From the NCBI RefSeq assembly GCF_000711725.1, contig NZ_JONP01000004.1, forward strand, positions 62,001 through 126,000: DNA of 64,000 nt. The letters are read 5' to 3'. Under the pieces are notes generated by a model. The model searched no databases. It was not told the DNA's origin and was given only the letters and a program-made list of their open reading frames with translations. Positions 1 to 64,000 of this stretch are shown here, piece after piece. The translations under genes and the position numbers were made by a program. The first letter of the stretch is position 1, and each line of letters starts with the position of its first letter. The stretch comes from Roseomonas aerilata DSM 19363. Lineage in GTDB: Bacteria; Pseudomonadota; Alphaproteobacteria; Acetobacterales; Acetobacteraceae.

Positions 1-549
1 GCCATAGAGGCCGGCGAAAAGGTCGGCCACGGGGATGCCGACCTTCTGCGGCTCCCCGTCGATCTCGCCTGTCAGGGACATGACGCCGCCCATGGCCTGG
101 ATCAGCGCGTCGTAACCGGGGCGCGGGGCGTAGGGGCCGGTCTGCCCGAAGCCGGTGATGGAGCAGTAGATGAGGCGGGGGTAGCGGTCCTTCAGGTCCT
201 CCCAGCCGAGCCCGTACTTGGCGAGCGCGCCGACCTTGAAGTTCTCCACGAGGATGTCGCACTCGGCGAGCAGCCGGTGGACGATCTCCTGCCCCTCGGG
301 CTTGGCGATATCGAGGGTGACCGACTTCTTGTTGCGGTTCACGCCGACGAAGTACGCGCTCTCCTTCGTGCGGGGCACGTAGGGGGGCGCGAAGCCGCGG
401 GTATCATCGCCGGCGCCCGGGCGCTCGATCTTGATCACCTCCGCGCCGAGATCGCCCAGCATCTGCGTGCAGGTCGGGCCCGCGAGGACGCGGGTGAGGT
501 CGAGCACCTTCAGCCCGGCCAGCGCGCCGGGGGCAAAGTTCGGCACCAT
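1..549 (-). CDS. CaiB/BaiF-family CoA-transferase, N-terminal part (runs off window)
   Basis: This is an open frame from an ATG at 549 to the window edge, about 183 residues, so the C-terminus is missing. It begins with the family hallmark GLKVLDLTRVLAGP followed by LGDLGAEVIKIERPG, and continues with NRNKKS, DILVENF, YCSITGFGQTGPY and PGYDALIQAMGG, all typical of formyl-CoA transferase/BaiF type III CoA-transferases. Family enzymes move CoA between acyl-CoA and a free carboxylic acid through an aspartyl intermediate, usually as interlocked dimers. The expected catalytic Asp lies in the PVADLFAGLYG stretch at the window edge. The start is two bases after the malonyl-CoA decarboxylase stop, so the two genes are one transcript. 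Inference: it may make malonyl-CoA or a related thioester for its neighbour. The substrate cannot be read from sequence. Confidence 0.9.
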   Translation of the reverse strand, partial: MVPNFAPGALAGLKVLDLTRVLAGPTCTQMLGDLGAEVIKIERPGAGDDTRGFAPPYVPRTKESAYFVGVNRNKKSVTLDIAKPEGQEIVHRLLAECDILVENFKVGALAKYGLGWEDLKDRYPRLIYCSITGFGQTGPYAPRPGYDALIQAMGGVMSLTGEIDGEPQKVGIPVADLFAGLYG

Positions 550-551
550 GC

Positions 552-1976
552 TCAGGACGCCTTCGCCGGGCGGGGCTTGTCCTTGCGGACCGTCAGCGCG
601 CGGGAGGGCGCGAGCAGCGCGTCCACGCCGCCCGAGCGCACGACCGTGCCGCCGCGCGCGAAGGCTTCGTGGTTCCGCTCGATCTCGTCGCGGTCATAGA
701 GGTAGTTGACCATCAGTCCGTAGGATTCCTGCATGCCGCGGGTCGCGGTGTTGCCCAGCCAGTTGATGCGTTCGAGCCGCGCGCCGTTCCCGAGGTGGAA
801 GCGCGCCACCGGGTCCATCCGCCCGCCCGGCTCGGTCAGGTACTCGGCGCAGAGACGCAGCAGCGGAATGCGCAGCGCCTCCGTCCGCGTGGGGTCGCGC
901 CACCATTCGGGCTCGGAGAGCGGCAGGGCCAGCTCGGAATCCGCCCCCCCGTCCGCCATCCGCTTATCCAGCCAGCGGCGGAAGCCAGGGATGGGGGAAA
1001 GCGTGGAGAAGCGGGTGAGCTGCGGAAGCTCCGCCTTCAGGTCCTCGACGACCTGCTTGATGAGGAAGTTGCCGAAGGAGATGCCCCGCAACCCCTCCTG
1101 GCAGTTCGAGATAGAGTAGAAGATGGCCGTGTCCGCCTCGGCCGCCCGCGCCTCCGCTCCGGCCTCGTGCTCGGTGTCGAGCAGTGGCTGGATCGAGGCC
1201 GCGAGGCCCTGGACGAGCGCGACTTCGACGAAGATCAGCGGCTCGTCCGGCAGCGCCGGGTGGAAGAAGCCGTAGCAGCGGCGGTCGGCGGCCAGGCGCC
1301 GGCGCAGGTCGTGCCAGCCGGCGATCTCGTGCACGGCCTCGTAGCGGATGATCTTCTCGAGCACCGCCGCCGGGGTCTGCCAGTCGATGCGCCGAAGCTG
1401 GAGGAAGCCACGGTTGAACCAGGAGACGAAGAGGTGGTGCAGGTCCTCCTCCAGCGGCTTCAGCGCGGGCTCGGCGCGAATCTCCTGCAGGAGCTGGCGG
1501 CGCAGCTCCACCAGCGCCGCGGTGCCGCCCGGGGACATGTTCATCCGCCGCAGCAGCTCCTGCCGCGGCGGCTCGGCGCAGCGGGAGAGATGGGCAGCGT
1601 TGGCCGGGGTGGGGTCCGAAAGATAGGCCAGCGCCGCTTCGCGGAGAGCATCGGGCTTCGGGCCGAAGCTGGTGGCCATGAAGAGGTGGAAGGCGGCACG
1701 GTCGGCCGGGGCGAGGTCACGGAGTGCCGCCATCACCTCCCGTGCGACAGCGGCGCCGGAAGCCTCGCCGCGCTCGGTCAGCAGCGCCTCCACGAGGCCC
1801 GTGGCGCGCTCCAGCGGCGGGGTGGAATCGCTGGGAACGGAGGCGAAGAGGCGCCCGCGATCGGCGATGGAGGACCAGAGCCGCTCGATCCAGGACCGGG
1901 CGGCGGCGGGGGCGGCCTCGGCCCGGGCGTCCTGGTCGGACGCCTCCCGGTCCACGGTCGTCACAGCCTCGGACAT
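552..1976 (-). CDS. Malonyl-CoA decarboxylase
   Basis: The 474-residue protein matches the MatA/MLYCD family over its full length. It converts malonyl-CoA to acetyl-CoA and CO2. A helical N-terminal region (about 60-170) is followed by the acetyltransferase-fold catalytic half. Recognisable motifs are HPALPDEPLIFVEVAL (about 240), FYSISNCQEGLRGISFG (about 285), FSTLSPIPGF (about 320) and FHLGNGARL (about 395), whose His matches the catalytic His of the human enzyme. The C-terminus VRKDKPRPAKAS is basic and does not end in a clear peroxisomal-type signal, as expected for a bacterium. It is first in an operon with the CoA-transferase and divergent from an aldehyde dehydrogenase. In rhizobia the gene sits with malonyl-CoA synthetase and a malonate carrier. 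Here neither is visible, so the CoA-transferase may take the synthetase role (inference). Confidence 0.95.
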   Translation of the reverse strand: MSEAVTTVDREASDQDARAEAAPAAARSWIERLWSSIADRGRLFASVPSDSTPPLERATGLVEALLTERGEASGAAVAREVMAALRDLAPADRAAFHLFMATSFGPKPDALREAALAYLSDPTPANAAHLSRCAEPPRQELLRRMNMSPGGTAALVELRRQLLQEIRAEPALKPLEEDLHHLFVSWFNRGFLQLRRIDWQTPAAVLEKIIRYEAVHEIAGWHDLRRRLAADRRCYGFFHPALPDEPLIFVEVALVQGLAASIQPLLDTEHEAGAEARAAEADTAIFYSISNCQEGLRGISFGNFLIKQVVEDLKAELPQLTRFSTLSPIPGFRRWLDKRMADGGADSELALPLSEPEWWRDPTRTEALRIPLLRLCAEYLTEPGGRMDPVARFHLGNGARLERINWLGNTATRGMQESYGLMVNYLYDRDEIERNHEAFARGGTVVRSGGVDALLAPSRALTVRKDKPRPAKAS

Positions 1977-2269
1977 GCGTCTCCTCCGGATCGGGCGACG
2001 CCGGCCAGCGGCGCCGCCATGGCTTGGGCGCCGGCCGGCGCAGGGTTATGGGTGTGGCGCGGCGCCCCGGCCGGCGCCGTACCCTCGGGCAGCCGGCCTG
2101 GCCAGGGCGCCGCGTCGCGCCGTGACCGCCAGATTGGCCGCCCGCGCCCGCCCCGGCAAGGCACGCTTCCGCCAGCGGCGCCCGAGCTTGCGGCAAGAGG
2201 CCGGCGGGGGCACCCTCCCTCCGCCTATGCCCCGATCTTCGCCAAGGCCCGACGCCGGAGGAACGCAGA
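1977..2269. promoter_or_regulatory. Divergent intergenic region with GC palindromes
   Basis: These 293 bases separate the divergent decarboxylase and aldehyde dehydrogenase genes and must hold both promoters. The visible structure is a perfect 14-bp palindrome GCGCCGGCCGGCGC at 2028-2041. Its core CCGGCCGGCGC recurs at 2067-2077 inside an imperfect dyad bounded by GGCGCC on both sides (2061-2078). The copies start 36 bases apart. They could be operator sites or simply GC-rich chance dyads. No regulator gene lies next to them and I see no convincing -10/-35 pair. Confidence 0.35.
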
Positions 2270-3781
2270 ATGCTCGACAGCCCCCACCCCACGCCCGAGG
2301 CCCCCAGCACGGACCCCTTCGCCCTCGCCAAGGCGCTCTCCGGGGTGCATTTCATCGGCGGCCGCTATGTGCCGGCCCGCTCGGGCAAGACCTTCGCCGT
2401 GGTGAACCCCGCGACCGGCCAGGAGGTCGCGCGCGCCGCCGACGGCGATGCGGCCGACGTTGACGCTGCGGTGGAGGACGCGGCGCGCGCCCAGAAGGAA
2501 TGGGCGCGGATGCCCGCCCGCAAGCGCGGCGCCCTGGTGGCCCAGTGCGCCGCGCTGATGCGCACGCATGTGGAGGAACTCGGCCGCCTCATCGCGCTCG
2601 AAACGGGCAAGGCGCTGCGGACCGAGAGCCGGGTGGAGGCAAACACCGTCGCCGACATCCTCGAGTTCTTCGGCGGCCTCGGCGGCGAGCTGAAGGGCGA
2701 GACCGTGCCCTTCGCGCCCGATGTCCTCTCGGTCACGGTGCGCGAGCCGCTGGGCGTGGTCGGCGCGATCATCCCCTGGAACGTGCCGATGCTGCTCATG
2801 GCGCTGAAGGTCGCCCCCGCGCTGGTCGCCGGCAATTCCGTGGTGGTGAAGAGCGCGGAGGAGGCGCCGCTCGCGGTGCTGCGCATCTGCGAGCTGATGA
2901 ACCGCGTGCTGCCGGCCGGCGTGTTCAACATGGTCTCGGGCTTCGGCCCCGAATGCGGCGCCCCGCTAGTGGCGCACCCGAAGGTGCGGAAGGTCACCTT
3001 CACCGGCTCTGTCGAGACGGGGAAGATCGTCTCCAAGGCGGCGGCCGAGAAGCTGATTCCCGTCACGCTGGAACTTGGCGGCAAGTCGCCGATGATCGTC
3101 TTTGCCGACTGCGACTTCGAGAAGACGCTGGCGGGCGCCATCACCTCCATGCGCTTCACCCGCCAGGGGCAGAGCTGCACGGCCGCCAGCCGCATCTATG
3201 TCGAGCGCCCGATCTTCCAGCGCTTCGTCGATGCCATGGCCGAGAAGGTCGACCAGATGGTGATGGGCGACCCGCTGGACGAGAAGACGGACATCGGCAC
3301 CATCATCTCCGAGGGCCAGTTCGAGAAGGTAAAGTCCTTCATCGACGAGGGCGTGGCGACCGCCGGTGCCACCGGCCGCGCCTGCTCCGCCATGCCGTCC
3401 GACCCCGCGCTGAAGAAGGGGCTGTTCATCCGTCCCTACATCTTCACCGGCCTCGGCAAGGAGAGCCGCTTGGTGCAGGAGGAGATCTTTGGCCCCGTCA
3501 CCTGCGTGATGCCCTTCGACGACCCCGAGGCGGTGCTCGCCGAGGCGAATGACAGCGAGTACGGCCTGGCCGCGAGCCTCTGGACGAACAACCTCAAGGT
3601 CGGCCTCACGCTCGCCCACCGGCTGGAGGCGGGGCTGGTGCAGATCAACCAGAACCTCGTCGTGCAGGCGAACCTCTCCTATGGCGGCGTGAAGTCCTCG
3701 GGCCTCGGCAAGGAGGCCTCGCTGGAGGCGATGCTGGAACACTTCACCCACAAGAAGACCATCATGGTGAACATGGGCTAG
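2270..3781 (+). CDS. NAD(P)-dependent aldehyde dehydrogenase
   Basis: The 503-residue protein has the full aldehyde dehydrogenase fold and usual length. It oxidises an aldehyde to a carboxylic acid in the cytoplasm. Visible landmarks are GVVGAIIPWNVPM (cofactor-binding Rossmann entry, about 165), FTGSVETGK (about 245), the general-base Glu268 in LELGGKSP and the nucleophile Cys303 in GQSCTAASR, with EEIFGPV near 405. The proline-rich first 20 residues lie before the conserved FIGGRYVPA block, so a slightly later start cannot be excluded, although the ATG at 2270 follows AACGCAGA. It lies opposite a malonyl-CoA decarboxylase. A role in oxidising a three-carbon semialdehyde towards malonate is an inference from context, and betaine-aldehyde-type or general dehydrogenases would look the same. 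Confidence 0.93.
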   Translation: MLDSPHPTPEAPSTDPFALAKALSGVHFIGGRYVPARSGKTFAVVNPATGQEVARAADGDAADVDAAVEDAARAQKEWARMPARKRGALVAQCAALMRTHVEELGRLIALETGKALRTESRVEANTVADILEFFGGLGGELKGETVPFAPDVLSVTVREPLGVVGAIIPWNVPMLLMALKVAPALVAGNSVVVKSAEEAPLAVLRICELMNRVLPAGVFNMVSGFGPECGAPLVAHPKVRKVTFTGSVETGKIVSKAAAEKLIPVTLELGGKSPMIVFADCDFEKTLAGAITSMRFTRQGQSCTAASRIYVERPIFQRFVDAMAEKVDQMVMGDPLDEKTDIGTIISEGQFEKVKSFIDEGVATAGATGRACSAMPSDPALKKGLFIRPYIFTGLGKESRLVQEEIFGPVTCVMPFDDPEAVLAEANDSEYGLAASLWTNNLKVGLTLAHRLEAGLVQINQNLVVQANLSYGGVKSSGLGKEASLEAMLEHFTHKKTIMVNMG

Positions 3782-3807
3782 GGCGCGAGGGCTCGCCTCG
3801 CGGGCCC
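3781..3807. terminator. Hairpin between convergent genes
   Basis: The stem GCGAGG/CCTCGC (3785-3790 and 3796-3801) has a five-base loop and is extended by GGGC/GCCC arms with a two-base bulge. It fills the gap between the aldehyde dehydrogenase stop and the MFS stop, a position expected for a bidirectional terminator. There is no T-run, so termination may be inefficient or need Rho. Confidence 0.45.
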
Positions 3808-4979
3808 TAACCCACGCGGCGGAGCGGGCGCGCGAAGAGCAGCAGCGCGCCCCCCGCCGCCAGCAGCGGCAGCGCCGCCAGGGACCAGTCGATCCGCGCC
3901 GCCGCCGCGACCACGAGCGGCGACAGCACCGAGCCGATATTGTTGCACTGCGCCAGCAGCCCGAGCGCCGGGCTGATGAGCGAGGGCTCCGGCACCGAGC
4001 GCGGCGCCAGCACGAAGAGCGAAGCGGGAACGGCGCCGCCGATGCCGGAAGCGAGCAGCGCGGCCGCCGTCGTCAGCGGGAGCGAGGCCGGCAGCGCGAA
4101 GGCCCCGGCCGAGAGCAGCGCCATGGTCCCGCCCGCCGCCATGACCAGCACGGCCGGCCGCCGCCCGCGCCGCATCAACCATCCCGCCACGAGGTTGCCC
4201 GCGACGTTCACCAGCGCCGCTGCCGCGCCCACGATGCCGGCCAGCGAGAGCGGCAGGCCGAATCCCTCGATCAGCCGCGCCGGCAGGAAGTTCGCGATGC
4301 CATAGTAGACAATGGAGTAGGAAGCGAAGGCGAGCGCCACGCAAACCGGCAGCCGCGCCCGCCAGAGCGCGGCCAGCCGCCCGCCGAGCCCGCCGGCCGC
4401 CGGCGCGGGCATGCCAGCCGCCCCGATGGGCAGCGTCGCCGCCACCAGCACCGCCGCCGCCCAGGGCAGCAAGGCCGCGACCGTCCAGGCCACGCGCCAC
4501 CCGAAAGCCTCCACCAGCGGCGCCGCGAGCAGGCCGAGCGCGATCCCCGCGGGCAGGACGGCGCTCCAGATCGTCATGGCGAGCGGGCGGTCCCGTTCCC
4601 CGGCGCTGGCCGCGACGAGGGTCGGGGCGGAGACGACGATCGCGAGGAAGGCCGCCCCCTCCAGCGCGCGCAGGGCGTAGAGGGCGCTGATCTCCGGCGC
4701 GATGCTCGCACCCAGCCCTGCCGCGCCGAGCACCCAGAGCCCACCCAGCAATGCCCGGCGGACGCCGAGCCGCGCGGCCAGCAGCCCCGCCGGCAGGCCG
4801 ATGGCCGCGGCGACGAGCGCGAAGACGGAGATGAGGCCGGCAGCGCCCGGCAGCCCGATGCCGAAGCCCTGCCCGATCGCCAGCAGCGAGGGCGCGACCT
4901 TCCCGAACTGCACCGCCGCGGCCACGCCGGCGGCAGCCAGCGCGCCGACCGCCGCCCAGCGCGTGGTCGTCTCAGCCAT
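3807..4979 (-). CDS. MFS transporter
   Basis: The 390-residue protein is almost entirely hydrophobic helices, about twelve membrane segments in two halves, with the loop after helix 2 (LPAGLLAARLGVRRALLGG) matching the MFS G-x-L-a-D-r-x-G-r-R signature in degenerate form and its counterpart in the second half (VAGWLMRRGRRPAVL). It is last in the minus-strand operon and overlaps the preceding permease gene by eight bases, so it is translated with the ABC importer and oxygenase genes. Family members carry small molecules across the inner membrane by proton symport or antiport. Inference: it may be a second uptake route or export the pathway product. The substrate is unknown. Confidence 0.87.
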   Translation of the reverse strand: MAETTTRWAAVGALAAAGVAAAVQFGKVAPSLLAIGQGFGIGLPGAAGLISVFALVAAAIGLPAGLLAARLGVRRALLGGLWVLGAAGLGASIAPEISALYALRALEGAAFLAIVVSAPTLVAASAGERDRPLAMTIWSAVLPAGIALGLLAAPLVEAFGWRVAWTVAALLPWAAAVLVAATLPIGAAGMPAPAAGGLGGRLAALWRARLPVCVALAFASYSIVYYGIANFLPARLIEGFGLPLSLAGIVGAAAALVNVAGNLVAGWLMRRGRRPAVLVMAAGGTMALLSAGAFALPASLPLTTAAALLASGIGGAVPASLFVLAPRSVPEPSLISPALGLLAQCNNIGSVLSPLVVAAAARIDWSLAALPLLAAGGALLLFARPLRRVG

Positions 4980-5763
4980 CCCGGCCGGTCGCGAAGTACC
5001 AGGCGATCGAGCGCCGCTCCACCCATAGGAAGCCGCGGTTCAACGCGTAGCCGAGCAGCGCGAGCACGAGGACGGCGGCGTACATCTCCTCCGCCCGCCC
5101 CGCGAACTGCATCAGCACGAGGTAGTGGCCCACCCCCTGCTCCCCCGCGATCATCTCGGCCACCACGGTGGTGACGAGCGCGAGCGCGAGGGCAACGCGC
5201 AGCCCCGCCATGACATAGGGCAGGATGGCCGGCAGCGTGACGCGGAACAGCCGCCGCCAGCCGGGCACGCCGAAGGTGCGGGCCATGGCGATCTGGTCCG
5301 CCTCCACCGCGCGCAGCCCCTGGGCGGTGTTGGTCAGCAGCGGGAAGAAGGCGGAGACCGCGGCCACCGTGATCTTCATCCCGTTGTCGAGCCCGAGGAA
5401 GAGCACGAGCGGCGGGATCACGGCCGGGATCGGGATGGGCCGGATCAGCTCCACCGTCGGGCCGAGGATCCGCTGGGCCATCGTGCTTGCGCCGAAAAGC
5501 AGCCCGGCCGCGATGCCGGCGACCGTGCCCGCCGCCAGCCCCGCGAACATGCGGGCGAGCGTCGATCCCACCAGCATCGGGATCTCGCCCGAGGCCGTGT
5601 CGCGCACCAGCGCGACCAGCACGCGCGACAGCGGCGGCCAGTTCGGGCTGTCCACCATGCCGGTCCTGGCAGAGACCTCCCAGAGGAGGAAAAGGCTAAG
5701 GACCAGCAGCAGGCCGGAGGTGGGGCGGAACCCTCGGGGCGCCGCGACGGTGCCGCCCGCCAA
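4972..5763 (-). CDS. ABC importer permease, SsuC/TauC type (second permease)
   Basis: The 263-residue inner-membrane protein has about six membrane segments and the BPD_transp_1 EAA loop EADQIAMARTFGVPGWRRLF followed by TLPAILPYVMAGLRVAL (about 155-190), the contact site for the ATPase. PIPIPAVIPPLVLFLGL is typical of the sulfonate/nitrate/taurine/NMT1 subfamily. It starts one base after the binding-protein stop and its 3' end overlaps the MFS gene. A different permease of the same family lies on the other side of the binding-protein gene, so this importer probably has a heterodimeric channel, whereas the classical SsuABC system uses two copies of one permease. Confidence 0.92.
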   Translation of the reverse strand: MAGGTVAAPRGFRPTSGLLLVLSLFLLWEVSARTGMVDSPNWPPLSRVLVALVRDTASGEIPMLVGSTLARMFAGLAAGTVAGIAAGLLFGASTMAQRILGPTVELIRPIPIPAVIPPLVLFLGLDNGMKITVAAVSAFFPLLTNTAQGLRAVEADQIAMARTFGVPGWRRLFRVTLPAILPYVMAGLRVALALALVTTVVAEMIAGEQGVGHYLVLMQFAGRAEEMYAAVLVLALLGYALNRGFLWVERRSIAWYFATGRDG

Positions 5764-5764
5764 G

Positions 5765-6733
5765 TCAGGCCTTCGCCGTGCGGAAGATGAGGTCCGCCGG
5801 CGCGGGGTAGCGGCCGCCGAGGCCGAACTTCGTCATCGTCGCGATCATCTCGGCGATCTCGGGCTGCGACACCTCCTTTGGATAGGCGGTGAAGGCCACC
5901 TTCTGCAGGCGCTCCAGCGGCACGCGCGTGAAGTTTGCGACGAGCTGCAGCAGCTCCGGCTTGCCGGCATGGGCGTTCACCCAGTCCGTGCCCTTGTGCA
6001 GCGCGCGAACGAAGCGCTCGAACAGCTCGCCGTTCTTCTCCAGGTCCTCCTTCATGGCGACGTATTGCGCGATGGAGGAGGCGGGCGCGGTCTCCTGGAT
6101 GATCCAGCCGATGCGCTCCAGCTTGTCGCCGTGCGTCTCCAGGGCGGAGGTCACGAAGGGCTCGCTGAACAGGCCGGCATCGATCTGCCCGCCGGCCAGT
6201 GCGTCGGCCATCTGCGGAAAGGGCACCTCCACCGTGGTCACGCGCTTCCAGTCGCCGCCGGTCTTGTCGATCCAGGCCATGCCGCGCAGCCAGACGATGT
6301 TGTTGCGCGTGTTGGAGGCCACGCGCTTGCCCTCCAGCCCCTTGCCGCTGGTGATACCCGATCCCTTCCGCACGAGGATCGCCATCGTGTCCGGCGGCTG
6401 CGGCAGGGAGCGCGCGGCGCCGGAGATGAAGCGAAAGTCCAGCCCCTCGCGGATGCCAAGCAGGGTGGAGACGGTGTTGGAGAAGGTGACGCGGTACTGC
6501 CCCGCGACCAGCCCTGGCAGGCCGGTCGCTCCGCCAGTGGTGGAGGAGGTATCCACCTCGATCCCCTCCCCCGCGAAGAAGCTCTGCGCGATGGCGGCGT
6601 GCACCGGGGCCGTGTCCAGCACGGGCAGGACGCTCACGCGCATCTTCGTCAGGGATTGCGCCCGCAGTGCGGGGGCCGCCAGCGGCATGGCCAGGGCCGC
6701 GCCGAGCGCGGCGCGGCGGGTGATCTCGGTCAT
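5765..6733 (-). CDS. ABC importer substrate-binding protein, NMT1/SsuA type
   Basis: I place the start at the ATG at 6733 because it follows a strong GGAG-rich leader and opens a signal peptide, MTEITRRAALGAALAMP, with cleavage near ALRAQ. The 322-residue product has the usual family length. A longer upstream frame exists but would overlap the permease. The twin Arg before the hydrophobic stretch allows Tat export, although Sec export is equally possible. The mature protein shows the NMT1/SsuA pattern: MRVSVLPVLDTAPVHAAIAQ, FFAGEGIEV, LVAGQYRVTFSNT, LEGKRVASN and ALAGGQIDAGLFSEPF. It should capture the transported compound in the periplasm. Relatives bind sulfonates, nitrate, pyrimidine precursors or aromatic acids, so the ligand cannot be named. 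Confidence 0.92.
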   Translation of the reverse strand: MTEITRRAALGAALAMPLAAPALRAQSLTKMRVSVLPVLDTAPVHAAIAQSFFAGEGIEVDTSSTTGGATGLPGLVAGQYRVTFSNTVSTLLGIREGLDFRFISGAARSLPQPPDTMAILVRKGSGITSGKGLEGKRVASNTRNNIVWLRGMAWIDKTGGDWKRVTTVEVPFPQMADALAGGQIDAGLFSEPFVTSALETHGDKLERIGWIIQETAPASSIAQYVAMKEDLEKNGELFERFVRALHKGTDWVNAHAGKPELLQLVANFTRVPLERLQKVAFTAYPKEVSQPEIAEMIATMTKFGLGGRYPAPADLIFRTAKA

Positions 6734-6750
6734 CTCTTCTGTCTCCTCTC

Positions 6751-7518
6751 TTATCCGTTGCGCGTCTGCCAGTGCAGCGCCCGCGCCTCCGCCCAGGCGA
6801 AAAGGGCGTTCAGTGCGAGGCCAACCAGCGCCAGGATCACCAGCCAGGCGTACATCTGGCGGATCAGGAAGCTCCGCTGCATGTCGAGGATGAGGAAGCC
6901 CAGCCCCCCCTGCCCCGTCAGCATCTCCGACAGCACGGCGATGATGAGCGCGAGGCCGAGGCTGGTCCGCATCCCCGCGAGGATGAAGGGCAACGCCGCC
7001 GGCAGCACGACGTGCCACAGCGCGCGGGCGGTACCCCAGCCATGGGTGCGCGCGGAATCGAGCAGCACGCGGTCCACCCCGCGCACGCCCTGCAAGGTGT
7101 TCACCAGCACCGGAAAGGTCACGGCCAGCGCGACCGAGGTGATCTTCATCGTGTCGCCGATGCCGAGGAACAGCATTAACGGCGGCACGAGCGCGGATTT
7201 TGGCAGCGGACGCACCATCTCCACCAGCGGCTCCAGCAGCCGATAAACTGGCGCCCACCAGGCCATGGCGGTGCCGAGAGCGATGCCGATCACCGAGCCG
7301 ATGCCAAAGCCGATGAAGACGAGGCGGAGCGTGGCGGTGAGCGGCCCCAGCACCTCGCCCGAGGTGATCAGGTCCTGCAACACCTCCCAGATCGCGGAGG
7401 GCGGCGGCATCAGCGCGCGGCGGATCAGCCCCGCATTAACCGCCCATTCCAGCGCAACGAGAAGCAGCGCGAGGAAGAGCAGGCCTGGGACGAGGCGGAG
7501 CAGGCGCTCAGGCCGCAT
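6751..7518 (-). CDS. ABC importer permease, SsuC/TauC type (first permease)
   Basis: From the ATG at 7518 the protein has about 255 residues and six predicted membrane helices. An upstream in-frame ATG at 7554 would add a polar, unlikely N-terminus and a longer overlap with the ATPase gene. The chosen start overlaps that gene by 11 bases. The EAA loop is VDRVLLDSARTHGWGTARALWHVVLPAALPF (described in parts: SARTHGWG and VLPAALPFI near 185-205). PLPKSALVPPLMLFLGIGDTMK marks the nitrate/sulfonate/taurine family. It resembles the other permease of this operon in layout but differs in most residues, so the two are old paralogues rather than a recent copy. Confidence 0.9.
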   Translation of the reverse strand: MRPERLLRLVPGLLFLALLLVALEWAVNAGLIRRALMPPPSAIWEVLQDLITSGEVLGPLTATLRLVFIGFGIGSVIGIALGTAMAWWAPVYRLLEPLVEMVRPLPKSALVPPLMLFLGIGDTMKITSVALAVTFPVLVNTLQGVRGVDRVLLDSARTHGWGTARALWHVVLPAALPFILAGMRTSLGLALIIAVLSEMLTGQGGLGFLILDMQRSFLIRQMYAWLVILALVGLALNALFAWAEARALHWQTRNG

Positions 7519-8293
7519 GGCCGCCCCGTGAGAGTAGGGCATCCAACAATTCATGCCGCAGTTCGAGGAAGCGCGGCGTTTCGCGCACTTCCACGGCGTC
7601 GCGCGGGCGGGGCAGGCCGGTCTCCACGATGCGCGCGATGGTGGAGGGCCGCTTGGTCAGCAGCGCGACGCGGTCCGACAGCGCCACCGCCTCCTCGACG
7701 TCATGCGTCACCAGCACGACCGTCAGCCCCCGCTTCTCCCACAATTCCAGCATCAGCCGGTGCAGGTCGAGGCGAGTGAGCGCGTCCACGGCGCTGAAGG
7801 GCTCGTCCAGCAGCATGATCTTCGGCTCGGCCGCGAGTGCGCGGGCGAGCGCAACCCGTTGCTGCATGCCGCCCGAGAGTTGCCAGGGGAAATGGTCACC
7901 GAAGCCCGTGAGGTTCACGGCGGCAAGCTGGACATCCGCTGCCTCTCGCGCCTGTCCCTTCGAAACGCCGGGCCGGTGCTCCACCGCGAAGGCCACGTTG
8001 TCGCGCACGCTTCGCCAGGGCAGCAGGGAACGGCCGTATTGCTGGAAGACATAGACGGCCTCGGGCGGCGGCGCCGTGACGGGGCGCCCGGCCACGCGCA
8101 CGGTGCCGGCGGTCGGCGGCATCAGCCCGGCGGCGATCTGCAACAGGGTGGACTTGCCGCAGCCCGAGGGGCCGAGGATCGAGAGGAACTCCCCGTCCCG
8201 AACGGCGAGGCTGATCCTGTCCATGGCAAGGGTGGGCGGCCCCCCCCGGCCGGGGAAGGACTTCTCGACCGCCTCCAGCTCCAGGATCGCCAT
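7508..8293 (-). CDS. ABC importer ATP-binding protein, SsuB/TauB type
   Basis: The 261-residue ATPase powers the importer made with the two permeases and binding protein downstream. Walker A GPSGCGKST is at 41-49, the Q-loop Gln at 84, the signature LSGGMQQRVALARAL from 139, Walker B with LLDEP at 161-165 and the switch His197 in VTHDVEEAV. The start at 8293 gives MAILELEAVEKSFPG, the normal N-terminus. A longer upstream frame overlaps the neighbouring ligase and is not used. Its stop lies inside the following permease gene, which suggests coupled translation. Confidence 0.93.
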   Translation of the reverse strand: MAILELEAVEKSFPGRGGPPTLAMDRISLAVRDGEFLSILGPSGCGKSTLLQIAAGLMPPTAGTVRVAGRPVTAPPPEAVYVFQQYGRSLLPWRSVRDNVAFAVEHRPGVSKGQAREAADVQLAAVNLTGFGDHFPWQLSGGMQQRVALARALAAEPKIMLLDEPFSAVDALTRLDLHRLMLELWEKRGLTVVLVTHDVEEAVALSDRVALLTKRPSTIARIVETGLPRPRDAVEVRETPRFLELRHELLDALLSRGGHAA

Positions 8294-8303
8294 GGACCGC
8301 CCC

Positions 8304-9755
8304 CTAGAAGAGTTCGAAGTACTCGCGCTGCTCCCATTCCGAGACCTCGGCCTCAAAACGGGCGATTTCCGTGCGCTTGAGGCGCAGGAACCAGTCGATC
8401 ACCCCCGTACCGAAAGCCTCGCGCGCCGTTTCGCTCCTGTCCAGGGCATCGAGGGCCTCGGACAGGTTTCGGGGCAGTAACGGCGCCTCCGTGTCGTAGG
8501 GGGCGTCGGCCGGGGGGCCGGGCTCACGGCCGCGCTCGATGCCGTCGAGGCCGAAATGCAGCTGGGAAGCCATGTAGAGATACGGATTCGCCGCCGGCTC
8601 GCCCACGCGGTTCTCCAGCCGCGTCGCACGGTCGCCGGGGCGGCCCAGGGCGCGCACCATCACCCCCCGGTTGTCGATCCCCCAGACCGCACGGTCCGGC
8701 GCCAGCGAGAGCGGCCGGTAGCGCCGGTAGCCGTTGATCGTCGGCGTGGAGAAGGCCGCCGCCGCCCGCGCGTGGTGCAGCAGCCCGCCGAGATAGTGCC
8801 GCGCCGTGTCCGAGAGCAGCGCGCCCCCCTCCCCCACGAAGGCGTTGCGGCCGCTCGTCACCTCGGTGAGCGACTGGTGCAGGTGCCAGCCGGAGGACAT
8901 GACGTTGGGGATGCGCGGACGGCACATGAAGCTTGCGTGGTAACCGTGCCGCCGTGCCACCTGCTTCACCGCGGAGCGGAACAGGATCGCCGTATCGGCG
9001 GAGGCCATGGCGTCCTGGGCGTCGAAGGTGAACTCCACCTGGCTCGGCCCATACTCCACCTCCATGGAGCGCAGCGGCAGTTCCAGCGCCTCGATCGCGT
9101 GGCGCAGCACTTCCAGCACGGGGTCGAGCGCGTCGTAGCGGCTCTCGGTGAGGTAGTTGTAGCCCTGGGTCAGCAGCGCCACCTCCGGCGGCGTGCCGGG
9201 CTGCCCGGCATCCCCGGGCGCCAGCTTCGGATCGAGCAGGCGGAAGAGGTGAAATTCCATCTCCACGCCGGTCGTGAAGCCGAAGCCCATGTCGGCGGCG
9301 CGAAGGATGGCGCGGCGGAGCTGGTGGCGGGAGGAGAGCGCGACGGGCCGTCCATCCGCGAAATAGGCGTCGCAGAGCATCCAGCCCGTGTGCGGCGCCC
9401 AGGGCAGCACATGAAAGCTGGTTGAATCGGGCAGCAGCAGGAAGTCCGCCGCCCCCTCCATCTCCTTCATCCCCAGCGCTCCGCCGGCGTCAAAGACGGG
9501 CCAGGCGGTACGGTGGGCGCTGTCCTTCAGCAGCATCGTTGTGGTCATGGCGATGCCGTCGCGCAGCGCCCGCGCCGCATCGGCCGCCACCACGGTCTTG
9601 CCGCGCAGAATCCCGTGCTGGTCGGCCCAGGAGAGGCGCAGCACGCCGATCCCCTCGGCCTCGAAGCGGCGCAGCACGTCCTGCGCCTGGCGGCGGGCAT
9701 CGTCGCTGTGCAGCCCGTGCTGCTCGGCGAAGCTCATGCGAGGATGGGCGTTCAC
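8304..9755 (-). CDS. Glutamine-synthetase-like ligase (gamma-glutamyl amide/amine ligase candidate)
   Basis: The 483-residue protein has the type I glutamine synthetase architecture: an N-terminal beta-grasp domain (GVLRLSWADQHGILRGK) and the catalytic barrel. Metal and ATP ligands are kept: the two Glu of TGVEMEF, Glu in VEYGPSQVEF, the His pair in SSGWHLHQSL, and TRLENRVGEPAANPYLYMA near the end. It therefore should be active, but it diverges from the ammonium-assimilating enzymes and resembles PuuA/GlnT-like and aniline-pathway ligases that join glutamate to an amine. The GTG start at 9755 forms a GTGA overlap with the Rieske oxygenase stop. An ATG at 9737 is the alternative. Tight coupling to an oxygenase and importer suggests it acts on the same compound or its product (inference). 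The substrate is unknown. Confidence 0.88.
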   Translation of the reverse strand: MNAHPRMSFAEQHGLHSDDARRQAQDVLRRFEAEGIGVLRLSWADQHGILRGKTVVAADAARALRDGIAMTTTMLLKDSAHRTAWPVFDAGGALGMKEMEGAADFLLLPDSTSFHVLPWAPHTGWMLCDAYFADGRPVALSSRHQLRRAILRAADMGFGFTTGVEMEFHLFRLLDPKLAPGDAGQPGTPPEVALLTQGYNYLTESRYDALDPVLEVLRHAIEALELPLRSMEVEYGPSQVEFTFDAQDAMASADTAILFRSAVKQVARRHGYHASFMCRPRIPNVMSSGWHLHQSLTEVTSGRNAFVGEGGALLSDTARHYLGGLLHHARAAAAFSTPTINGYRRYRPLSLAPDRAVWGIDNRGVMVRALGRPGDRATRLENRVGEPAANPYLYMASQLHFGLDGIERGREPGPPADAPYDTEAPLLPRNLSEALDALDRSETAREAFGTGVIDWFLRLKRTEIARFEAEVSEWEQREYFELF

Positions 9756-11095
9756 TCGGCGGCCCTGGCCGGGGCGAGGGAAAGTTCGGGCGGGGCCCAG
9801 GGAGCGGCGGCACGGCGGCGGGCGACGGCGGCGCGCCAATGGGCTTCCCACCCCTCTGTCGGCGCCATGCCGTCGATGGTGGCGGGGCCGGTCAGCCGCG
9901 CCGCCTCCTCCTCGCCGATCGCGAGCAGAGGCGCGCGACCCTCCTCCACCGCCTCCATGGCGCGCAGCAGCAGCCGGCGGTTGGCCGCGATCGCCTTGTC
10001 GGTCGAGGCCAGGTGCTCCCGCGTGCGGTCTTGGATGGCGCCCTGGCTCTCCACCGCCCACTGGTCGTGCGTGTTGATGTCGTGGCCCATGCCCGTATAG
10101 GTCTGGCCCGCCTGTTCCTGCGGGTCGAAGCCGTACTCGTTCGTGCGGTTGCGGCGCGCCACGTAGTCCGGCAGCGCGTAGGTCTCCAGCCGCTGGGCGC
10201 GCATCCGGGCACGGTCCACCGGGGCCGCGAAGCTCGTGAAGATCGCCACCCAGTAGCAGCGCGTGTCGTCCACCGGCACGTGCCACTGGGTGATCGTCAT
10301 CTCCGCGCTCATCGGGATGACGAAGGCCTGGGGGAAGTAGAGATTGGTGACGCGCACATGGGTGATGGCGTCGCTGATGCGGCGCAGGGCCGTCAGCCTC
10401 AGGCCGTAATCCGTGCCCTCAACCTCGATCCGCGGGCGCGGGAACTCGCGCAGCACATAGGTCATCGGCATGTCCGAGCCATCGGAGGCGCCGCGGAACT
10501 GCTTGCCGTAGCCAGCGCTCGCGTCCTCGTCCTCGAAGAAGCGGTGCAGGAAGGAGGCGTGGGCGGGGTCGATCCCGACCTCCAGCGCCTGCAGCCAGTT
10601 GCACTCGATCAGGCCCTTGAAGGCGAAGGTGTGCGTGTCCGGCGCCACGAAGCAGTCGAAGGCGGGCAGCGCCGGCGTCTCCCCCTCGCCGAGAAAGGCG
10701 AAGACGATGCCGGCACGAACCTGAAGCGGATAGGAGCGCGTGCGGATGCGCTGGCAGAGGGTGCTGCCCTCGGGCTCCGCCGGCGTTTCCAGGCACCGCC
10801 CGTCGGTTGCGAAGAGCCAGCCGTGGAAGGGGCAGCGCAGCCCACCATCCTCCAGACGGCCGTAGGCGAGGTCCACGCCACGGTGCGGGCAGTCCCGGTC
10901 GATCAGGCCGAGCCGCCCGGCCTCGTCGCGGAAGAGGACGAAATCCTGACCCAGCGCGCGGACGGCGCGGACGGGCCGCGGCCCGTCCAGCTCCTCGATC
11001 AGCGCCACCGGCTGCCAGTAGCGCCGCAGCAGCGCCCCGCCCGGCGTCCCCGGACCCACCCGCGTGAGGCGTTGGTTCATCTCCGCGCTCATCAT
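9752..11095 (-). CDS. Rieske non-heme iron oxygenase, phthalate-dioxygenase-like alpha subunit
   Basis: Starting at the ATG at 11095, seven bases after GGAGGG, the protein has 447 residues. The Rieske [2Fe-2S] ligands are Cys69/His71 in CPHRG and Cys88/His91 in CPFHGW. The mononuclear-iron site begins with His179 and His184 in DPAHASFLHR. The N-terminus GGALLRRYWQPVAL and overall layout match the single-component alpha subunits of the phthalate 4,5-dioxygenase/O-demethylase group, which hydroxylate or demethylate aromatic and related compounds using electrons from a separate reductase. No reductase, ferredoxin or beta subunit is encoded nearby, so electrons must come from elsewhere. It is first in the operon and faces an IclR regulator over a 120-base gap. 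Confidence 0.93.
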   Translation of the reverse strand: MMSAEMNQRLTRVGPGTPGGALLRRYWQPVALIEELDGPRPVRAVRALGQDFVLFRDEAGRLGLIDRDCPHRGVDLAYGRLEDGGLRCPFHGWLFATDGRCLETPAEPEGSTLCQRIRTRSYPLQVRAGIVFAFLGEGETPALPAFDCFVAPDTHTFAFKGLIECNWLQALEVGIDPAHASFLHRFFEDEDASAGYGKQFRGASDGSDMPMTYVLREFPRPRIEVEGTDYGLRLTALRRISDAITHVRVTNLYFPQAFVIPMSAEMTITQWHVPVDDTRCYWVAIFTSFAAPVDRARMRAQRLETYALPDYVARRNRTNEYGFDPQEQAGQTYTGMGHDINTHDQWAVESQGAIQDRTREHLASTDKAIAANRRLLLRAMEAVEEGRAPLLAIGEEEAARLTGPATIDGMAPTEGWEAHWRAAVARRRAAAPWAPPELSLAPARAAE

Positions 11096-11123
11096 GGCCG
11101 GGCCCTCCGTGAAACGTCCGCTG

Positions 11124-11145
11124 ACCGAACGGCTGTTCGCTCGGT
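11124..11145. promoter_or_regulatory. Candidate IclR operator dyad
   Basis: In the 120-base gap between the divergent Rieske oxygenase and IclR genes lies a 22-bp imperfect dyad with outer arms ACCGA and TCGGT and inner GAAC/GTTC. IclR-family proteins usually bind short imperfect dyads that overlap their own and the target promoter, and the position fits. On the minus strand TTGCGC lies about 17 bases before CTACGC just upstream, a weak promoter-like pair. Confidence 0.45.
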
Positions 11146-11215
11146 GCGATGAGCGTAGAATGCTCCCCGCGACCAGCGCAACGACCGTTGCCGCGCGCCA
11201 GAGAAGGGATCGAGC

Positions 11216-12016
11216 ATGCCACGACTGGGCGCCGAGGCGGCGCTCCGCCGGGAGGCGGAGGCCCATGGGCCCGAGCACTCCGAGGCGCTGGCGCGGGGAA
11301 TCGCCGTTCTCTCGGCCTTCGGCGCGGCCCGGCGGGCAATGACGCTCGCCGAGGCGGCCCACGCCACAGGCCTACCCCGCGCCACCGCTCGCCGGGCGCT
11401 GGCCACCCTCCTGAACCTCGGCCTGGTGGAGAGCGAGGGGCGGCAGTTCCGGCTCACCCCGCGGGTGCTGCGGCTGGCCACGGGCTATCTTGCCTCCAAC
11501 GGCGTCTCCTCCCTCCTGCAGCCCCGCTGCGAGCGGATCGCGGCGGAGCGCGGCACCACCTGCTCGGTGGCCATGCTGGAGGGGGCGGAGATCGTCTTCG
11601 TCGCCCATGCCCAGGCGGCGCGGCTCTCGCCCTTCAGTGCCATGGTCGGCACGCGCCTGCCCGCCCACTGCACCGCGCTCGGCCGCGTGCTGCTCGCGGC
11701 CCTGCCCGACCCGGCGCTGGAAAGGGTGCTTGCCACCCTGCGGCCCGCGCCGGTGACGCCGCGGACGGAGACGGACCCGGCGCGGATCCGGGCCGCCATC
11801 CTGGCCGCCCGTGCCGCCGGCCACGCTCTGGTGGAGAACGAGGCGGAGCTGGGCTTCCGCTCCCTCGCCGTGCCGCTGCGCCGCTACGACGGCCGGGTGG
11901 TGGCGGCCCTGAACCTGGGCGCCCCCCTGGCCCTCCACCCGGCCGGGGAAATGGTGGCGCACCTGCTGCCGGTGCTGTTGGGTGAGGCCGAGGACGTGGG
12001 GGCGCAGCTCGTCTGA
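11216..12016 (+). CDS. IclR-family transcriptional regulator
   Basis: The 266-residue protein has an N-terminal winged helix (about 25-85: ARGIAVLSAF, TLAEAAHATGLPRATARRALATL, GLVE) and the C-terminal effector-binding domain (GTTCSVAMLEGAEIVFVAHA, GTRLPAHCTALGRVLLA, LGFRSLAVPL). This is the PcaR/PobR-like pattern. It should regulate the divergent Rieske-ligase-importer operon in response to a pathway metabolite. The kind of control, activation or repression, cannot be told. The frame is full-length for the family and the ATG follows GAAGGGATCGAGC. Members of this group commonly respond to aromatic acids, which fits the phthalate-type oxygenase. Confidence 0.93.
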   Translation: MPRLGAEAALRREAEAHGPEHSEALARGIAVLSAFGAARRAMTLAEAAHATGLPRATARRALATLLNLGLVESEGRQFRLTPRVLRLATGYLASNGVSSLLQPRCERIAAERGTTCSVAMLEGAEIVFVAHAQAARLSPFSAMVGTRLPAHCTALGRVLLAALPDPALERVLATLRPAPVTPRTETDPARIRAAILAARAAGHALVENEAELGFRSLAVPLRRYDGRVVAALNLGAPLALHPAGEMVAHLLPVLLGEAEDVGAQLV

Positions 12017-12143
12017 GCGCCCTCCGGACGACCGCGTATTTCACCCAACGCCGCCCCCCTCGTTGCGAGTTAGTGTCTTGGCAGGCGAACTCGCGGCCTG
12101 CTCGGCCGTTCTTCCCAGCCAGCATCCTGGCGGTGGAGGACCG

Positions 12144-14060
12144 GTGCAGCAGCACGTGCCGACAAGGAACGGGCCGCCGGTGGCCAGGGCCGGGGCGAGA
12201 CCCGCCGAGGCGGGTACGGACCCTGCCGCCCTGCGCGCCGCCCTGGCGGAGGCGCGGGCCGAGGCCGCACGCCTGGCGGCAAGGCTGCGCACGGCCGAGC
12301 GGCAGGTCTCCGCTGGCCGCGCCCTCGCTTCCGCCCGCCGCGCGGCCGCGGAGGAGGACGACCCCGCCCTCGGCGCCGCGCTGGAGGAACTCTCCGCCTT
12401 CGCGGCCGAGCTGGAGGACGCCAACGCGGCCCTGGCGCGCGAGGTGGCCGAGCGCCGGGCGGAGCTGGTCGCGATCGACGCCGCCCTGCGCGAGAGCGAG
12501 GAGCGGGTCCGGCTCGCCCATCGCTACGCCGGCGCCGGCGCCTGGGATTGGCACATCCCTCACGGCACCATGACCTGGTCCGACGAGTACCGCGAGCTGC
12601 TCGGCCTGCCCGCGGAGGCTGCCGCCTCCTATGACGCCTGGGTCGAGGGGGTTCACGCCGACGACCGCGCGGCGGTCGAGCGCGAGTTGCGCGGCTTTCT
12701 CGGCACCACGGCCTCCGAATGCGAGATCGAGTACCGGGTGCGCCACCCTGCACGCGGCATCCTCTGGCTCTCCGCCCGCGGCCGGCTGCACCGCGATGAC
12801 TGGGGCACGCCGCTGCGGCTGGTCGGGCTTTGCATCGACATCACGGCTCGCAAGCGCGCCGAGATCGCGCTGCGCGACGCGAACGAGAACCTGCGGCGCG
12901 AGGTGGAGCGCGAGGTGGCGGCGCGCGAGGCCGCGCAGGCACGGCTGACGCAGACCCTGAAGCTGGAGGCGCTCGGGCGTCTCACCGGCGGCGTCGCGCA
13001 CGACTTCAACAACCTTCTCGCGGTGGTCACGGCTGGCGCCTCGCTGCTCGCACGTGCGGAGGACCCGGCGAGGCGGGCGAAGCTGACCGCCAGTATCTCG
13101 GCGGCGGCGGCGCGCGGGGCGGACCTCACGCGGCGCCTGCTCACCTTCGCCCGGCGCCAGGCCCTGCGGCCCGAGCGCGTCGCCCTCGCACCGTGGCTGC
13201 GGGAGATCGGCGCCCTGCTCTCGCGCTCGCTCCGCGCCGACATCGCGGTGGAGGTTGATGCGCCGGACACGCTCTGGCCGGTGCTGGCCGACCCCTCGGA
13301 GATGGAGCTCGCCGTCACCAACCTCGCCCTCAACGCGCAGGACGCCATGCCGCGCGCGGGGGTGCTGCGGATCTCCGCCCGCAACGTGACCCTCGCCGGC
13401 ACCGAGGAGCCGGAGGGGCTGCGCGGCGACTTCCTGCGCCTCGAGGTCTCGGACACGGGCACGGGCATGTCGCCGGAAGCGCTCGCCCGTGCCTTCGAAC
13501 CCTTCTTCACCACCAAGTCCGGCGGTGGCGGCGGGCTAGGGCTGCCGCAGGTCTACGGCTTCGCACGGCAGAGCGGCGGCGCGGCGCGGGTGGGCAGCCG
13601 CCTCGGCCAGGGCACCTGCGTCACCCTGCTGCTTCCCCGCGCCGAGGCGGTGCCGGACGCGGCCGACAACGTGGGCGCCGCGCGGCAGCGCGCGAGGGAG
13701 AGAGCGCTCCGCGTGCTGGTGGTGGAGGACGACGAGGCCGTGGCCTCGCTCGTGCTCGACATGATGCAGCATCTCGGCCACGTGGCCTTGCGCGCGAGCA
13801 GCGCGGCGGATGCCCTCCGCCAGATCGCCGCCGGCATCGAGGTGGACCTCGTCTTCACGGACGTGCTGATGCCCGGCGAGATGGACGGGCTGGACCTCGC
13901 CCGCACGGTGGCGAAAGCCCGGCCTGGCCTGCCGGTGCTGCTCACCAGCGGCTACGGCGGCGCCCCGGCGCGGGTGGCCGAGGCCGGGCTGCCGCTGCTG
14001 CGCAAGCCCTACGACATCGGCGCCCTTCGCCGTGCCCTCGCGGAGGCCGCCGCGGACTGA
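12144..14060 (+). CDS. PAS-domain hybrid sensor histidine kinase
   Basis: I use the GTG at 12144, preceded by GGAGGA, giving about 638 residues. A frame open from 11982 would run through the IclR stop. Residues 1-115 are Ala/Arg/Glu-rich and likely a coiled coil. A PAS domain (about 116-240) contains WDWHIPHGTMTWSDEYRELLG and ends with the PAC motif DITARKRAE. The HisKA/HWE-like dimerisation segment has phospho-acceptor His286 in GGVAHDFNNLL, followed by the ATPase N, G1 and G2 boxes (NLALNAQDAM, DTGTGMS, GGGLGL). A C-terminal receiver domain has the acidic pair EDD and phospho-acceptor Asp573 in FTDVLMPG. There are no membrane segments, so sensing is cytoplasmic. No response regulator or output gene lies nearby. 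Confidence 0.9.
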   Translation: MQQHVPTRNGPPVARAGARPAEAGTDPAALRAALAEARAEAARLAARLRTAERQVSAGRALASARRAAAEEDDPALGAALEELSAFAAELEDANAALAREVAERRAELVAIDAALRESEERVRLAHRYAGAGAWDWHIPHGTMTWSDEYRELLGLPAEAAASYDAWVEGVHADDRAAVERELRGFLGTTASECEIEYRVRHPARGILWLSARGRLHRDDWGTPLRLVGLCIDITARKRAEIALRDANENLRREVEREVAAREAAQARLTQTLKLEALGRLTGGVAHDFNNLLAVVTAGASLLARAEDPARRAKLTASISAAAARGADLTRRLLTFARRQALRPERVALAPWLREIGALLSRSLRADIAVEVDAPDTLWPVLADPSEMELAVTNLALNAQDAMPRAGVLRISARNVTLAGTEEPEGLRGDFLRLEVSDTGTGMSPEALARAFEPFFTTKSGGGGGLGLPQVYGFARQSGGAARVGSRLGQGTCVTLLLPRAEAVPDAADNVGAARQRARERALRVLVVEDDEAVASLVLDMMQHLGHVALRASSAADALRQIAAGIEVDLVFTDVLMPGEMDGLDLARTVAKARPGLPVLLTSGYGGAPARVAEAGLPLLRKPYDIGALRRALAEAAAD

Positions 14061-14095
14061 CGCCTCCCTTGGCCAAGGCCGGGGGCGGGGGCCAT

Positions 14096-16459
14096 ATGGC
14101 GGCCATGGCGCCGATGACCCCTCCGAGCCCACAAGGAACGCGCCCGCGGCGCCGCTGGCGCTGGCTCCGGCGGGCGCTGCTCCTCCTCGTCGCCATTCCC
14201 CTCCTCGCCCTGGCGGGGGCGGCCGCGCTCATCTGGGCGACCCTGCCGGGCGAGGCGGAGGCGCTGCGCGTCGCGGGCCTCTCGGCCCCCGTGGAGATCG
14301 AGTTCGATCCGCGCGGCGTGCCCCGCCTTCGCGCGCGCACCGAGCGCGATGCGGCGGTGGCCATGGGCGTGCTCCACGCGCGCGACCGGCTCTTCCAGAT
14401 GGAGCTGATGCGACGCAACGGTGCCGGGCGGCTCAGCGAGGTCGCCGGCCCCGCGACGCTGCGCCTCGACCGCTACATGCGCACACTCGGGCTCCGCGCA
14501 CGGGCGGAGGCGGACCTCGCCGCCCTGCCGCCGGACGCGCGGGACCTGCTGGAGGCCTATGCGGCCGGGGTGAACGCCTGGATCGCGACCCGTGGCCGCT
14601 TCGCCGCGCCCGAGTTCATCGCCCTCGGCCAGCCCGAGCCCTGGCGCGCCTCGGAAAGCCTTCTCTGGGGCAAGATCATGGGGCTCTGGCTCTCCGGCAA
14701 CTGGCGGACGGAGACGGAGCGGGCGCGACTGGCTTCGGTGCTGCCGCCGGAGCGACTGGCCCAGCTCTGGCCGGCGGATGAAAGCCCCGGCCGGCCGGAC
14801 CTCGCGGCCCTTCCCGCCCCCTCTCGCCTCGCCGCCCTGCTTGGCGCCGTGCCGCGCTGGGGGGAGGACGCGCCGCTGCCGGAATCGGCCTCCAACGCCT
14901 GGGCCCTGGCGCCCTCGCGCTCGGCGACCGGCGGGGCGCTCCTCGCCTCGGACCCGCATCTCGCGCTCCAGGCACCGGCCCTCTGGTATCTCGCGCGGAT
15001 CGAGCTGCCGAACGGCCGCTTCCTCGCGGGGGCGACGGCGCCGGGCGTGCCGATGATGGTGATCGGCCGCAACGAGCGCCTCGCTTGGGGCTTCACCACC
15101 ACTCATTCCGACACGCAGGACGTCTTCATCGAGCGCCTCGCGGGTCCCGATGCCTACGACACCCCGGCCGGTCCTCGCCCCTTCACCGTGCGGGAGGAGC
15201 GGATCGCGGTGCGCGGCGCGCCAGACATGGTAATGCGGGTGCGGGAGACGCGGCACGGGCCGGTGATCTCCGACCTCGACGACCAGCCGCCGGCGGACCA
15301 AGTGCTCGCGGTCTCGATGGCGAGCCTCGCGCCCTCGGACACGCAGGCGGCGGGCCTTCTCGCGCTCAACCGCGCAGGCTCGGTCGCGGAGGCGCGGGCA
15401 GCCGCGGCGATGATCGCCTCCCCCGCGCAGAACCTGATGGTGGCGGACGCCGCCGGCGGCATCGCCATGTTCCTGACCGGCCGCACCCCGGTGCGCGCCG
15501 CGGGCGACGGCGCCCTGCCCGTGCCCGGCTGGGACGGGGCGCATGACTGGACAGGCTGGGTGCCGTTCGACGCCATGCCGCACGTCTTGGCCCCTGCCAG
15601 CGGCGTGGTGGTCAACGCGAACAACCGCGTGCAGCCGCCGGGCGCGCAGCCCTATCTCGGGCGCGACTGGTACGGGGACTGGCGCTTCCGCCGCATCGGG
15701 GAGCTGCTGCGCGCCCGGCCGCGCCACGCCCCCGCGGATCTCGGTGCGATCCAGGCCGATGCCGTGAGCCTCCACGCGCTGGAAATGCTGCCGCTGCTGA
15801 TGGCTCCGCCGCGCCCTCCCGGCGCGCCCGGTGTGGCGCACGACCTGATGCAGGGCTGGGACGGCGCCATGTTGCCCGGCCAGGCCCAGCCGCTGATCTT
15901 CAATGCCTGGGCGCGGGAGCTCGGCCGGCTCGCCCTCGCCGAGGGCGGCGTGCCCGAGGGCGCCTTCTCCGCCGGCCCGGAATTTCTGCGCCTGCTCCTC
16001 AGCCCGGCCGGCGCCGATTGGTGCGGAGCGGCGGGCTGTGAGGCGCTCTCCGCCCGCGCGATGGAGAAGGCGGTCGCGGAGATCGCGCCCCGCTTCGGGC
16101 CCGATCCCACCGCCTGGCGATGGGGCACCGCCCACCGGGTGCGGCTGGAGCACCCGCTGCTGCGCTTCGTGCCGATCCTCTCGGACTGGCTGCGGATCGA
16201 GGCGCCGACGCCCGGCGACGGGGAGACGGTGAACCGCGGCGGCATGGCGAGGGACTTTTCCCATATCCACGGGCCGGGGCTGCGGATCGTCATGGACCTC
16301 GCCTCGCCGGACGGCGTGCAGGCGGCGATCGCGACGGGCCAATCGGGCAACCCCTTCTCCCGTCACTGGGGCGACATGAACGCGGGCTGGGTGGCCGGGC
16401 AGTTGGAGCCGCTGCCGACGCGCGCGCCGGTCTCCGCTCGCCTGAGGCTCGCGCCGTGA
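14096..16459 (+). CDS. Penicillin-acylase-family hydrolase
   Basis: The protein of about 788 residues is a self-processing Ntn-hydrolase of the penicillin amidase/AHL acylase family. A basic stretch and one hydrophobic segment (about 15-45) form a signal peptide or anchor, then VEIEFDPRGVPRLRA and AMGVLHARDRLFQMELMRR match the alpha-chain start. The autocatalytic nucleophile is Ser266 in ESASNAWAL, which becomes the N-terminus of the beta chain after processing. GTPGVPMM-like APGVPMMVIGRN and VVNANNRV follow as in the family. Several in-frame ATGs (14096, 14105, 14114) could be the start. The gene stands alone between a kinase and bpt. Substrates could be beta-lactams, acyl-homoserine lactones or other amides. 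Confidence 0.92.
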   Translation: MAAMAPMTPPSPQGTRPRRRWRWLRRALLLLVAIPLLALAGAAALIWATLPGEAEALRVAGLSAPVEIEFDPRGVPRLRARTERDAAVAMGVLHARDRLFQMELMRRNGAGRLSEVAGPATLRLDRYMRTLGLRARAEADLAALPPDARDLLEAYAAGVNAWIATRGRFAAPEFIALGQPEPWRASESLLWGKIMGLWLSGNWRTETERARLASVLPPERLAQLWPADESPGRPDLAALPAPSRLAALLGAVPRWGEDAPLPESASNAWALAPSRSATGGALLASDPHLALQAPALWYLARIELPNGRFLAGATAPGVPMMVIGRNERLAWGFTTTHSDTQDVFIERLAGPDAYDTPAGPRPFTVREERIAVRGAPDMVMRVRETRHGPVISDLDDQPPADQVLAVSMASLAPSDTQAAGLLALNRAGSVAEARAAAAMIASPAQNLMVADAAGGIAMFLTGRTPVRAAGDGALPVPGWDGAHDWTGWVPFDAMPHVLAPASGVVVNANNRVQPPGAQPYLGRDWYGDWRFRRIGELLRARPRHAPADLGAIQADAVSLHALEMLPLLMAPPRPPGAPGVAHDLMQGWDGAMLPGQAQPLIFNAWARELGRLALAEGGVPEGAFSAGPEFLRLLLSPAGADWCGAAGCEALSARAMEKAVAEIAPRFGPDPTAWRWGTAHRVRLEHPLLRFVPILSDWLRIEAPTPGDGETVNRGGMARDFSHIHGPGLRIVMDLASPDGVQAAIATGQSGNPFSRHWGDMNAGWVAGQLEPLPTRAPVSARLRLAP

Positions 16460-16500
16460 CAGGACGTGACCGAAACCCAGCCGCGGAAGGTGCGCTAGCC

Positions 16501-17304
16501 ATGGACGGCGGCATCGGTTCCGCCGAAACTGGGCCCCGGATGCTTCACCGCGCGCAACGCCGACCGCAGTTCTTCTACACCACGGCCCCCCTGCCCTGCC
16601 CCTACCTGGCCGGCAGGACCGAAAGGAAGGTCGTGACCGAACTCTCCGGTCCGGAGGGGGAGGCGCTGCACGACCGGCTCTCCCGCGCGGGGTTCAGGCG
16701 GAGCCACAACATCGCCTATGCCCCGGTCTGCCCGGGCTGCCAGTCCTGCATCCCCATCCGCATCGTCGTGGACGACTTCAAGCCGTCCCGCACGCATCGG
16801 CGGGTGCTGCGCGGCAATGCGGAGGTGGTGGCGCAGGAGGTGCCGGCGCGGGCAACGGCGGAGCAGTTCGCCCTTTTCCAGCGCTACCAGCGGGCGCGGC
16901 ACCGGGACGGCGACATGGCCGCCATGGGCTTCTACGACTACCGCGCGATGGTCGAGGACACGCCGATCACGACGATGCTGATCGAGTTCCGCGAGGCTCC
17001 GGACCGACTGATCGGCGCCTGCCTGACGGACTGGCTGAAGGACGGGCTCTCGGCCGTCTACTCCTATTTCGAGCCCGACCATGCCGGGCGCTCGCTCGGC
17101 ACGCTGGCCATCCTGCACCTCGTGGAGCGGGCGCGGGCGCTGGGGCTTCCTTACGTCTATCTCGGCTACTGGGTGCCGCAGAGCGCCAAGATGGCCTACA
17201 AGGCCGGCTTCCGGCCGAGCGAGATCCTTACCCAGGGCGCCTGGCACCCGCTGCGCGACGGGGTGCCGCCGACGGCGGCCCTGGTGCCGGAGAGCGTGGG
17301 CTAG
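16501..17304 (+). CDS. bpt: Aspartate/glutamate aminoacyl-tRNA protein transferase (N-end rule)
   Basis: The 267-residue protein matches the bacterial Bpt/eukaryotic ATE1 family. It transfers an amino acid (Leu in bacterial Bpt) from tRNA to proteins with N-terminal Asp or Glu, marking them for ClpSAP degradation. It shows FFYTTAPLPCPYL, the cysteine motif CPGCQSC with IPIRI (N-terminal ATE domain), FxRYQRARH, and a C-terminal GNAT-like half with GACLTDWLKDGLSAVYSYF and YLGYWVPQSAKMAYKAGFRP. The start at 16501 is the first ATG after the acylase stop. A longer frame upstream is a shadow. It converges on parC with four bases between stops. Confidence 0.94.
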   Translation: MDGGIGSAETGPRMLHRAQRRPQFFYTTAPLPCPYLAGRTERKVVTELSGPEGEALHDRLSRAGFRRSHNIAYAPVCPGCQSCIPIRIVVDDFKPSRTHRRVLRGNAEVVAQEVPARATAEQFALFQRYQRARHRDGDMAAMGFYDYRAMVEDTPITTMLIEFREAPDRLIGACLTDWLKDGLSAVYSYFEPDHAGRSLGTLAILHLVERARALGLPYVYLGYWVPQSAKMAYKAGFRPSEILTQGAWHPLRDGVPPTAALVPESVG

Positions 17305-17308
17305 ATCC

Positions 17309-19540
<2,232 letters not shown>

Positions 19541-19694
19541 GGTGGGCGGGCCCTGTTCTCTCTTCGTTCCAGCGAGGACTATTTAGCAGGCCGCGGGTCC
19601 CAATGCCAGGGCAAGCGCACCCGGGCACGGAGGTGTTGGTTGCCGCGCGGAATGGGGGCCGTATAGCAGGGGCGCAACAAAGCGGGGGAGCCCC

Positions 19695-21317
19695 ATGGCA
19701 CATCGTCGATCGAGCCGGCCGCGCGCGGCTGCCCGTGCCGGGGGCACCGCCCTCCTGATGGCGGCGGCGGCGCTGTTGCCCCTTGGCGCTTCCGCCCAGC
19801 CCACCGACCTGCTGCGTCCGGTGCAGGGCGGGCCGCTGAAGAATCCCGCCCCCTCCTCTCCCGCCCCCTCATCTCCCGCACCGGCCGCGCCCGCGCAGCC
19901 CGCCCGCCCGACAGCACCGACCCCGCCCGCCTATGCCCTGAGCGCGGCCGATGCCGCGCGCACCCCGCCGCTGGCGCCCGAACGACCGGTGCGGGTCAGC
20001 CTCTCCCGTGGGCAGAGGGCCTTCTTCCGCATCGCGCCCGAGGCGGGCGAGGCTTGGGCCGTGGCCACCCGCCGCCTCTCGCGCAACACCGACACGGTGG
20101 TGGCGGCGCTGGACGATGCCGGCGAGGTCGTGGCCGAGGACGACGATGGCGGGGAGGAAAGCCTCGCCTCTCGCCTGGAGGTGCAGCCCGGCGACGGCGC
20201 GCGGCTGCTTCGCGTTGGCACGCTGGAGAATACGGGCGGCCGCTTCGAGGTGGTGCTTACCCGCATTGCCGTCCAGCCGCCGGGCGATTTCGCCACGAGC
20301 CAGGCGGATGCCGCCAGCCGCCCGGCGCTGGCGGTCGACCAGCCCGTCCGCATCCGCCTCCGCCGCAACCAGCAGGCCTTCTTCGCCCTTCCGGCCGATC
20401 GCTCGAACCTCACGGCCCGCACGCGCGGCCTCTCCTCCGGCACGGACACCGCCCTCGCCCTGCTCGATGCCGATGGCCGCGTGCTGGCCGAGGACGACGA
20501 CGGCGGCAACGGCCTCGCCTCCCTCCTGCCCATCGGCCGGGTCGCCCCCGGACCGCTCACGCTGCGCGCCTCCCTGGTAAGCGGGACCGGCAGCTTCGAG
20601 CTGGTGCTGGAGCGCGAGGATCCGCTGCCGGCCGCCGACTTCCCGACGAGCCTGGAAGCTGCCCGCGCCCGCCCGCCGCTCAACCCCGGAGAGGTCGTCC
20701 ATGTGGAGCTGGACCGCGGGGTAGAGGCCTTCTTCGCCCTGCCGGAGGGGCAGCCGGTCACGATCGTCACGCGCAACCTCGGCGATGAGGTGGACACCTC
20801 GCTCGCGCTGCTCGACGCGAACGGCAGCGTGCTGACGGAGGACGATGACGGCGGTGGCGGCCTCGCCTCCCGCGTGACCACGGGCAGCACGGGCGGCCGC
20901 GCCGCCTTTGTCCGGGCGAGCCTCCTCAACAACGCCCGCGGCGGTTTCGACATCGCGGTGCAGGGCGCTCAGGAGGCTGGCGGCGCGGGCGACGTGGACG
21001 GGGCCTCCCGGCGCCCGGCGCTCATCCTCGGCGAGGCCGTCCGGCTGTCGGTGGAGGCTGGCGGGCAGGCCGTCGTCGCCCTTCCCTTCGATGGCCGCCC
21101 GGCCATGGCCATGACCTTCGGCCTTGCGGAAGGGCTGGATACGGTGCTGGAGCTGCTGGACGCGAGCGGCGCGGTAATCGCCGAGAACGACGACGCCGAA
21201 GGGCTCGCCTCGCGCCTGGAAATCCCGGCCGAGCCGCGCCCGGCCTATCTCCGGGTGCGGCTGCTGGAGGACAAGGGCGGCGAGGTCAACCTCGTGCTGG
21301 TGCGGCCCGCGCCCTGA
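19695..21317 (+). CDS. Secreted protein with four tandem PPC-like repeats
   Basis: The 540-residue protein begins with a signal peptide (about 1-35, cleavage near GASAQ), then a Pro/Ala-rich linker (50-80). The rest is four copies of a 90-95-residue unit at about 97-190, 216-308, 333-424 and 447-537. Each unit has a strand pair ending in AFF/ALP, then DT.L.LLDA.G.V.AE and an acidic turn: EDDDGG at 148-153, 266-271 and 382-387, END D-type at 497-500, followed by LASRL. This is the pattern of bacterial pre-peptidase C-terminal (PPC) beta-sandwich domains, normally appended to secreted proteases, and the acidic turn may bind calcium. No catalytic domain is present. The function is unknown. It is a stand-alone gene set between recO and parC on the opposite strand, with GGGGGAG before the ATG. 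Confidence 0.87.
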   Translation: MAHRRSSRPRAAARAGGTALLMAAAALLPLGASAQPTDLLRPVQGGPLKNPAPSSPAPSSPAPAAPAQPARPTAPTPPAYALSAADAARTPPLAPERPVRVSLSRGQRAFFRIAPEAGEAWAVATRRLSRNTDTVVAALDDAGEVVAEDDDGGEESLASRLEVQPGDGARLLRVGTLENTGGRFEVVLTRIAVQPPGDFATSQADAASRPALAVDQPVRIRLRRNQQAFFALPADRSNLTARTRGLSSGTDTALALLDADGRVLAEDDDGGNGLASLLPIGRVAPGPLTLRASLVSGTGSFELVLEREDPLPAADFPTSLEAARARPPLNPGEVVHVELDRGVEAFFALPEGQPVTIVTRNLGDEVDTSLALLDANGSVLTEDDDGGGGLASRVTTGSTGGRAAFVRASLLNNARGGFDIAVQGAQEAGGAGDVDGASRRPALILGEAVRLSVEAGGQAVVALPFDGRPAMAMTFGLAEGLDTVLELLDASGAVIAENDDAEGLASRLEIPAEPRPAYLRVRLLEDKGGEVNLVLVRPAP

Positions 21318-21318
21318 G

Positions 21319-22059
21319 TCAGCCGGCCGCCTCCGCCCGGGTCGCGATCCGGTCGGCCAGCGCCTCGCGCGCCGCGGGCACGGGGCGGTGGCGCGTGCCG
21401 AAGGCGTCCCGGGAGAGGAAATGGCCGGTCACGCGGAGCGCGGCCGCCCAGTCGGCGGGGCCGCTCGGCAGGCTGGCATCCCGCAGAAAGGGCGGCAGGG
21501 GCAGCATCCGGTCAGCATAGGGCGCGGCGATATCCGCCCGCGCGGCCCGACCGGATTTCGGGGAAACATGGGTAAGCCCCTCCGTGTCCCCCGTCATGGC
21601 GCAGCGCGCGAGATCGAGGCCGTAGCCCAGCTCCGAGAGGAGCAGGACCTCCCAGTGGAGGTAGTCCGGGATCACGTCCTCCGCCCCGCGCTGGAGATGG
21701 GCGAGAATCGGCACGAGGGCGCGGAAGACGGCGGGGTGCGGCTCCCGTTCCGGCAGGGCCTCGGCCGCGACGGTACAGGCGGAGGAGAGCAGCGCGAGGG
21801 CCAGCGGGTCCTCCATGGCCAGCGCGGCCGTGGGATGGACCAGCTCTCCGCTGAGCGCCCCCAGCTGGTCGGCCAGGCGGCCGATCCAGCGGGCGTCGAC
21901 GAGGTTCCCCGGCAGCCAGAGTGCGGCCTGCGCGCGCGAGGCGCCGCCCTTTGCCAGGCCACCGTGGCGGCCGTGGTCCTCGGTGAGAAGTGTCACGATC
22001 GCGCCGCCCTCACCGAGCGGGCGGGCCTCCAGCACGATGCCCGGGGCAGTCCATTCCAT
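21319..22059 (-). CDS. recO: DNA repair protein RecO
   Basis: The 246-residue protein has the RecO N-terminal OB fold (APGIVLEARPLGEGGAIVTLLTEDHGRHGGLAKG) and the helical C-terminal domain with FExxLLxxLGYGLDLxxC in the form LLLSELGYGLDLARCAMTG. RecO loads RecA onto SSB-coated DNA with RecR in gap repair. The zinc-finger cysteines found in some homologues are absent. It follows era by 42 bases on the same strand, the usual alphaproteobacterial order, and converges with the PPC-repeat gene with one base between stops. Confidence 0.93.
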   Translation of the reverse strand: MEWTAPGIVLEARPLGEGGAIVTLLTEDHGRHGGLAKGGASRAQAALWLPGNLVDARWIGRLADQLGALSGELVHPTAALAMEDPLALALLSSACTVAAEALPEREPHPAVFRALVPILAHLQRGAEDVIPDYLHWEVLLLSELGYGLDLARCAMTGDTEGLTHVSPKSGRAARADIAAPYADRMLPLPPFLRDASLPSGPADWAAALRVTGHFLSRDAFGTRHRPVPAAREALADRIATRAEAAG

Positions 22060-22101
22060 GAGGGGAAGATGGGGCGCCGCGGCCGGCGGCGCCAGCCAGG
22101 C

Positions 22102-23040
22102 CTAGTCCAGGTCTTCCAGGCCGAGAGCCCGCAGCCGTCCCCGCTCCTCGTCCCAGCCCGGCCGGTCCTTTACGTTCAGGAACAGGTGCACCGGCCGCTC
22201 GAGCAGCTTGGTCAGCTCGGCCCGCGCCCTCTGGCCGATCTCCCGGATGCGGGAGCCGCGGTCGCCGATCAGAATCGCCTTCTGCGAGGCGCGGCCGACA
22301 TAGATCGTGCAGTCAATGCGGACAGAGCCGTCCTTGCGCTCCTGCCAGGATTCCGTCTCCACCGTGGCGTGGTGGGGAACCTCCTCGTGGGTCTGGCGCA
22401 GGATCTGCTCGCGCACGATCTCGGCCGCCAGCATGCGGTCGGTCACGTCGGACAGCTCGTCCTCGGGGAACAGCCAGGGACCAAGGGGCATGGCCTCGCA
22501 CAGCCGGGCACGCAGCCGGTCCACGCCGTCGCCGGTTTCGGCGGAAACCATGAAGGTCTCGGCGAAGGTGAGCAGGCCGGTCAGCTCGGCCGTCAGCGGC
22601 AGCAGGCGCTTGGTGTCGAAAAGGTCGGTCTTGTTCAGCACGAGCCAGAGCGGCGGCGTGCCTTTGGCGAGCTTCCTGATGATGGCGCGCAACGGGTCCG
22701 TCACCCCGGCGCGCGCATCGACCACCAGCATCGCCACATCGGCGTCCTGCGCCCCACCCCAGGCAGCCGCGACCATCGCGCGGTCCAGCCGGCGGCGCGG
22801 GGCGAAGATGCCAGGGGTGTCCGTCAGCACCACCTGCGCCGGCCCCTCGCTGAAGATGGCGCGGATGCGGAAGCGCGTGGTCTGCGGCTTGTTCGAGACG
22901 ATCGATACCTTCGCCCCCGCCAGCCGGTTCACCAGGGTGGACTTGCCCGCATTGGGGGCGCCGAGCACGGCAGCTAGGCCCGCACGGGTGGGGCCTTCCG
23001 GCGGAGGCGTCGCGGCGAACGCGCCGTCTTCGTCAGCCAC
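22102..23040 (-). CDS. era: GTPase Era
   Basis: The 312-residue GTPase assists 16S rRNA maturation and 30S assembly. G1 is GAPNAGKST (27-35), G3 DTPGIF, G4 NKTD, and G5 SAETGDG. The C-terminal KH domain has GRASQKAILIGDRGSRIREIG and ends with VHLFLNVKDRPGWDE. The first 20 residues are an acidic, Pro-rich extension. The start overlaps the rnc stop by eight bases, so the two are translationally linked. Confidence 0.96.
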   Translation of the reverse strand: MADEDGAFAATPPPEGPTRAGLAAVLGAPNAGKSTLVNRLAGAKVSIVSNKPQTTRFRIRAIFSEGPAQVVLTDTPGIFAPRRRLDRAMVAAAWGGAQDADVAMLVVDARAGVTDPLRAIIRKLAKGTPPLWLVLNKTDLFDTKRLLPLTAELTGLLTFAETFMVSAETGDGVDRLRARLCEAMPLGPWLFPEDELSDVTDRMLAAEIVREQILRQTHEEVPHHATVETESWQERKDGSVRIDCTIYVGRASQKAILIGDRGSRIREIGQRARAELTKLLERPVHLFLNVKDRPGWDEERGRLRALGLEDLD

Positions 23041-23716
23041 GGCCGAGTTCCTTCAGCAGCGCCTCGGCCGCCAGTTGCTCCGCACCGCGCTTGCTCTCGC
23101 CCGAGGCTTCGGCGGTCTTGCCGCAGGCGCGGACGGAAACGGTGAAAACAGGAGCGTGGGAGGGGCCTTCGGCGCTCTTCGTCACGTATTCGGGCAGACC
23201 CATGCCTCGGCCGAGCGACCACTCCTGCAGACGGCTCTTGGCGGACATGGGCGGGGTGGCGTCTGCCTCCATATACCCGGTCCACTCCCGCCGGACAAAG
23301 CCGCGTGCCTTCTCCAGCCCGCCATCGAGATATAGGGCGCCGATCAGCGCCTCGGTCGCGTCGGCGAGGACATTGGCGCGCTGGCGCAGCCCGGTGCGCC
23401 CTTCGGCGGGCGGAATGCGCAGCGCGGCGGAAAGGCCGATCACGTCGCCCACCTTCGCCAGCGTCTCGGCCGCCACCAGCACCGCCAGGCGCTTGCCGAG
23501 TTCCCCCTCCCGCTCCTGCGGGAAGCGCTCAGACAGCCACTCGGCCATCAGCAGCGCAAGGACGCGGTCGCCCAGGAACTCCAGCCGCTCGTTCGAATCG
23601 AGCTGGTTGCGCTTGGGGTCGGCGGCGGAGCGGTGGGTGAGCGCCTGTTCGAGCAGGGCCGGGTCGTTGAAGTCGTGACCCAGCCGCAGGGCCAGGGCTG
23701 CGACGGGAGCTTTCAC
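23033..23716 (-). CDS. rnc: Ribonuclease III
   Basis: From the GTG at 23716 the protein has 227 residues, the normal length, starting VKAPVAALALRLGHDF. The catalytic signature NERLEFLGDRVL is at 42-53, with the second acidic site ADATEALIGALYLDGG (about 115-130), and a C-terminal double-stranded RNA-binding domain (SRLQEWSLGRG to KRGAEQLAAEALLKELG). It cleaves double-stranded RNA in rRNA processing. No ATG is available in frame near the start: an ATG at 23730 is out of frame and meets a stop at once. That five-codon frame ends at the GTG and may be fortuitous. It sits between lepB and era as in most Proteobacteria. Confidence 0.94.
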   Translation of the reverse strand: MKAPVAALALRLGHDFNDPALLEQALTHRSAADPKRNQLDSNERLEFLGDRVLALLMAEWLSERFPQEREGELGKRLAVLVAAETLAKVGDVIGLSAALRIPPAEGRTGLRQRANVLADATEALIGALYLDGGLEKARGFVRREWTGYMEADATPPMSAKSRLQEWSLGRGMGLPEYVTKSAEGPSHAPVFTVSVRACGKTAEASGESKRGAEQLAAEALLKELGRG

Positions 23717-23729
23717 GGGGAGGGGTTCA

Positions 23730-24482
23730 TCAGCGGACGCCCGAGAAGATGCGGCTCCAGCGAACGGAGAAGGGCCAAGCCCAGACTTCCCACCAATTCG
23801 CCGTTCCGTCCCAGGAGAAGAAGATGAACTCCGCGCGGCCGACGAGGTTTTCGACCGGAACGAAGCCGACATAATTCGTGGCGCGACTGTCGAGGGAGTT
23901 GTCGCGGTTGTCGCCCATGGCGAAGACGTGGTCCGCTGGAACGACGAATTCCTGCGTGTTGTCGTAGGGGCCGTCATCGGAGGCCTCCAGGATTTCGTGG
24001 GTGCGGCCGGGGCCGTTGGCGCTGGGCGGCAGGGTCTCACGGTAGAGGTTGACTGTGATGCGGGGACCGTCGCCCTCGACCGTGTAAGGACCGACACGCA
24101 CGCGGTTCACGGGGGTGCCGTTCACCCGCAGCACGCCGCCCCGCACCTGGATGCGGTCGCCGGGCAGGCCGACGATGCGCTTGATGTAGTCGGTCACTCC
24201 GTCGCGCGGCAGCTTGAAGACCGCGACGTCGCCGCGCGCCGGCAGGCTGCCGAAGACGCGGCCGCGGAAGAGGTTCGGGCTGAAGGGCAGCGAGGCCCGG
24301 GAGTAGCCGTAGGAATACTTCGAGACGAAGAGGTAGTCGCCGACCAGCAGCGTCGGGATCATGCTGCCGGAGGGAATGTTGAACGGCTCGAAGGCGACGG
24401 TGCGGATCCCGACGGCGATGAGGCCCGCGTAGAGGATCGTCTTCAGGCTCTCCAGCCAGCCGCCGGAGGACTTCTTGGTCAT
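23730..24482 (-). CDS. lepB: Signal peptidase I
   Basis: The 250-residue protein has one N-terminal membrane segment (about 12-30) and a periplasmic catalytic domain. The nucleophile Ser40 is in IPSGSMIPTL and the general base Lys101 in DYIKRIVGLPGD. The GDNRDNSLDSR box is near residue 205. It removes signal peptides of exported proteins. The start MTKKSSGGW at 24482 was chosen over an upstream frame because it gives the normal short cytoplasmic tail. The unusually long 112-base gap to acpS upstream holds a GC-rich stretch with no obvious promoter. Confidence 0.95.
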   Translation of the reverse strand: MTKKSSGGWLESLKTILYAGLIAVGIRTVAFEPFNIPSGSMIPTLLVGDYLFVSKYSYGYSRASLPFSPNLFRGRVFGSLPARGDVAVFKLPRDGVTDYIKRIVGLPGDRIQVRGGVLRVNGTPVNRVRVGPYTVEGDGPRITVNLYRETLPPSANGPGRTHEILEASDDGPYDNTQEFVVPADHVFAMGDNRDNSLDSRATNYVGFVPVENLVGRAEFIFFSWDGTANWWEVWAWPFSVRWSRIFSGVR

Positions 24483-24594
24483 GGTGGTAATGCTCGCGGC
24501 CCCAGCCGGCCGGCCGAACGCCCCCAAAAACCTATGAATGGGGGTCGGGTCGGGCCGCCGCAGGGCGGGTGGGTGCGCCAGAAGGGCGCGCCTG

Positions 24595-25011
24595 TCAAGG
24601 AAGGGGCTGGAGCGGCACGGCCGAGATGATCACCACCGCCTCGGCATAGGGGTACTCGTCGGTCATCGTAAGCGACACCTGCGGCGCATGGCCGGGCGGC
24701 ACCAGCCGCTCCAGCCGCGCCAGCGCGCCGCCGGTCATGCGCAGCGTGGGCTGGCCGGAGGGCAGGTTCACCACGCCGAGGTCCCGCCAGAAGACCCCCG
24801 CCCGGAAACCGGTGCCGAGCGCCTTGGACGCCGCCTCCTTCGCCGCGAATCGCTTTGCGTAGGTCGCGACCCGCGTGCGCTCGCCCCGCCGCTCGGCCTT
24901 GGCGCGTTCGGCCTCCGTGAAGATGCGGGCGAGGAAGCGGTCGCCGTGGCGCGCGATGGTCCGCTCGATCCGGCGGATGTCCACCATGTCGTTGCCGAGA
25001 CCCAAAATCAC
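24595..25011 (-). CDS. acpS: Holo-[acyl-carrier-protein] synthase
   Basis: The 138-residue enzyme attaches 4'-phosphopantetheine to acyl carrier protein. It opens with [16 protein letters not shown], where Asp8-type metal ligand DIRRIE is typical, and contains [15 protein letters not shown], the Glu metal ligand and CoA-binding motif. The GTG start at 25011 shares a GTGA overlap with the stop of the (p)ppGpp synthetase gene. In many Alphaproteobacteria pdxJ lies between these genes. It is absent here. Confidence 0.94.
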
Positions 25012-27326
25012 GACTTGGCCCGCTCCACCTGCTCGATCCCCGGCAGGGAACGGAGCGCCGCGATGACGCTGGAGAGGTGGCGGAGGTCCTTCACCTCCAG
25101 GTCCACGTTCAGTTCGGCGAAATCGGCGGCGCGGTGGAGGAAGCGAAGCGACTGGATCCGCGCCTCCTGCTTGGCGATGGCCGTGGTCATGCCGGCGATA
25201 GCCGGCCCCTCGTTGGAGGTCACGACCGAGAGGCGGGCGACGTGCTCGCCGGCGGCGCCCGGCTGTGTGTCCCAGTCCACGTCGATGAAGCGCTCGGGCG
25301 TGGCGGCGAAGGCTTCCAGCGTGTGGCATTCCTGCTTGTGGATGGTCACGCCGCGCCCGGTGGAGACGATGCCGACGATCCGGTCCCCAGGCACCGGGTG
25401 GCAGCAGCCGGCGAAGCTGACGGCCATGCCGGAAACGAGGCCAGTGATGCCATGCGCCACCTCCCTCTCCCGCGGGCCGCGGGCGACGGTGGCGCCGGGC
25501 TTGCCGCGGGCGCGGGTGAGGGCCAGGGCCTCCAGGCCCGTAACGGCCGGGCGCGGTGGGCCGCGAAGCTCCGGCACCGCGGCGTGGAGCACGTCCCGCG
25601 CCGTGATGTTGCCGTTGCCGACGGCGATGCAGAGCTCCTCGAAGCCCGGCTGCTTGAGGGCCTTCACCGCGGGCTCGGCGATGCGCTCGGAGAAGTCGAG
25701 GCCCTCCTGGCGGAAGGCGCGGGCGATGGCCTGGCGGCCGTTCTCGCGGCTCTCCTCCCGTTGGCGGGCGAGCACGGTGCGGCGGATGCGGGCGCGGGCC
25801 TTGCCGGTGACGACGAAGCGTTCCCAGGCCGGGTTGGGCGTGCCGCCGCGGGCGGTGATGATCTCGACCTGGTCGCCGTTCTCGAGCTGGTGGCGCAGCG
25901 GCACGATGCGGCCGTTGATCTTCGCGCCGACGCAGCTATCCCCAATCTGGGAATGGACGTGATAGGCGAAGTCCACCGGCGTCGCCCCGCGCGGCATGGC
26001 GATGAGGTCGCCCTTCGGCGTGAAGCAGAAGACCTGGTCCTGGTGGAGGGCGAGCTTCGTGTTCTCGAGAAAGTCCTGCGCCTCGCCGGCGTTCTCCAGG
26101 ATTTCCAGCAGGTCCTTTACCCAGGGGAAGCGCTTGCGGTTCCGCGCCGCGTTCACGACGCCGTCCGGGCCCTGCTTGTAGATCCAGTGCGCGGCGACGC
26201 CGAACTCCGCGACCTCGTGCATCTCCGGCGTGCGGATCTGCACCTCGATCTTGGCGTTCCGCCGCTCCGGGACCGTTACCCCCGTATGGAGGGACTGGTA
26301 GCCGTTGGGCTTGGGGGTGGAGATGTAGTCCTTGAAGCGGCCGGGAACGACGCGATAGGCGGAGTGAACGGCGCCGAGCGCCGCATAGCAGTTCGCCTTG
26401 TCGTCGGTGATGACGCGGAAGGCCATGATGTCCGAGAGCTGCTCGAACTCGACCTTTTTCGAGTGCATCTTCAGCCAGATGCCGTAGGCCGACTTCTCGC
26501 GGCCCTGGATGTCGATCACCGGCACGTCGGCGTCGCGCAGGCGGTGGCGCAGGTCCTCGGCAATCTCGGCGATCAGGTCGGCGCCCTGGCCGCGCAGGAA
26601 GGCCAAGCGTGCGGTGATGGTCTGGGAGGCGTCCGGCTGCAATTCCCGGAAAGCGCGGTCCTCCAGCTCGTCCTTCACGGCCTGCATGCCGATGCGCTCG
26701 GCCAGCGGCGCGTAGATCTCCATCGTCTCCCGCGCCGTGCGCTCGCGCCGGTGCTGCTGGGGGACGAAGTGCAGCGTCCGCATGTTGTGGGTGCGGTCGG
26801 CGAGCTTCACGAGGAGGACGCGGATGTCCTCGCTCATTGCCAGCACGAGCTTGCGAAAGTTCTCGGCCTGCTTCGTGCGCTCGGACTGGAGTTCGAGCCG
26901 CGTCAGCTTCGTCACACCGTCCACCAGCCGCGCGACCTCTGAGCCGAAGTCCCGGCTGAGCTGGGCGAGGGTGACGCCCGTGTCCTCCACCGTGTCGTGG
27001 AGAAGGGCGGTGGCGATGGTGGCGGCGTCGAGCCGGTAACCGGCGAGGATGTTCGCGACAGCCACCGGATGGCCGATATAGGGGTCGCCGTTATCGCGCT
27101 TCTGCTCGCGATGGGCAGCCTCGGCGACGCGATAGGCTTTCTCGATCAACGCGCCGTCCGCGCGGGGATCGTAGCCGGTGACGAGGGTCGCGAGGGCCTT
27201 GCCCGGATCCGTTTCCGGGCTGCCGGTTTCCAGCTTCGCAGGGCCGCGGCTGACCACGCCCTCGGGCGCCCAGAGGGGGCCCGTGACGGCACCGGGGAGA
27301 ATGGGTTTCCCGGCGCCGTCGCTCAT
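25008..27326 (-). CDS. Bifunctional (p)ppGpp synthetase/hydrolase (Rsh/SpoT type)
   Basis: The 772-residue protein sets the stringent-response alarmone level. An intact HD hydrolase domain is visible: YIGHPVAVA and [13 protein letters not shown] with DGVTKLTRL. The synthetase domain has [31 protein letters not shown] and [11 protein letters not shown]. The RFKD form (rather than the acidic EFDD-type) is that of bifunctional enzymes. TGS ([23 protein letters not shown]) and a C-terminal ACT domain ([16 protein letters not shown]) complete the standard layout. As in most Alphaproteobacteria it follows rpoZ directly (22 bases) and is probably the only long RSH enzyme. Confidence 0.95.
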
Positions 27327-27348
27327 CGGGTGCTGCGGCTGCGCGCGG

Positions 27349-27747
27349 TCAGCGGCGGCCGCCCAGCTCGGCCGCGATGGCGGCCTCGAGGTCGTCGCCG
27401 GACATATCCTCGACCTGCATGCCCGCCTCGCCGGCGCTCTCCTCGGTCACGTCCATGACGCCGAAGATGTTCTCGTCGGTGGCGATGAGGTCGATCACCT
27501 CCTCCTCCACGGGCTCCGGCTCCGGGGCGCGCAGGAGGGACTTAATGATGTCCTGCTCGAGGCCACCGAGCTCGACCGTCTGGTCCGCGATCTCGCGCAG
27601 CGCGATAACGGGGTTCTTGTCGTTGTCGCGATCGACCGTCAGCTCGTCGCCGCGCGAGATGGCGCGGGCGCGCTGCGCGGCGAGAAGAACGAGATCGAAG
27701 CGGTTGGGAACCTGAAGGATGCAGTCCTCGACCGTGACGCGGGCCAT
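27349..27747 (-). CDS. rpoZ: RNA polymerase omega subunit
   Basis: The 132-residue protein starts [28 protein letters not shown], the omega signature, and includes [16 protein letters not shown]. Omega helps assemble RNA polymerase and forms part of a ppGpp site, which fits its place before the (p)ppGpp enzyme gene. The C-terminal half (about 80-132) is an acidic tail with no clear homology, longer than in E. coli but common in Alphaproteobacteria. The ATG at 27747 was chosen over a much longer open frame upstream. Confidence 0.96.
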
Positions 27748-27784
27748 GGCGGACTCCCTAAGCTGTGTACGGGGCGAAGGGATG

Positions 27785-27813
27785 ACATAGAGAGCCGCCG
27801 TTCCAAAGGCAAG
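27785..27813 (-). promoter_or_regulatory. Promoter of rpoZ operon
   Basis: On the minus strand CTTGCC (27813-27808) and CTATGT (27790-27785) are separated by exactly 17 bases, close to the alphaproteobacterial housekeeping consensus CTTGAC-N17-CTATAT. It would start transcription about 30 bases before rpoZ. This suggests rpoZ, the alarmone gene and followers have their own promoter rather than depending on folK. Confidence 0.55.
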
Positions 27814-27820
27814 GCCAGCC

Positions 27821-28366
27821 CTATCCGGCCGGGCGCATGGGAGCGTCCGGCAGGGAGCGGAGCATTTCGGATACGCTACGGCCGCTCGCCGGCTCCGTCC
27901 AGTCCGGCCAGACCTCCGCCAGGGGCACCAGGACGAAGCGGCGCAGGTGGGCGCGCGGATGGGGCAGCACCGGGTCCGGCGCCGCCCGGACCAGCCCGCC
28001 CATGGCCACGATGTCGAGGTCGAGCGTGCGCGGCGCGTTGGGATAGGGCCGCACCCGCCCAGCGGCGTCCTCAATGGATTGCAGCGCCCGCAGCAGCGCC
28101 GCCGGCTCCGCCGCGCCCCGAAGCCGGGCGACGCCGTTCACGTACCAGGGGCTGCCGGGGTCCGGCGGCTCGGGCGCCGTTTCCCACCAGCGGGAGACCG
28201 CGACGAGGGAGAGGCCGAGCAGCCCGTCCAGGGCCGCCGCGGCGCGCCGGCAGGTGGCAAGCGGCGCCGCACCATCGCTTCCCGGCAGGTTGGCGCCGAT
28301 GGCGACGAGCGTATCCCCCTGCCCCGCGGGCTCAGGAATAGCGCTCTTCCCGCCAGGGATCGCCAC
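27821..28366 (-). CDS. folK: 2-amino-4-hydroxy-6-hydroxymethyldihydropteridine pyrophosphokinase
   Basis: The 181-residue protein has the HPPK pattern: [10 protein letters not shown] near 22-31, [19 protein letters not shown], and [12 protein letters not shown] with the metal-binding Asp pair, then [19 protein letters not shown]. It pyrophosphorylates the pterin in folate synthesis. The GTG at 28366 is the only plausible start and gives a 35-base overlap with the preceding molybdoenzyme gene. The extra 18 residues before the conserved core are poorly conserved, so a non-standard later start is possible. Confidence 0.92.
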
Positions 28367-29018
28367 GGTCGTGATAGCCGCGGACCTCCCAGAAGCCAGG
28401 CTTGTCCTCGGCGATCAGGGTGATCCGCCGGATCCACTTCGGGCTCTTCCAGAGATAGAGGTGCGGCACCACGAGGCGCAGCGGACCGCCGTGCTGGCGG
28501 CTCAGCGGCTTGCCCTCCCAGTGCGTGGCCAGGAGGTTCTCCGGGCGGGCGAGGTCGTCCAGCGGCAGGTTCGTCGTGTAGCCGTCATGCGACTCCATCG
28601 TGACGAAGCGGGCCTCGGGGCGCGGCTCGGCCTGCGCGAGGAGGTCGATGATCGCGATGCCCCGCCAGTCGTTGTCGTAGCGCGACCACTGGGTGACACA
28701 GTGGATGTCGTTCCGCCGCTCCTCCTGCGGCAACGCCATCAGCTCGGCCCAGGAGAGGGAGAGCGGGTTGCCCACCAGCCCGTCGATGTCGAGCCGCGCC
28801 GCCGCCTCGGCCACGGCCGGCTGGATGCCGAGGTCGAGCACGGGCCAGTCCGTCACCAGGCGCTGGCCGGGCGGCAGGCGGTCCTGGTCGGGGTCGCCGG
28901 CGGTGCCGGTCAGCAGCCGGCCCTCCTCGGCCCAGCGCTGCTTCGTGCGGATGAGCTTTTCCTTGATGCCCTCAAGGAGGCCCTCGGGCTTGCCGGCGGG
29001 CGTGTTGCTGTCGGTCAT
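28332..29018 (-). CDS. Small sulfite-oxidase-like molybdopterin oxidoreductase
   Basis: The 228-residue protein has only the molybdopterin-binding sulfite-oxidase fold (about 60-215). The molybdenum ligand is the Cys of DIHCVTQWSR, followed by ESHDGYTTNLPLDDL, LLATHWEGKPLSRQHGGPLRLVVPHLYLWKSPKWI and [19 protein letters not shown]. These are the marks of the short cytoplasmic YuiH-like group. No signal peptide, haem domain or membrane partner is present, unlike MsrP/SorAB. The physiological substrate of this group is not established. The start is the ATG at 29018. It shares a strand with folK, overlapping it, and with the lipoprotein hydrolase upstream. Confidence 0.88.
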   Translation of the reverse strand: MTDSNTPAGKPEGLLEGIKEKLIRTKQRWAEEGRLLTGTAGDPDQDRLPPGQRLVTDWPVLDLGIQPAVAEAAARLDIDGLVGNPLSLSWAELMALPQEERRNDIHCVTQWSRYDNDWRGIAIIDLLAQAEPRPEARFVTMESHDGYTTNLPLDDLARPENLLATHWEGKPLSRQHGGPLRLVVPHLYLWKSPKWIRRITLIAEDKPGFWEVRGYHDRGDPWREERYS

Positions 29019-29068
29019 GGCGTCATGAGGTGCCCTTGCTGGCGCGCGGATGCAACGGGAAGTCGGGG

Positions 29069-29932
29069 TCATGGATGCGAATCGAGCCAGGCGTCGACCG
29101 GGGGGCCCCAGACCGGCTCTCCGGCCCTCGCATAGAACATGTCATGCCCGTCCGTGCCGAAGGCGGGAAGCTGCAGGAGGGTGGAACGGCCGCCGGCGCG
29201 GGCATGGGCGGCCTGCATCTCGGCCACCAGCTCCGGCCCGAAGAAGGTGTCGTTGGGCGTATGGATCCAGAGCAGCGGCAGGGCGCCCGGCCGGGCCTGC
29301 GCCGCCAGCCGCCCGGCATCGGCCACGAGGCGCTCCGGCGCGCAATTGTTGTTCGGCAGGTCGTCTCGCCGCCCTCCCCGTCCCGGCGCGACGGCGACGA
29401 TGGCGGAGACGCCGGGCGGTGGGTCGGCCGCGAGGGCCAGCACGCCCCAGCCCCCGGCCGACTGGCCAATGACCGCGATGCCGTCGGGGGCAACCCCCGG
29501 CATTCCTCGGGCCGCGGCGATGGCGGCGCGGATGTCGCGCGCCGTCTCGCGCGCCCCGGCCGCGTAGTTGGGGGCATTGCAAGGGCCGTAGCCCTCCATG
29601 AAGCCGGTATCGGCGCCATAGCCGCGGCGGAGCGGCGCGAGCACCGCCTGCCCGCGGGCGAGGAAGTGCCGCGCAACGGAGGAGTCGCAGCTCAGCAGCC
29701 CGTAGCGCCGGCGCGCAGCCGCCTGTCCGGGCGAACCGTGGTTGACGACGACGAGTCGTGCGGGGCCGCTGCCGCCGGGCAGGCAGATCCGGGCGGGGAT
29801 CGGCCGCGGGCTGCCGTCCGCACCGGGGACCTGGACGATGATCGTGTCGGGCTCCGCAACGGGCGCCCCGGCGCAGGCTGCGAGGACCAGTGACGAGGCC
29901 AAGGCCATCAAGAGAGATGAAAGCCGGCCCAT
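29069..29932 (-). CDS. Lipoprotein alpha/beta hydrolase
   Basis: From the ATG at 29932 the protein has 287 residues. MGRLSSLLMALASSLVLAAC is a lipoprotein signal with lipobox LAAC, so it is probably anchored in the envelope. The hydrolase core has oxyanion region VVVNHGSPG, nucleophile Ser in GQSAGGWG, acid HTPNDTFFG and catalytic His in GTDGHDMF, a complete alpha/beta-hydrolase triad. A longer frame upstream would put 29 non-signal residues first and is unlikely. It stands divergent from the RND efflux operon. The substrate is unknown. Dienelactone-hydrolase-like and esterase relatives are possible. Confidence 0.85.
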   Translation of the reverse strand: MGRLSSLLMALASSLVLAACAGAPVAEPDTIIVQVPGADGSPRPIPARICLPGGSGPARLVVVNHGSPGQAAARRRYGLLSCDSSVARHFLARGQAVLAPLRRGYGADTGFMEGYGPCNAPNYAAGARETARDIRAAIAAARGMPGVAPDGIAVIGQSAGGWGVLALAADPPPGVSAIVAVAPGRGGRRDDLPNNNCAPERLVADAGRLAAQARPGALPLLWIHTPNDTFFGPELVAEMQAAHARAGGRSTLLQLPAFGTDGHDMFYARAGEPVWGPPVDAWLDSHP

Positions 29933-30065
29933 GATACGGCGCGGCGGGGCGGCCTGTGGCAGGCCTGCCGCGCCGGGGCGGCATTCCCGCCGCATCAGTG
30001 GCGAAGGGTAACGAGGCATGGGGTCCGACCCGGTTCCCGCCTACTATACGGGCGTGCAAGACGAG

Positions 30066-31550
30066 ATGTCAGTGACCCTGCCCCCCCGCGCGACGCGCCG
30101 GGGCACCAGCCAGATCATGCTCGGGACCATCCTGGGCCTGCTTCCCGGCGGCTGCGCGCTGCTACCCGACGCGATCCCCGGCATCGCCAGCGGCCCGGAC
30201 CGCTTTCGCGAGGCCCCGCCGGACGCCAGGGCCACTTGGCCCGACCCCGACTGGTGGCGCGGCTTCCGCTCCGTGGAGCTGGACCGGCTGATGGGCCGCA
30301 TCGCCTCCCAGAACCTCGACCTCGCCCAGGCGGAAGCGCGCGTGCGCCAGGCCGATGCCTCCGCGCAGATCGCGGGCTCGGCGCTGCTTCCCCAGGTGAC
30401 GGCGGGCGGCAGCACGCAGCGGAGCCGCACCGGCCAGGGCGGTGCCGCCATCCGCCGCTACTCGGCCGACCTCGCCGCTTCCTACGAGCTGGACCTCTGG
30501 GGGCAGAACCGGAACAACTTGCAGGCGGCGCTCCTCGCCGCCCAGGCACAGCGCTTCGACCTCGGCACCGTGCTGCTGACCACCGAGGCCTCGGTCGCGA
30601 ACACCTATTTCACCATTCTCGAGGCGCGGAACTCGCTCCGCATCCAGGAGGCGAACCTCGCCGCCGCGCGCCGGGTGCTGAACGTGATCCGCCAGCAGGT
30701 GGCCGCCGGCACCGCGACCGGCCTGGACCTCGCCCAGCAGGAGACGGTGGTGGCCCAACAGGAGGCGGCGGTTCCGCCGCTGCGGCAGGCGGTGTCGCAG
30801 AACACCGCCTCGCTGGCCGTGCTGATCGGCCTCGCGCCGACCGAGCTTGACGTGATCGGGGAGGGTTTCAAGGGGCTCGACATCCCCTCCCCCGCCCCCG
30901 GCCTGCCCTCCGCCCTGCTGGCGCGGCGGCCGGACGTGCTGGCGGCGGAGGCGGCGCTGGCGGCGGCGAATGCGGACGTGGCGGTAGCGCGGGCGGCCCT
31001 CTATCCCAATATCACCCTCTCGGCCCAGGGCGGGTTCCAGTCGGCGCTGCTGGGCACGCTGCTGCGGCCGGAGGCGCAGTTCTACAGCATCGCGGCCAAC
31101 CTCGTGCAGACCGTCTTCGACGCGGGCGCCACGCGCGGCCGCATCGCCCTCTCCCGCGCCCAGGCGGAGGAGCTTCTGGCAGCCTATCGCCAGGCGATCC
31201 TCTCCGCCCTCTCGGACGTGGAGAGCGCGCTGGCGGCGCTGCGCGAGACGACCGAGCAGGAGCGCCTGCTGGCTGAGGCGGAGCGGCGGGCGGCGCGGGC
31301 CTATTCGGTGGCGGAGGAGCAGCTTCGGGGCGGGATCATCAACCTGATCACGCTGCTGAACACCCAGCTCACGCTGTTCACGGCCCGCCGGAATCTCTCC
31401 CGCGGGCGGCTGCAGCGCTTCCAGGCGGCGGTCGGGCTTTTCCGGGCGCTCGGCGGCGGCTGGGGTCCGGGCGTCTCCGGGGGCGGCGCGATCAGGATTT
31501 CATCGGCCACTCCCCCGGCGGGAGTGGGCGTGTCGGGGGGGAGCCGATGA
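30066..31550 (+). CDS. RND efflux outer-membrane channel lipoprotein (NodT/OprM type)
   Basis: I place the start at the ATG at 30066, giving about 494 residues with a signal ending LLPGGC (lipobox), although an ATG at 30018 is in frame. The protein shows the two OEP repeats of the TolC superfamily: DWWRGFRSVELDRLMGRIASQNLDLAQAEARVRQADA, AASYELDLWGQNRNNLQAA, QEANLAAARRVLNVIRQQVAAGTATGLDLAQQE, and LARRPDVLAAEAALAAANADVAVARAALYPNITL (all given as landmarks). It forms the exit duct for the pump encoded downstream and is the first gene of a four-gene operon, overlapping the adaptor gene by ATGA. Confidence 0.93.
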   Translation: MSVTLPPRATRRGTSQIMLGTILGLLPGGCALLPDAIPGIASGPDRFREAPPDARATWPDPDWWRGFRSVELDRLMGRIASQNLDLAQAEARVRQADASAQIAGSALLPQVTAGGSTQRSRTGQGGAAIRRYSADLAASYELDLWGQNRNNLQAALLAAQAQRFDLGTVLLTTEASVANTYFTILEARNSLRIQEANLAAARRVLNVIRQQVAAGTATGLDLAQQETVVAQQEAAVPPLRQAVSQNTASLAVLIGLAPTELDVIGEGFKGLDIPSPAPGLPSALLARRPDVLAAEAALAAANADVAVARAALYPNITLSAQGGFQSALLGTLLRPEAQFYSIAANLVQTVFDAGATRGRIALSRAQAEELLAAYRQAILSALSDVESALAALRETTEQERLLAEAERRAARAYSVAEEQLRGGIINLITLLNTQLTLFTARRNLSRGRLQRFQAAVGLFRALGGGWGPGVSGGGAIRISSATPPAGVGVSGGSR

Positions 31551-32848
31551 GGCGTATTTCGGGATGGCTCCTGGCCCTCGTGCTGCTGGCAGGGGCCGGC
31601 GGCGCGGGTTGGTGGTGGTGGGAGCACCGGGGCGCCAACGATCCCTCCGCGGCGCAAGACCAGGCCGGGGCCCAGGGGCAGCAGGGCGGTGCCGTCGGGC
31701 CGGGCCCGGGGCGGCAGCGCGCCGGCGCCGGGGGAGGACCAGGCGGCCGCCGTCCGGGTGGCGGTGTCCCCGTTCCGGTGACGGTCGCCGAGGCGGCGCA
31801 GCGCGACGTGGCGCTGACCGTGGACGCGCTCGGCAGCGTCGTGCCGCTCGAGAGCGTGGTGGTCCGCACCCAGCTCGACGGCCAGCTCATGGAGGTAAAC
31901 TTCCGCGAGGGCCAGGAGGTCGCCAAGGGTGACGTGCTGGCCCGCGTCGACGACCGGGCCGCCCAGGCCGCGCTACAGCAGGCCGAGGGCAAGCGCGCCT
32001 ACGACCAGGCGCAGCTCGCCAACGCGCGGGTGGACCTGCAGCGCTACCAGGGCCTCGCCCAGGGCGCCGGCGTCACGCGCCAGCAGCTCGACACGCAGCG
32101 CGCGCAGGTCGCCATGCTGGAGGCCCAGGTGCGCCAGGACGATGCCGCGATCGAGCAGGCCCGCACGCAGCTCGGCTTCGCGACCATCCAGGCGCCGCTG
32201 GCCGGCCGGGTCGGTATCCGCCAGGTCGATCCCGGCAACATCGTGCGGGGCTCGGACACCAACGGCATCGTCACGGTGACGCAGATGGCACCCATCGGCG
32301 TCACCTTCACCCTGCCGCAGCAGGAGTTGCCGCGGCTGCTGCGGACCATGGCCGCCGGCCCCGTGCCGGTCGAGACCCTGCCCGGCCCCGGCAACGCGCC
32401 CACCGCCCGCGGCACGCTGCTGACGGTGGATAACGCCGTCGACCCCACCACCGGCACGATCAAGGCGAAGGCCACCTTCCCGAACGAGGACCGCGTGCTC
32501 TGGCCCGGCGCCTTCGTGAACCTGCGCCTTCGGATCGAGGTGGTGCCGCAGGCGACCGTCGTGCCGCTCGTCTCCATCCAGCGCGGCCCGGACGGCACCT
32601 ACGCCTTTGTGGTGAAGGAGGACCGCACGGTGGAGCAGCGGCCGGTCACGGTCGGGCAGATGACGCTGTCCGACGCCGTGGTGCAGTCCGGCCTGCGCCC
32701 CGGAGAGCGGGTGGTGACCTCCGGTGGCCTGCGCCTGAGCGCGGGGACCACCGTCGCGCTTTCCGATGACACGGCGCCCACGCGGCCCGCCGGACCGCGC
32801 CCGCGGCGGACGGCCGATGCCCAGCCGACCGCGGGATCACCGAATTGA
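31547..32848 (+). CDS. RND efflux periplasmic adaptor (MdtA type)
   Basis: The 433-residue membrane-fusion protein links pump and channel. A single N-terminal membrane segment (about 5-22) is followed by a Gly/Gln-rich spacer, then the lipoyl half-motif (VDALGSVVPLESVVVRTQLDGQL), a coiled-coil hairpin (about 130-200), the second lipoyl half (TIQAPLAGRVGIRQVDPGNIV) and the beta-barrel and membrane-proximal domains ending in GLRPGERVVTSGGLRL. The combination with two RND permeases matches MdtA of MdtABC. It is joined to its neighbours by 4-base overlaps at both ends. Confidence 0.94.
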   Translation: MRRISGWLLALVLLAGAGGAGWWWWEHRGANDPSAAQDQAGAQGQQGGAVGPGPGRQRAGAGGGPGGRRPGGGVPVPVTVAEAAQRDVALTVDALGSVVPLESVVVRTQLDGQLMEVNFREGQEVAKGDVLARVDDRAAQAALQQAEGKRAYDQAQLANARVDLQRYQGLAQGAGVTRQQLDTQRAQVAMLEAQVRQDDAAIEQARTQLGFATIQAPLAGRVGIRQVDPGNIVRGSDTNGIVTVTQMAPIGVTFTLPQQELPRLLRTMAAGPVPVETLPGPGNAPTARGTLLTVDNAVDPTTGTIKAKATFPNEDRVLWPGAFVNLRLRIEVVPQATVVPLVSIQRGPDGTYAFVVKEDRTVEQRPVTVGQMTLSDAVVQSGLRPGERVVTSGGLRLSAGTTVALSDDTAPTRPAGPRPRRTADAQPTAGSPN

Positions 32849-35800
32849 ACATCTCGGCCCCCTTCATCTCCCGGCCGGTCGCGACGACGCTGCTGTCGAT
32901 CGCGGTGCTGCTGGTCGGGCTCTGGGGCTACCTGCGCCTGCCGGTCTCCTCCTTGCCGGAGGTGGATTTCCCCACGATCGAGGTGTCCACCCAGCTTCCC
33001 GGCGCCTCCCCCGATACCGTGGCCCTGCTGGTCACAGCGCCGCTGGAGCGGCAGCTCGGGCAGATTGCGGGGGTCTCGGTGATGACCTCCACCTCCGGCC
33101 CGGGGACGAGCCGGATCGCGCTGCAGTTCGCGCTGGACAAGGATCTCGACGAGGCCGCGCAGGACGTGCAGTCCGCGCTGGATGCCGCGCGGGGCACGCT
33201 GCCGAACACCCTTCCCTACCCGCCGCTCTACGCGAAGGTGAACCCGGCGGACCCGCCCATCATCACCCTCGCCCTGACTTCCGACACCCTGCCGATCGCG
33301 CGGCTCTCGGACACGGCGGACACGCTGCTCGCGCAGAAGCTGGCGCAGTCGGCGGGCGTCGGGCGCGTGACCGTGCAGGGAAACATGCGCCCGGCCGTGC
33401 GCCTCAGGATCGACCCCGCGCGCCTGGCCGGCTACGGCCTCTCCATGGCCGACGTGCGGACGGCCGTGACCTCGTCCAACGCGAACACGCCGAAGGGCTC
33501 GCTCGACGGGTCGCGCCAGGCTTCGACCATCATGTCGAACGATCAGATCACGACGCCCGCGGCCTTCGCCGACGTGATCGTGACCTATCGCAACGAGGCC
33601 CCCATTCGCCTGCGCGACCTCGGTGAGGCGGTGGAGGGGCTGGAGAACGACCGCAACGCCGCCTGGTTCAACGGGGAGCCCGCGGTCATCCTCGACGTGC
33701 AGCGCCAGCCGGGTGCCAACATCGTCGATACCGTCACCCGCATCCGCGCCCAGCTTCCGGACCTCGAGCGCGGCTTGCCCGCGGGGATCCGCATGTCCAT
33801 CGTCTCCGACCGCACGGAGACGATCCGCGCCTCCGTGCGGGAGGTGGAGCTGACGCTCGTGCTCTCCACCGTGCTGGTGGTGGCGGTGATCTGGCTGTTC
33901 CTGCACTCCGGCCGCGCGACCATCGTCCCGGCGGTCTCGCTGCCGTTGTCGCTTATCGGCACCTTTGCCGTCATGTCCTGGCTGGGCTTTTCGCTCGACA
34001 ACCTCTCCCTCATGGCGCTGGTGATTGCGACGGGCTTCGTCGTGGACGACGCCATCGTCATGATCGAGAACATCGTCCGCCACATCGAGGAGGGGATGGC
34101 TCCTCTCCCCGCCGCCTATGCCGGCGCGAAGGGCATCGCCTTCACCATCGTTTCGCTCACCGTCTCCCTCATCGCCGTCTTCATCCCGCTGCTCTTCATG
34201 GAGGGGGTGGTCGGCCGCCTGTTCCGGGAATTCGCGGAGACGCTGACGGCCGCCGTGCTCGTCTCCATGGTGATTTCCCTCACGCTCACGCCCATGATGT
34301 GCGCGCTGCTGCTGCGCCCGGCTGCCGAGGAGAAGGGCCGGGTCGCGCGGGCGGCGGACCGGGTCTTCGACGCCCTGCTCGGCGCCTATCGCCGGGCGCT
34401 GGCGGTCACGCTGCGCTTCGAGGCCCTGACCCTGCTCGTGGCGCTCGGCACGGTGGTGCTGACGGGCTGGCTCTACGTCGTCATCGACAAGGGCTTCCTG
34501 CCGGCACAGGACACGGGGCTGATCCAGATCGCCACCGAGGCGCCGGGCGATGTCTCCTTCTCCCGCATGTCCGCCCTCCAGCGGCAGGTCGCGGATGCCG
34601 TGCGGGCGGACCCGGCGGTTCTCTCGGTCACCTCCGTGGTTGGTGCCGGCACGGTGAACGCGACGCTGAACGGCGGCCGCGTGACTGCGGTGCTGCGCCC
34701 GCGCGACGAGCGCGACGAGACCGCGCAGGAGATCATCGCCCGCCTCTCGCCGCGGCTCGCCGACATCGTGGGGATCGTGAGCTATCCCTCCGCCGTGCAG
34801 GACATCCAGATCGGCGCGCGGGCGAGCACGACGCAGTACCAGTTCACCATCGTGGATGCCGATGCGGCGACCCTCAACGCCTGGTCGCCGCGCATCCTCG
34901 CCGCCCTGCGCCAGCGGCCGGAGCTGCGCGACCTTTCGAGCGACCAGCAGCAGCAGGGGCTGCGCCTGACCGTGGACGTGGACCGCGCCCGCGCCGGGCG
35001 GCTGGGCGTGACCATGCAGGTGATCGACGACGCGCTCTACGACGCCTTCGGCCAGCGCCAGATCTCGACCATCTACGCCGCGAACAACCAGTACCGCGTC
35101 ATTCTCGAAGCCTCGGCCGACTTCCTCGCCGATCCCACCCGCCTCGGCCTGCTGCGGGTGGCTGGCAGCACCAACGGCACGGCGACCGTCGTGCCCCTCT
35201 CCGAGGTCGCGCGCATCGGCCGCGCCTCGGGGCCACTGCAGGTGACGCGGGAGAACCAGTTTTCCGCCGTGACCTATTCCTTCAACCTCGCGGAGGGCGT
35301 TTCCCTCGGCGGCGCGGTCGCGGCGGTGGAGGGGACGCTCCGGCAGCTCAACGTGCCCTCCACCATCACCGGCCGCTTCGCAGGCGACGCCGCGGAGTTC
35401 AGCTCCTCGCTCCGCAGCCAGCCCTGGCTGATCCTGGCGGCTGTGGTGGTGATCTACATCACTCTAGGCGTCCTCTACGAAAGCCTCGTCCACCCGCTGA
35501 CGATCCTCTCCACCCTGCCCTCCGCCGGCATCGGGGCGCTGCTGGCCCTTCAGCTATTCGACCTCGACCTTTCGGTGGTCGGGATCATCGGCATCCTGCT
35601 GCTGATGGGCATCGTGAAGAAGAACGCGATCATGATGATCGACTTCGCCCTCGACGCGCAGCGGGAACACGGGATGGCGCCGAGGGAGGCCATTACCCAG
35701 GCGGCGCTGCTCCGCTTCCGCCCGATCACCATGACGACGCTCGCCGCCCTCCTGGGCGCTCTGCCGCTCGTGCTCGGGCACGGCGCGGGGTCGGAGCTTC

Positions 35801-35943
35801 GCCTACCGCTCGGCGTCTCCATCGTCGGCGGGCTGTTGCTGAGCCAGCTCGTGACGCTTTTCACCACCCCTTCCGTCTATCTCGCGCTTGAATGGGTCCG
35901 CGCGCGGCTGCAACGGCGCCCGGCCGCCGTGCCGGCGGAGTGA
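32845..35943 (+). CDS. RND efflux permease 1 (MdtB/MuxB-like)
   Basis: The 1032-residue inner-membrane pump has the twelve-helix RND layout with two large periplasmic loops. The N-terminus ISAPFISRPVATTLLSIAVLLVG and the proton-relay Asp pair in GFVVDDAIVMIEN (helix 4) are present, as is GIVKKNAIMMIDFAL in helix 10. It starts with TTG at 32845, forming a TTGA overlap with the adaptor stop. A second, distinct permease follows, so the pump is probably a heterotrimer like MdtBC. Substrates of such pumps include bile salts, novobiocin and metals complexed to chelators. None can be inferred here. Confidence 0.94.
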   Translation: MNISAPFISRPVATTLLSIAVLLVGLWGYLRLPVSSLPEVDFPTIEVSTQLPGASPDTVALLVTAPLERQLGQIAGVSVMTSTSGPGTSRIALQFALDKDLDEAAQDVQSALDAARGTLPNTLPYPPLYAKVNPADPPIITLALTSDTLPIARLSDTADTLLAQKLAQSAGVGRVTVQGNMRPAVRLRIDPARLAGYGLSMADVRTAVTSSNANTPKGSLDGSRQASTIMSNDQITTPAAFADVIVTYRNEAPIRLRDLGEAVEGLENDRNAAWFNGEPAVILDVQRQPGANIVDTVTRIRAQLPDLERGLPAGIRMSIVSDRTETIRASVREVELTLVLSTVLVVAVIWLFLHSGRATIVPAVSLPLSLIGTFAVMSWLGFSLDNLSLMALVIATGFVVDDAIVMIENIVRHIEEGMAPLPAAYAGAKGIAFTIVSLTVSLIAVFIPLLFMEGVVGRLFREFAETLTAAVLVSMVISLTLTPMMCALLLRPAAEEKGRVARAADRVFDALLGAYRRALAVTLRFEALTLLVALGTVVLTGWLYVVIDKGFLPAQDTGLIQIATEAPGDVSFSRMSALQRQVADAVRADPAVLSVTSVVGAGTVNATLNGGRVTAVLRPRDERDETAQEIIARLSPRLADIVGIVSYPSAVQDIQIGARASTTQYQFTIVDADAATLNAWSPRILAALRQRPELRDLSSDQQQQGLRLTVDVDRARAGRLGVTMQVIDDALYDAFGQRQISTIYAANNQYRVILEASADFLADPTRLGLLRVAGSTNGTATVVPLSEVARIGRASGPLQVTRENQFSAVTYSFNLAEGVSLGGAVAAVEGTLRQLNVPSTITGRFAGDAAEFSSSLRSQPWLILAAVVVIYITLGVLYESLVHPLTILSTLPSAGIGALLALQLFDLDLSVVGIIGILLLMGIVKKNAIMMIDFALDAQREHGMAPREAITQAALLRFRPITMTTLAALLGALPLVLGHGAGSELRLPLGVSIVGGLLLSQLVTLFTTPSVYLALEWVRARLQRRPAAVPAE

Positions 35944-35953
35944 GGGCCCCGCA

Positions 35954-38900
35954 ATGAGCATCTCGGGCCCCTTCATCGCGCGGCCCATCGCGACCTCGCT
36001 GCTCGCGGTCGGCATCGCGCTCATCGGGCTGGTGGCCCTCTTCCGCCTGCCGATCGCCGCCATGCCGCGCGTGGACATCCCGACCATCGTCGTCACCGGC
36101 AGCCAGCCGGGCGCGAGCCCGGAGACGATGGCCGCGACCGTCGCCGCGCCGCTGGAGCGGCGGATCGGCACGATACCGGGGGTGACGGAGATGACCTCCT
36201 ACTCCTCCCTCGGCAGCACGGTCGTCATCATCCAGTTCGACCTCTCCCGCACCCAGCGCAGCGCGGCGCGGGACGTGCAGGCGGCCGTGAACGGTGCGCG
36301 GCAGGATCTGCCCTCGGGGCTGCCCACGCCGCCTACCATCCGCAAGATCAACCCGGCCGATGCGCCGGTCATGATCCTCGCCATGTCCTCCGAGACCATC
36401 ACCGGCCCCGCCGTCTACGACGCCGCGGACTCGCTCGTCGCGCAGCGCCTGGCCCAGGTGCCGGGGGTCGCGCAGGTCTCGGTAAACGGTGGCGACCAGC
36501 CGGCGGTGCGCGTGGCGGTGAACCCGGCCGCGGCGGCAGCGGCCGGCGTCTCGCTGGATGCGATCCGCACCGCCATCACCGGCGCCAACGTGACGCAGGC
36601 CACCGGCTTCATCGAGGGGCCGGAGCAGAACGCCGCCATCCAGACGAACGACCGCATCGGCAATGCCGCTTCCTACAGCGGCGTCGTCGTGAAATCCGCG
36701 AACGGCACGATCGTGCGGCTCGATCAGCTCGCCCGCGTCGAGGACGGCGTGCGCAGCCGCCGCCAGGCCGGCTGGTTCAATAACCGCCCGGCCATCCTTC
36801 TCGTGGTGATGAAGCAGGCCGAGGCCAACGTGATCGAGGTGGTGGACGGCATCCGCGCCATGCTGCCGGAGGTGCAGTCCTGGGTGCCCGCCGGCACGCG
36901 GATCGAGGTGGTGAGCGACCGTTCCGTGACCATCCGCGCCTCGGTGGAGGAGGTGCGGACGACGCTCGCCCTGACCATCGGCCTCGTCGTGGGCGTCGTC
37001 GCCGTCTTCCTCCGCCGCTGGGCACCGGTGCTGGCGGCCAGCGCCGCCGTGCCGCTCTCGCTGCTCGGCACCGTCGCCGTGATGTGGTGGATCGGCTACT
37101 CGCTGAACAACCTCTCCCTCATGGCTCTGACCATCTGCGTCGGCTTCGTGGTGGACGACGCCATCGTCATGATCGAGAACATGGCGCGCCACCGCGAGCG
37201 CGGCCTCGCTCCCCTGGAGGCGGCGCTCGCGGGCGCGAAGGAGATCGGCTTCACCGTCCTCTCCATCACCGTCTCGCTCATCGCGGTCTTCATCCCCTTG
37301 CTCGCCATGGGCGGGATCATCGGCCGCATCTTCCGTGAGTTCTCGGTGACGCTCGCCGTTGCGGTCGGCATCTCCGGCGTCGTTTCCCTCACGCTGACGC
37401 CGATGATGGCGGCCTGGATGGAGCGGGGCGGGCCGGAGAAGCCGCCCGGCCGCCTCGCCCGCGCCTTCGAGGGCGGGCTGTCGGCCCTGGTGGATGGCTA
37501 TATCCGCAGCCTCGGTTGGCTGTTGCGCTTCCGGTGGAGCATGCTGCTGGCCACCATCGCGCTGATGGCGCTGACGGTCTGGCTCTACGTCATCGTGCCC
37601 AAGGGCTTCCTGCCCAGCCAGGACACGGGGCTGATGACGGGCAGCACCCAGGCCGCTCCCGACACCTCCTTCGCCACGATGGAATCACTTCAGCGGCGGG
37701 TCGTAGCCATCATCGCCGCCGATCCGGCGGTGGAGAGCGTCGGCGCGACGGTTGGCTCGAATGGCGGCCAGGGCGCGGCGAACCGGGGGCAAATCTACAT
37801 TACCCTCAAGCCGCTCGCCGAGCGCGGCATCAACGTCGAAGGGGTGATCGCACGTCTCCGCGCACCGCTGGGCCGCATCCCCGGCGCGGCCGTCTTCCTT
37901 CGCGGCCAGGAGGACGTGCGGATCGGCGGGCGCCAGGACTCCGGCAGCTTCTCCTACGTGCTGCTCGGCAACGACGTGGAGGAGCTGCGCCAGTGGTCCC
38001 AGACGATGGTGCAGGCGCTCCGCGCCGTACCCGGGATCAACGACGTGACCAGCGACCAGGATCGCGCGGGGCTGGTGACGCGCGTGGAGGTGGACCGCGC
38101 CGCCGCCGCGCGCCTCGGCGTGACGCAGACTGAGATCGACGCGGCACTGAACAACGCCTTCTCCCAGCGCCAGGTCTCGACCATCTATCGCGCGCGGAAC
38201 CAGTACCGGGTGGTGCTGGAGGTTGATCCCTCGCTCCAGCAGGGACCGAACGACATCTCCCGCATCTTCGTGCCGGGCCAGGGGACCACGCAGGTGCCTC
38301 TCTCGGCCCTCGCGCGGGTCGTGCCGGCTTCGGCGCCGCTCGCCGTCACGCACCAGGGCGGGTTCCCTGCGGCGGCCATCTCCTTCAACCCCGATCCTGG
38401 CCTGAGCGTGGAGGAGGTGCGGCAGAAGATCGAGGAGGTGCAGGCCCAGATCCACATGCCCAGCAGCATCCGGCCGCAGTTCGGCGGGAACGCGGCGGCG
38501 GCGCAGGCCTTCTCGCGCGACATGCCGCTGCTGATCGCTGGAGCCTTCTTCGCGATCTATATCGTGCTCGGGGTGCTCTACGAGAGCTACGTGCACCCGC
38601 TGACCATCATCTCCACCCTGCCGACAGCCGGGCTCGGGGCGCTGCTGGCCCTGCTGGTCACGGACACGCCGATGACGGTGATCGCGCTGATCGGCGTCAT
38701 CCTGCTGCTGGGCATCGTCAAAAAGAACGCCATCATGATGGTGGACTTCGCGCTGGAACATGAGCGGCAGCTCGGGGGAACGAGCGAGGAGTCGATCCTC
38801 GCCGCCTGCCGCGAGCGCTTCAGGCCGATCCTGATGACGACGCTCGCGGCCCTCTTCGGCGCGGTGCCGCTGGCGCTCGGCACGGGCACAGGGTCGGAGC

Positions 38901-39055
38901 TTCGCGCGCCGCTGGGCATCGCAATCATCGGCGGGCTCATCGTCTCGCAGGTGCTGACGCTCTACACCACGCCGGCCGTCTACATCGCCCTCGATCGGCT
39001 GCGCTCGAGGCGGGGGGCGGGCGGCGAGGTGGCGAACCCGGTTCCCGCGGAGTAG
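35954..39055 (+). CDS. RND efflux permease 2 (MdtC/MuxC-like)
   Basis: From the ATG at 35954 the protein has 1033 residues and full RND topology. Landmarks are ISGPFIARPIATSLLAVGIAL, GFVVDDAIVMIENMARH with the proton-relay Asp pair and GIVKKNAIMMVDFALEHE. It resembles permease 1 in every motif but differs over most of its length, consistent with the old MdtB/MdtC split. In E. coli the MdtC proton relay is less important than that of MdtB, but both look intact here. It lies 10 bases after permease 1. No two-component system or repressor gene is adjacent to the operon. Confidence 0.94.
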   Translation: MSISGPFIARPIATSLLAVGIALIGLVALFRLPIAAMPRVDIPTIVVTGSQPGASPETMAATVAAPLERRIGTIPGVTEMTSYSSLGSTVVIIQFDLSRTQRSAARDVQAAVNGARQDLPSGLPTPPTIRKINPADAPVMILAMSSETITGPAVYDAADSLVAQRLAQVPGVAQVSVNGGDQPAVRVAVNPAAAAAAGVSLDAIRTAITGANVTQATGFIEGPEQNAAIQTNDRIGNAASYSGVVVKSANGTIVRLDQLARVEDGVRSRRQAGWFNNRPAILLVVMKQAEANVIEVVDGIRAMLPEVQSWVPAGTRIEVVSDRSVTIRASVEEVRTTLALTIGLVVGVVAVFLRRWAPVLAASAAVPLSLLGTVAVMWWIGYSLNNLSLMALTICVGFVVDDAIVMIENMARHRERGLAPLEAALAGAKEIGFTVLSITVSLIAVFIPLLAMGGIIGRIFREFSVTLAVAVGISGVVSLTLTPMMAAWMERGGPEKPPGRLARAFEGGLSALVDGYIRSLGWLLRFRWSMLLATIALMALTVWLYVIVPKGFLPSQDTGLMTGSTQAAPDTSFATMESLQRRVVAIIAADPAVESVGATVGSNGGQGAANRGQIYITLKPLAERGINVEGVIARLRAPLGRIPGAAVFLRGQEDVRIGGRQDSGSFSYVLLGNDVEELRQWSQTMVQALRAVPGINDVTSDQDRAGLVTRVEVDRAAAARLGVTQTEIDAALNNAFSQRQVSTIYRARNQYRVVLEVDPSLQQGPNDISRIFVPGQGTTQVPLSALARVVPASAPLAVTHQGGFPAAAISFNPDPGLSVEEVRQKIEEVQAQIHMPSSIRPQFGGNAAAAQAFSRDMPLLIAGAFFAIYIVLGVLYESYVHPLTIISTLPTAGLGALLALLVTDTPMTVIALIGVILLLGIVKKNAIMMVDFALEHERQLGGTSEESILAACRERFRPILMTTLAALFGAVPLALGTGTGSELRAPLGIAIIGGLIVSQVLTLYTTPAVYIALDRLRSRRGAGGEVANPVPAE

Positions 39056-39213
39056 CGGGGCAACGCCACGGGCGCGCAGCCCATGTCCTGCGCGTGAAGA
39101 AACAGTCATCCACTCGTGCAACGATCCCGTGGAATCGCGCGCGCCCTTGCCCCTGGCGCGGATCCGGCCACGGCGCAGGAAACGCGCCCACCCCCTCGAC
39201 GTTGCCGACCTGA

Positions 39214-39233
39214 CCGGAGGATCCATCCTCCGG
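39214..39233. promoter_or_regulatory. Perfect inverted repeat upstream of YdeP-like gene
   Basis: CCGGAGGAT and ATCCTCCGG are perfect 9-bp arms around two bases, in the 221-base gap between the RND operon and the YdeP-like oxidoreductase, about 44 bases before its ATG. The near-zero loop favours a protein-binding site over a transcript hairpin, although it could also act as an RND-operon terminator. No T-run follows. The rest of the gap shows nothing recognisable. Confidence 0.45.
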
Positions 39234-39276
39234 CGGCAAGCGGCACGGCCGCTGGTGGAACGGGTGGGGCAGCCGG

Positions 39277-41634
39277 ATGAGCGACCAGGACGAGACGGTT
39301 CACTACGACGGCTCCTCGGGCGGCTGGGGCTCGCTCCGGGGCATCGCCCGCATCTTCGGCGAGGAGTGGAACACCCCCGCGGTGATGGAAACGCTCGCGC
39401 GGCAGAACAAGCCGCGCGGCTTCATGTGCGTCTCCTGCTCCTGGGCCAAGCCCGCCGACTACCACGCCTTCGAGTTCTGCGAGAACGGCGCGAAGGCGAC
39501 GCTCTGGGATCTGACGACGCGCCGCTGCACGCCCGAGTTCTTCGCGGAGCACACCGTCACGGAGCTGCGCGGCTGGTCGGACTACGACCTGGAGCAGACC
39601 GGCCGCCTGACACACCCCATGCGCTACGACCGCGCGACCGACCGCTACGTCCCCTGCGCCTGGGAGGAAGCCTTCGAGGCGATCGGGCGCGAGCTGCGGG
39701 GCATCGACCCGAAGTCGGCCGTCTTCTACTCCTCCGGCCGCGCGAGCCTTGAGACCTCCTATCTCTACGCCCTCTTCGCCCGGCTCTACGGCCACAACAA
39801 CCTGCCCGACAGCTCGAATATGTGCCACGAGACGACCTCGGTGGCGCTGAAGAAGGTGATCGGCGCGAGCGTCGGCACGGTGGTCTTCCAGGACCTCTCC
39901 AACTGCGACGCGATGTTCTTCTTCGGCCAGAACACCGGCTCGAACAGCCCGCGCTTCCTCCACCCGCTGCAGGAAGCCGCCAAGCGCGGCGTGCCGATCG
40001 TTACCTTCAACCCCGTGCGGGAGAAAGGGCTGGAGCTGTTCACCAACCCGCAGAGCCCGGTGGAGATGCTCACGGGCAAGGCGACGAAGATCAGCAGCCA
40101 GTACCACCAGGTTCGTCCCGGCGGGGACATCGCGGTGCTGATGGGCATGTGCAAGCACGTCTTCGCCGCCGACGACGAGGCGAAGAAGACCGGCCGCCGC
40201 GTGCTGGACGCGGATTTCATCAAGCAGCACACGACAGGGCTGGAAGAGTTTGAGGCTCAGGTGCGCGCCACGCCCTGGGAGCGGATCGAGGCGGAGTCCG
40301 GCCTCACCCGCGAGGCCATCGAGGGCGCGGCGCAGGTCTATGTCGAGGCGGACCGCGTGATCGGCATCTACGGCATGGGCCTGACCCAGCACGTGCACGG
40401 CTTCGAGAACGTGACGATGTTCGTCAACCTGCTGCTGCTGAAGGGCAACATCGGGCGGGACGGCACCGGCATCTCGCCCGTGCGCGGGCATTCCAACGTG
40501 CAGGGCCAGCGCACCGTCGGCATCTCCGAGAAGCCCGAGCTGGTGCCGCTCGATCGGCTGGCCAAGCAGTTCGGCTTCGAGCCGCCGCGCGAGGAGGGCA
40601 GGAACACGGTCGCCACCTGCAAGGGCGTCCTCGCCGGCGAGCTGAAGGCCTTCATCGGCCTGGGTGGCAACTTCCTGCGCGCCATCCCCGAGCGCGACCG
40701 GATGGAGGAGGCCTGGACGCGGTTGCGGCTGACCGTGCAGGTCGCCACCAAGCTCAACCGCAGCCACCTCGTGAACGGCGAGGTCGCCTACCTCCTCCCC
40801 TGCCTCAGCCGGACGGAGAAGGACGTGCAGGCGAGCGGGCCGCAGACCGTGACGATGGAGGATACCTTCAGCTGTATTCATGGCTCCATCGCCCAGCGCG
40901 TGCCGGCGAGCGAACACCTGCTTTCCGAAGTGGCCATCGTCGCCGGCCTGGCGAAGGCGACCCTCGCCCCGAACCCGCATGTGAAATGGGACGAGTGGGT
41001 GGCCGACTACGCCCGGATCCGCGAGCAGATCGCCGAGACCTACCCGGACGAGTTCCACGATTTCGAGGAGCGCAAGTTCACGCCCGGCGGCTTCTACCGC
41101 GGCAATTCCGCGCGCGAGCGGATCTGGAAGACCGAAGCCGGCAAGGCGATGTTCACCCCGCCGAAGGTGATGTCCTCCACCGGCTTCGAGGACGCGCCCG
41201 GCCGCTACCGCCTCATCACCATGCGCAGCAACGACCAGTTCAACACGACCATCTACGGCTACAGCGACCGGCTACGCGGCATCGAGGGCACGCGCAACGT
41301 GATGCTGATCAACCCCGAGGAGATGCGCCGCGCCGGGCTGCACGAGGGGCAGGTCGTCTCGCTCGTCAGCGATGCGGGGGACGGGATCGAACGCGAGGTG
41401 CACGGTCTGGTGGTCATGCCCTTCTCGCTGCCCGACGGTTGCCTCGGCGCCTACTACCCCGAGATGAACCCGCTGATGCCCGTCACGCACCACGACGAGC
41501 ATTCCAAGACGCCCGCAGCCAAGTCGGTGCCGGTGAGGATCCGCCCGACAGACGAGACCCGCAAGCCGGGGCTGGAGCCGGTGAGCCACACCACGCGCGT
41601 CGAGGGCCGCCCCGTCGGGATCGACGCCGCCTGA
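39277..41634 (+). CDS. FdhF/YdeP-family molybdopterin oxidoreductase
   Basis: The 785-residue protein is a soluble member of the formate-dehydrogenase-alpha-like family. MCVSCSWAKP (about 50) provides a reduced Cys set in place of the usual four-Cys [4Fe-4S] motif at the extreme N-terminus, as in E. coli YdeP. Then follow SSGRASLETSYLYALFARLYGHNNLPDSSNMCHE (molybdopterin domain; the Cys of NMCHE is the likely metal-region residue), FFGQNTGSNSPR, GLTQHVHGFENV, GRDGTGISPVRGHSNVQGQRT and a C-terminal MopB-type barrel with MRSNDQFNTTIYGY. There is no signal peptide and no electron-transfer subunit or fdhD nearby. YdeP is linked to acid resistance in E. coli, but the reaction is not established, and formate oxidation should not be assumed. 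Confidence 0.9.
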   Translation: MSDQDETVHYDGSSGGWGSLRGIARIFGEEWNTPAVMETLARQNKPRGFMCVSCSWAKPADYHAFEFCENGAKATLWDLTTRRCTPEFFAEHTVTELRGWSDYDLEQTGRLTHPMRYDRATDRYVPCAWEEAFEAIGRELRGIDPKSAVFYSSGRASLETSYLYALFARLYGHNNLPDSSNMCHETTSVALKKVIGASVGTVVFQDLSNCDAMFFFGQNTGSNSPRFLHPLQEAAKRGVPIVTFNPVREKGLELFTNPQSPVEMLTGKATKISSQYHQVRPGGDIAVLMGMCKHVFAADDEAKKTGRRVLDADFIKQHTTGLEEFEAQVRATPWERIEAESGLTREAIEGAAQVYVEADRVIGIYGMGLTQHVHGFENVTMFVNLLLLKGNIGRDGTGISPVRGHSNVQGQRTVGISEKPELVPLDRLAKQFGFEPPREEGRNTVATCKGVLAGELKAFIGLGGNFLRAIPERDRMEEAWTRLRLTVQVATKLNRSHLVNGEVAYLLPCLSRTEKDVQASGPQTVTMEDTFSCIHGSIAQRVPASEHLLSEVAIVAGLAKATLAPNPHVKWDEWVADYARIREQIAETYPDEFHDFEERKFTPGGFYRGNSARERIWKTEAGKAMFTPPKVMSSTGFEDAPGRYRLITMRSNDQFNTTIYGYSDRLRGIEGTRNVMLINPEEMRRAGLHEGQVVSLVSDAGDGIEREVHGLVVMPFSLPDGCLGAYYPEMNPLMPVTHHDEHSKTPAAKSVPVRIRPTDETRKPGLEPVSHTTRVEGRPVGIDAA

Positions 41635-41644
41635 GGGGTGCGCG

Positions 41645-42133
41645 CTAGCCCTTGTCGCGCATGACACGGGCCTTGTCGCGCTTCCACTCGCGGTCGGCGA
41701 TGGCGGCGCGCTTGTCCGCCTTGTTCTTGCCCTCGGCCAGGCCGAGGGTGAGCTTGGCGAGGCCGCGGTCGTTGAAGTGGATATCGAGCGGCACCAGCGT
41801 GGCGCCCTCGCGCGAGATGGCGCCGGCCAGCGTCTCGGCCTGCTTCCTGTGCAGCAGCAGCTTGCGCGGCCGCCGCGGCTCAAACTTGGCAACGACACTG
41901 CCGGCCTGCCACTCGGGGATGTAGAGGTTGAAGATCCACATCTCCCCGTCGCGCTCGCCGGCCCAGGCCTCGGTCAGCGTCGCGCGGCCGGCGCGCAGGC
42001 TCTTCACCTCCGGCCCGACGAGCGCGATGCCGGCTTCGTAGGTGTCGAGGATCTTGTAGTCGAAGCGCGCCTTGCGATTCTGCGCGGCGACGCCGTGACT
42101 GATCAGGGTCTTCTTTTTCTTCGGTTCTGCCAT
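41645..42133 (-). CDS. smpB: SsrA-binding protein
   Basis: The 162-residue protein binds tmRNA and brings it to stalled ribosomes. Motifs ISHGVAAQNRKARFDYKILDTYEAGI, GPEVKSLRAGR, NLYIPEW and the Lys/Arg-rich C-terminal tail KRAAIADREWKRDKARVMR are standard. It lies four bases downstream of dapA on the same strand, as in other Alphaproteobacteria, and converges on the YdeP-like gene. Confidence 0.96.
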   Translation of the reverse strand: MAEPKKKKTLISHGVAAQNRKARFDYKILDTYEAGIALVGPEVKSLRAGRATLTEAWAGERDGEMWIFNLYIPEWQAGSVVAKFEPRRPRKLLLHRKQAETLAGAISREGATLVPLDIHFNDRGLAKLTLGLAEGKNKADKRAAIADREWKRDKARVMRDKG

Positions 42134-42137
42134 GGGT

Positions 42138-43016
42138 TCAGTTCAGCAGCCCGGCACCGCTGAGGGCGGTGCGGACGCGCGTGCGGGAGGCCTCGGCGAT
42201 GGGCGCCAGGGGCGGGCGGCAGTAATCCGTGCCCTTGCCGAGAAGGCTCGCCGCGAACTTCACGGGGCCGGGCGAGCTCTCGCAGAACATGGCATCGTGT
42301 ACGGGAACCAGCCGGTCCTGGATCGCCATCGCATCGGCCAGCCGGCCCTCGGCCCAGGCGTCGTGCATTTCGCGGCACAGGCGCGGCGCGATGTTGGCAG
42401 TGACGCTGATGCAGCCGACGCCGCCGGCTGCGAGGAACGACAGCACCGTGTGATCCTCCCCCGAGAGCTGGCAGAACTCGGGGCCGCAGGCAGCGCGGGT
42501 ATGCAGCGGGCGCGTCAGGTTCGCCGTCGCGTCCTTCACGCCGACGATGTTCGGGTGCTTCGCCAGCCGCGCCATCGTCTCCACGCTCATGTCCACCACG
42601 CTGCGGGGCGGGATGTTGTAGATGATGATGGGCAGGTCCACGGCGTCCGCGATCGTCTTGAAGTGGAGGTAAAGTCCCTCTTGCGTCGGCTTGTTGTAGT
42701 AGGGCGTGACCACCAGCACGGCGTCAGCCCCTGCCCGCTTCGCGTGCTGCGCCAGCGCCACCGCCTCGGCCGTGCTGTTCGAGCCGGCGCCGGCGATCAC
42801 CGGAACCTTCCGGCCCGCGGCCTCGATGCACATCTCCACCACGCGCTGGTGCTCCTCGTGGGAGAGGGTCGGGCTTTCGCCCGTGGTGCCCACGGGGATG
42901 AGCCCCTGCGTGCCCTCGGCCACCTGCCAGGCGACGAGGTCCTGGAAGGCGCGCTCGTCGAGTTTGCCGTCCTGCGTCATGGTCGTGATGAGGGCGACGA
43001 GCGAACCCTTGAACAT
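42138..43016 (-). CDS. dapA: 4-hydroxy-tetrahydrodipicolinate synthase
   Basis: The 292-residue enzyme condenses pyruvate with aspartate semialdehyde in lysine and peptidoglycan synthesis. The Schiff-base Lys161 in VGVKDAT, Tyr133, Arg138 in YNIPPR and Thr44 in GTTGES fall at the same numbers as in E. coli DapA. The start at 43016 (MFKGSLVALITTM) was chosen over a longer frame. It is co-transcribed with smpB and divergent from the lytic transglycosylase across 150 bases. Confidence 0.96.
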   Translation of the reverse strand: MFKGSLVALITTMTQDGKLDERAFQDLVAWQVAEGTQGLIPVGTTGESPTLSHEEHQRVVEMCIEAAGRKVPVIAGAGSNSTAEAVALAQHAKRAGADAVLVVTPYYNKPTQEGLYLHFKTIADAVDLPIIIYNIPPRSVVDMSVETMARLAKHPNIVGVKDATANLTRPLHTRAACGPEFCQLSGEDHTVLSFLAAGGVGCISVTANIAPRLCREMHDAWAEGRLADAMAIQDRLVPVHDAMFCESSPGPVKFAASLLGKGTDYCRPPLAPIAEASRTRVRTALSGAGLLN

Positions 43017-43166
43017 CTGGCGTTTCCTGGCGGCGGGGAGTGGGGTGATGTGGGGTGCCGGCGCCCCCCGCGCCAGCCTCCCCCGGCTTACGCGGAGCCC
43101 CACGGCAGAACAAGGGCCAAGGCGGCACGGGACAGCGCGCTTCGGGACGCGCTAGAAACGTTGGCC

Positions 43167-45125
43167 ATGCCTCTCCGCCCCAGGCCGCTCGCGGCCCTGC
43201 TCCTCCTCTCCCTCGCGATGCCCGTCTCGGCCCAGCCCTGGGCGGGGGAGGTGCAGCGCAACGCCGGGCGGACGGCGCTCGCCCTGGCCAATTCGGGGCG
43301 TTACGCCGCCGCCGAGGCCGCGGCGGCCCAGGCCGACCCGCTTGTGGCGAAGATCGCCCTCTGGCTGCGCCTCCAGCAGCGCGGACAGGGGACGGGGGCG
43401 GAACTGGCGGCATGGATAGCCGCCAACCCCGACTGGCCCCTGCCCCAGACGATGAACCGCCGGGCGGAGGAGGCGCTGGCCGCCGATCCCGACGATGCCC
43501 GCGCCCTCGCCCATTTCGCCCGCAACGCTGCGATGACGCTCGACGGCGCGCAGCGCCACGCCGATGCCCTGACGCGCTCGGGGGACGCGGGGAAGGCCGC
43601 CACCATCCTCCGCGCCGCCTGGGCCGGGGGCTTCGGCGATGCCGCGGCCGAGGCCGGCTTTGCCGAGCGCAATGCCGCCATCCTCACCGCGGAGGACCGC
43701 TGGCGCCGCTTCGACCGCCTCTTCCTCTCGCGTGACCTCTCGGATGCCGGGCGGGCAGCGGTCTGGGTCGATCCCTCCCGCCGCGGCCTGGCCGATGCGC
43801 GCCTCGCCATGGCCGGTGAAGCGGCGGTGCCGCTCACCCAGTCCGACGACCTCGGCCTGCTCACCGCCAGCGCGCGAATGCTCCGCCGGGCTGATCGGGA
43901 CGCCGAGGCCGCCGCCGCCTGGGCCGCCGCCACGCCCCTCCAGCGCGACCTGTCACCGGAGGGCGCGAAGACGATCTGGGCAGAGCGCCAGATCCTCGCC
44001 CGCAAGCTCCTCCGCCAGGGCGGGGACCGGCTGGCCTATCAGGTGGCCTCCGAGCACGGGCAGGTCTCCGGCGAGCCGCGGCAGGAGGCGGAGTTCCTCG
44101 CCGGCTGGATCGCGCTCCGGCGCCTGAACAACGCCTCCGCCGCCCTCCGCCACTTCACCGCCCTGGCCGAGGGCAGCGCGAGCATCATCACCCGCGCCCG
44201 CGCCGCCTACTGGCAGGGACGCGCGCTGGAGGCGAGCGACGCAGCCCGCGCCAGGACGCGCTACGCCGAGGCCGCGCAGCTCGGCACCGCCTTCTACGGC
44301 CAACTCGGCGCCCTGGCGCTGGGGGAGGACGAGGCACGTCTTGCAGCGCGCATCGGGGCCACCACGCCGCCCCAGCCCACAGCCGAGGCCGCGTCGATCT
44401 TCCCCGAGCGGGAACTGGCGGCGGCGGCCGCCGCACTCGCCGATCTCGGCGATGCCCGCCGCGCCCGCATCTTCCTCCTGCGGATGGAGGAACTCTCGCC
44501 GGACGCCGCGGACCGCCTGCTCATCGCCCGTCTCGGCGCCTCGTTCGGCCGCCCGGACTTCGCGGTCTGGATCGCCCGTCGCGCCGGCGCGGACGGGGTG
44601 ATGCTGCTGCCGGACGGCTGGCCCGCCCCCTACCCTGCCCCGCCCGGCGCGCTGGAGCCCGCGATCGTCAACGCCATCGCCCGCCAGGAGAGCAATTTCG
44701 ACCCGGAGGCGGTCTCCTCCGCCAACGCGCGCGGCCTGATGCAACTCCTGCCGGCCACCGCCGCCGGGGTGGCCCGCCGCCTGGGCATCCCGCACCAGCC
44801 GGGATGGCTGACTACCGATCCCGCGCACAACATGCGGCTCGGCTCGCAGTACCTGGCGGACCAGATGGAGCGCTTCGGCGGCAACCTTGCCCTGGCCGCC
44901 GCCGCTTACAACGCCGGCCCCGCGCGGGTTGGGGAATGGCTGGCCACCTATGGCACGCCGGGCGAAGGGGGGCTGGACGTGATCGACTGGATCGAGCTGA
45001 TCCCCTTCTCGGAGACGCGGAACTACGTGCAGCGGGTGGTGGAGAACACGGTGGTCTACCGCGCGCGCGATCCCTCGACGGCCGCCCTGCCGCACCCGCT
45101 CCGCCGCTGGATGGCCGCTCCTTGA
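43167..45125 (+). CDS. Soluble lytic murein transglycosylase (Slt family)
   Basis: The 652-residue periplasmic enzyme has a signal peptide (MPLRPRPLAALLLLSLAMP, cleavage near VSAQP), a long alpha-solenoid of short helical repeats (about 30-470) and a C-terminal goose-lysozyme-like domain. The catalytic Glu508 is in IARQESNFDPEAVS, followed by ARGLMQLLPATA, NMRLGSQYL and AAAAYNAGP. It cleaves peptidoglycan with formation of 1,6-anhydromuropeptides. The ATG at 43167 opens the signal peptide. The longer upstream frame lies opposite dapA and is a shadow. Its stop overlaps the next gene by TTGA. Confidence 0.93.
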   Translation: MPLRPRPLAALLLLSLAMPVSAQPWAGEVQRNAGRTALALANSGRYAAAEAAAAQADPLVAKIALWLRLQQRGQGTGAELAAWIAANPDWPLPQTMNRRAEEALAADPDDARALAHFARNAAMTLDGAQRHADALTRSGDAGKAATILRAAWAGGFGDAAAEAGFAERNAAILTAEDRWRRFDRLFLSRDLSDAGRAAVWVDPSRRGLADARLAMAGEAAVPLTQSDDLGLLTASARMLRRADRDAEAAAAWAAATPLQRDLSPEGAKTIWAERQILARKLLRQGGDRLAYQVASEHGQVSGEPRQEAEFLAGWIALRRLNNASAALRHFTALAEGSASIITRARAAYWQGRALEASDAARARTRYAEAAQLGTAFYGQLGALALGEDEARLAARIGATTPPQPTAEAASIFPERELAAAAAALADLGDARRARIFLLRMEELSPDAADRLLIARLGASFGRPDFAVWIARRAGADGVMLLPDGWPAPYPAPPGALEPAIVNAIARQESNFDPEAVSSANARGLMQLLPATAAGVARRLGIPHQPGWLTTDPAHNMRLGSQYLADQMERFGGNLALAAAAYNAGPARVGEWLATYGTPGEGGLDVIDWIELIPFSETRNYVQRVVENTVVYRARDPSTAALPHPLRRWMAAP

Positions 45126-45967
45126 CGCCGATCCAGCATCGCGTCCGCGCGCGGGACGGGCTGCGGCTGAGCGCACTTGAATGGAAGGGGGACGCGCGGC
45201 GCACGCCGCTCCTCCTCCTCACCGGCATCTGCCGCACGGCCTGGGACTACGAAGGCCTCGCCGCCCGCCACGCCGGCAGGCGGAGGATCATCGCCCTCGA
45301 ATACATGGGCCATGGCGACAGCGACCGCGCGCCCGAGCTCTCCCGCTACCGGCCCGAAAAGGCCGTCGGCGACGTGCTGGACGCCTGCGCCGCCCTCGGC
45401 GTCTCGCGCGCGGCGGTGGTCGGCACCTCCTTCGGCGGCATCATGACCATGGTGCTCTCGGTGCTGCGCCCGACGCTGCTGCGCGCGGTGGTGCTGAACG
45501 ACATCGGGCCGAAGATCGACCCGCGCGGGCTTGGCCTCGTCGGCGGCTTCGCCGGTTACGACCCTGGCTTCGAGCGGATCGAAGAGGCCGTCGCCTACTT
45601 GCGGAGCGTCATGCCGCTGATCCCCCTCCCCGACGAGGACGCCTGGCGGCACTTCGCGGCGCTCACCTACAAGCCCGGCCCGGACGGCCGCCTGCACCCG
45701 CGCTGGGACACGCGCATCCAGCAGGCGATGGAGGCAGGCGGCGGCGAGTTGAACCTCGGCCCCGTCTTCCGGGGCCTGCGCCCCATCCCCGGCATGCTCG
45801 TCTGGGGCGAAAGCAGCGAGTTCCTGGCCGCCGACACCGTGCGCGCCATGGTGCGGGACAAGCCGGACCTTGAGTTGGTGAGCCTGCCCGGCGCCGGCCA
45901 CGCCCCCACGTTGAACGAGCCCGAGGTGGCGGAACCGCTGGATCGCTTTCTGGAAGCCATCCGCTGA
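45122..45967 (+). CDS. Alpha/beta hydrolase
   Basis: The 281-residue cytoplasmic protein has the complete alpha/beta-hydrolase pattern: LLLLTGICRTAWDYEGLA, EYMGHGDSDR, nucleophile Ser in VGTSFGGIM and catalytic His in LPGAGHAPTLNEPE. The start is a TTG at 45122 within a TTGA overlap with the transglycosylase stop. No ATG lies in frame close by. A longer frame overlaps the upstream gene by 300 bases and is not credible. The stop shares a base with the pgpA start. The substrate is unknown. The operon context is envelope-related, so a lipid or peptidoglycan-derived ester is possible but not shown. Confidence 0.87.
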   Translation: MTPIQHRVRARDGLRLSALEWKGDARRTPLLLLTGICRTAWDYEGLAARHAGRRRIIALEYMGHGDSDRAPELSRYRPEKAVGDVLDACAALGVSRAAVVGTSFGGIMTMVLSVLRPTLLRAVVLNDIGPKIDPRGLGLVGGFAGYDPGFERIEEAVAYLRSVMPLIPLPDEDAWRHFAALTYKPGPDGRLHPRWDTRIQQAMEAGGGELNLGPVFRGLRPIPGMLVWGESSEFLAADTVRAMVRDKPDLELVSLPGAGHAPTLNEPEVAEPLDRFLEAIR

Positions 45968-46407
45968 TGTCGCCAGCCATCGCGGTGGCGAGCCTGCTCG
46001 GCATCGGGCGGCTACGTCCGGCGCCGGGCACCTGGGGATCGCTCGTCGTGCTGCCGGCGGCGCTGCTCGGGCCCTGGTGGTGCCTCGCCCTGGGCATCGG
46101 CTTCGCGGTCGCCGGCCACTGGGCCATCTCCACCCTGCCCGAGGCCCGAACCGACCCTGGCTGGGTGGTGGCGGACGAAGCGGCCGGACAGTGCCTCGCG
46201 CTCGCCGCCCTCGCGGACGGCGCCTCCTTCTGGTGGGTGCTGGCCGCCTTCGCGCTCTTCCGCGCCCTCGATATCGTCAAGCCCGGCCCCGTCGGCTGGG
46301 CCGACCGGATGGAAGGGAGCCTGGGTGTGATGCTCGACGACGTACTGGCGGGGCTGATCGCAGCGGCGGTGCTGCTGGCCGCGCGTTTCCTGCTGGGAGA
46401 GGTCTGA
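45967..46407 (+). CDS. pgpA: Phosphatidylglycerophosphatase A
   Basis: The 146-residue inner-membrane protein matches PgpA: GIGRLRPAPGTWGSL at the N-terminus, VVADEAAGQCLAL, then FRALDIVKPGPVGWADRM, GVMLDDVLAGL. It dephosphorylates phosphatidylglycerophosphate in phospholipid synthesis. Its ATG shares one base with the hydrolase stop and its stop shares one base with the cinA start (TGATG at both junctions). Confidence 0.94.
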   Translation: MSPAIAVASLLGIGRLRPAPGTWGSLVVLPAALLGPWWCLALGIGFAVAGHWAISTLPEARTDPGWVVADEAAGQCLALAALADGASFWWVLAAFALFRALDIVKPGPVGWADRMEGSLGVMLDDVLAGLIAAAVLLAARFLLGEV

Positions 46408-46895
46408 TGCCAGAAGCGGGCTACGAGGCAGCGGCCGGACTGCTGGAACTCCTCCGCGCGCACGGCCTGACCATCGCCACGGCCGAATCCTGCACCGGCG
46501 GCCTCGTCGCCGGCGCGCTGACGGCCGTGCCAGGATCGTCCGATGCCGTGGTCGGCGGCTTCGTCACCTATTCCAACGGCATGAAGACGCGGATGCTCGG
46601 CGTGCCCGAGGAGGTCCTCGCCAGCGTCGGCGCCGTCTCCGAAGCCTGCGCCCGCCGGATGGCCGAGGGCGCGGCGCGGGAGAGCGGGGCCGATATCGGC
46701 GTCTCCACGACGGGCATCGCGGGGCCCGGCGGCGGCAGTGCGGAGAAACCGGTGGGCCTCGTCTACATCGGCGCCGCCCGCCGCGACGGCCGCTCCGAGG
46801 TGCAGCGCCACGTCTTCCCCGGCGACCGCGCCGCGGTTCGCGCGGCCACCGTGGAAGCCGCGCTGCGCCTCGCCGCGGAGATGGCGCGCGCCTAG
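46407..46895 (+). CDS. CinA C-terminal-type nicotinamide-nucleotide amidohydrolase (PncC)
   Basis: The 162-residue protein consists of the CinA C-terminal domain alone: TIATAESCTGGLVAGALTAVPGSS, FVTYSNGMKTRMLGV, GAVSEACARRMAEGA, and STTGIAGPGGGSAEKPVGLVYI. This domain deamidates nicotinamide mononucleotide in NAD salvage. The N-terminal molybdopterin-like COG1058 domain of full CinA is absent. It ends the transglycosylase-hydrolase-pgpA run. Its TAG overlaps the opposing stop of the aldolase gene through CTAG. Confidence 0.93.
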   Translation: MPEAGYEAAAGLLELLRAHGLTIATAESCTGGLVAGALTAVPGSSDAVVGGFVTYSNGMKTRMLGVPEEVLASVGAVSEACARRMAEGAARESGADIGVSTTGIAGPGGGSAEKPVGLVYIGAARRDGRSEVQRHVFPGDRAAVRAATVEAALRLAAEMARA

Positions 46896-47956
46896 TGCCG
46901 CAGGATGCGGCGCACGGCCTCCAGCGCCTCGTCGATCATCGGCGCCTGAACGTCGAGATGCGTGCAGGCCCGTAGGCGCCCACCGAGGGCGCTGACCGAA
47001 ATACCCTCCGCCAGCAACGCCGACTGTAGCGCTGCCGGCGCCATCCCCGCCGCGGTCGGGTCGAAATAGACGAGGTTCGTGTCGGGTTCCTCGACCGACA
47101 TGCCCTCGATCTGGCGAAGGCCCGCGGCGAAGCTCCGGGCATTGGCGTGGTCATCCGCCAGCCGGCCGACATTGTGGTCCAGAGCGTAAAGGCAGGCGGC
47201 GGCGCAGATACCGGCCTGCCGCATGGAACCGCCGAGCCGCTGCTTCCAGCGCCAGGCACGGCCGATGAACTCTTCCGACCCAACCAGCACGGCGCCGAGC
47301 GGCGCGCCGAGGCCCTTGGTGAAGTCCAGCCAGGCCGTGTCGAAGCCCGCGCACATCTCGTCGGCCGGCACGCCACTGGCCACGCAGGCATTCATCAGCC
47401 GGGCGCCGTCCATGTGGGTGGACCAGCCCTGGCCGTGCGCGATCTCCGTCAGCTCATTCAGCACCGCCACCGGCCAGACCGCGCCACCGCCGGTATTCGC
47501 AGTCTGCTCGATCTCGAGCAGCGTCTGCGGCGGGGCGTAGCGGCTGCGAGAGCGGATGGCGCCGCGCAGGGCATCGGCGTCGAACATCCCGCGCGAGCCG
47601 CGCAGCGGGTTGATCTGCACGCCCGCGATGGCCGCGTGGCTGCCGCCCTCGCTCGTCAGGATATGCGCGCTCTCGTGCGCCACCACCTCGTCGCCGTTGC
47701 GGCAATGCGTGTTGAGGGCGACGACGTTGCACATGGTCCCGGAGGGCAGGAACATCGCCGCCTCCTTGCCCAACAGCTTCGCCATGCGGTCACAAAGGGC
47801 GTGCACCGTCGGGTCGTCGCCGTGCTGCTCGTCGCCGACCTCCGCCTCCATCATCGCGGCCTTCATCGCGGGCGTCGGGCGCGTCTGCGTGTCGGAGTAG
47901 AGGTTGATGCGGACCGGGGGCGCACCGGGGGCGGGGCGCTCGGGGGCATGGACCAT
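46892..47956 (-). CDS. Low-specificity threonine aldolase (PLP-dependent)
   Basis: The 354-residue protein belongs to the threonine aldolase/beta-eliminating lyase fold. Landmarks are LYSDTQTRPTPAMKAAM, EVGDEQHGDDPTVHAL, FLPSGTMCNVVAL, EIEQTANTGGG, the cofactor-contact HMDGARLMNA (181-190) and the Schiff-base Lys214 in DFTKGLGAPLG. It splits L-threonine or allo-threonine to glycine and acetaldehyde. The N-terminal 15 residues are Pro-rich and variable, so the start could be the later Met region only if non-standard. It stands alone, convergent with the CinA-type gene. Confidence 0.92.
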   Translation of the reverse strand: MVHAPERPAPGAPPVRINLYSDTQTRPTPAMKAAMMEAEVGDEQHGDDPTVHALCDRMAKLLGKEAAMFLPSGTMCNVVALNTHCRNGDEVVAHESAHILTSEGGSHAAIAGVQINPLRGSRGMFDADALRGAIRSRSRYAPPQTLLEIEQTANTGGGAVWPVAVLNELTEIAHGQGWSTHMDGARLMNACVASGVPADEMCAGFDTAWLDFTKGLGAPLGAVLVGSEEFIGRAWRWKQRLGGSMRQAGICAAACLYALDHNVGRLADDHANARSFAAGLRQIEGMSVEEPDTNLVYFDPTAAGMAPAALQSALLAEGISVSALGGRLRACTHLDVQAPMIDEALEAVRRILRH

Positions 47957-48023
47957 GGGACGGACCTCTCGCGACGTGTCGCGGGGGTTCTGCCAGCCGC
48001 GCGCCGCCCCGGCCAGGGGGCGG

Positions 48024-48515
48024 CTAGCCCTCGCTGGCTTTCGGGGCAGGGTTGGGGCGCGCCGTCAGCCCCGCGCTCGGCCTCTCGCGGCCGTAGAGCG
48101 CCATCGCCCGCCGCTCGAAGGCGCGGACCATCAGACGCACGGCCTCGTTGAAGACCGTGCCGATCACCGCCTGCAGCAGGCGCGACTTGAACTCGAAATC
48201 AACGAAGAACTGCACCTCGCAGCCGCCCTCCACCGGTGCGAAGTGCCAGTGGTTGTTAAGGTAGCGGAAGGGGCCGGTGAGGTATTCCACGTGCACGTGC
48301 CCCGGCCGCTCCAGTCCCACGCGGCTGCGGAAGGTCTCGCGGAACATCTTGAAGCCGATCGTCAGGTCCGCGATCAGCTCCCCCTCCTCCCGCGAGATCA
48401 CGCGGGCGCCGACGCACCAGGGCAGGAACTCCGGGTAGCGGCGCACATCCGCTACCAGGTCGAACATCTGCTCGGGGGAGTAGGGGAGGCGCTTGCGCTC
48501 CGCGTGGGTGGGCAT
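48024..48515 (-). CDS. RatA/Coq10-family START-domain protein
   Basis: The 163-residue protein has the polyketide-cyclase/START pattern of the Coq10/RatA group: LPYSPEQMFDLVADVRRYPEFLPWCVGARV, HFAPVEGGCEVQFFVDFEFKSRLL and FEKxxxAFERRA in the form VRAFERRAMALYG. Coq10 homologues bind ubiquinone. E. coli RatA was described as a ribosome-association toxin. With no RatB partner here and lipA directly upstream (one-base TGATG overlap), a quinone-binding or chaperone role is more likely (inference). The lipA-ratA pairing is common in Alphaproteobacteria. Confidence 0.88.
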   Translation of the reverse strand: MPTHAERKRLPYSPEQMFDLVADVRRYPEFLPWCVGARVISREEGELIADLTIGFKMFRETFRSRVGLERPGHVHVEYLTGPFRYLNNHWHFAPVEGGCEVQFFVDFEFKSRLLQAVIGTVFNEAVRLMVRAFERRAMALYGRERPSAGLTARPNPAPKASEG

Positions 48516-49600
48516 CAGGCCGCGTTCACGGAACGGCCGAGAGCGGCGTCGCGGGAGGCGCGGAGCGCAGCGTCGCGCGCAGCGCGCAGATCCGCAAAGT
48601 CGCGGTCGGCATGGTAGGAGGAACGAGTGAGCGGCGTTGCCGAAACCAGCAGGAAGCCCTTCGCACGAGCCATGCGGGCGTAATCCTCGAATTCCGAGGG
48701 TTCCACGAAGCGGTCCACCGCCGCGTGCTTCACGGTCGGCTGCAGGTACTGCCCGATGGTCAGGAAGTCGATCTCGGCGGAGCGCATGTCGTCCATCACC
48801 TGCAGCACCTCGGAACGGGATTCGCCCAGGCCCACCATGACGCCCGACTTGGTGAAGATGCCGGGATCCAGCCGCTTCACCTCATCGAGCAGGCGGAGGG
48901 AATGGAAGTAACGCGCGCCGGGCCGGATGGTCGGGTAAAGGCGCGGAACGGTCTCAAGGTTGTGGTTGAACACGTCCGGCCGGGCCTCGACCACCACCTC
49001 CAGCGCGCCGTCCTTGCGGAGGAAGTCGGGGGTGAGGATCTCGACCGTGGTCTCCGGCGCCGCCGCCCGGATGGCGGCGATCGTGCGGGCGAAGTGCAGC
49101 GCGCCGCCATCCTTCAGGTCGTCCCTGTCCACGGAGGTGATGACCACGTGGCGCAGCCCGAGGGCCGCCACCGCATCCCCCACCCGGCGCGGCTCGTCCT
49201 CGTCCAGCGCGTGGGGCATGCCGGTGGTGATGTTGCAGAAGGAGCAAGCGCGGGTGCAGATCCCACCCATGATCATCATGGTTGCGTGGCGCTGCGACCA
49301 GCACTCCCCGATATTCGGGCAGGCCGCCTCCTCGCAGACGGTGACGAGCTTGTTCTCCCGCATGAGGTTGCGGGTCTCGTGATAAACCGGGTGGGTCGGC
49401 GCCTTCACCCGGATCCAGTCCGGCTTGCGCTTGATCGGGTTGTCCGGCCGGTTCGCCTTCTCGGGGTGGCGCAACGCGGCCGGGGCCGCGCTCGGCACGA
49501 TGCGCGCGATCGCGGGCGCCTCCGGAGCGGCCAGGACGGCCGGGGCCTCGGCGGCGGTGGCGCCACCGGCGCGGTGATCCACCAGGATACGGGTGGCCAT
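48515..49600 (-). CDS. lipA: Lipoyl synthase
   Basis: The 361-residue radical-SAM enzyme inserts sulfur into octanoyl groups on lipoyl domains. The auxiliary cluster ligands are Cys89, Cys94 and Cys100 in [12 protein letters not shown]. The radical-SAM ligands are Cys115, Cys119 and Cys122 in CTRACSFC. The first 45 residues are an Ala/Pro-rich extension not needed for the fold, so a shorter product from a later start is possible. It sits just downstream of lpdA and the pdh genes, whose E2 and E1-beta carry the lipoyl Lys it modifies. Confidence 0.95.
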
Positions 49601-49671
49601 GGGGTGTCATCCTAGGCCCCGCCCCCGGGTTCCGGGCGCGGGGCGATGGGGTTGGAGGCGGGTTCCGGCCG

Positions 49672-51066
49672 CTAGATGTGGATCACCCGCCCATAGGCAT
49701 CAAGCACGGCCTCGTGCATGGCCTCGCTGACGGTCGGGTGGGGGAAGACGGTGTGCATCAGCTCCGCCTCGGTCGATTCCAGGGTGCGGGCGATGCCGTA
49801 GCCCTGGATCAGCTCCGTCACCTCCGGCCCGACCATGTGGGCGCCCAGCAGCTCGCCGGTCTTGGCATCGAAGACCGTCTTCACCAGCCCCTCGGGCTCG
49901 CCGAGCGCGATGGCCTTGCCGTTGCCGATGAAGGGGAAGCGCCCGACCCGCACCTCGTGCCCGGCCTCCTTCGCCCGCGCCTCGGTCATGCCGACGCTGG
50001 CCACCTGCGGGCGGCAATAGGTGCAGCCCGGGATGTTGCCGACGTCCATGGCGTGCGGGTGGAGCCCCGCGATTCCCTCCACGCAGATGATCGCCTCGTG
50101 CGAGGCCTTGTGGGCCAGCCAGGGCGGGCCCGCCACGTCGCCGATGGCGTAGAGGCCGGGCTCGCCGGTGCGGCAGAGCTCGTCGATGACGATGTGGGAG
50201 CGCTCGACCTTCGCCTTGGTGTTCTCGAGGCCAAGATCCTCGACATTGCCGACGATTCCCACGGCCGAGATCAGCCGGTCCGCCGTGATCTCCTGCACCT
50301 TGCCGCCGACCTCGACACTGACGGTCACGGAATCGGCCGACTTGGTGACCTTCCCGACCTTGGCGCCGGTCAGGACGTTCATCTTCTGCTTCGTGAAGGC
50401 CTTGTGGACGAAGGCGCTGATCTCTGCGTCCTCCACCGGCAGGATGCGGTCCAGCGCTTCGATGAGCGTCACCTGCGCGCCCATGTTGAGGAAGAAGCTC
50501 GCGAACTCGCTGCCGATGGCGCCCGAGCCGACGACGATGAGGGACTTCGGCATCATGTCCGGCACGAGCGCCTCGCGGTAGGACCAGATGAGCTTCCCGT
50601 CCGGCTCCAGCCCCGGCAGAACGCGCGCGCGGGCGCCGGTCGCGAGGATGATGTTCTTCGCGGCCAGTTCCGCAACCGGCTTGCCGTCCTTGGTCACGGA
50701 GAGTTTGCCGGGGCCGGCGAGCTTCGCGGTGCCGTCATAGACGGTCACCTTGTTCTTCTTCATCAGCCCCTTCACGCCCGACGAGAGCTGCCCCGACACG
50801 GCACGGGAGCGCTTCACGACCTTCTGGAAGTCGTAGCGGATGTTGTCCGCCGAGAAGCCATAGGCATCCAGCGTGTGCAGGAGGTGGTTGATCTCGCTCG
50901 CGCGCAGCAGCGCCTTGGTCGGGATGCAGCCCCAGTTGAGGCAGATGCCCCCGAGATTCTCGCGCTCGACGACCGCCACCTTCATCTTCAGCTGAGAGGC
51001 GCGGATCGCCGCGACGTAGCCGCCAGGCCCGCCGCCCACCACAACCAGATCGAATTCGTCCGCCAT
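49672..51066 (-). CDS. lpdA: Dihydrolipoyl dehydrogenase (E3)
   Basis: The 464-residue flavoprotein reoxidises dihydrolipoyl groups using NAD+. The FAD motif VVVGGGPGGYVAA is at 8-20, the redox disulfide Cys42/Cys47 in GICLNWGCIPTK, the NAD-binding motif VVGSGAIGSEFASFF near 180, and the C-terminal HPHPTVSEAMHE supplies the His-Glu pair of the other subunit. Compared with the usual alphaproteobacterial order, two unrelated genes separate it from pdhC. Confidence 0.96.
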   Translation of the reverse strand: MADEFDLVVVGGGPGGYVAAIRASQLKMKVAVVERENLGGICLNWGCIPTKALLRASEINHLLHTLDAYGFSADNIRYDFQKVVKRSRAVSGQLSSGVKGLMKKNKVTVYDGTAKLAGPGKLSVTKDGKPVAELAAKNIILATGARARVLPGLEPDGKLIWSYREALVPDMMPKSLIVVGSGAIGSEFASFFLNMGAQVTLIEALDRILPVEDAEISAFVHKAFTKQKMNVLTGAKVGKVTKSADSVTVSVEVGGKVQEITADRLISAVGIVGNVEDLGLENTKAKVERSHIVIDELCRTGEPGLYAIGDVAGPPWLAHKASHEAIICVEGIAGLHPHAMDVGNIPGCTYCRPQVASVGMTEARAKEAGHEVRVGRFPFIGNGKAIALGEPEGLVKTVFDAKTGELLGAHMVGPEVTELIQGYGIARTLESTEAELMHTVFPHPTVSEAMHEAVLDAYGRVIHI

Positions 51067-51095
51067 CGCGACGCTCCTTCCCTATCCCGCCAGTA

Positions 51096-51575
51096 CTAAC
51101 TCGCCAGCCGCGCGAGAGCGTCGCCGCTCACCCGCCGCCCACGCCATTCATCGAGCGCCTCGGCGCCCAGCCCCTCGTAGAACTTGATGGCGGGCTCGTT
51201 CCAATCCAACACCTGCCAATCGAGCCGGGCCCAGCCCCGCTCCACCGCGATCCGCGCGAGGTGTCGGAAGAAGGCGCGGCCGATGCCGAGGCCCCGGTGC
51301 GGGGGCTCGACAAAGATATCCTCGAGGTGGATGCCCGGCTTGCCCGTGAAGGTGCTGACGTTGTTGTACCACAGCGCACCGCCGACCACCCGCCCGCCCA
51401 CTTCCGCCAGCACCGCGTGCAGCAGCGGCGCGGGGCCGAAGAGAAGCGCGCGGAAATCCTCCTCCGTCGCGACGGCGCGGTGGGAGAGCCGCTCGTACTC
51501 CGCGAGGGCGCGCACGAGGCGCAGCACCGCCGGCAGATCGTCCGGCGCGGCGTCGCGGAGGAGGAAGCCTTCCAT
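51096..51575 (-). CDS. GNAT-family N-acetyltransferase
   Basis: The 159-residue protein has the GNAT fold: LRDAAPDDLPAVLRLVRALAEYE, GALWYNNVSTFTGKPGIHLEDIFVEP, the acetyl-CoA pyrophosphate loop HRGLGIGRAF (Q/RxxGxG/A) and WQVLDWNEPAIKFYEGLGA. This arrangement is that of the diamine (SSAT-like) acetyltransferase subgroup. Substrate specificity cannot be told. It follows the membrane glycosyltransferase-like gene by nine bases and lies inside the pdh-lpd run. Confidence 0.88.
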   Translation of the reverse strand: MEGFLLRDAAPDDLPAVLRLVRALAEYERLSHRAVATEEDFRALLFGPAPLLHAVLAEVGGRVVGGALWYNNVSTFTGKPGIHLEDIFVEPPHRGLGIGRAFFRHLARIAVERGWARLDWQVLDWNEPAIKFYEGLGAEALDEWRGRRVSGDALARLAS

Positions 51576-51584
51576 CCCGCCCCC

Positions 51585-52988
51585 TCAGGCCAGCGTGCCG
51601 CGCAGCGCCGGCCAGCGCCGGGCGGCGAGGGAGAGGATGGCCCAGGCAGCGGCAACCGAGAGGCCGAGGATCAGCGCAAGGTTGTAGCGCTCCTGGTTCA
51701 CCGAGGCCCCGGCATGAACGACCAGCATGATCCAGGCCGGCGCTGCATAGAGCGCCCAAAGCCGCAGCCGCCCCGCCCGGTGCGCCGCGACAAGCCCAAG
51801 CGGCAGCAACAGGATCACGACGATCCCCACGTTCCGCCCGACCCAAAGCCCCCTCCAGGCAAGCGAGAGAGTGGAGGCCACATAGGCGACGGGACGGCCG
51901 ATCACCTCATCCCGCAGCAGCCCCGGCACGAGGTCGTCGATCCGTCCGGGCGCCGCCAGCGCGGCGTGGCGGCGGTGCTGGCCGATATCGTAGAGGCTGT
52001 CCGGCAGGTTCCAGTCGAGCCGCCGCACCGTCTCGTGGCCGAAGAGACGCTCCGCCAATCCATCGCCGAAATCGGGCAGCCAGTAGAGGAAGGAGGCGCC
52101 GAATTCCCTGGGCGTCATCTCGTTATAGGCCATGCGCTCTATCAGTACGGCCGGGCCGTATCCGGCGGTGAGCGCGAAACGGCCGAGCACCGCCTCGTTC
52201 CGCAATGCCCAGGGCAGCGTGACGGCCGCGACGCCGAGGGCGAAGAGCGCCGTCGCGGCGATCCGCCGCCCGGACGGGACCGGCCGCATCGCCGCGTAAA
52301 GCAGCGCCGGCAGCGCGACCGGAAGCAGCACGACATGGCTCGGCCGCGTCAGCAACAGCAGGCCGAAGAACAGCCCGCCCAGCAGCGCCACCCCGCGCCT
52401 GCCGTCCAGCAGCGCCCGCATGAAGGTGTAAGCCGCACCGGAGAAGAGGAAGAGCGCCAGGCTCTCGGTCATCGCGAGGCTGAAGAGGCGCGCATAGGCG
52501 AGGCAGAGAACCAGCCCGATCCCGGTGGCCAGCCCCGCGACCGCGAGGCTCCCGCTCACCCGCCGGGCCGCCGCCAGCAGGAAGGCCAGCGCCCCCGCGA
52601 CGAGCGCCATGTGCAGCGGCCGCACCAGTCCGCGATAGGCCGGGCAGCGCGCCGCGACATCGGCCGAGGGCGTGTGCCGCACCATGCAGCCCGCCGCTTC
52701 TCGCAGGCTTGGTTCGACAGACATCACGCCCGCCAGCAGCAGCGGATAGGCCGGGCCGAGGAACATGCCCGGCGGTGGCGCCTCCACCGCGCTGTCCACG
52801 CGGTCGAAGAAGCCGTCCGAGAAGGTGCCCCAGCGCAGCAGGTCCCAGGCGGTGGTCGCGTAGAAGGACTGGTCGCCATAGGAGAGGTCACGCGGCGGCG
52901 CCCGCAGACCCGCCACGAGCAGCGCGGCGAAGCAGAGGGCGAAGGCCAGCACCACCGGCCTCCCCCCCTGCCCCCAGCGGGCGAGCAT
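51585..52988 (-). CDS. Polytopic membrane protein, GT-C/ArnT-like glycosyltransferase candidate
   Basis: The 467-residue protein has about ten to twelve hydrophobic helices. The first periplasmic loop contains SYGDQSFYATTAWDLLRWG, reminiscent of the acidic loop of GT39/PMT and ArnT transferases that use polyprenyl-phosphate sugars. The middle loops hold YNEMTPREFGASF and VNQERYNLAL. I do not recognise a specific family. The ATG at 52988 has GGAG eight bases upstream. A GTG two codons earlier is the alternative. It is set between pdhC and the acetyltransferase on the same strand. An envelope sugar-transfer role is inference. Confidence 0.7.
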   Translation of the reverse strand: MLARWGQGGRPVVLAFALCFAALLVAGLRAPPRDLSYGDQSFYATTAWDLLRWGTFSDGFFDRVDSAVEAPPPGMFLGPAYPLLLAGVMSVEPSLREAAGCMVRHTPSADVAARCPAYRGLVRPLHMALVAGALAFLLAAARRVSGSLAVAGLATGIGLVLCLAYARLFSLAMTESLALFLFSGAAYTFMRALLDGRRGVALLGGLFFGLLLLTRPSHVVLLPVALPALLYAAMRPVPSGRRIAATALFALGVAAVTLPWALRNEAVLGRFALTAGYGPAVLIERMAYNEMTPREFGASFLYWLPDFGDGLAERLFGHETVRRLDWNLPDSLYDIGQHRRHAALAAPGRIDDLVPGLLRDEVIGRPVAYVASTLSLAWRGLWVGRNVGIVVILLLPLGLVAAHRAGRLRLWALYAAPAWIMLVVHAGASVNQERYNLALILGLSVAAAWAILSLAARRWPALRGTLA

Positions 52989-53019
52989 CGTCACCTCTCC
53001 GCGCCGGCCGCCGGATGCA

Positions 53020-54396
53020 TCAGAGCATCAGGCTCAGCGGATCCTCGACGATCGACTTGAAGGTCGCGACCCATTCCGCCGCCAGCGCACCATCGATGGC
53101 GCGATGGTCGACCGAGAGCGTGACCGTCATGACGGTCGCGACCGCCAGCTGCCCGTCCTTCACCACCGGCCGCTTCTCGCCGGCGGAAACCGCGAGGATG
53201 CCGGCCTGCGGCGGGTTGATGATGGCCGAGAACTCCTTCACCCCGAACATGCCCATGTTCGAGATGGAGAAGCCGCCGCCCTGGAACTCCTCGGGCTTCA
53301 GCTTCCCGGCCTTCGCGCGGGCGGCGAGGTCCTTCATCTCGTTGGAGATGGTGGCCAGGCCCTTCTGGTCGGCCTTGCGGATGATCGGCGTGATCAGCCC
53401 GTCGGGGATCGACACGGCGATGCTGATGTCCACGTCGTCGTAGATCACCATCGCGTTGTCGGTCCAGGTCGCGTTCGTCTGCGGCAGCTTGCGCAGCGTC
53501 GCGGCCGTCGCCTTGATGACGAGGTCGTTCACCGAGAGCTTGTAGGCCCCCGGCCCCTCCTTCGGGGAACGCGCGTTGAGGTCGGCGCGCAGCTTCATCA
53601 GCGCGTCCAGTTCCACGTCGATCGAGACGTAGAAGTGCGGGATGGTCTGCTTCGCCTCCGTCAGGCGGCGGGCGATGACCTTGCGCATCGAGGAGTGCGG
53701 CACCGCCTTGTGCGGGGCGGTGATGACCGGCGCGGGCGCGGCCGGCTTCGGCGCCGCGGCAGGCGCCGGCGCGGGCGCGGCGGCGGCAGCCTGCGGCGCG
53801 GGCGCGGCGACCGGCTTCGGTGCAGCCTGGGCTGCCTCCACATCCGCCTTCACGATCCGCCCGCCTGGGCCGGAACCCTTGATCGAGCCGAGATCGAGCC
53901 CCGCCTGCCCTGCCATGCGGCGCGCGAGCGGCGAGGCGAAGATGCGCCCGGCCTGCCCGTTCGCCACCGGCGCGGGCACCGGTGCCGGTCCCTGCGGCTT
54001 CGGCGCATCCGGCACCACCGGCTGCTCCGCCGCGCCCGCAACCTTGCCGCCCGAGGCCTGCACGGCCTCCAGCGCCGGGCTGCCAGAGGGCGAGGGCGCG
54101 GATTCCGTGGCCTTGGCGGGCGCCGCGGCCGGCGCGCCGGACGGAACCGCCTCGCCCTCCTCCACCATCACGCCGATGGGCTGGTTGACCTGCACGCCCT
54201 CGGTGCCGTCGGGCACGAGGATCTTGCCGAGGATGCCCTCATCCACGGCCTCGAATTCCATCGTGGCCTTGTCGGTCTCGATCTCGCAGATCACGTCGCC
54301 CGACTTGACCTGCTCGCCCTCCTTCTTGAGCCAGCGGGCGAGCGTCCCCTCCGTCATCGTCGGGGAAAGCGCGGGCATCAGGATGTTGGTCGCCAT
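53020..54396 (-). CDS. pdhC: Pyruvate dehydrogenase E2, dihydrolipoamide acetyltransferase
   Basis: The 458-residue protein has one N-terminal lipoyl domain with lipoyl Lys43 in [13 protein letters not shown], an Ala/Pro-rich swinging linker, the peripheral subunit-binding domain (RIFASPLARRMAGQAGLDLGSIKG, about 155-190), a second Ala/Pro linker and the catalytic core ending with SVDHRAIDGALAAEW, whose His-Asp motif DHRxxDG is essential. It transfers acetyl groups to CoA at the core of the complex. It is third in the pdhA-pdhB-pdhC operon. Confidence 0.96.
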   Translation of the reverse strand: MATNILMPALSPTMTEGTLARWLKKEGEQVKSGDVICEIETDKATMEFEAVDEGILGKILVPDGTEGVQVNQPIGVMVEEGEAVPSGAPAAAPAKATESAPSPSGSPALEAVQASGGKVAGAAEQPVVPDAPKPQGPAPVPAPVANGQAGRIFASPLARRMAGQAGLDLGSIKGSGPGGRIVKADVEAAQAAPKPVAAPAPQAAAAAPAPAPAAAPKPAAPAPVITAPHKAVPHSSMRKVIARRLTEAKQTIPHFYVSIDVELDALMKLRADLNARSPKEGPGAYKLSVNDLVIKATAATLRKLPQTNATWTDNAMVIYDDVDISIAVSIPDGLITPIIRKADQKGLATISNEMKDLAARAKAGKLKPEEFQGGGFSISNMGMFGVKEFSAIINPPQAGILAVSAGEKRPVVKDGQLAVATVMTVTLSVDHRAIDGALAAEWVATFKSIVEDPLSLML

Positions 54397-54412
54397 GGTG
54401 CGCGCGCCCCTC

Positions 54413-55870
<1,458 letters not shown>

Positions 55871-55871
55871 C

Positions 55872-56918
55872 TCAGCGGGTCTCCACCAGAACATCGGTCC
55901 AGAGCTCGGATTCGTCCGGCTCGGGGCTGGACTGGGCGAATTCGGCGGCGTCCGCCACGATCGCCTTCACCTCGTCATCCACCGCCTTCAACTCGGCCTC
56001 GCCCCGGCCGGACTCCAGCAGCAGCTTGCGCACATGCTCGATGCAGTCGCTCTGCTCGCGCATCTTCTGCACCTCCTCGCGCGTGCGGTACTTCGCGGGG
56101 TCGGACATGGAGTGGCCGCGGTAGCGGTAGGTGAGCATCTCCAGCAGGTAGGGGCCCTTGCCCTCGCGGCAGTGGGCAACGGCGCGCTCGCCGGCGGCCT
56201 TCACCGCCATCACGTCCATGCCGTCCACCTGCTCGCCCGGGATGCCCCAGGGCGCGCCGTTCTTCGACAGGTCCTTCGAGGCGGAGGCGCGCTCCACGCT
56301 CGTGCCCATGCCGTAGCGGTTGTTCTCGATGACGAAGACGCAGGGCAGCTTCAGCAGGGCGGCGAGGTTGAAGCTCTCATAGACCTGGCCCTGGTTGGAG
56401 GCGCCCTCGCCGAAATAGGCGAGGCTCACCTGGCCGTTCTCGCGATACCAGTTGGCGAAGGCCAAGCCGGTGCCGAGCGCCACCTGGGCGCCGACGATCC
56501 CGTGGCCGCCGTAGAAGCCCTTCTCGCGGGAGAACATGTGCATGCTCCCGCCCTTGCCCTTGGAATAGCCGCCGATGCGCCCGGTCAGCTCGGCCATCAC
56601 GCCGCGGGCTTCCATGCCGGTCGCCAGCATGTGCCCGTGGTCGCGGTAGGAGGTGATGACCTGATCGCCCTCCTGCAGGGTCATCTGCATGCCGACCACC
56701 ACGGCCTCCTGGCCGATGTAGAGGTGGCAGAAGCCGCCGATCAGACCCATGCCGTAGAGCTGGCCCGCCCTCTCCTCGAAGCGGCGGATAAGCAGCATGT
56801 CGCGGTAGGCGCGGGACAACAGGTCCTGGTTGTGCCCTGCGGAGGGGGCTGTGGAGGGAACCGCCTCCTTCCCGTTCGCGCCGCCGCGCTTTGTCGCGCT
56901 TTCCGTCCCGTTAGCCAT
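55872..56918 (-). CDS. pdhA: Pyruvate dehydrogenase E1 alpha subunit
   Basis: The 348-residue subunit binds thiamine diphosphate with PdhB. The ATG at 56918 has AGGAG six bases upstream and was chosen over a TTG at 56936. The thiamine motif is [18 protein letters not shown] with [11 protein letters not shown], having GEG instead of the usual GDG at the magnesium-binding position, a change also seen in branched-chain E1 subunits. [12 protein letters not shown] is the conserved phosphorylation-loop region of E1-alpha. The first 30 residues are a low-complexity extension. It is first in the pdh operon, downstream of a dyad and promoter described separately. Confidence 0.95.
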
Positions 56919-56964
56919 GGGCTGCTCCTGGTTCAAGCCGCCCGAGACGCGGCCTCCTAGGGGC

Positions 56965-56993
56965 AGATACGGTGGACAATGCCGATCAGCAAG
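56965..56993 (-). promoter_or_regulatory. Promoter of pdhABC
   Basis: CTTGCT (56993-56988) and GTATCT (56970-56965) are spaced by exactly 17 bases on the minus strand, near the alphaproteobacterial CTTGAC-N17-CTATAT form. The same CTTGCT -35 recurs before eno. A TATAAC-like hexamer lies just upstream (56994-56999) as a competing -10, but it lacks a good -35. Confidence 0.45.
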
Positions 56994-57027
56994 TTATAGG
57001 ACTCGGCTAAGCCATTGATGTTGCACC

Positions 57028-57060
57028 GCGTCATGACGATTCATGCAGGGGTCATGACGC
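57028..57060. promoter_or_regulatory. Phased TCATG dyad upstream of pdhA
   Basis: The 10-bp arms GCGTCATGAC (57028-57037) and GTCATGACGC (57051-57060) are perfect inverted repeats across 13 bases. Each arm contains the palindrome TCATGA, and a third TCATG lies in the spacer at 57041. The three TCATG copies begin at 57031, 57041 and 57052, close to one helical turn apart. The site is about 35-67 bases upstream of the -35 of the predicted pdhA promoter, a typical activator position. No regulator gene is adjacent. Confidence 0.55.
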
Positions 57061-57144
57061 ATTTGCGAGGTTTAGGAAGGCATAAACGCCCTTCCGGCCG
57101 GGCAGGACCCTAAGCGCGGGGCCCGCCGCCTGTGCTCACCAGGA

Positions 57145-57474
57145 TCAGAAAAGGCGTCGGTTCGGCGCGTAGGGAACGACGATCTCGTCCCGCGCGACGA
57201 CGTTCAGCAGGGCGCGGGCGCGCTCCTCCAGCATGTCGCGATCGAGGTGCTCGGCGCGCAGGCCGGCCACCTTCCTCTCCATGGCGTCACGCTCCGCCTC
57301 CGCATCGGCCAGCACGAGGCGGGCCTGCGCGATCTCGGCGTTGCGGGCATCTCGCGCGATCAGGCCGCGCGTGCCGTTCATCGCGTGGTGGGCAAAGTAG
57401 CCGCACAGCGCGAAGAAAATCCCTGGAAGCACCAGGGCTTGCGCCCGGCGCTTCACACCGCTGAAGAAAGCCAA
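57145..57474 (-). CDS. ftsB: Septum formation initiator (FtsB/DivIC family)
   Basis: From a TTG at 57474, five bases after GGAGG, the protein has 109 residues: one membrane helix (about 14-30, VLPGIFFALCGYFAHHA) followed by a heptad-rich coiled coil (about 40-85, IAQARLVLADAEAERDAMERKVAGLRAE) and RARALLNVVARDEIVV. This is the FtsB/DivIC layout, a bitopic division protein acting with FtsL and FtsQ. A longer frame to an ATG at 57555 and a GTG at 57456 are alternatives. The position between eno and pdhA is conserved in Alphaproteobacteria. Confidence 0.87.
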   Translation of the reverse strand: MAFFSGVKRRAQALVLPGIFFALCGYFAHHAMNGTRGLIARDARNAEIAQARLVLADAEAERDAMERKVAGLRAEHLDRDMLEERARALLNVVARDEIVVPYAPNRRLF

Positions 57475-57588
57475 CTGCCCCTCCCCCGAAGAGCTTAGGC
57501 TGATCGGAAGTGATCCCCTGACCGTGAGTAGACTGGCACTGGGGCTGCCGTGCAAGGCGTTTCACGGCAAAGCAGTGAAAACTCAGGC

Positions 57589-57629
57589 AAAAACATACGG
57601 GCGTGGCGCCGAAAGCGCGGTCCACGCCC
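57589..57629 (-). terminator. Intrinsic terminator of eno
   Basis: Downstream of the eno stop on the minus strand, an 8-bp perfect stem GGGCGTGG/CCACGCCC (57599-57606 and 57622-57629) with an inner CGC/GCG pair around CGAAA is followed within six bases by TTTTT (57593-57589). The form and place fit a Rho-independent terminator separating eno from ftsB. Confidence 0.6.
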
Positions 57630-57633
57630 GCGG

Positions 57634-59066
<1,433 letters not shown>

Positions 59067-59072
59067 TCAGGA

Positions 59073-59675
59073 TCAGGCCGCCAGCTTGGCCGCGATCCGC
59101 GCGACATGCGCTCCCTGGAAGCGGGCGCCGCCGAGATCGTCCTCCGTCGGCTTCGCGCTGCCGTCACCGCCCGCGATGGTGCTGGCGCCATAGGGGGTGC
59201 CGCCCTGCACCTTCGTGATGTCGGTCAGCGGCGCGTAGCTGTAGGGCAGGCCCACGATCACCATGCCGAAGTGATAGAGCACGTTGTTCGTGGCGAGGAT
59301 CGTGCTCTCCTGGCCGCCATGGGGGCTGGCGGTGGAGGTGAAGGAGGAACCCACCTTCCCCACCAGCGCGCCGGTGGCCCAGAGCCCGCCCGTCTGGTCG
59401 AGAAAGTTCTTCATCTGCGCGGCCATGTTCCCGTAGCGGGTCGGCGTGCCAATGATGATCGCGTCATAGCCCGGCAGTTCCGCGACCGTCGCGACGGGCG
59501 CCGCCTGGTCCACCTTGTAATGGGACTTCCGCGCCACCTCCTCGGGCACCAACTCCGGCACCCGACGGATATCGACGGTCGTGCCGGGCACGGAGCGGGC
59601 GCCCTCCGCGACCGCTTCCGCCAGCGCCTCGATGTGGCCGTAGCTGGAGTAGTAGAGGACCAGGACCTTCGCCAT
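59073..59675 (-). CDS. wrbA: NAD(P)H:quinone oxidoreductase, WrbA type
   Basis: The 200-residue flavodoxin-like protein starts [25 protein letters not shown], the FMN phosphate loop, and continues with [46 protein letters not shown] and [15 protein letters not shown], all typical of WrbA. It reduces quinones by two electrons and protects against oxidative stress. The ATG at 59675 was chosen over an upstream frame. It lies on the same strand as eno, upstream of it, and is divergent from the DUF421 pair across 207 bases in which nothing else is recognisable. Confidence 0.94.
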
Positions 59676-59882
59676 CCGATAGGCTTCCTTCCGAAACAGG
59701 ATTTGCACGGCGGCCGTGCCGCCCCCGGGGCAGCCCGGGACGCCGCGCCCGCGACGGCCGGGACTTAGGCAACTTCGTCCGGGCGTCAAAACCCGAAGGC
59801 CGGATAACCATCATTCACGGACAGGTATGACAATCCCGTCATCCCGCTCCGCCGGTCATGCCGCGCCCGCGTTCGGCCCCTC

Positions 59883-60389
59883 ATGCAGATCCCGCCAACG
59901 ATCGCGCGCATCGACGCGCGTGCCGGCCTGCAGCGGCGGGTATGGACGGCGTCGCGCATCGCCTGGCGGACCATGGTGGCCGTGCTGCTGCTCGCTGCCG
60001 GCGGGGCCTTCGGCGACGGCCCTCTGGCGGAGGCCGAGGCACGCGCCGCCGATGGCAGCATCAGGGTCGCCTACGACCGCTTTCAGCGCTCCGACGCCGG
60101 CTCGACCCTCGATATCCGGCTTCGAGGCGGACAGGGCGGCGAGGCCCGCTTCTGCCTCGACCACGCCTTCGGGCAGGCTTGGCAGGTCACCCTCATCGAG
60201 CCCGCCGCCCTGCGGGAGGAGCTGAACGCTGGCGGCACCTGCCATGTCGTGGCGCTGTCCGCCACCCCGCCGGGGGCGCCGCTCATCCGCCTGCGGGTCC
60301 ATCCCCGCCACGCCGCGCTGCGGATCGAGGGCTCGCTCTATGTCCCCGGCGGCGATCCCGTGAGCATTCGGGCGCTCGTCTGGCCATGA
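59883..60389 (+). CDS. Hypothetical exported or anchored protein, partner of DUF421 gene
   Basis: The protein of up to 168 residues is not recognised. A basic stretch and one hydrophobic segment (about 30-44, MVAVLLLAAGGAFG) suggest a signal peptide or anchor. The Met at residue 31 (59973) would be a natural alternative start. The remaining 110 residues look like a small beta-rich domain with two cysteines (91 and 120) able to form a disulfide, and the ending ALVWP. It overlaps the DUF421 gene by ATGA, so the two are co-translated and probably act together in the envelope. No clear ribosome-binding site precedes the ATG at 59883. Confidence 0.65.
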   Translation: MQIPPTIARIDARAGLQRRVWTASRIAWRTMVAVLLLAAGGAFGDGPLAEAEARAADGSIRVAYDRFQRSDAGSTLDIRLRGGQGGEARFCLDHAFGQAWQVTLIEPAALREELNAGGTCHVVALSATPPGAPLIRLRVHPRHAALRIEGSLYVPGGDPVSIRALVWP

Positions 60390-60844
60390 TCGACATCATC
60401 TTCCGCACCGCCATCGCCTGGCTCGGCCTGACCATCCTGCTCCGCCTCTCCGGCCGACGGACCCTGGGCGAGATGAGCGCGGTGGACCTTGTGGTCCTGC
60501 TGATCACGGGCGACATGATTCAGCAGTCGCTGCTCGGGGACGATGCGAGCCTTACCAGCGGCTTCGTGGTGATCATCACCCTGCTGACGCTCACCATGGC
60601 CTATGCAAAGGCCAAGGCTGTCTGGCCCGGCGCCGCGCGCCACTTCGAGGGTGTCCCGACCGTGCTCATCCGCAACGGCAAGCCCGACGAACGGCAGATG
60701 GCGAACAGCCGCGTCGCCATGGACGAGATCTTGGAGGCGGCCCGCCTGCAGGGCATCACGGAGCCGGAGGAGATCCGCTTCGCCCTGCTGGAGGTGAGCG
60801 GCCAAATCAGCATCATCCCGCGCGCCCCGGCCGGGCGCGCCTAG
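60386..60844 (+). CDS. DUF421/YetF-family membrane protein
   Basis: The 152-residue protein has N-terminal hydrophobic helices (about 3-20, 33-46 and 56-75) and a soluble C-terminal YetF domain. The family marks GRRTLGEMSAVDLVVLLITGD and GVPTVLIRNGK are clear, followed by RVAMDEILEAARLQGI, EIRFALLEVSGQISIIPR. YetF-type proteins are widespread but their role is unsettled, with some involved in spore or envelope physiology. The protein is at the short end of the family. It is coupled to the unknown gene upstream and converges on kdsA with four bases between. Confidence 0.88.
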   Translation: MIDIIFRTAIAWLGLTILLRLSGRRTLGEMSAVDLVVLLITGDMIQQSLLGDDASLTSGFVVIITLLTLTMAYAKAKAVWPGAARHFEGVPTVLIRNGKPDERQMANSRVAMDEILEAARLQGITEPEEIRFALLEVSGQISIIPRAPAGRA

Positions 60845-60848
60845 AGGC

Positions 60849-63307
<2,459 letters not shown>

Positions 63308-63327
63308 TCATAGCAAGCGTTTGGGCG

Positions 63328-63388
63328 CCGCGGCCAGGGGCCGCGGACGCAGGGAAGGCATGCGCGGCCCCTCCTTGCGAAGGGCCGC
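63328..63388. other. Two hairpins in the secG-pyrG gap
   Basis: In the 102-base gap between secG and pyrG lie two strong dyads: CCGCGGCC/GGCCGCGG (63328-63346, three-base loop) and GCGGCCC/GGGCCGC (63364-63370 and 63382-63388). They could weaken read-through from secG or shape the pyrG leader. No T-run follows and no ribosome-binding-site masking is evident. Confidence 0.4.
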
Positions 63389-63400
63389 CGGTGGAACGGG

Positions 63401-63772
63401 TTAGTTGTTCGGAACGCTCGGCGCCGGCGGCAGCGCGGGCAGCGACGGGGCGGCAGGTGTGCCACCGGCGGCGGGCGCGCCGCCGGGCGCGGCACCCGGC
63501 GCGGCGGAGGGCGGCGGCGCGTCGAAGATGGAGCGCTGCCGCCCCGTCCCCTGGTTCATCAGCCCGAGCGCAAGGGCGAGCGCCATGAAGATGGCCGCCA
63601 GCACCCCCGTCGCCCGCGTCAGCAGATTCGCGGTCCCCCGCCCGGACATGAAGCTGCCCATGCCCTGGGAGGAGCCGATGCCCAGCCCGCCGCCCTCGCT
63701 GCGCTGAAGCAGCACCACCCCGATCAGGGCGGCGGCGACAAAGAAGTGCAGAACGAGGAGGACGGTGATCAT
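63401..63772 (-). CDS. secG: Protein translocase subunit SecG
   Basis: The 123-residue inner-membrane protein has two membrane helices (about 3-21 and 53-72) around the conserved loop VLLQRSEGGGLGIGSSQGMGSFMSGRGTANLLTR (start and end quoted as landmarks), the SecG signature. It assists the SecYE channel. The C-terminal 40 residues (about 83-123) are a Pro/Ala/Gly-rich tail common in Alphaproteobacteria and not part of the fold. It lies between tpiA and pyrG as usual. Confidence 0.95.
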   Translation of the reverse strand: MITVLLVLHFFVAAALIGVVLLQRSEGGGLGIGSSQGMGSFMSGRGTANLLTRATGVLAAIFMALALALGLMNQGTGRQRSIFDAPPPSAAPGAAPGGAPAAGGTPAAPSLPALPPAPSVPNN

Positions 63773-63803
63773 GGCGGCCGGGTTCTAGCCCCGTTACGTC
63801 CCT

Positions 63804-63852
63804 GGGGGGAAGGGCAAAGCCCTCCCCGGGGGGGAAGGGCAAAGCCCTCCCC
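63804..63852. repeat. Tandem pair of identical hairpins
   Basis: Two identical 24-base dyads at 63804-63827 and 63829-63852 (25-base period) each read GGGGGGAAGGGC, AAA, GCCCTCCCC, forming a stem of nine pairs with one bulged A. They lie between the tpiA stop and secG and may act as a terminator or transcript-stabilising element. The exact duplication suggests a mobile or slippage-prone dyad. Confidence 0.7.
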
Positions 63853-63869
63853 GCGTTAGGAGCAGCCCT

Positions 63870-64000
63870 TCAGGCCGGCACCGCCGCCGCAATCGCCAGG
63901 AAATCCGCCGCCTTCAGGCTCGCCCCACCGACCAGCGCGCCGTCCACATTCGCCAGCGCCAGGATGGAAGCGGCATTGGAGGGCTTCACCGAACCGCCAT
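63870..64000 (-). CDS. tpiA: Triosephosphate isomerase, C-terminal end (runs off window)
   Basis: The last 43 residues of a minus-strand gene end at a TGA at 63870. They read [21 protein letters not shown] and [16 protein letters not shown], the phosphate-binding loop and final helix of triosephosphate isomerase (YGGSV, GGAS). The catalytic residues lie outside the window. The tpiA-secG-pyrG order supports the call. Confidence 0.93.

Follow-up and report, generated by a model that had tools for sequence, protein, structure and literature searches.

Described control of pyruvate dehydrogenase genes

Pyruvate dehydrogenase is the gate through which the products of sugar breakdown pass to acetyl-CoA, and PhaR (AniA) is a regulator that senses stored polyhydroxybutyrate. 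In E. coli, the pyruvate dehydrogenase genes are controlled by PdhR, a GntR-family protein whose operator has a TGGTNNNACCA core.

A link between PhaR and pdh has been described in two rhizobia. In the accessible text on B. diazoefficiens, pdhA was 2.25-fold down in a phaR mutant, the pdhA promoter, with the published site TGCAGTGCGGCA, showed some shift at 110 nM PhaR, described by the authors as lower affinity, and a footprint-derived consensus, TGCRNYGCASMA, was given for Bradyrhizobium PhaR (PMC6201568). According to the accessible part of a report on S. meliloti, PhaR acts as a positive regulator of the pdh proteins and the motif occurs in only seven PhaR-activated genes (PMC12542648). 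The lineages listed for PdhR in the available portion of another report are Enterobacteriales, Vibrionales, Shewanellaceae and unspecified “several other lineages” (PMC5343134). A literature search on PhaR in Acetobacteraceae, from which subscription papers were mostly out of reach, returned nothing beyond a single species description.

The pdh operon and its promoter

The stretch analyzed here (the window; 64,000 nucleotides of Roseomonas aerilata DSM 19363) carries on its minus strand an enolase gene and a DivIC-type gene followed by pdhA, pdhB and pdhC. The E1 alpha subunit gene pdhA (55872–56918, minus strand; Pfam PF00676, E 8.4e-102) most likely starts at the ATG at 56918, which is preceded by AGGAG, the listed open reading frame starting at a TTG at 56936. 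The genes pdhB (54413–55894, minus strand; PF02779, PF02780 and PF00364) and pdhC (53020–54396, minus strand; PF00198, PF00364 and PF02817) code for an E1 beta subunit with an N-terminal lipoyl domain and for the E2 acetyltransferase. The upstream neighbor encodes a DivIC/FtsB-type septum protein (57145–57555, minus strand; PF04977, E 2.7e-11) and not a regulator. According to the initial annotation, no local regulator gene explains the repeats; Pfam agrees for the two upstream genes, enolase and the DivIC-type gene.

A putative promoter, TTGCTG-N17-TATCTG, was read by eye before pdhA, with a −35 element TTGCTG at 56987–56992 and a −10 element TATCTG at 56964–56969 (both minus strand) and a predicted transcription start near 56957. 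A sigma-70 consensus scan gave no promoter match here. CGTATCT was present in all 15 genomes of the genus, 22 bp from CTTGC in every one. Read along the coding strand, the order of elements is a TGC-N3-GCA box, then CTTGC, then CGTATCT. Outside the genus, a TTG lay 34–39 bp after the start of the box in 37 of 39 modules, 35 of them with CTTG. These comparisons drew on pdhA genes, which turned up in 38 of 40 relatives and all 15 genus genomes, and on 80 named loci that were fetched. We read the region as the control region upstream of pdhABC in a bacterium of the Roseomonas group (Acetobacteraceae, taken widely), and the TCATG repeats that the initial annotation had placed in such a region do lie in it, upstream of the conserved promoter.

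In many relatives two operators would lie ahead of the promoter in this region, namely the palindrome TTAACY-N7-RGTTAA, 19 bp long, and a PhaR box. The window genome appears to have lost the palindrome and to have kept the promoter, together with a PhaR box that is slightly weakened. The explanation we favor, and consider somewhat more likely than not, is a pdh promoter that is influenced and probably activated by PhaR and whose second operator has disappeared from this lineage; the TCATG dyad is then probably incidental.

A PhaR-type box upstream of pdhA

As in B. diazoefficiens and S. meliloti, a TGC-N3-GC box stands before pdhA and the genome encodes PhaR; the box is also located upstream of the putative promoter, as expected for activation. 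The sequence CGCGGTGCAACA (57019–57030, minus strand) is a probable PhaR-type box, centered near −69 and slightly weakened in the window. It agrees with the published consensus at 10 of 12 letters, and its two departures (C at position 1 and A at position 10) both occur among the sites in the accessible text of PMC6201568. The predicted box differs from the rhizobial case in its left half, which is degraded relative to the TGTTGCAACGCAACA of relatives. A profile built from 39 modules outside the genus was scored at 127,960 window positions, and the box ranked second; its score of 13.7 is below those of the 14 remaining genus genomes, which range from 16.1 to 26.2. The top position, 3938–3958 (score 16.8), was inside the 3′ part of an open reading frame (3807–4979, minus strand) that by eye resembles an MFS transporter and is probably a chance match; with its best position in an unrelated reading frame, the profile is not perfectly specific.

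A PhaR-type box was found at the same place in 15/15 genus genomes. Box counts are valid for each detection rule used, one genus box pattern itself requiring GCA[AG]CATCAA and profile scoring not doing so. The distance from box to CTTGC was 37 bp in 11 genus genomes and 48 bp in the other four (G013, G011, G002 and G003), and this 11-bp shift corresponds to roughly one turn of the helix, in keeping with a bound protein that has to face the promoter.

The PhaR of the window genome (G000, C7) matched PF07879 over the cut-off as well as PF05233, and a TGCAATGCGGCG box was located 96 bp before the listed start of its gene. PhaR was also present in 33 of the 40 relatives, and its DNA-binding domain was identical in G000, its sister genome G010 and G009. 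Across 49 genomes, the box accompanied PhaR in 35 of 40 cases (five genomes with PhaR being without a box by the rule used) and occurred in one of the nine genomes without PhaR, an association confounded by kinship since seven of these nine are acetic acid bacteria. By analogy with Bradyrhizobium and Sinorhizobium, we infer that PhaR binds here and raises pdh expression. The comparison of relatives suggests that pyruvate dehydrogenase in the family is tied to carbon storage through PhaR.

A second conserved palindrome in relatives

Conserved before pdhA in the family are the palindrome TTAACY-N7-RGTTAA, the PhaR-type box and the promoter. The palindrome was detected at 72 sites in 60 of 120 family genomes, against 32 for the reversed-letter control (summed over the table). 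Out of 71 sites examined, 54 were 102–240 bp before pdhA, and in 50 of these the box was exactly 28 bp (21 sites) or 29 bp (29 sites) from the palindrome start, the remaining four showing none. Such fixed coupling of the family's box to a second palindrome sets it apart from the rhizobial systems, the accessible texts of PMC6201568 and PMC12542648 making no mention of the palindrome. The literature search, with subscription papers mostly out of reach, likewise found no description of TTAACY-N7-RGTTAA.

The other 17 of the 71 sites were away from pdhA, eight of them in a single genome, G097, and showed no common theme by eye; the regulator of the palindrome was not found. In G097 (L158–L166) there are nine copies, one at pdhA and some near gene ends that may be terminator-like. 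Another stray site (G051, L170) was between genes resembling ctrA and fliI by eye, which is why CtrA was considered as the binding protein. CtrA sites have the form TTAA-N7-TTAA, and the palindrome shares with them the letters of its TTAACC half-site. The half-sites are inverted instead of direct and the gap between TTAA elements is 11 and not 7, a geometry that speaks against CtrA, and there is mostly one site per genome.

Among 18 genomes chosen for having the palindrome at pdhA, 17 matched a slightly shorter exact pattern, mostly at a single place. Among the other named loci of L032–L110 (Acetobacteraceae, unclassified records and others), 36 of 52 had a relaxed palindrome before pdhA, and for other families the figure was 11 of 27 named loci; the palindrome was present at six of seven Bosea loci and missing from six of seven Methylobacterium loci. 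In the Bosea-type loci that kept the palindrome before pdhA (L077, L084–L086, L089, L091, L097 and L099), a TGCANTGCGAGA box is farther downstream than the box of Acetobacteraceae. The distribution suggests a second, apparently dedicated regulator beside PhaR in many relatives and, the palindrome being found mostly once per genome, one short piece of DNA could suffice as bait to isolate this regulator. The conserved palindrome is a more interesting lead than the TCATG repeats. A more specific proposal, in which an undescribed, nearly single-target regulator binds TTAACY-N7-RGTTAA before pdhA in many Acetobacteraceae, in Bosea and in some other Hyphomicrobiales, at fixed spacing with PhaR in Acetobacteraceae, and in which rewiring in the window's lineage turned this operator into TCATG-N7-CATGA with its axis kept, is considered quite improbable.

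Within the genus, the palindrome was kept in G001, G004, G006, G007 and G008, and in G013 with one change. It was absent from the clade of the window genome (G000, G010 and G009), from G005/G012/G014 and from G011/G002/G003, which on a pdhA tree with several weak forks suggests about three losses. The second site can thus be lost more than once in the genus while the PhaR-type box stays. The slot in the window (57041–57057) had no residual similarity to the palindrome, the profile giving it −22.85 where genus members that keep the palindrome reach +31 to +40, and no TTAACC-N7-GGTTAA was present in the window's own genome at 0 or 1 mismatch. In G009 (L003), the place of the palindrome is occupied by GATTCCCTGGGAATC, another perfect inverted repeat with a shifted axis. 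The highest score of the TTAAC-palindrome profile in the window (10.5) belongs to an imperfect palindrome, TTTCACGGCAAAGCAGTGAAA, which is at another gene, at 57560–57580 between enolase and the DivIC-type gene.

The TCATG dyad

The initial annotation had drawn attention to three TCATG copies spaced 10 and 11 bases apart, the outer two within perfect 10-bp inverted arms. Both features were confirmed, with TCATG starting at 57031, 57041 and 57052 on the plus strand and with arms GCGTCATGAC (57028–57037) and GTCATGACGC (57051–57060) that are perfect reverse complements, giving a dyad that spans 57028–57060 without strand assignment. Each arm contains the self-palindrome GTCATGAC, and each outer TCATG copy is part of it, so that the direct repeats and the inverted ones do not count as separate observations; from the letters, phasing and symmetry can be regarded as two views of one coincidence.

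The same annotation had judged the position suitable for an activator, and the dyad axis does fall at an activator-like distance, about −87 to −92 from the predicted transcription start. On one reading, the whole triple would be an activator site of helically phased direct repeats of the PhoB/OmpR type. In its favor are the 10- and 11-bp spacings, the position upstream of the promoter and the lack of any such triple in 5000 shuffles of the 208-bp intergenic region, the last figure being overstated because the triple had been picked with the sequence already in view. The PHO box consists of two TGTCAT units 11 bp apart, and repeats about one helical turn apart are what the triple shares with it and with OmpR-type sites. 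However, the triple is found in one of 15 genus genomes, the self-palindromic core TCATGA by itself accounts for repeats running both ways, and PHO-box-like patterns with up to three mismatches numbered 10 in the window against 11.0 expected. A triple acting as activator site is rated very improbable. A PHO box as such was rejected, the best local match having three mismatches and matches in the window being no better than chance. The E. coli PdhR site was also discarded, in line with the dissimilarity noted by the initial annotation, with 0 TGGTNNNACCA in the window.

Inverted repeats of this type were at chance level over the whole window, with five perfect 10-bp inverted repeats (spacer 5–20) where 20 dinucleotide shuffles averaged 6.1. 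Within the short intergenic region such a repeat is uncommon, appearing in 18 of 5000 shuffles. In the 6.43-Mb genome, GTCATGAC was counted 74 times and its reversed-letter control 24 times. The chance level in the window, along with the weakened box and the lost palindrome of this lineage, would fit a region that is degenerate save for its promoter, in which dyad and PhaR-like box are both functionless. We regard this as fairly unlikely, as 15/15 genus genomes have a recognizable box whose distance from the promoter is consistent with helical phasing, and the PhaR domains are intact.

The inverted arms could also act in RNA, as a hairpin in transcripts reading through from divIC into pdhA, and the minus strand folds to −20.4 kcal/mol (z −2.8). 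The fold is upstream of the putative promoter, however, a terminator scan found none, and the paired arms are not conserved, so that such a hairpin is barely credible. A terminator or leader hairpin was considered unlikely.

Comparison of the 200 bp before pdhA across all 15 genus genomes placed the triple and the 57028–57060 dyad in G000 only. Copies B and C are kept in the sister genome G010, where copy A reads ACATG and the dyad is not intact; in the 13 other genomes the dyad is absent from these 200 bp. A single TCATG (copy A) is present before pdhA in G009, which has its pdhA upstream sequence in common with Roseomonas nepalensis (L031). Conservation in close relatives, on which the initial annotation had staked its proposal of a regulatory site, was thus largely lacking, and the reading of the dyad, found in one genus genome out of 15, as a conserved regulator site is not supported. 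The third TCATG copy (57030–57037) extends over the spacer and the PhaR box's left half, where relatives read, for example, CGCCATGTTGC and the window reads CGTCATGACGC, and the dyad overlaps the PhaR-type box by 3 bases. The dyad straddles the vacated operator slot and the border of the PhaR box, and most likely it is no conserved binding site in its own right; the outer TCATG dyad is probably incidental.

Possible replacement of the lost operator

TCATG-N7-CATGA (57041–57057, no strand assigned) has its axis at 57049, which is the axis of the relatives' palindrome, and is identical in G010. This raises the possibility that the lineage of G000 and G010 replaced the palindrome by TCATG-N7-CATGA on the same axis with the spacing to the PhaR box kept, a rewired operator that would be bound either by a changed form of the old regulator or by a new one. 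The paired letters occupy positions 2–6 of each half, and five consecutive pairs at any one given odd axis have a window background of 0.9%, or about 1.8% for the two spacings allowed. These odds are modest and post hoc, and 3 of 163 intergenic axes reached an equal score. The motif is within a 41-bp stretch unchanged between G000 and G010, but 4952 of 20,000 random placements of the 19 differences gave a run as long. Moreover, the motif occupies the slot in two genomes only, and the two other palindrome-less clades of the genus showed no repeat of more than two consecutive pairs on that axis. For a candidate TCATG-N7-CATGA regulon, the analysis covered site counts, with 22 sites in the 15 genus genomes (0–3 each) against 0 for the reversed-letter control, so that the string may be more than a product of pure chance. 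Rewiring is accordingly kept as a live but minority reading that is on balance unlikely; if true, it would make TCATG-N7-CATGA a natural case of operator turnover. The same 17 letters, TCATGATCTCCTCATGA or their complement, are found at C13:101097 in G000, C149:215792 in G010 and C9:131776 in G007.
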